Shown here one piece after another: positions 1-18,644 of a stretch of DNA of 18,644 nucleotides (within the stretch, counting starts at the first letter, position 1; each line of letters begins with the position of its first letter). A program made the position numbers and the translations under genes. A model generated the notes under the pieces. The model did not search any database, had not been told where the DNA came from, and worked only from the letters and a program-made list of their open reading frames with translations. The DNA lies in contig JAISSL010000026.1 of the NCBI GenBank assembly GCA_031273145.1, positions 1 to 18,644 of the forward strand. Reading direction: 5' to 3'. Source of the DNA: Zoogloeaceae bacterium. GTDB taxonomy: Bacteria; Pseudomonadota; Gammaproteobacteria; Burkholderiales; Rhodocyclaceae.

Positions 1-437
1 AGGGCGATGGCGAACAGCGCCGCGTTGGCCGCGCCCGCTTCGCCGATGGCAAAGGTCGCCACTGGTATGCCCTTGGGCATCTGCACGATGGAATAGAGGG
101 AATCCAGGCCGGAAAGGGCGCGCGATTGAACCGGCACGCCCAACACCGGCACCGGCGTTTTCGCCGCCAGCATCCCCGGCAGATGCGCCGCGCCACCCGC
201 TCCGGCGATAATGGCCTTCAAGCCGCGCGCCTTCGCGGTTTCGGCGTATTCAAACAGCAGATCGGGTGTGCGGTGGGCTGAGACAACCCTGGCCTCGAAG
301 GGAACCGCAAACTCTTGTAAAAGGGCGGCGGCGGCCTGCATCGTCGGCCAGTCCGAATCGGAACCCATGACGATGCCGATAAGCGGCGGCACGGCTTTTT
401 TCGCTTCTGCCTGTTTTGGGGAACTCTTTTTGCTCAT
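1..437 (-). CDS. purE: N5-carboxyaminoimidazole ribonucleotide mutase PurE (partial, 3' end outside window)
   Basis: PurE converts N5-CAIR to CAIR in cytosolic purine synthesis. About 145 codons are present, against a usual length of about 160-165, so only the C-terminus is missing at the left edge. The N-terminal region carries the family signature [10 protein letters not shown] (about residues 24-33), followed by SAHRTPD and the glycine-rich [12 protein letters not shown], all substrate-binding elements of class I PurE. The ATG at 437 overlaps the folD stop as ATGA, so translation is probably coupled and the two genes share one transcript. The first 20 or so residues are lysine- and alanine-rich and poorly conserved in the family. 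purK would be expected further left but is not visible. Confidence 0.95.
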
Positions 438-1297
438 GGTGTGTGCTTTCCTTCTGCGGATTCAATCGTGTTTGCCAGCAGCATGGTAATCGTCATCGGA
501 CCTACTCCGCCGGGAACCGGGGTAATCAGGGAGGCGATTTCTTTCACGGCCTCAAAATCCACGTCGCCGCAGAGCTTGCCGCCCGCTTCCGGCGGTAGGC
601 GATTGATGCCCACGTCAATCACGACCGCGCCGGGCTTGACCATATCGTTGGTGACGAAACGCGGTTTGCCCACGGCGGCGACGAGAATATCCGCGCGACG
701 GGTGTGCGCCGCCAGATCGCGGGTTTTCGAGTTGCACACCGTAACCGTCGCGCCCGCATTGATGAGCAGTAGCGCCATCGGTTTGCCGACGATGTTGGAG
801 CGCCCGATAATGACCGCTTCCTTGCCGGTCAGGCTGATTTGGTGCGCCTCGAACATTTTCATCACGCCATAGGGCGTACAGGGGATGAAGCGGGGGATAC
901 CCTGTGCCAGAGCGCCCAGGTTTTCGGCATGAAATCCATCTACGTCCTTTTCCGGCGCGATGGTCGCCAGGATGGCCTTTTCATCGAATGCGTCGGGCAG
1001 CGGCAGTTGCACGAGAATGCCGTGAATGCGCGGGTCGGCATTGAGTTCGGCAATCTTCGCCAGCACTGTTTCGGGCGCGGTATCTTTGGGGTAGGTGATT
1101 TTTTGCGAAAAAATCCCGGCGGACTCGCAGGCGGCAACCTTGTTGCGGACATAGACCTCAGAAGCCGGGTCATCGCCTGCCAGAATCACCGCAAGCCCTG
1201 GCCGCCGCCCTTGCGCCGTCAATGCTTCTACGCGCGGCCTGAAAGATGTACGCAGTTCTTCTGCCAGCGCCTTGCCATCCAGAATTGCAGCGGTCAT
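434..1297 (-). CDS. folD: Bifunctional methylenetetrahydrofolate dehydrogenase / methenyltetrahydrofolate cyclohydrolase FolD
   Basis: FolD interconverts 5,10-methylene-THF, 5,10-methenyl-THF and 10-formyl-THF with NADP, supplying one-carbon units, including those for purine synthesis, which suits its pairing with purE. The protein is 287 aa, the usual size. Visible signatures are the catalytic YVxxK (Y49, K53), GILVQLPLP with Q97, KDVDGF with D120, the Rossmann segment around [11 protein letters not shown], and PGGVGPMT near the C-terminus. The ATG at 1297 was chosen because GGGGG lies about 7 bases upstream. A TTG six codons further up would also be in frame but has no ribosome site. The stop overlaps purE by ATGA. 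Confidence 0.96.
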
Positions 1298-1409
1298 GGT
1301 GATACCCCCGGTCAATAACAGAGGGTTGGCATTCTACCACCAGGGCGGCAAGCGGGCGGCACGCGGTTGTGGCTTGCGGGATTAATTCCACGGCATCTTC
1401 ATGGTTTTT

Positions 1410-1451
1410 TTGACGTAAATCAAATCCATTCTTATGTATAGGGTAATAATT
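1410..1451 (+). promoter_or_regulatory. FNR/ANR-type box and promoter upstream of a short transcript
   Basis: TTGAC-GTAA-ATCAA (1410-1423) matches the FNR consensus TTGAT-N4-ATCAA in 9 of 10 half-site positions. Its centre is at 1416.5, so a class II site at -41.5 predicts a start near 1458. The AT-rich element TAATAAT (1444-1450) sits within one or two bases of where the -10 should be. The target appears to be the short unit that ends at 1546, not directly ccoN, because a strong terminator lies in between. FNR binding is inferred from sequence alone. Confidence 0.65.
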
Positions 1452-1457
1452 CGTGTC

Positions 1458-1546
1458 GTTTTACCGCTAGGTAGACGGGGCTTCGCAAGGAGCCTGGTTG
1501 TTTCTCTGTTGGGGTTGGGGTGCGTTTTGCGACGCACCCTTTTTTT
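1458..1546 (+). ncRNA. Candidate FNR-activated small RNA (about 90 nt)
   Basis: The unit has a predicted FNR-dependent promoter ending near 1451, no convincing open reading frame, and a strong intrinsic terminator at its end (8-bp stem and seven T). A small internal hairpin is possible, GGCT (1479-1482) with AGCC (1491-1494), leaving an unpaired pyrimidine-rich stretch GTTTCTCTGTT before the terminator. Known FNR-activated small RNAs (FnrS of enterics, AniS of Neisseria) have this architecture, but I see no sequence match to them. The alternative is a long ccoN leader with a premature terminator. The 5' end is uncertain by a few bases. Confidence 0.5.
1518..1546 (+). terminator. Intrinsic terminator upstream of ccoN
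   Basis: GGGTGCGT (1518-1525) pairs perfectly with ACGCACCC (1532-1539) around a six-base loop, followed by seven T (1540-1546). It would end any transcript started at the FNR-type promoter upstream. It does not follow a protein gene on this strand. Confidence 0.85.
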
Positions 1547-1676
1547 GCCTTGAAATTTCGGGTCTTGCGCTTTTTTTGTTCATTAAGCTCATGAAAATAA
1601 AGGGTTTTGGCCTCTTCAGAGGGGTCTAATGTTGGGATGTCAACAGGGTTTTTTTGTTACAAGACGCAACAAACAT

Positions 1677-1718
1677 TTGATATAGGTCAAATGTAGCGAA
1701 AGATGGCTCAAATAGCAT
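1677..1718 (+). promoter_or_regulatory. FNR/ANR-type box and promoter of ccoN
   Basis: TTGAT-ATAG-GTCAA (1677-1690) matches the FNR consensus except for one base in the right half. Its centre is 1683.5, so a -41.5 arrangement predicts a start at about 1725, and TAGCAT (1713-1718, fitting TAnnnT) falls exactly at -12 to -7. The resulting leader before ccoN is about 75 bases. cbb3 operons are classic FNR/ANR targets induced at low oxygen. Confidence 0.75.
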
Positions 1719-1800
1719 CCGCGTTTATGCGTGAGAACCGGGTGTAAGCTTTCCGGGAGTTTACGCACTCGTCTTTTTTCCTTAAATGAGAGGTGGGTTC

Positions 1801-3231
1801 ATGTCGGAAACGCAAACCACATACAACTACAAGGTCGTAAGGCAATTCGCCGTGATGACCGTCATCTGGGGGATCGTCGGCATGTTGGTCGGCGTCATCA
1901 TTGCCGCCCAGCTGATCTGGCCAGAGCTGAATCTGTTGCCTTTTCTATCTTATGGCCGCCTGCGGCCACTGCATACCAATGCGGTGATTTTCGCATTTGG
2001 CGGTTGTGCCCTGTTCGCTACGTCGTATTACAGCGTTCAGCGTACCTGTCACACGCGACTGTTCTGTGACTGGTTGGCAGGCTTTACCTTCTGGGGTTGG
2101 CAGCTCGTCATCCTGCTGGCGGCGGTTTCGCTGCCTTTGGGTATTACGGTGGGCAAGGAATATGCCGAACTGGAATGGCCGATCAAAATTCTGATCACCA
2201 TTGTCTGGGTGTCCTATGCCGTCGTGTTCTTCGGGACGCTCCTGAAGCGCAAGGTTCAGCACATCTATGTCTCGAACTGGTTCTTCGGCGCGATGATCAT
2301 TGCCGTAGCCTTGCTGCACCTGGGGAATAGCGCGGTGATTCCATTTGCGCCGTCTCTTCTGGCCAGATCGTATCCGGTTTATGCCGGCGTACAGGATGCC
2401 ATGGTGCAATGGTGGTACGGTCACAACGCGGTGGGCTTCTTCCTCACGGCGGGCTTTTTGGGCATCATGTACTACTTCGTGCCGAAGCAGGCCGGACGTC
2501 CGATCTATTCCTATCGGCTGTCCGTGGTGCACTTCTGGGCGTTGATCTTCACCTACATGTGGGCGGGTCCGCACCATCTGCACTACACGGCCTTGCCGGA
2601 CTGGACGCAGACTCTGGGGATGTTGTTCTCGCTCATTCTGATTGCGCCTTCCTGGGGCGGGATGATCAACGGGATCATGACCCTCTCTGGCGCGTGGCAC
2701 AAACTGCGTGACGACCCCGTCCTGAAATTCCTGATTACCTCGCTTTCCTTCTACGGCATGTCGACCTTTGAAGGCCCGATGATGTCCGTGAAGTCGGTGA
2801 ACGCGCTTTCCCACTACACGGACTGGGGGATTGGGCACGTGCATTCCGGCGCTTTGGGCTGGGTGGCGATGGTATCCATCGGAGCGTTGTATTATCTGAT
2901 TCCGCGCCTCTTCGGGCGGCAGCAGATGGCCAGTATTTCGCTGATGACGGCGCACTTCTGGATCGCTACGATCGGGATCGTGCTGTACGCGGCTTCCATG
3001 TGGATTGCTGGCGTGATGCAGGGTCTGATGTGGCGGGCGGTCAATGCGGATGGCACTCTGATGTACAGCTTCGCGGAAGCGGTCAAGGGTTCCTACATCT
3101 TCTGGCAGATCCGTTTTGTTGGCGGCACGCTGTTCCTGGTTGGAATGCTGATCATGGCATACAACATGTTCAAGACAATTGGGGAAGGCAGGAGCGAAGA
3201 CGCGCCTGTGCTCGCTCCGTCTCACGCCTAA
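1801..3231 (+). CDS. ccoN: cbb3-type cytochrome c oxidase subunit I CcoN
   Basis: This is the catalytic haem-copper subunit of the high-affinity cbb3 oxidase, which reduces O2 to water in the inner membrane. The 476-aa protein has about twelve hydrophobic segments. Visible ligands are H58 (LHTNAV, low-spin haem b), H208 (WWYGHNAV, CuB), H258/H259 (GPHHLH, CuB), H346 and H348 (GHVHSG, haem b3 and haem b), the cross-linking tyrosine candidate Y252, and E324 (STFEGP). All keep the spacing of characterised CcoN. The ATG at 1801 follows GAGGTG by about six bases. An ATG five codons earlier overlaps that ribosome site and is less likely. It opens the ccoNOQP operon, 15 bases before ccoO. Confidence 0.97.
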
Positions 3232-3246
3232 GGGAGGTTTCTGATA

Positions 3247-3864
3247 ATGAGTCAGGAAAAAATCGAAAAGAATGCCGGTCTTTTGATCGTGTGCATTTTG
3301 TTGGCTGTCATCTGGGGAGGATTGGTGGAAATTGTGCCGCTCTTTCTCCAGAGCAGCACAACCAAGCCGATCGCAGGGGTCACGCCTTATGGTCCGGTTG
3401 AGCTTGCGGGGCGCGATGTTTACATCCGGGAGGGCTGCTACGTTTGCCATTCCCAGATGATTCGTCCCTTCCGCGCTGAGACTGAGCGTTATGGACATTA
3501 CTCGGTTGCGGGTGAGTTTGTTTATGACCATCCGTTCCAGTGGGGTTCCAAGCGTACTGGTCCCGATCTGCATCGGGTAGGCAAGCGCTATTCTGATGAA
3601 TGGCATCGTACCCATCTTCGTAATCCGCGCGCGGTGGAGGCTGTCTCCAACATGCCGGCTTATCCGTGGTTGGCAAAGGCGCAAGCCTCACGCACCGTGG
3701 GCAAGGATATTGTCGCGAAGATGAAGGTCATGGCATTCCTGGGCGCGCCCTACTCTGATCAGGATTATGACGAAGCCGAAGGGTTGCTGAAAGACAAGAC
3801 GGAAGAAGATGTCCTGATTGCCTACCTGCAAAGCCTTGGTACGGCGTTGTCCAATCTTCAGTGA
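3247..3864 (+). CDS. ccoO: cbb3-type cytochrome c oxidase subunit II CcoO
   Basis: CcoO is the membrane-anchored mono-haem cytochrome c subunit that passes electrons towards CcoN. The 205-aa protein has one N-terminal membrane segment (about residues 11-33) and a periplasmic domain with the haem motif CYVCH (C64, C67, H68) in the CcoO-specific context [12 protein letters not shown]136 in NMPAYPWL is the likely axial ligand. [20 protein letters not shown] is also typical of the family. AGGGAGG lies about 9 bases before the ATG. ccoQ begins nine bases after its stop. Confidence 0.97.
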
Positions 3865-3873
3865 AAACTGGCC

Positions 3874-4065
3874 ATGGATCTGAACACTGTCCGTGAGGCA
3901 TTGACGCCGCTTCTAGGGATCATCCTCTTTTTCTGCATAGTCCGTTGGGCCTATAGCAAGAGAAGCGCGCGTGTATATGAAGAAGCGGCGAATTTGCCCT
4001 TCATGGATGATGATGATTCGGTGCCAGGTGAAAATGGCGCCGTTGAACAAAGGAAAATGATATGA
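3874..4065 (+). CDS. ccoQ: cbb3 oxidase small subunit CcoQ/FixQ
   Basis: This 63-aa protein has a single membrane helix (about residues 11-28), then the basic stretch YSKRS and an acidic tail with four consecutive aspartates (FMDDDDS). Small size, position between ccoO and ccoP, and the helix followed by a charged tail identify CcoQ, which in other bacteria stabilises the assembled oxidase. Its stop overlaps the ccoP start as ATGA, so ccoP translation is probably coupled to it. The ribosome site is weak, which fits re-initiation from ccoO nine bases upstream. Confidence 0.88.
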   Translation: MDLNTVREALTPLLGIILFFCIVRWAYSKRSARVYEEAANLPFMDDDDSVPGENGAVEQRKMI

Positions 4066-4997
4066 ACGACTTTAGTCCCATTGTGGGGATCCTGATAGCC
4101 GCCGTGGTCGTAATCGGCATCGTCGGCTGTGCGGTGTTCCTCTGGAGTCAGGATAGCGCGCATTACACGATTGGCAAGACAACGGGTCATGCGTGGGATG
4201 AAAACCTGGAGGAGTACAACAATCCTCTGCCCAAGTGGTGGAGCTGGTTGTTCTACATCACCGTGGTGTTTTCGCTGGTGTACCTGGCGCTTTTCCCCGG
4301 TCTTGGCAGTTTCAAAGGCATGTTGGGGTGGTGTTCGCAGAGCTATGGCGGTCGCACCGGCTGTCAGGCTGACCAATATGCTGGCGAGGTGAAACAGGCC
4401 GAATCACTGTTGAAGGATTACGCGCCTCAGGACATCCGCGCGCTTGCCGCAAACCCGAAAGCAATGGAAACTGGCAGACGCCTGTTCATGACCTACTGTA
4501 TGCAGTGTCATGGCTCGAATGCCAAGGGAAGTGCTGGCTTTCCCAACCTGACCGATTCGGATTGGCTGTACGGCGGCGAGCCGGAAACCATTCTGGAGAG
4601 CATCACCAATGGTCGGCAGGGAGTGATGACGGCGAATGATTACCTCGGCGATGACAAGATCAAGGCTCTGGCGAACTATGTCCTGTCGGTGAGCAGACGT
4701 CCGCATGACAACCAGCTTGCCCAGCGGGGACGCGATCTTTACATTGAAGAGGCGATTTGCCGTACCTGTCATGGCGACGACATGCGCGGTAACAAGATGT
4801 TGGGCGCGCCGAACCTGACGGATGATGTCTGGCTCTATGGTTCGTCCGAGCAGGAAATCGTTGATGGCATCAAGTTCGGTCGCAATCTGCCCGGTGGCAA
4901 GAGCACCAGCAACAGAATGCCAGCCTGGGGAGGGTTTTTGAAAGATGAAGCCAAACTCAAATTGCTGGCGGCTTACGTCTATAGCCTGAACCGGTAA
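4062..4997 (+). CDS. ccoP: cbb3-type cytochrome c oxidase subunit III CcoP (di-haem)
   Basis: CcoP accepts electrons from soluble or membrane cytochromes and hands them to CcoO. The 311-aa protein has two N-terminal membrane segments (about residues 5-27 and 61-80), making it the two-helix form, then two cytochrome c domains with CMQCH (146-150) and CRTCH (233-237). M189 and M286 (RMPAWG) are the likely axial ligands. An oddity is a short insertion after the second helix with two extra cysteines, C91 and C101, where relatives I know usually run straight from LGW into a GQY-like segment. A perfect 12-bp terminator hairpin follows the stop. Confidence 0.96.
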   Translation: MNDFSPIVGILIAAVVVIGIVGCAVFLWSQDSAHYTIGKTTGHAWDENLEEYNNPLPKWWSWLFYITVVFSLVYLALFPGLGSFKGMLGWCSQSYGGRTGCQADQYAGEVKQAESLLKDYAPQDIRALAANPKAMETGRRLFMTYCMQCHGSNAKGSAGFPNLTDSDWLYGGEPETILESITNGRQGVMTANDYLGDDKIKALANYVLSVSRRPHDNQLAQRGRDLYIEEAICRTCHGDDMRGNKMLGAPNLTDDVWLYGSSEQEIVDGIKFGRNLPGGKSTSNRMPAWGGFLKDEAKLKLLAAYVYSLNR

Positions 4998-5011
4998 GGC
5001 AACATGGCTAC

Positions 5012-5040
5012 AAAACGGGGCGGGTTCTCCGCCCCGTTTT
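5012..5040 (+). terminator. Intrinsic terminator between ccoP and ccoG
   Basis: AAAACGGGGCGG (5012-5023) pairs perfectly with CCGCCCCGTTTT (5029-5040) around the loop GTTCT. Because of the A/T ends the hairpin can act in both directions. It separates the structural ccoNOQP genes from the assembly gene ccoG. The T-tract is only four bases plus CTT, so read-through is plausible. Confidence 0.8.
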
Positions 5041-5092
5041 CTTGCCGAACCCTCTTGAAGTCGAAAACAACAACCCATGAGAATTTCCCCCA

Positions 5093-6517
5093 ATGAGCAA
5101 TGATGACGTTAAACCAGCAGAGCCGGGAGTAGAGGCGGCAGAAGCGCCCAAGGTTGGCTCGCTGTACGAAAAGCACCAGACGATCTACACCAAGACCACC
5201 AAAGGCTGGTGGACGGCTTGGCGCTGGATTCTGGTCTGGTTTACCCAGTTAATTTTTTACGGCCTGCCCTGGATAACCTGGCATGACCGGCAGGCGGTGC
5301 TGTTTCACCTGGTGGAACGCAAGTTCTACTTCTTCGGCCTGATTCTGTGGCCGCAGGATGTGTTTTATCTGACCCTCATCCTGATTGTTTCGGCGTATAG
5401 CCTCTTTCTTTTCACGGCGATTGCGGGACGCCTGTTTTGCGGGTATGCCTGTCCGCAGACGGTCTATACCGAGCTGTTCATGTGGATTGAGAGGCTGATT
5501 GAAGGCGAACATTCCGCCCGGATGAAGCTCGACAAGGAGCCGCCTTCTGCCCGTAAATACCGGATCAAGGGAATCAAGCATGTGATCTGGCTGCTGCTTG
5601 CCTTGTGGACGGGCTTTACCTTTGTTGGCTATTTCACTCCGATTCATGAACTGATCGAGAGCATTCCGACCTTCGCTTTTGGCGGGTGGGAGATTTTCTG
5701 GATGTTCTTCTACGGGGGCTTCACCTACATGATGGCAGGGTTCATGCGCGAGCAGGTCTGCAAGTACATGTGTCCTTACGCCCGTTTTCAGTCGGTGATG
5801 TTCGACCGCGATACCCTGATTATCAACTACGACTCCCAGCGAGGCGAACCGCGCGGCCTCAGAAAAAAGGGAGAAGACCATTCCAAACTGGGCGATTGCG
5901 TGGATTGCAGCGTTTGCATCCTGGTGTGTCCGGTCGGCATTGATATTCGCAAGGGCTTGCAATATGAATGTATCGGATGCGGCGTGTGTATTGATGCCTG
6001 CGACGAGGTTATGGATAAGCTGCAAATGCCGCGTGGGCTGGTGCGTTATACCTCGGAAAATGCGCTGGCGAAAAAATACGGGCGCAGCGATCTGTTGAGC
6101 CATATCGTCCGCCCCAGGGTCATTGTCTATAGTCTCATTCTGGCGTTCATTATTGGCGCGTCCGCCTGGTCGCTTGCGACCCGTATTCCGCTGCGCGTGG
6201 ATGTCATCCGGGATCGTTCCGTCATGACGCGGGAAGCGAGCGATGGCAGGGTTGAAAACCTCTACATGCTGAGGATAATGAACATCACCGAGGAACCAAG
6301 GTCATATACTTTGGGCATCCGGGGGATTGACGGGCTTGAGATCGTGAGCGGAACAGAGGTTCAGGCAGGCGCGGCGGAAAACCGGGAAGTTGTCGTTGAG
6401 GTACGGTTGCCCTATGGCGCGGCCGAAAAAGGCACACACCCCATCTTTTTTGACATTGTGGCGAACGATAACCCGAAAGTCGCAGTGCATGAAAAAAGCA
6501 CTTTCATAATGCAATAG
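5093..6517 (+). CDS. ccoG: cbb3 oxidase assembly polyferredoxin CcoG/FixG
   Basis: CcoG is a membrane iron-sulfur protein, reported in other bacteria to reduce copper for cbb3 oxidase assembly. The 474-aa protein has several membrane segments, the motif FCGYACPQTV (C116, C120), CKYMC (C223, C227) and two classical 4Fe-4S motifs, CVDCSVCILVCP (269-280) and CIGCGVCIDAC (293-303). After a further membrane helix (about 341-361) comes the Ig-like C-terminal domain of the FixG family (about 365-474). No clear Shine-Dalgarno precedes the ATG at 5093. The gene follows the ccoP terminator by about 50 bases, and I see no strong promoter of its own. Confidence 0.95.
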   Translation: MSNDDVKPAEPGVEAAEAPKVGSLYEKHQTIYTKTTKGWWTAWRWILVWFTQLIFYGLPWITWHDRQAVLFHLVERKFYFFGLILWPQDVFYLTLILIVSAYSLFLFTAIAGRLFCGYACPQTVYTELFMWIERLIEGEHSARMKLDKEPPSARKYRIKGIKHVIWLLLALWTGFTFVGYFTPIHELIESIPTFAFGGWEIFWMFFYGGFTYMMAGFMREQVCKYMCPYARFQSVMFDRDTLIINYDSQRGEPRGLRKKGEDHSKLGDCVDCSVCILVCPVGIDIRKGLQYECIGCGVCIDACDEVMDKLQMPRGLVRYTSENALAKKYGRSDLLSHIVRPRVIVYSLILAFIIGASAWSLATRIPLRVDVIRDRSVMTREASDGRVENLYMLRIMNITEEPRSYTLGIRGIDGLEIVSGTEVQAGAAENREVVVEVRLPYGAAEKGTHPIFFDIVANDNPKVAVHEKSTFIMQ

Positions 6518-6529
6518 GAGCAGACACAG

Positions 6530-7069
6530 ATGAATGTTAGCGCGCAGGTTCTCGACACTATGCCCTGGTACAAACAGAAATGGCCGTGGTTTTTGATGCT
6601 GTTTCCGGTGCTGGCCATTATCGGAGGGGTCATCACGTTTATCCTTGCCCAGGTTTCTTTTGACGGGATGGTGGTGGATGACTATTACAAACGGGGGCTG
6701 GAAATCAATCAGGTCAAAGACCGCGACCATAAAGCGGTTGACCTGGGATTGACGGCTCAGGCCATGATCGGGGCAGGAGGCGTGCGCGTGTTTCTGACTT
6801 CGGAGACCGGGATGCAGCCGCCCGAGCGGATGGTCATGCACTTTTATCATGTGACGCGGGGCAATGTGGATCAGACCGTTGATCTGGAGCTGGAGGGAGG
6901 GTTTTACAGTGGTTCCCTTCTGCCGTTGCCCCCTGGCAGATGGCGTCTTACTCTGGAGGATACGGAAGGAGTATGGCGTCTGGTCAGCCATTTCAACCCC
7001 GCCGAGCAGGAATCTGCGCGTCTTTTGCCGTTGCCGCTTGCTACGGCTACGGCGCTTGCAGAGGAATGA
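6530..7069 (+). CDS. ccoH: FixH/CcoH family cbb3 oxidase assembly protein
   Basis: This 179-aa protein has one N-terminal membrane helix (about residues 18-41) preceded by PWYKQKWPW. After the helix comes the family signature DDYYKRGLEIN (about residues 49-59), then a beta-rich periplasmic domain. FixH/CcoH proteins are needed for cbb3 assembly or stability. AGGAG lies nine bases before the ATG, and the gene begins 12 bases after ccoG, as usual for ccoG-ccoH pairs. The C-terminal tail is alanine- and leucine-rich and unremarkable. Confidence 0.9.
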   Translation: MNVSAQVLDTMPWYKQKWPWFLMLFPVLAIIGGVITFILAQVSFDGMVVDDYYKRGLEINQVKDRDHKAVDLGLTAQAMIGAGGVRVFLTSETGMQPPERMVMHFYHVTRGNVDQTVDLELEGGFYSGSLLPLPPGRWRLTLEDTEGVWRLVSHFNPAEQESARLLPLPLATATALAEE

Positions 7070-7106
7070 TTTTCAACCGTTGTTTCTTTTTGTCTAGGAG
7101 GTGTTT

Positions 7107-7238
7107 ATGGGAGAGTTGTTTACAACCGACATCGGCCTTTTGAGTGTATTCACCATTGGGTTCGTTATTGTCATGGGCATTTACTTTGTCGTCTTTTTCT
7201 CGAAAAAGATGAACGAGGATCCGCGCGATCACGAGTGA
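7107..7238 (+). CDS. Small membrane protein, DUF3149-like (43 aa)
   Basis: The ATG at 7107 is preceded by a perfect AGGAGG five bases upstream (7096-7101). The 43-residue product starts MGELFTTDIGLLSVFTIGF, has one membrane helix (about residues 10-31) and a short basic then acidic tail (SKKMNEDPRDHE). The pattern of a short ELF..D.GLLS start, a helix and a K-K-M tail resembles the DUF3149 family, whose function is unknown. It is not CcoS, which lacks this N-terminus. It is the last gene before the cluster terminator, so it is probably co-transcribed with ccoGH and may serve the oxidase or its assembly. Confidence 0.8.
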   Translation: MGELFTTDIGLLSVFTIGFVIVMGIYFVVFFSKKMNEDPRDHE

Positions 7239-7257
7239 TTCCGCAAGGCCAAAACGC

Positions 7258-7298
7258 AACGCCTTCCCCTGCCCTCGTGGCGCGGGAAGGCGTTTTTT
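7258..7298 (+). terminator. Terminator closing the cco cluster
   Basis: AACGCCTTCCC (7258-7268) pairs with GGGAAGGCGTT (7284-7294). An inner GCC/GGC pairing (7271-7273 with 7279-7281) extends the structure, and six T follow at 7293-7298. It ends the ccoG-ccoH-DUF3149 transcript. Confidence 0.88.
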
Positions 7299-7327
7299 GG
7301 GTCTTGCGGACGGCGCTTGAAAAAACC

Positions 7328-7356
7328 TTGTCAGCATATAATTTTGCCTGTACTAT
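7328..7356 (+). promoter_or_regulatory. Sigma-70-type promoter of the exported-protein gene
   Basis: TTGTCA (7328-7333), a 17-base spacer ending in TG, and TACTAT (7351-7356) make a good extended -10 promoter with a start near 7363. The same arrangement is kept in the second copy at 17782-17811. Confidence 0.7.
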
Positions 7357-7373
7357 TGTCATACTCAAACCAA

Positions 7374-7404
7374 CGGAAGGGATGTTCCCTTCCGGCATCT
7401 TTTT
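7374..7404 (+). promoter_or_regulatory. Leader hairpin directly upstream of the ribosome site
   Basis: CGGAAGGGA (7374-7382) pairs perfectly with TCCCTTCCG (7386-7394) around the loop TGT. A run of five T follows within six bases (7400-7404), and the ribosome site AGGAG begins at 7406. The structure could be an attenuator-like terminator or an mRNA-stabilising 5' hairpin. A weaker version is kept in the second copy (17856-17871). Confidence 0.55.
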
Positions 7405-7417
7405 CAGGAGAATGACC

Positions 7418-8206
7418 ATGCTGCCTCAAAATTCCCTTCGTAATCAAGAGCTTGCCTCCATCCAACATTCTAGCGGCATGGTCGCTGCGTTGCTGTGCGT
7501 ATTGGTTGTGGGCATTGCGGCATTTTTGCCCGCGCACGCTGTCGAACCTGCGCCCGGTTGCGAACCCATTTCTGCTACTGTTGATACCAGCAACTGGGAC
7601 ATTGCAGGCGTGAAATTGGGCATGAGCAGAGATGAGGCAGTGGCGGCGCTGGCAAAGTATTTCGGGATTTCGACCAACCAGGTGAGAGGCTCCGGCGAAG
7701 AAAAAGGTGGAAGGTTCTTCGTTAGATATGCAGATGTGAAATCAATGAGATCTGTGAGTGTGGAATCTACAACTTTGTTTTACGAAATACAAATGATAAT
7801 CATCCCCAAAGAGAACCTCCCGGTTGAACTCGCGATTGCCCAAACGGCTCGACAAGCGGCAACACTGGTAGGAAAAATGGAAATGAAGGCAGTGGCAGAA
7901 GCGAGGATAAAGGAAGTAGAAGAAGCAATGGTTGTCCACAAGGAACTCGATTTCAGAACACAAACTGCGGCTTTGGATGAATATGTCCTGGCGAAATATG
8001 GCTGCCCAACCACTTCTGTAGCCGCCCGCAGTCAAACGGGAGACATGTTTGGATGGGAATGGTGTCCCCAACTCGATAAACAATACGGGAAAACCTGCCC
8101 CAAACCCTACAACGAGAATCCGGCAGCAAGGCCACTGGTTTATAACCATCCTACACGGGACTCAGAAAAGTATCCCGTTCTAACGCTTAAGGCTTATAAG
8201 AAATGA
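7418..8206 (+). CDS. Exported protein of unknown function (262 aa)
   Basis: I do not recognise the family. The start at 7418 is seven bases after AGGAG; an ATG two codons earlier is too close to it. The N-terminus has a long polar region, a hydrophobic stretch (about residues 21-37) and a likely signal-peptidase site after AHA (41). The mature part has four cysteines (C48, C196, C216, C227), which could form two disulfides. A short motif, WDIAGVKLGMSRDEAVAAL (60-78), resembles a segment found in various small exported proteins, but this is not enough for a function. Residues 140-175 are probably helical. The body is more A/T-rich than its neighbours, suggesting later acquisition. It has its own promoter and terminator. 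Confidence 0.75.
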   Translation: MLPQNSLRNQELASIQHSSGMVAALLCVLVVGIAAFLPAHAVEPAPGCEPISATVDTSNWDIAGVKLGMSRDEAVAALAKYFGISTNQVRGSGEEKGGRFFVRYADVKSMRSVSVESTTLFYEIQMIIIPKENLPVELAIAQTARQAATLVGKMEMKAVAEARIKEVEEAMVVHKELDFRTQTAALDEYVLAKYGCPTTSVAARSQTGDMFGWEWCPQLDKQYGKTCPKPYNENPAARPLVYNHPTRDSEKYPVLTLKAYKK

Positions 8207-8268
8207 AAGTCGTTAGGGCTTGGAGTGCGAAGCGCGCCTTCAACCTGAGCGTTTCTGCCCCGGCCACA

Positions 8269-8294
8269 AAAAAACCCGCTTCGGCGGGTTTTTT
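8269..8294. terminator. Bidirectional terminator between convergent genes
   Basis: AAAAAACCCGC (8269-8279), the loop TTCG, then GCGGGTTTTTT (8284-8294) form a perfect 11-bp symmetric hairpin. It can end the plus-strand gene at 8206 and the minus-strand ctpA transcript that stops at 8397. Confidence 0.9.
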
Positions 8295-8396
8295 ATCGGG
8301 TCAATCTTTTCATGTGGCCTGTGTTGGCAACACCCGTCTGTGGTCGCAACGGTTTTTCAATCGCCGTCTGCCAAGACCCGTCCGCAAGACCAAGAC

Positions 8397-9827
8397 CTAC
8401 TTTTTGGCGGCGGGTACGCCGGGAGTGGCAGAGGCGGCCTGTTTCTGGACGATGCTCAGTCCCTTCAAAAGATTGATCGCCTGCTGGAACTGGTAATCCG
8501 AAGCCGACGTGTACTCGATGCGATGCCAGGGCGCCTCATTTTCCGGGCGGTTGCCCCGTTCCTTTTCGTCGTTCTTTTTCTCTTTGGGCTGATTGGCGGA
8601 ACTGTCGCGGTCGTTGGTAAGGTGGCCGCTCAAATCCGCTTCCCGCAAATAAGGGGGACGACCGCCTTCCTGGGTTTCTTCAACCACAATATCCGGCTCG
8701 ATTCCCTTGGCCTGAATGGAGCGACCATTGGGCGTGTAATAACGCGCGGTGGTCAGCTTGATGGCCGCATTGCCGGGTAAGGGCAACACCGTTTGCACCG
8801 AGCCTTTGCCGAAAGTCTGCGTCCCCATGATGACGGCGCGATTGTGGTCTTGCAACGCGCCCGCGACAATTTCAGAAGCGGAAGCCGAACCGCCATTCAC
8901 CAGCACGACCATCGGCACGTTTTTGAGCGCGGCGGGCAGGCTCTTGAGCGGGTCTACCTTGAGTTCGGAACCGCGCAGATAATCTCTGGGACTGGCCTTG
9001 AATTCCTGACGGCTTTCCGGGATGCGGCCATCGGTGGATACGACTTTTGCGCCCGGTGGCAGGAACGCCGCAGAAACGCCTATTGCGCCATGCAGAAAAC
9101 CGCCGGGGTCATTCCTCAAATCCAGCACCAGCCCGTTCAGTTCGCCCGCCTTGTAAAGGTCTGTAAGATGCCTGGCAAGGAGATTCAGGGTATTTTCCTG
9201 AAACTGGGTAATCCGCACCCAGCCAAAACCGGCATCCAGGCGCTTGGATTTGACGCTCTGCACCTTGATGATTTCCCGGGTCAGCGTGATTTCAAGCGGC
9301 TTTGTCTCCCCCTGACGCAGAATGGAAAGACGAATCTTGGTATTGGGCGTGCCGCGCATCTTGTTGAGCGCCTCCGTCAGGGTCTTTCCCTTGACCGGCT
9401 CATCATCGAGCTTGAAAATCAGGTCGCCCGACTTGATGCCCGCGCGATAGGCCGGCGTATCCTCAATGGGCGCAACCACCCGCACCAGGCCATCTTCCAT
9501 ATTGACCTCAATGCCCAATCCGCCAAATTCGCCCTGGGTACTGATCTGGAAATCCTTGTACGCATCCGCGTCAATGTAGGATGAATGCGGATCGAGATTG
9601 GAGAGCATCCCGGAAATGGCATTGGCAATCATTTTCTTGTCTTCGACTGGCTCGATGTACCCGTGTTTGACGGCATTGAACACTTCCGCGAACAGGCGCA
9701 AGTCTTCCAGCGGCAAACCCTGAGTGCTATCCGCCTTGCCCGCAAAGGCCGGCATTTGCAGAGCCAGGAACATGCCAGCGACAAAACTGGCGCAGATGAT
9801 TGAAAGTTTTTTCATGGTCGTGTTCAT
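8397..9827 (-). CDS. ctpA: Carboxy-terminal processing protease, peptidase S41 (CtpA)
   Basis: This periplasmic or membrane-attached serine protease trims or degrades envelope proteins. The 476-aa product has a signal peptide (about residues 1-29), an N-terminal helical part, a PDZ domain (about 100-185) and the S41 catalytic domain with NGGSASASE (catalytic serine S316) and TFGKGSVQ (catalytic lysine K341). Residues 400-435 are a charged, probably disordered linker, and the tail ends in an alanine/lysine-rich stretch. The ATG at 9827 overlaps the envC stop as ATGA; an ATG four codons later (9815) is equally possible. Pairing with envC is common in proteobacteria and suggests a joint role in cell-wall hydrolase control. 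Confidence 0.94.
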   Translation of the reverse strand: MNTTMKKLSIICASFVAGMFLALQMPAFAGKADSTQGLPLEDLRLFAEVFNAVKHGYIEPVEDKKMIANAISGMLSNLDPHSSYIDADAYKDFQISTQGEFGGLGIEVNMEDGLVRVVAPIEDTPAYRAGIKSGDLIFKLDDEPVKGKTLTEALNKMRGTPNTKIRLSILRQGETKPLEITLTREIIKVQSVKSKRLDAGFGWVRITQFQENTLNLLARHLTDLYKAGELNGLVLDLRNDPGGFLHGAIGVSAAFLPPGAKVVSTDGRIPESRQEFKASPRDYLRGSELKVDPLKSLPAALKNVPMVVLVNGGSASASEIVAGALQDHNRAVIMGTQTFGKGSVQTVLPLPGNAAIKLTTARYYTPNGRSIQAKGIEPDIVVEETQEGGRPPYLREADLSGHLTNDRDSSANQPKEKKNDEKERGNRPENEAPWHRIEYTSASDYQFQQAINLLKGLSIVQKQAASATPGVPAAKK

Positions 9828-11089
9828 TTCAGCGATATCCATTGCATGGGATTGAGCGTCGCGCCCTGATGGCGAAGCTCAAAGTATAAACCTGTTTCCG
9901 GGTGTCCGCCGCTATTTCCTGTCGACCCAATTGTTTCGCCACCCTCCACCCGGTCGCCGACCTGCCTGAAAAGCGCGTCCGCATGGCCGTACACCGTCAT
10001 ATAGCCATCGTCATGATTGATGATGATGAGATTGCCAAGGCCGCGCATCCATTCCGCATAAACCACCTGTCCTTTTGCAATCGCCTTGAATTCGTTGCCG
10101 CGCGGCGCGCTGATGAACAGACCTTTCCAGGTGCCGCCTTCTTCCCGCGCCGCGCCGTACTGCGCCGTAACTTTGCCCTTGACGGGCAGAACCAGGCGAC
10201 CTTTCAACTGGGCGAACTGCCCGGATGTCGCGGTGGGCAGGCGGGTATTTTCCGGGACGCTGCCCGGTTTGCCCTTGGCTTTTCCAGCCGCCCGACGCGC
10301 TTCCTGTTCCGCCTTTTCCCGCGCCTTGCGCGCCGCTGCCGCCTTTCTCTCCTGCTCTGCCAAGAGGCGAGTCAACTGCTCAATGACCTGATTTAAGCGT
10401 TTTTCGTCCTTTTTCAGAAAATCAATCTGCTGGCGCTGGGTCTTGATTTGCCCGGAAATGCGGGTTAGAACCTGCTGGTGCTCATTTCGCTGGGTGAGCA
10501 GATGGGCGTGTTCCTCTTCCTGCTGGTTTTTCACGGTATCCAGTTCTGTGGCCTTTTCTTTTGCTTCTTCGGTCAGTTGTTGTTGTCTTTTCAGGGTGGC
10601 GCGGATGTCGGAGAGCAGGACGGCGCGCGCCTGGGCAATGATGCGAAGATAGTAGAGGTCACGCGCCAGAAGATTGGGATCATCCCCATTCAACACCATT
10701 TCCAGAGTGTCGGATGACCCTTGGGTATATTGGCGGTAGAGCAGACGTTCCAGTTGTTGTTGCTGCTGGTTGCGCGCCTGTTCCAGCGCGATGCCTTCCT
10801 GTTTTAAGTCGCGCAACGTGCCTTGCAGGCGTTGCTGCTCTTTTTTCAGGGAATTCAACTGCCGCTGTGCGGTGGAGATTTGTTCTTCCGACTGTTTGAG
10901 CTGGGTTGTCACATCCGCCCTGGATTCTTCGCTGGCGGAGAGTTCCTTGCGGAGCGTATCCAGACGGCCTCGCAATTCCTGCAAGTCGGTTTTTTGCCGC
11001 GCGATTTCCGCCGCGCTCTGGGCATGAAGCAGGGGCGCGGCAAGGCCGGCGGCGACAAGGACAAGAAAAATCAGCAAAAAATGGCGCAT
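9824..11089 (-). CDS. envC: Murein hydrolase activator EnvC (degenerate LytM/M23 protein)
   Basis: EnvC-type proteins activate N-acetylmuramyl-L-alanine amidases at the division septum. The 421-aa protein has a signal peptide (about residues 1-23, cleavage after LHA), long heptad-rich coiled coils (about 26-245), an alanine/lysine/arginine-rich linker, and a C-terminal LytM domain (297-421). In that domain the first zinc-binding histidine of active M23 peptidases is replaced (GTWKGLFIS), as in E. coli EnvC, so the protein is expected to be an activator rather than an enzyme. The later YGHADAL and LYFELRHQG segments are kept. It is the first gene of a two-gene transcript with ctpA. Confidence 0.93.
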   Translation of the reverse strand: MRHFLLIFLVLVAAGLAAPLLHAQSAAEIARQKTDLQELRGRLDTLRKELSASEESRADVTTQLKQSEEQISTAQRQLNSLKKEQQRLQGTLRDLKQEGIALEQARNQQQQQLERLLYRQYTQGSSDTLEMVLNGDDPNLLARDLYYLRIIAQARAVLLSDIRATLKRQQQLTEEAKEKATELDTVKNQQEEEHAHLLTQRNEHQQVLTRISGQIKTQRQQIDFLKKDEKRLNQVIEQLTRLLAEQERKAAAARKAREKAEQEARRAAGKAKGKPGSVPENTRLPTATSGQFAQLKGRLVLPVKGKVTAQYGAAREEGGTWKGLFISAPRGNEFKAIAKGQVVYAEWMRGLGNLIIINHDDGYMTVYGHADALFRQVGDRVEGGETIGSTGNSGGHPETGLYFELRHQGATLNPMQWISLK

Positions 11090-11128
11090 CGAAAGGATAG
11101 GAAAGAATACAGGTTGAAGAAAGGATTT

Positions 11129-11156
11129 ATTCTATAATGCCAGCTTTTCGTATCAA
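11129..11156 (-). promoter_or_regulatory. Promoter of envC-ctpA (minus strand)
   Basis: On the minus strand, TTGATA (11156-11151), a 16-base spacer and TAGAAT (11134-11129) form a plausible sigma-70 promoter about 40 bases before envC. It overlaps the TATAAT on the plus strand at 11133-11138, which may serve the rhodanese operon, though no good -35 goes with that one. Confidence 0.5.
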
Positions 11157-11175
11157 ACAGTTATCGGGGTTTACT

Positions 11176-11598
11176 GTGTCTTTTTTGGAATTTGTCCAGA
11201 ATAACATTCTGATGGTCGCAATCGCCGTGATCAGCGGCTTCATGCTGGTCTGGCCGGGGTTTCGCCCGGCGGGCAAGCGGGTCAACACGCATCAGGCAAT
11301 CCAGCTCATCAACCGCGAAGAGGCGGTCATCCTGGATGTCCGCGAGGCGGGCGAGTTTACGGCAAGCCACATGCCGGGCGCGCGGAACATCCCGTTCAAG
11401 AGCCTGGAAGAGCGGATGGCGGAGCTGGAACCTTTAAAGGAAAAGTGCCTGCTGCTCGTCTGCGCTTCTGGCGCGCGCGCCGGACAAGCCTACGCGCGTC
11501 TTGAAAAACTGGGCTTTACCAAGCTCAATTGTCTGGAAGGCGGGGTGGATGCCTGGCAACGCGCCGGGTTGCCCCTGATTCGGAGCAAGAAAAAATGA
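11176..11598 (+). CDS. Membrane-anchored rhodanese-like protein
   Basis: This is a single-domain sulfurtransferase of the rhodanese family, anchored by an N-terminal membrane helix (about residues 8-27). The active-site loop is CASGARAG with C96, in the place of the persulfide-forming cysteine. Other family segments are ILDVREAGEF and HMPGARNIP. I chose the GTG at 11176, giving 140 aa, because the product then starts SFLEFVQNN just before the helix as in relatives, and because a TATAAT overlaps the alternative ATG at 11137 (13 codons longer). That upstream ATG has AGGA at a long spacing and cannot be excluded. The stop overlaps grxC as ATGA. Confidence 0.88.
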   Translation: MSFLEFVQNNILMVAIAVISGFMLVWPGFRPAGKRVNTHQAIQLINREEAVILDVREAGEFTASHMPGARNIPFKSLEERMAELEPLKEKCLLLVCASGARAGQAYARLEKLGFTKLNCLEGGVDAWQRAGLPLIRSKKK

Positions 11599-11852
11599 AG
11601 CCGGTACGGATGTATACCACGGAAGTCTGTCCCTACTGCATTCGCGCCAAGCAGTTGTTGCGCGAGCGCGGCGTTAAGGAGATTCAGGAAATCCGCGTCG
11701 ATCTCGACCCGGAGGCTCTTGTGACGATGCAGCAGGAAACGAATCAACGTACCGTGCCGCAAATCTTCATTGGCGAGACGCACGTTGGCGGCTGCGACGA
11801 TCTGTACGCGCTGGATCGCGCCAATGGCTTAATCCCTTTGTTGCAGGAATAA
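11595..11852 (+). CDS. grxC: Glutaredoxin 3 (GrxC)
   Basis: This is a small cytosolic dithiol glutaredoxin of 85 aa. The active site is CPYC (residues 12-15) following MYTTEV; TVPQIFIG with the cis-proline and GGCDDL are the glutathione-binding elements. The start overlaps the rhodanese stop as ATGA, so translation is probably coupled. Pairing with a rhodanese and secB is a conserved betaproteobacterial arrangement. Confidence 0.96.
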   Translation: MKPVRMYTTEVCPYCIRAKQLLRERGVKEIQEIRVDLDPEALVTMQQETNQRTVPQIFIGETHVGGCDDLYALDRANGLIPLLQE

Positions 11853-11875
11853 TTCACCCTTGTTAAGGAAACGTA

Positions 11876-12367
11876 ATGACTGAAGAAAACCAGCCGAACG
11901 CGCAACCGGCCGATACCGCGCCCGTGTTTTTGCTCGAAAAAATCTATGTGCAGGACCTCTCGATTGAGGTTCCCCATGCTCCGGGGATTTTTCTGGAACA
12001 GGGCGAGCCGAAAATTGACATTCAGTTGAACAATGTCGGCGGGTTGATTCAGGGCAACCTGTTCAGTTCCATCCTGACCGTGACCGTCAACGCAAAACTG
12101 GGCGAAAAGACCGTGTTCTGTGTGGAAGTCAAGCAGGCTGGCATTTTCAGGCTGCACAACATTCCTCCGGCGGAGGTTGAGCCGTTGCTTGCCGTTTCCT
12201 GCCCCAACATCCTGTTGCCTTATGCCCGCGAGGCGATTTCCGAGGCGACGATGCGCGCCGGTTTTCCGCCGGTTTATATCCAGCCGGTCAATTTCGACGG
12301 AATTTACCGCGCCCAGTTGCAGGAACGTGAGAAGCAACAGGCCGGACAAAACACAGAGGCCGGGTAG
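11876..12367 (+). CDS. secB: Protein-export chaperone SecB
   Basis: SecB holds precursor proteins unfolded in the cytosol and delivers them to SecA. The 163-aa sequence matches the family throughout: EKIYVQDLSIEVPHAP, the peptide-binding region around IDIQLNN, and the conserved NILLPYAREAISEATMRAGFPP and PVNFDGIY near the end. The C-terminal tail is rich in glutamine and glutamate. AAGGAA precedes the ATG by about six bases. SecB is largely a feature of proteobacteria, which supports the taxonomic call. Confidence 0.97.
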   Translation: MTEENQPNAQPADTAPVFLLEKIYVQDLSIEVPHAPGIFLEQGEPKIDIQLNNVGGLIQGNLFSSILTVTVNAKLGEKTVFCVEVKQAGIFRLHNIPPAEVEPLLAVSCPNILLPYAREAISEATMRAGFPPVYIQPVNFDGIYRAQLQEREKQQAGQNTEAG

Positions 12368-12404
12368 CGTAAGGCTCGAATCCAGCCTTGTCAGGAGATT
12401 GATG

Positions 12405-12845
12405 ATGTACCGAGTACTGCTTTCCCTGTTTTTTCTCGTTCTGGGCGGGAACTTCGCGTATGCGCTTGAGTACCGCTCCGTTTCCGTCCCGGTTGCCATC
12501 CTGTACGACGCGCCTTCCGCGCAGGGCGCAAAGCTGTATCTGGTCAAGGAAGGCACGCCGATGGAAGTGTTGGTGCAGATAGAAGGCTGGACCAAGGTGC
12601 GCGATGCCGAGGGGACGATCGCCTGGATTGAGCGGGGCGCGTTGTCGCTTCGTCGCACCGCCATTGTGATCAGCGATCAGGCGGAAATCCGAAGCAGCGC
12701 AAAGGATGACGCGCCCATCGTGTTTACGGCGGAAAAATGGCTGATTCTCGACCTCTTGAAAGACAGCCCGCCCGGTTGGGTGAAAGTCCAGCATCGGGAT
12801 GGGGTGAGCGGATTCGTGCGCCTCGGCAAGGTTTGGGGGCCATGA
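12405..12845 (+). CDS. Exported SH3-type domain protein
   Basis: The 146-aa product has a clear signal peptide (about residues 1-20, cleavage after AYA) and two repeats of the bacterial SH3 pattern: an A/S-P-S or R-S-S contact, a hydrophobic strand, then GW.KV (GWTKVRD about 61-67; GWVKVQH about 124-130) followed by G.(I/F)(A/V). Such domains often bind cell-wall peptides. The ATG at 12405 is seven bases after AGGAG; an adjacent ATG at 12402 would add one residue. Its stop overlaps gpsA by ATGA. A protein of this type between secB and gpsA occurs in other betaproteobacteria; its exact role is unknown. Confidence 0.88.
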   Translation: MYRVLLSLFFLVLGGNFAYALEYRSVSVPVAILYDAPSAQGAKLYLVKEGTPMEVLVQIEGWTKVRDAEGTIAWIERGALSLRRTAIVISDQAEIRSSAKDDAPIVFTAEKWLILDLLKDSPPGWVKVQHRDGVSGFVRLGKVWGP

Positions 12846-13843
12846 GGATTTCCGTTCTGGCGGCTGGCGCGTGGGGAAGCGCCCTGGCGCTGGCCTTTTC
12901 GCGGCGTCATGAGGTGACGCTCTGGTCGCATGAAGCGGATGTAGTGGCTGAAATTGCGGCGAGCCGCGAAAACCGTCGCTTTTTGCCGGGATTTGTGTTG
13001 CCGGAAAAGATTCTCGTAATCAACGACCTGAAAGCAGCCTTCAATCAGGCGGAAATTCTCCTGATTGCGACTCCGATTGCGGGGCTGCGCCCCACGCTCA
13101 TGGCAATCCGGGAACAGTATGCGAAAACCCCGCCCCCGCCGATGCTCTGGGTCTGCAAGGGGTTTGAGGTGAAAAGCGGGAAGTTGCCGCATGGGGTGCT
13201 GGAAGAGGTTTTTCCCGATCCTTCCCGCCGCCCTGCCTATGGGACGCTTTCCGGCCCCAGTTTTGCCCAGGGCGTAGCTGCCGGGTTGCCTACCGCTATT
13301 ACCTGCGCGGCGCATGATATGGCGTTTGCCCGCCAGATGGCGGCGAAGCTGAACGATGGCGCGCTGCGGATTTACGCTAGTGATGATTTGATTGGGGTTG
13401 AGGTAGGCGGCGCGTTGAAGAACATCCTCGCCATTGCGACCGGCGTTTGCGATGGCTTGACGCTTGGCGACAATGCCCGCGCGGCCTTGATGACGCGGGG
13501 ACTGGCGGAAATTGCCCGTTTTGGCAAGGCTTTGGGCGGCAGGAAGGAGACTTTCATGGGGCTGGCGGGGGCGGGCGACCTGATTCTTACCTGTACCGGC
13601 AATCTTTCCCGCAATCGCGCGGTGGGCTTGGGACTGGCGGCGGGCAAGGCGTTGCCGGACATTCTGGCGGAACTGGGGCATGTGGCCGAAGGCGTTCCCA
13701 CCGCGCTGGAAGTCGCGCGTCTTGCGGAAGAACTTGGCATCGAGATGCCGATTACCCAGGCCGTTACCTTGCTACTGCAAGGCCAACTGGCTCCGCGTGA
13801 GGCGGTTGCCAATCTGCTTGCCAGAAATCCAGCCGAAGAATAA
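12842..13843 (+). CDS. gpsA: Glycerol-3-phosphate dehydrogenase (NAD(P)+) GpsA
   Basis: GpsA reduces dihydroxyacetone phosphate to sn-glycerol 3-phosphate, the backbone of phospholipids, in the cytosol. The 333-aa protein starts with a Rossmann dinucleotide-binding motif, though the usual GAGxxG reads AAGAWG here (residues 8-12 region). Family motifs are CKGFE with K106, GTLSGPSFA, catalytic K193 in VGGALKN, GAGDLILTC (D246) and NLSRNR (254-259). The ATG at 12842 overlaps the stop of the preceding gene, so it is probably the last cistron of the rhodanese-grxC-secB operon. Confidence 0.96.
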   Translation: MRISVLAAGAWGSALALAFSRRHEVTLWSHEADVVAEIAASRENRRFLPGFVLPEKILVINDLKAAFNQAEILLIATPIAGLRPTLMAIREQYAKTPPPPMLWVCKGFEVKSGKLPHGVLEEVFPDPSRRPAYGTLSGPSFAQGVAAGLPTAITCAAHDMAFARQMAAKLNDGALRIYASDDLIGVEVGGALKNILAIATGVCDGLTLGDNARAALMTRGLAEIARFGKALGGRKETFMGLAGAGDLILTCTGNLSRNRAVGLGLAAGKALPDILAELGHVAEGVPTALEVARLAEELGIEMPITQAVTLLLQGQLAPREAVANLLARNPAEE

Positions 13844-13878
13844 TTTTATTGAGCATGAAATTCTGGTAAAGTAGTTTT

Positions 13879-13913
13879 GGAGATGGAATCTTGGCATCTC
13901 CTTGTTGTTTTTC
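13879..13913 (+). terminator. Possible terminator after gpsA
   Basis: GGAGATG (13879-13885) pairs with CATCTCC (13895-13901), followed by TTGTTGTTTTT. The stem is only 7 bp and the T-run is interrupted, so it could instead be a leader hairpin of the peroxidase gene. Confidence 0.5.
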
Positions 13914-13953
13914 ACAGCCTTCCAATTTCCTTAAACTTTTGGAGATTCAAGCC

Positions 13954-14964
13954 ATGAAACCAAAATATCGCATGGGAACCTTCCCAACCTTGTTTGCGGC
14001 GTTGTCGCTTACTTTTGCGGGTTTTGCTGCCGCAGCCGGGGATGAACCCATCACGCCGATCAAAGCGCCCACCGGCATCCATCAGGGCAAGGCCGAACTG
14101 GGCAAGAAACTTTACTTCGACCCGCGCCTTTCCAAATCCGGTTTTATTTCCTGCAATTCCTGCCACAACCTTTCCCTGGGCGGCACGGACAATCTGCCGA
14201 CGGCGATTGGGGATCGCTGGCAACAAGGCCCGATCAACTCGCCGACGGTATTGAATTCCAGCCTCAATCTGGCGCAGTTCTGGGATGGTCGCGCAGCCGA
14301 CCTGAAGGCGCAGGCAGGCGGCCCGATTGCCAATCCGAAGGAAATGGGCTTTACGCATGAGCTTGCCGTCAATGTGCTGGCAACGATTCCCGGCTATGTG
14401 AGCGAGTTCAGGCATGTGTTCGGCAAGGACAAAATTGATATGGATCAGGTGACGGAAGCCATTGCCGAATTTGAAAAAACGCTGGTAACGCCCAATTCTC
14501 GCTTTGACCACTGGCTGCGGGGCGATGAAAAAATCCTGACTGCCGATGAAAAGGCGGGCTATGCCCTGTTCAAGAAGAGCGGTTGCGTGGCTTGCCATAA
14601 TGGCGAGGCGGTCGGCGGCAATTCCTTCCAGAAGATGGGGCTGGTTGAGCCTTACAAGACCTCCAATCCTGCGGAGGGACGTTCTGCCGTGACGGGGCAG
14701 GATGCCGAGCGGTTCAGTTTCAAGGTGCCGACCCTGCGGAATGTGGAATTGACCTATCCCTACTTCCATGATGGCGCGGCGCACACCCTGACGGAAGCGG
14801 TCAACCTCATGGGACGCCTGCAATTGGGCAAGAAATTCTCGACAAAGGAAAACGCGCAGATTGTCGCCTTCTTGAAGACCTTGACCGGCGATCAGCCCAG
14901 TTTTGCCCTGCCGATTCTGCCGCCTTCGACCGACAAGACTCCGCGTCCGGTTCCTTTTGATTGA
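13954..14964 (+). CDS. Di-haem cytochrome c peroxidase (CcpA/MauG family)
   Basis: This periplasmic enzyme reduces hydrogen peroxide with electrons from cytochrome c. The 336-aa protein has a signal peptide (about residues 1-28, cleavage in AAAAG) and two haem c motifs, CNSCH (67-71) and CVACH (211-215). W110 (FWDGRA), YPYFHDGAAHTL (H272, H277) and M286 agree with bacterial cytochrome c peroxidases, where the methionine ligates the high-potential haem. GGAG lies nine bases before the ATG. A very strong terminator begins 17 bases after its stop. Together with the cbb3 oxidase it suggests handling of peroxide formed at low oxygen. Confidence 0.93.
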   Translation: MKPKYRMGTFPTLFAALSLTFAGFAAAAGDEPITPIKAPTGIHQGKAELGKKLYFDPRLSKSGFISCNSCHNLSLGGTDNLPTAIGDRWQQGPINSPTVLNSSLNLAQFWDGRAADLKAQAGGPIANPKEMGFTHELAVNVLATIPGYVSEFRHVFGKDKIDMDQVTEAIAEFEKTLVTPNSRFDHWLRGDEKILTADEKAGYALFKKSGCVACHNGEAVGGNSFQKMGLVEPYKTSNPAEGRSAVTGQDAERFSFKVPTLRNVELTYPYFHDGAAHTLTEAVNLMGRLQLGKKFSTKENAQIVAFLKTLTGDQPSFALPILPPSTDKTPRPVPFD

Positions 14965-15793
14965 GTTCAAAACCCTCATCCCGGCAAACAGGCGAACCCG
15001 CCTGTTTGCCGGTTTTTTCGCCTTGTGCCTCATTGTGTTTGGCGTGGCAAAGATGATGTCAATATCGGAAGATACCCTGCCTGCGGCGGAGATGGATTTT
15101 CTGGGGCAGCAGAAGCAGTATGCGCGGGTACGGGCGGCGCTGCAAAACAGGTTGGATGCGCTCAACCGCACCCTTGCCGCGCATGGCCTTAATCCGGACG
15201 ACCTCAACATTCTCATCGTGGCCTACAAGGCGGAGGCGGTTCTGGAAATTTACGCGAAGGCTTCAGGCGCGGCGCGGTACGAGAAGCTGATTTCGTACCC
15301 CATCTGCGCCGCTTCCGGGAGCCTCGGCCCCAAGCGACAGGAAGGAGATAAACAGGTGCCGGAAGGGTTTTATCGGATTGACCGCTTCAATCCGGCGAGC
15401 AACTACCATCTCTCCCTTGGCATCAACTATCCCAATCAGGCGGACAGGCTGAAAACCCGTGCCGCCGATCCGGGCGGCGACATTTTCATTCATGGCGGCT
15501 GCGTGACGATTGGTTGCCTGCCCATGACCGATCCGGTCATGGAGGAAATTTATCTCTATGCTGTCTATGCCCGCAACAGCGGACAGGAGACGATTCCCGT
15601 CTATCTTTTTCCGTTTCGCTTGACAGCGGAGAACATGAAAAAGTACGCGGCGGACTATCGCGCAACGCCTGAGCTGCCTGCCTTTTGGCGCACCCTCAAA
15701 CAGGGCTATGACCAGTTTATCGAAAGCGGCAAGGCGCTTGAAGCGCGGGTTCTGGAAAGTGGCGATTATGGCTTTGATTTACCCCAGGTTTGA
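14957..15793 (+). CDS. YkuD-domain protein, YafK/DpaA-like
   Basis: The product resembles E. coli YafK (LdtF/DpaA), a YkuD-fold periplasmic enzyme reported to cut the link between Braun lipoprotein and peptidoglycan. Visible features are SYPICAASGSLGPKRQEGD (about 113-131), PEGFYRI, and the catalytic HGGCVTIGC segment with H179 and C187. A basic stretch NRRTR and a hydrophobic segment (about 16-31) look like a signal anchor. The start is uncertain. The TTG at 14957 overlaps the peroxidase stop and keeps the signal anchor, while an ATG at 15053 would remove it. The first codons coincide with a perfect 14-bp terminator hairpin. The frame stays open upstream without a better start. Confidence 0.8.
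   Translation: MIEFKTLIPANRRTRLFAGFFALCLIVFGVAKMMSISEDTLPAAEMDFLGQQKQYARVRAALQNRLDALNRTLAAHGLNPDDLNILIVAYKAEAVLEIYAKASGAARYEKLISYPICAASGSLGPKRQEGDKQVPEGFYRIDRFNPASNYHLSLGINYPNQADRLKTRAADPGGDIFIHGGCVTIGCLPMTDPVMEEIYLYAVYARNSGQETIPVYLFPFRLTAENMKKYAADYRATPELPAFWRTLKQGYDQFIESGKALEARVLESGDYGFDLPQV
14981..15018 (+). terminator. Strong intrinsic terminator after the peroxidase gene, inside the next reading frame
   Basis: CCGGCAAACAGGCG (14981-14994) pairs perfectly with CGCCTGTTTGCCGG (14999-15012) around AACC, followed by six T (15013-15018). It should end the peroxidase transcript. The same bases, read in the YafK/DpaA-like frame, encode PANRRTRLFAGFF, the basic and early hydrophobic part of its signal anchor. 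Confidence 0.9.
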
Positions 15794-15818
15794 CAAGCGT
15801 AAACAAAAAGTTTATAAG
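15790..15818 (+). promoter_or_regulatory. higBA promoter with putative operator
   Basis: TTGACA (15790-15795), a 17-base spacer and TATAAG (15813-15818) form a near-consensus promoter. An inverted repeat, TAAAC-AAAAA-GTTTA (15800-15814), lies between the two hexamers and overlaps the -10, a natural place for HigA or HigBA autorepression. The predicted start falls at about 15825, on the toxin ATG itself. The -35 overlaps the stop codon of the preceding gene. Confidence 0.75.
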
Positions 15819-15824
15819 TGCGCC

Positions 15825-16106
15825 ATGATTAAGACCTTTGCCAACGAAGAGACAGAATCTTTCTGGGAAACCGGCAAATCACGTCGTTTTCCTCATGCGA
15901 TTCATAAGCGCGCCACCATGCGCTTACTGCAACTTGCGGCAGCAGTAGTCGTAGAGGACATGCGCGTGCTACCGTCAAATCACCTGGAAGCCCTGAAAAA
16001 CGACCGCGCTGGGCAATGGAGTATCCGCATTAACGGACAGGGGCGTATCTGTTTTGCGTTTTTAGACGGCAACGCTTTCGATGTTGAAATTGTCGACTAC
16101 CACTAG
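15825..16106 (+). CDS. higB: HigB-type toxin, RelE/ParE superfamily
   Basis: HigB toxins are ribosome-dependent mRNA endonucleases. The 93-aa product matches the family in LEALKNDRAGQWSIRINGQGRICFAF (about residues 55-80, key part GQWSIRIN..RICF) and ends with DVEIVDYH, a typical HigB terminus. It precedes its antitoxin, the order characteristic of higBA. No Shine-Dalgarno is visible before the ATG, and the promoter is so close that the mRNA may be leaderless. The antitoxin gene starts ten bases after its stop. Confidence 0.93.
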   Translation: MIKTFANEETESFWETGKSRRFPHAIHKRATMRLLQLAAAVVVEDMRVLPSNHLEALKNDRAGQWSIRINGQGRICFAFLDGNAFDVEIVDYH

Positions 16107-16116
16107 GAGAACTGCC

Positions 16117-16428
16117 ATGTTACCAGCCATTCACCCCGGTGAATTCCTTGCCGAAATCCTGAAAGAGTACGCTCTTTCACAAGCAGCCTTCGCCCGCAGA
16201 ATCGGAGTATCGCCCATGCGAATTTCCCATGTCATAAAATGCGAACGTCCCGTAACGGCAGAACTCGCCTGTCGCTTCGGCAAAGCCTTTGGACAAACGC
16301 CACAGTATTGGCTTAATCTGCAAGCGGATTATGACCTGAAAATCGCGCTTGCTAAACTCAAACCCGCCATTTCACACATCAAGCGGTTGTCTGAATTCAC
16401 GCCAGAAAGCAAACAACTTCACGCATGA
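16117..16428 (+). CDS. higA: HigA-type antitoxin, XRE family
   Basis: This 103-aa protein has an N-terminal helix-turn-helix (about residues 18-65) with IHPGEFLAEIL, LSQAAFARRIGVSPMRISHVI and the HigA/VapI signature QTPQYWLNLQADYDLKIA. It should neutralise HigB and repress the higBA promoter. AGGAG (16105-16109) lies seven bases before the ATG and overlaps the toxin stop. Unlike the toxin, it has a good ribosome site, so antitoxin synthesis should exceed toxin synthesis from the shared mRNA. Confidence 0.94.
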   Translation: MLPAIHPGEFLAEILKEYALSQAAFARRIGVSPMRISHVIKCERPVTAELACRFGKAFGQTPQYWLNLQADYDLKIALAKLKPAISHIKRLSEFTPESKQLHA

Positions 16429-16561
16429 CGACCAAGCCAATAGAACGCCAGGTAACATCCAATCCCAACGGCAAACGTTCAAGCGCCCTACCGTTTAAAT
16501 CGAGGGACGCGGCGTGGAAGTCATGCTAGAATAAGCCATTGGTTTATTGATATTTTTCATC

Positions 16562-17542
16562 ATGCTGAAACAACGAACCCTGAAATCCGAAATCCACGCA
16601 TCCGGCGTGGGGCTGCATGGCGGCCTTAAGGTCACGCTGGTTATGCGCCCAGCGCCGCCCGATAGCGGGATTGTCTTTCGCCGGGTGGATTTTCCAAGAC
16701 CCGTGCGGTTGCCGGCTTCGGCAACCAGCGTGGGCGATACCCGGATGTGTTCCTGCCTGGAAGTGAAGGGCGATTCAGGGCTGGTCAAGGTGGGGACGAT
16801 TGAGCATTTAATGTCGGCCTTGTCGGGACTAGGCATTGATAACGTCATGATTGATCTGGACGCGCCGGAAGTGCCGATTCTCGATGGTTCTTCCGCGCCT
16901 TTTGTTTTTCTGATTCAGTCGGCGGGGATTATCGAACAGGCCGCGCCCAAGCGTTTTATCCGCGTGCTCTCGCCGATTCGGGTTGAGGATGGCGATAAAT
17001 GGGCGGAATTTACGCCTTATGAGGGATTCCGCCTGGATTTTTCCATCGTGTTCGACCATCCGGCCATTGCCCGTTCCGCAAAGTGCGCTTCCTTCGATTT
17101 TGCCGACCATTCCTACATGCAGGAAGTGGCGCGCGCCAGGACTTTCGGGTTCGTTCAGGAAGTCGAATGGATGCGCGCCAATGGTCTGGCACTGGGCGGC
17201 GGTCTGGGGAATGCCATCGTGCTGGATGAATTCCGGGTGCTGAATGAGGATGGCTTGCGCTATGCGGACGAATTCGTAAAACACAAGATTCTGGATGCCA
17301 TTGGCGATCTGTATCTTTTGGGGCATCCGTTGCTGGCGGCCTTTTCTGCTTACAAATCCGGGCATGACCTGAACAATCGGCTGGCTCGCGCGTTGCTGGA
17401 AAAGCAGGAAGCCTGGGAGTTGGTCACGTTTCCTGAAAGTTCGCTTGCGCCGGAAAAGCCGCGCCGCTGGCTGGCGCAGAGCTGGCCTGTCTCGGAAGAC
17501 GAGACGGATTTGTCCGACCCGGTTGGTTGGGCAATGGCGTAA
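16562..17542 (+). CDS. lpxC: UDP-3-O-acyl-N-acetylglucosamine deacetylase LpxC
   Basis: LpxC catalyses the committed step of lipid A synthesis, a zinc-dependent deacetylation in the cytosol. The 326-aa protein aligns with E. coli LpxC from MLKQRTLK onwards. Zinc ligands are H82 (TIEHLMSA), H241 and D245 ([10 protein letters not shown]), with E81 and H268 (SGHDLNN) as catalytic residues. It has a C-terminal tail of about 20 residues beyond the E. coli length. The ATG at 16562 has no clear Shine-Dalgarno. A TAGAAT (16527-16532) with TG one base upstream could be the -10, but no convincing -35 goes with it. lpxC usually follows ftsZ in proteobacteria, whereas here it stands apart from the division cluster. 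Confidence 0.96.
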
Positions 17543-17555
17543 GGGGTGAAGGGCT

Positions 17556-17753
17556 ATGGGCTACGTTCGCTTTCTGGCCCTGCTGCTCGTCATCGTTATC
17601 GGCCTTGGTTTTTTTGCCTATGCGCTGACCAATGACCACCGCTATTGGCGGTTGAGTTGGCGATTATTGAAGGGTATGCTGATTTTTGCGCTGATTTTCT
17701 TTGGGCTTTTGTTTCTGGAACGTCTGGCCTTGATTCCCGCCGTGGCGTTGTAG
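17556..17753 (+). CDS. Small membrane protein of unknown function (65 aa)
   Basis: The product has two hydrophobic segments (about residues 5-23 and 39-60) separated by a polar, basic loop (TNDHRYWRLSWRLLKG). It starts 13 bases after lpxC behind a purine-rich stretch (GGGGTGAAGGG), so it is probably co-transcribed. Similar two-helix proteins occur in betaproteobacteria without known function. Nothing in the sequence indicates what it does. Confidence 0.75.
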   Translation: MGYVRFLALLLVIVIGLGFFAYALTNDHRYWRLSWRLLKGMLIFALIFFGLLFLERLALIPAVAL

Positions 17754-17756
17754 TGC

Positions 17757-17969
17757 CTTGCAGACGGTACTTGAAAAAACATTGTCAAAAAATTAATTCT
17801 GTCTGTATAATTAGCGGGGTTGCCATGTTTACGGCATTTTATTTTGGATCGGGCTGAAGGGCGTTTCCTTCCGGTATTTTTCGGAGGATTTTCCAATGGC
17901 ATCGCAAAAACCTTTTGCAATCAAGGAGTTACCACCCCACAGCATTCTAGCGGCATGTTTGCTGCTGCC
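17757..17969 (+). repeat. Promoter-leader-gene-start module, copy B (degenerate)
   Basis: This segment is an imperfect copy of 7303-7490, sharing about 27 of the first 31 bases, the promoter, a leader hairpin (GAAGG 17856-17860 with CCTTC 17867-17871), a T-run, a ribosome site and the first part of the gene. Compared with copy A it has about 26 extra bases between the -10 and the hairpin. It ends within 100 bases of a phage-derived fragment. Confidence 0.7.
17782..17811 (+). promoter_or_regulatory. Promoter of copy B
   Basis: TTGTCA (17782-17787), an 18-base spacer ending in TG, and a perfect TATAAT (17806-17811). It is the counterpart of the promoter at 7328-7356 and would transcribe a gene remnant and the phage fragment behind it. 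Confidence 0.65.
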
Positions 17970-17972
17970 TAA
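17896..17972 (+). pseudogene. Truncated, frameshifted start of an exported-protein paralogue
   Basis: The ATG follows GGAGG by about eight bases and aligns with the ATG at 7418. One base is missing relative to copy A within the first 25 bases. After correcting for it the reading becomes HSSGMFAAA and stops at TAA 17970-17972, matching HSSGMVAALL in the intact protein. Without correction the frame runs by chance to 18108 and enters phage sequence. The rest of the gene is gone. Confidence 0.65.
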
Positions 17973-18053
17973 CGTCTTACCTGTTTCTGCTTCCCCGCCC
18001 GATTCCGGGTCTTACAGACTGCAATTGTTCTGCAAACGGCGGTTTACCCTTTC

Positions 18054-18644
18054 CCCGATTTTTCGCATTTTTGCCAAGGCGCGCGCGCTGGCCAGCTTCA
18101 CTATCTGAAGGACGGTATCCCGGAACCCTTGACGCCGGGGCGGTGGCTGATTCATGAACACCGCGCCAAGTCCGGCTACATTGAAGCCTCGGCGCTGTTC
18201 CGTGTGCTGGCCTGGACGTATGCCTACAAGACCTACAACATGCGCGACATGCAGAAATTCCTTGATCTTTACGGGCTTCCGTTACGGCTTGGAAAGTACC
18301 CGGCGGGACTTGATAGGGATGCGGCGGGCAAAAAAGACTGCGACGCACTACTCCGGGCGGTCAAGAACATCGGGCATGATGGGGCGGGCATTGTTCCCGC
18401 CACGATGCAGATTGAGTTCGTTCAGGCACAGAAGGCAGGCACCATCACGGACTTCCTCTCAACCATCGAATACTGGGAGAGAAAACAGTCCGTCGCCATT
18501 CTGGGCGGCATCTTGACCAGTCAAGCGGACGGCGAGAGCAGCACCAATGCCCTGGGCAACGTGCACAATCTGGTGCGCCGGGAAATCATGCTGCACGATG
18601 TGCGCCAGATCGAGCCTACCTTGTCCGAGCAGCTTGTTCGCCCG
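18054..18644 (+). pseudogene. Mu-like phage portal protein gp29 (DUF935), 5'-truncated and running off the window
   Basis: The frame that contains CAC at 18099 is open from 17973 to the right edge, with no in-frame ATG before about 18240. From about 18093 it encodes QLHYLKDGIPEPLTPGRW, IHEHRAKSGY, FRVLAWTYAYKTYNMRDM, YGLPLRLGKYP, RAVKNIGHDGAGIVP, and VAILGGILTSQA followed by NALGNVHNLVRRE. These follow the order and motifs of Mu gp29/DUF935 portal proteins, which form the head-tail portal. About 200 N-terminal residues normally present are missing. The first 15 or so residues before QLHYL look plausible for the family, so the break lies between about 17973 and 18054. It marks a decayed or rearranged Mu-like prophage that probably continues to the right. 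Confidence 0.82.

Follow-up and report, generated by a model that had tools for sequence, protein, structure and literature searches.

A conserved, probably FNR-activated small RNA gene of the Rhodocyclaceae, usually located beside ccoN and predicted to pair with a DsrC/TusE-like message

What is the function of the DNA between folD and ccoN when it carries an FNR-type box, a promoter-like element and a terminator of its own? This question arose in a stretch of 18,644 nucleotides from a Zoogloeaceae bacterium (hereafter the window), in which a first-pass annotation had placed a short FNR-driven transcript, a candidate anaerobic small RNA (sRNA), in front of the cbb3 oxidase operon and had named attenuation of a long ccoN leader as the alternative. 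The best reading of the comparative evidence is that the unit represents a new family of FNR-activated base-pairing sRNAs, which would work like FnrS and AniS while being unrelated to them in sequence. The conserved gene itself is real and far from chance. Judged from sequence, it is probable that 1458-1546 is a conserved sRNA gene, likely activated by FNR at low oxygen and predicted to act as a repressor of mRNAs whose ribosome-binding sites pair with its core, UCUCUGUUGGGGUUGGGG.

The unit lies on the plus strand between folD (minus strand) and ccoN, and its parts are collected in Table 1. The box and the TAATAAT element, as originally proposed, can be read directly in the sequence; the box is centered at 1416.5, and the -41.5 geometry puts the expected RNA start at about 1458, again as proposed. 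The perfect 8-bp hairpin with seven T said to close the unit is likewise present at 1518-1546, with arms GGGTGCGT and ACGCACCC at 1518-1525 and 1532-1539 and the seven T at 1540-1546. A terminator scan called 1517-1540, with ten pairs if G-U is included; since there are four terminator-like sites in the 800-2200 region versus 2.1 expected, the call alone is weak evidence. A generic sigma-70 scan found no promoter in the same region, which would be expected if an activator replaces the -35 element. The predicted transcript folds into two 5' hairpins, followed by the core GTTTCTCTGTTGGGGTTGGGG and then the terminator, and few dinucleotide shuffles of 1457-1547 fold as stably (1 of 200; z -3.5). 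It is the recurrence of this architecture across the family that sets the locus apart from chance. Elsewhere in the window, two overlapping small ORFs at 15708-16428 look by eye like a HigB/HigA-type toxin-antitoxin pair, and an ORF at 13891-14964 resembles, again by eye, a di-haem cytochrome c peroxidase.

Table 1. Features of the sRNA locus and the adjoining ccoN region in the window
Feature	Position	Strand	Basis or remark
FNR-type box TTGACGTAAATCAA	1410-1423	.	Read directly; upstream of the predicted sRNA
-10 element TAATAAT (predicted)	1444-1450	+	Read directly
Predicted sRNA, ~89 nt	1458-1546	+	Start from -41.5 geometry, end from terminator
First 5' hairpin, 1460-1465 with 1470-1475	1460-1475	+	Covariation
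Second 5' hairpin, 1478-1484 with 1489-1495	1478-1495	+	Covariation
Core GTTTCTCTGTTGGGGTTGGGG, nearly invariant, predicted pairing stretch	1500-1520	+	Alignments A1 and A2; duplex tests
Intrinsic terminator, perfect 8-bp stem and seven T	1517-1546	+	Read directly; terminator scan; covariation
Second FNR-type box TTGATATAGGTCAA	1677-1690	.	Box here in 87/92 ccoN-linked homologues listed
ccoN, cbb3 oxidase subunit I	1801-3231	+	Pfam COX1, E 3.3e-115

How widely is this unit conserved? A DNA search of 60 relatives returned same-family homologues that match mainly at the core and the terminator, and an exact pattern for the 3' part found at least 119 stretches in a named genome collection. Among the matches listed, the records with this pattern include Azoarcus, Thauera, Dechloromonas, Accumulibacter, Azonexus, and Zoogloea, as well as Denitromonas, Uliginosibacterium, Tepidiphilus, Desulfobacillus, and others. 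When the 3' part, made up of core TTTCTCTGTTGGGGTTGGGG and terminator, was searched for by covariance model, 118 of 150 sampled same-family genomes scored at least 43 bits, while nine had weaker matches only and 23 had none, all genome counts being taken without regard to kinship. In a sample of 300 genomes from the order, matches of at least 43 bits were confined to ten genomes, all of the same family; 67 genomes of other families matched at no more than 40.7 bits, under order-wide search filters strict enough to lose weak matches. Seven of the best 20 out-of-family loci have a core-like stretch (at most five mismatches), and no box, exact or with one mismatch, lies within 160 nt upstream of any of these seven. 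Matches outside the family in the order sample were rejected on these results. The plasmid and viral collections yielded no match to the sRNA. According to the named records, the conserved sRNA gene looks like a trait of one family, the Rhodocyclaceae. Two genomes of the same genus, G004 (L012, L181) and G006 (L010, L179), have two sRNA copies each on different contigs, as if these were sibling RNAs or mixed bins.

The search pattern for homologues consisted of the 3' part only and contained no box or promoter. Among the matches listed, 117 copies have upstream sequence of sufficient length, and 115 of them have an exact TTGAN6TCAA 30-160 nt upstream, compared with 27 of 20,850 random 130-nt stretches of the same loci. 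Conservation of box and hairpin in relatives, which the first-pass annotation had set as a check, is seen in these 115 copies and in the 118 genomes above. Moreover, in 109 of the 115 listed copies the distance from the start of the box to that of the best -10 hexamer is 35 or 36 nt, and this fixed spacing is that of the class II, -41.5 geometry. As to the protein that would read the box, the window genome encodes a protein over the cut-off of the FNR model NF008365, and an FNR-model match is found in all 19 sRNA-positive genomes tested, in one case slightly under the cut-off; FNR is also found in 22 of 28 sRNA-negative or weak genomes tested. The motif TTGAN6TCAA is common to CRP/FNR-family regulators, and several genomes have more than one FNR-model match. 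It is conceivable on these grounds that another member of that family, for example a Dnr- or FixK-type protein, activates the unit through the same box, but we regard this as unlikely given the protein over the cut-off in the window genome and the matches in every sRNA-positive genome tested. The gene for the chaperone Hfq was present in 17 of 17 genomes tested, and the window genome also has Hfq.

The neighborhood of ccoN bears on whether the unit is a gene in its own right. Among the matches listed, 92 of 119 loci have ccoN on the same strand, no more than 900 nt downstream, an arrangement that would suit a regulated leader in which transcription from the first FNR box continues into ccoN and the hairpin serves as an attenuator. 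However, an exact FNR box intervenes between the terminator and ccoN in 87 of these 92 listed copies, so that the sRNA unit and ccoN are each likely driven by an FNR promoter of their own, evidence against a mere ccoN leader. The best -10 element of this second box fits the -41.5 geometry in 48 of the 87 listed copies and is 5 nt closer in 30, and the box TTGATATAGGTCAA in the window, which the first-pass annotation had not pointed out, is likely ccoN's own promoter box. Of the other 27 listed loci, 14 end too early, whereas 13 have no ccoN within 900 nt although their downstream sequence extends for 1,200 nt or more; four of these 13 have ccoN 1.8-2.4 kb away. Together with a core that is nearly invariant and complementary to a gene in trans, as described below, these observations disfavor attenuation of a long ccoN leader, the alternative offered at the outset, and make it very unlikely.

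The structure of the RNA was assessed in alignment A2, which comprises 14 same-genus copies and leaves out L022, L023, L027, and L179 for their longer 5' inserts. Both 5' hairpins covary within the genus, as the first-pass annotation had proposed to check: changes on both sides occur in three of six pairs in the first and four of seven in the second. The terminator stem has such changes in three of ten pairs, with 94% of cells paired. For the whole structure, both-sided changes in 10 of 23 pairs were reached by 3 of 500 shuffles, and the covariation score of 0.334 is higher than in shuffles (0.257; attained by 0 of 500) and than the maximum of 0.159 obtained by sliding the structure along the alignment, in a test biased somewhat in its favor by taking the window's own fold as the structure. 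The number of further pair types was not unusual (80 of 500 shuffles). RNAalifold recovered the same hairpins. Across genera, the 5' part varies in length and sequence while core and terminator are constant, and alignments A1 and A2 show almost no variation at any position of the core. A variable 5' stem, an invariant stretch predicted to pair, and a terminator is the pattern of a small RNA. The pairing stretch had been described as unpaired and pyrimidine-rich. The likely pairing stretch is the core UCUCUGUUGGGGUUGGGG, which is G/U-rich in its 3' half and thus not purely pyrimidine-rich; in addition, a weak UCUC/GGGG hairpin is possible within the core and counts against the pairing reading.

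The most consistent predicted partner of the core is the start of a DsrC/TusE-like gene. Twenty-four loci with at least 65% identity were read, 21 of them sRNA-positive and three sRNA-negative, with a second close copy in G150 left out of the set. The core pairs with the start region at -24.9 to -42.1 kcal/mol in 20 of the 21 sRNA-positive loci; 18 of these 20 beat all 200 shuffled seeds, and the other two beat all but 2 and 7. The exception is G068 (65% identity), whose DsrC/TusE-like gene does not pair (-15.3). The three sRNA-negative genes gave -23.4 (G104), -21.0 (G060), and -18.9 kcal/mol, with 5, 0, and 34 of 200 shuffled seeds, respectively, being as good; the G060 site reads as if it were a worn-down remnant. 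Six paralogues of about 50% identity (L357-L362) gave energies between -13.7 and -26.6, and for each of them at least 2 of 200 shuffles did as well. An exact test of the separation between the 20 positive and the three negative genes, with G068 and L357-L362 left out, gave 1 in 1,771. As for control starts, sites at -24.9 or below were found in 0 of 96 ccoN, 7 of 72 ccoO, 2 of 62 ccoP, and 1 of 44 ccoG genes, and the ccoN start was rejected as an sRNA target on this count. In G118, where gene starts were called in 73% of the genome, the DsrC/TusE-like gene ranks first among 1,815 gene starts (-33.9). It is the rank that matters here, not the energy alone, because ten control seeds reach -28.6 to -33.6 at their best sites, which lie at other genes. 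This genome has no general excess of strong start matches, with seven at -28 or below versus 2 to 25 for the ten control seeds, and target candidates from single genomes are therefore tentative. In the window genome (86% complete), no DsrC/TusE-like match was found at E 1e-25. Many of the loci L333-L355 have an inverted motif like CCGACTAWWW...GTCAAGTAT upstream of the predicted sRNA pairing site. We take this motif to resemble an IscR type-1 site, by which the DsrC/TusE-like gene may belong to Fe-S or oxidative-stress control.

These target predictions also weigh on the idea that the RNA acts on a protein, as a sponge or by sequestration, and not by pairing with mRNA. The strong 5' hairpins, variable in sequence with their pairing kept, would fit such a role, as would complementary start sites that show no general excess; yet the most conserved part of the RNA is the core, complementary to the DsrC/TusE-like start in 20 of 21 sRNA-positive orthologues, and protein binding as the main activity is quite improbable. 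That the unit encodes a short peptide is hardly credible: one frame is open in 1458-1546, but the window copy has no ATG there, and the 5' part differs greatly from genus to genus in length and sequence, whereas the core DNA is nearly invariant at all positions.

If base pairing is the mode of action, the core might also have targets in individual lineages. Some near-perfect matches to its reverse complement lie away from the sRNA and coincide with ribosome-binding sites. In the window genome, the near-exact complement lies at the start of the malonyl-CoA decarboxylase gene (mcd), with 16 consecutive pairs ending 7 nt before an ATG and a duplex of -33.4 (0 of 200 shuffled seeds as good); the mcd start, and with it the place of the site, is uncertain owing to upstream in-frame ATGs in this genome. 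The mcd site is strong in 2 of 15 cases (the window genome and its relative G017), moderate in G003, and absent in 12, and mcd was thus rejected as a genus-wide target. In G020, a complement falls on the ribosome-binding site of a small secreted protein that is lipoprotein-like by eye, and other near-perfect complements in the same search have no ORF downstream. Two loci, L164 (G013:C173) and L178 (G011:C32), contain exact 16-nt core complements with shared flanks and no obvious ORF after them, and are perhaps a second unit or a remnant.

A start-site pattern searched across 150 genomes gave 55 matches, eight of them antisense to the sRNA itself, versus 23 for the reversed pattern. By hand count, there were nine matches in 32 sRNA-negative genomes and 38 in 118 positive genomes; the excess cannot be attributed to the sRNA because the matches are about as frequent in genomes that lack it. 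Fifty of the 55 matches were read, 44 of which are non-sRNA loci, and an ORF of at least 100 aa follows in 28 of these 44. Such ORFs include SodC, a TusE/DsrC/DsvC-family protein, 4-hydroxyphenylpyruvate dioxygenase (HPPD), a c-type cytochrome, an oxygenase-type reductase, ErpA, and allantoicase. Of 30 sodC loci, two, from genomes of a single genus, have a strong site and three others a moderate one, and sodC was rejected as a general target. SodC, HPPD, and the c-type cytochrome are candidates for lineage-specific targets. Among the 30 best predicted sites of G118 are two neighboring starts, at about 853297 and 857170, that by eye belong to malate synthase and isocitrate lyase; these are within noise.

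How does this RNA compare with known sRNAs? The absence of any likeness to FnrS or AniS, already remarked on from the sequence, is upheld by Rfam, where no family, and hence no FnrS, matches the window at the gathering score. Sub-threshold scores were 19.7 versus 111 for SorY and 17.1 versus 50 bits for AniS (RF02274), both probably reflecting a generic hairpin-plus-terminator shape, and identity with AniS was rejected on its score. AniS and gonococcal FnrS are counterparts, and they provide a β-proteobacterial precedent with a similar layout. The neisserial RNA is described as FNR-induced and 108 nt long, with a 5' stem-loop, an unstructured stretch, and a terminator, and the gonococcal fnrS gene as antisense to an ORF beside bacterioferritin (PMC3032703); it is not near ccoN, whereas the sRNA here usually is. 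FnrS of Escherichia coli and Salmonella is reported to be FNR-activated from a class II box at -41.5 (PMC3032703) and to repress functions that are dispensable without oxygen (PMC8139620). The class II -41.5 FNR box is shared with the sRNA here, whose box is read from sequence alone, but the latter belongs to another order, is linked to ccoN, and has a different core. The same account stated, as of 2011, that fnrS had no observed homologue beyond the Enterobacteriaceae (PMC3032703). PaiI of Pseudomonas and PcrZ of Rhodobacter are described in one article as low-oxygen sRNAs under several regulators, FNR-type ones included, with the FNR-type control probably or possibly indirect (PMC8139620); they share low-oxygen expression with the RNA here, where it is predicted, and belong to other lineages.

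The conserved β-proteobacterial sRNA S17/bdhR1 has an invariant stretch that pairs near ribosome-binding sites, and the paper describing it names Aromatoleum and Desulfobacillus (PMC11722255). Assigned to the 'toxic sRNA' family RF02278, it resembles the sRNA here in having an invariant stretch and in occurring in the same family. However, its locus is separate (514,166 in a Desulfobacillus genome versus 2,291,231 for the sRNA here) and the cores differ, so identity was rejected; RF02278 has no match in the window at the gathering score, and its matches listed for nine genomes do not cover the sRNA locus. The S17/bdhR1-type sRNA, with core GTCTCCTCCACCCTCCTCCTTTGGTGTGGA (L184-L189), is over the cut-off in six of nine family genomes. 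No description of the RNA reported here was found in the openly licensed PMC literature, covering for broad topics the top-ranked papers.

Most likely, in line with FnrS and the neisserial RNA, the sRNA would operate as follows. As oxygen falls, FNR would become active and fire the sRNA promoter together with ccoN's own promoter. The RNA would end at the terminator at about 1546 and, probably helped by Hfq, would cover the ribosome-binding site of a few messages and so block ribosomes. A more far-reaching picture, which we put forward tentatively and doubt slightly more than we trust, is that of a family-wide anaerobic Rhodocyclaceae RNA with one invariant seed of about 20 nt, usually located by ccoN and fired by FNR, that silences the DsrC/TusE-like mRNA and so links oxygen sensing to the sulfur relay; by lineage it would be redirected to SodC, oxygenases, cytochromes, or, in the window's lineage, malonyl-CoA decarboxylase. 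Confidence in the full mechanism and in the sulfur-relay reading is lowered by the G060 result, by the control seeds, and by start-site matches being as frequent in sRNA-negative genomes; that the conserved gene exists is unaffected by any of these.

Among Azoarcus, Thauera, Dechloromonas, Accumulibacter, and Zoogloea are well-known denitrifiers, degraders of aromatic compounds, and wastewater bacteria. An sRNA arm of the oxygen switch in these genera was not found in the same literature, with the same coverage of broad topics, and the present finding supplies a sequence model, a conserved predicted target, and a promoter for culturable strains. If true, it would point to separate origins of FNR-driven sRNAs in enterics, Neisseria, and the Rhodocyclaceae.
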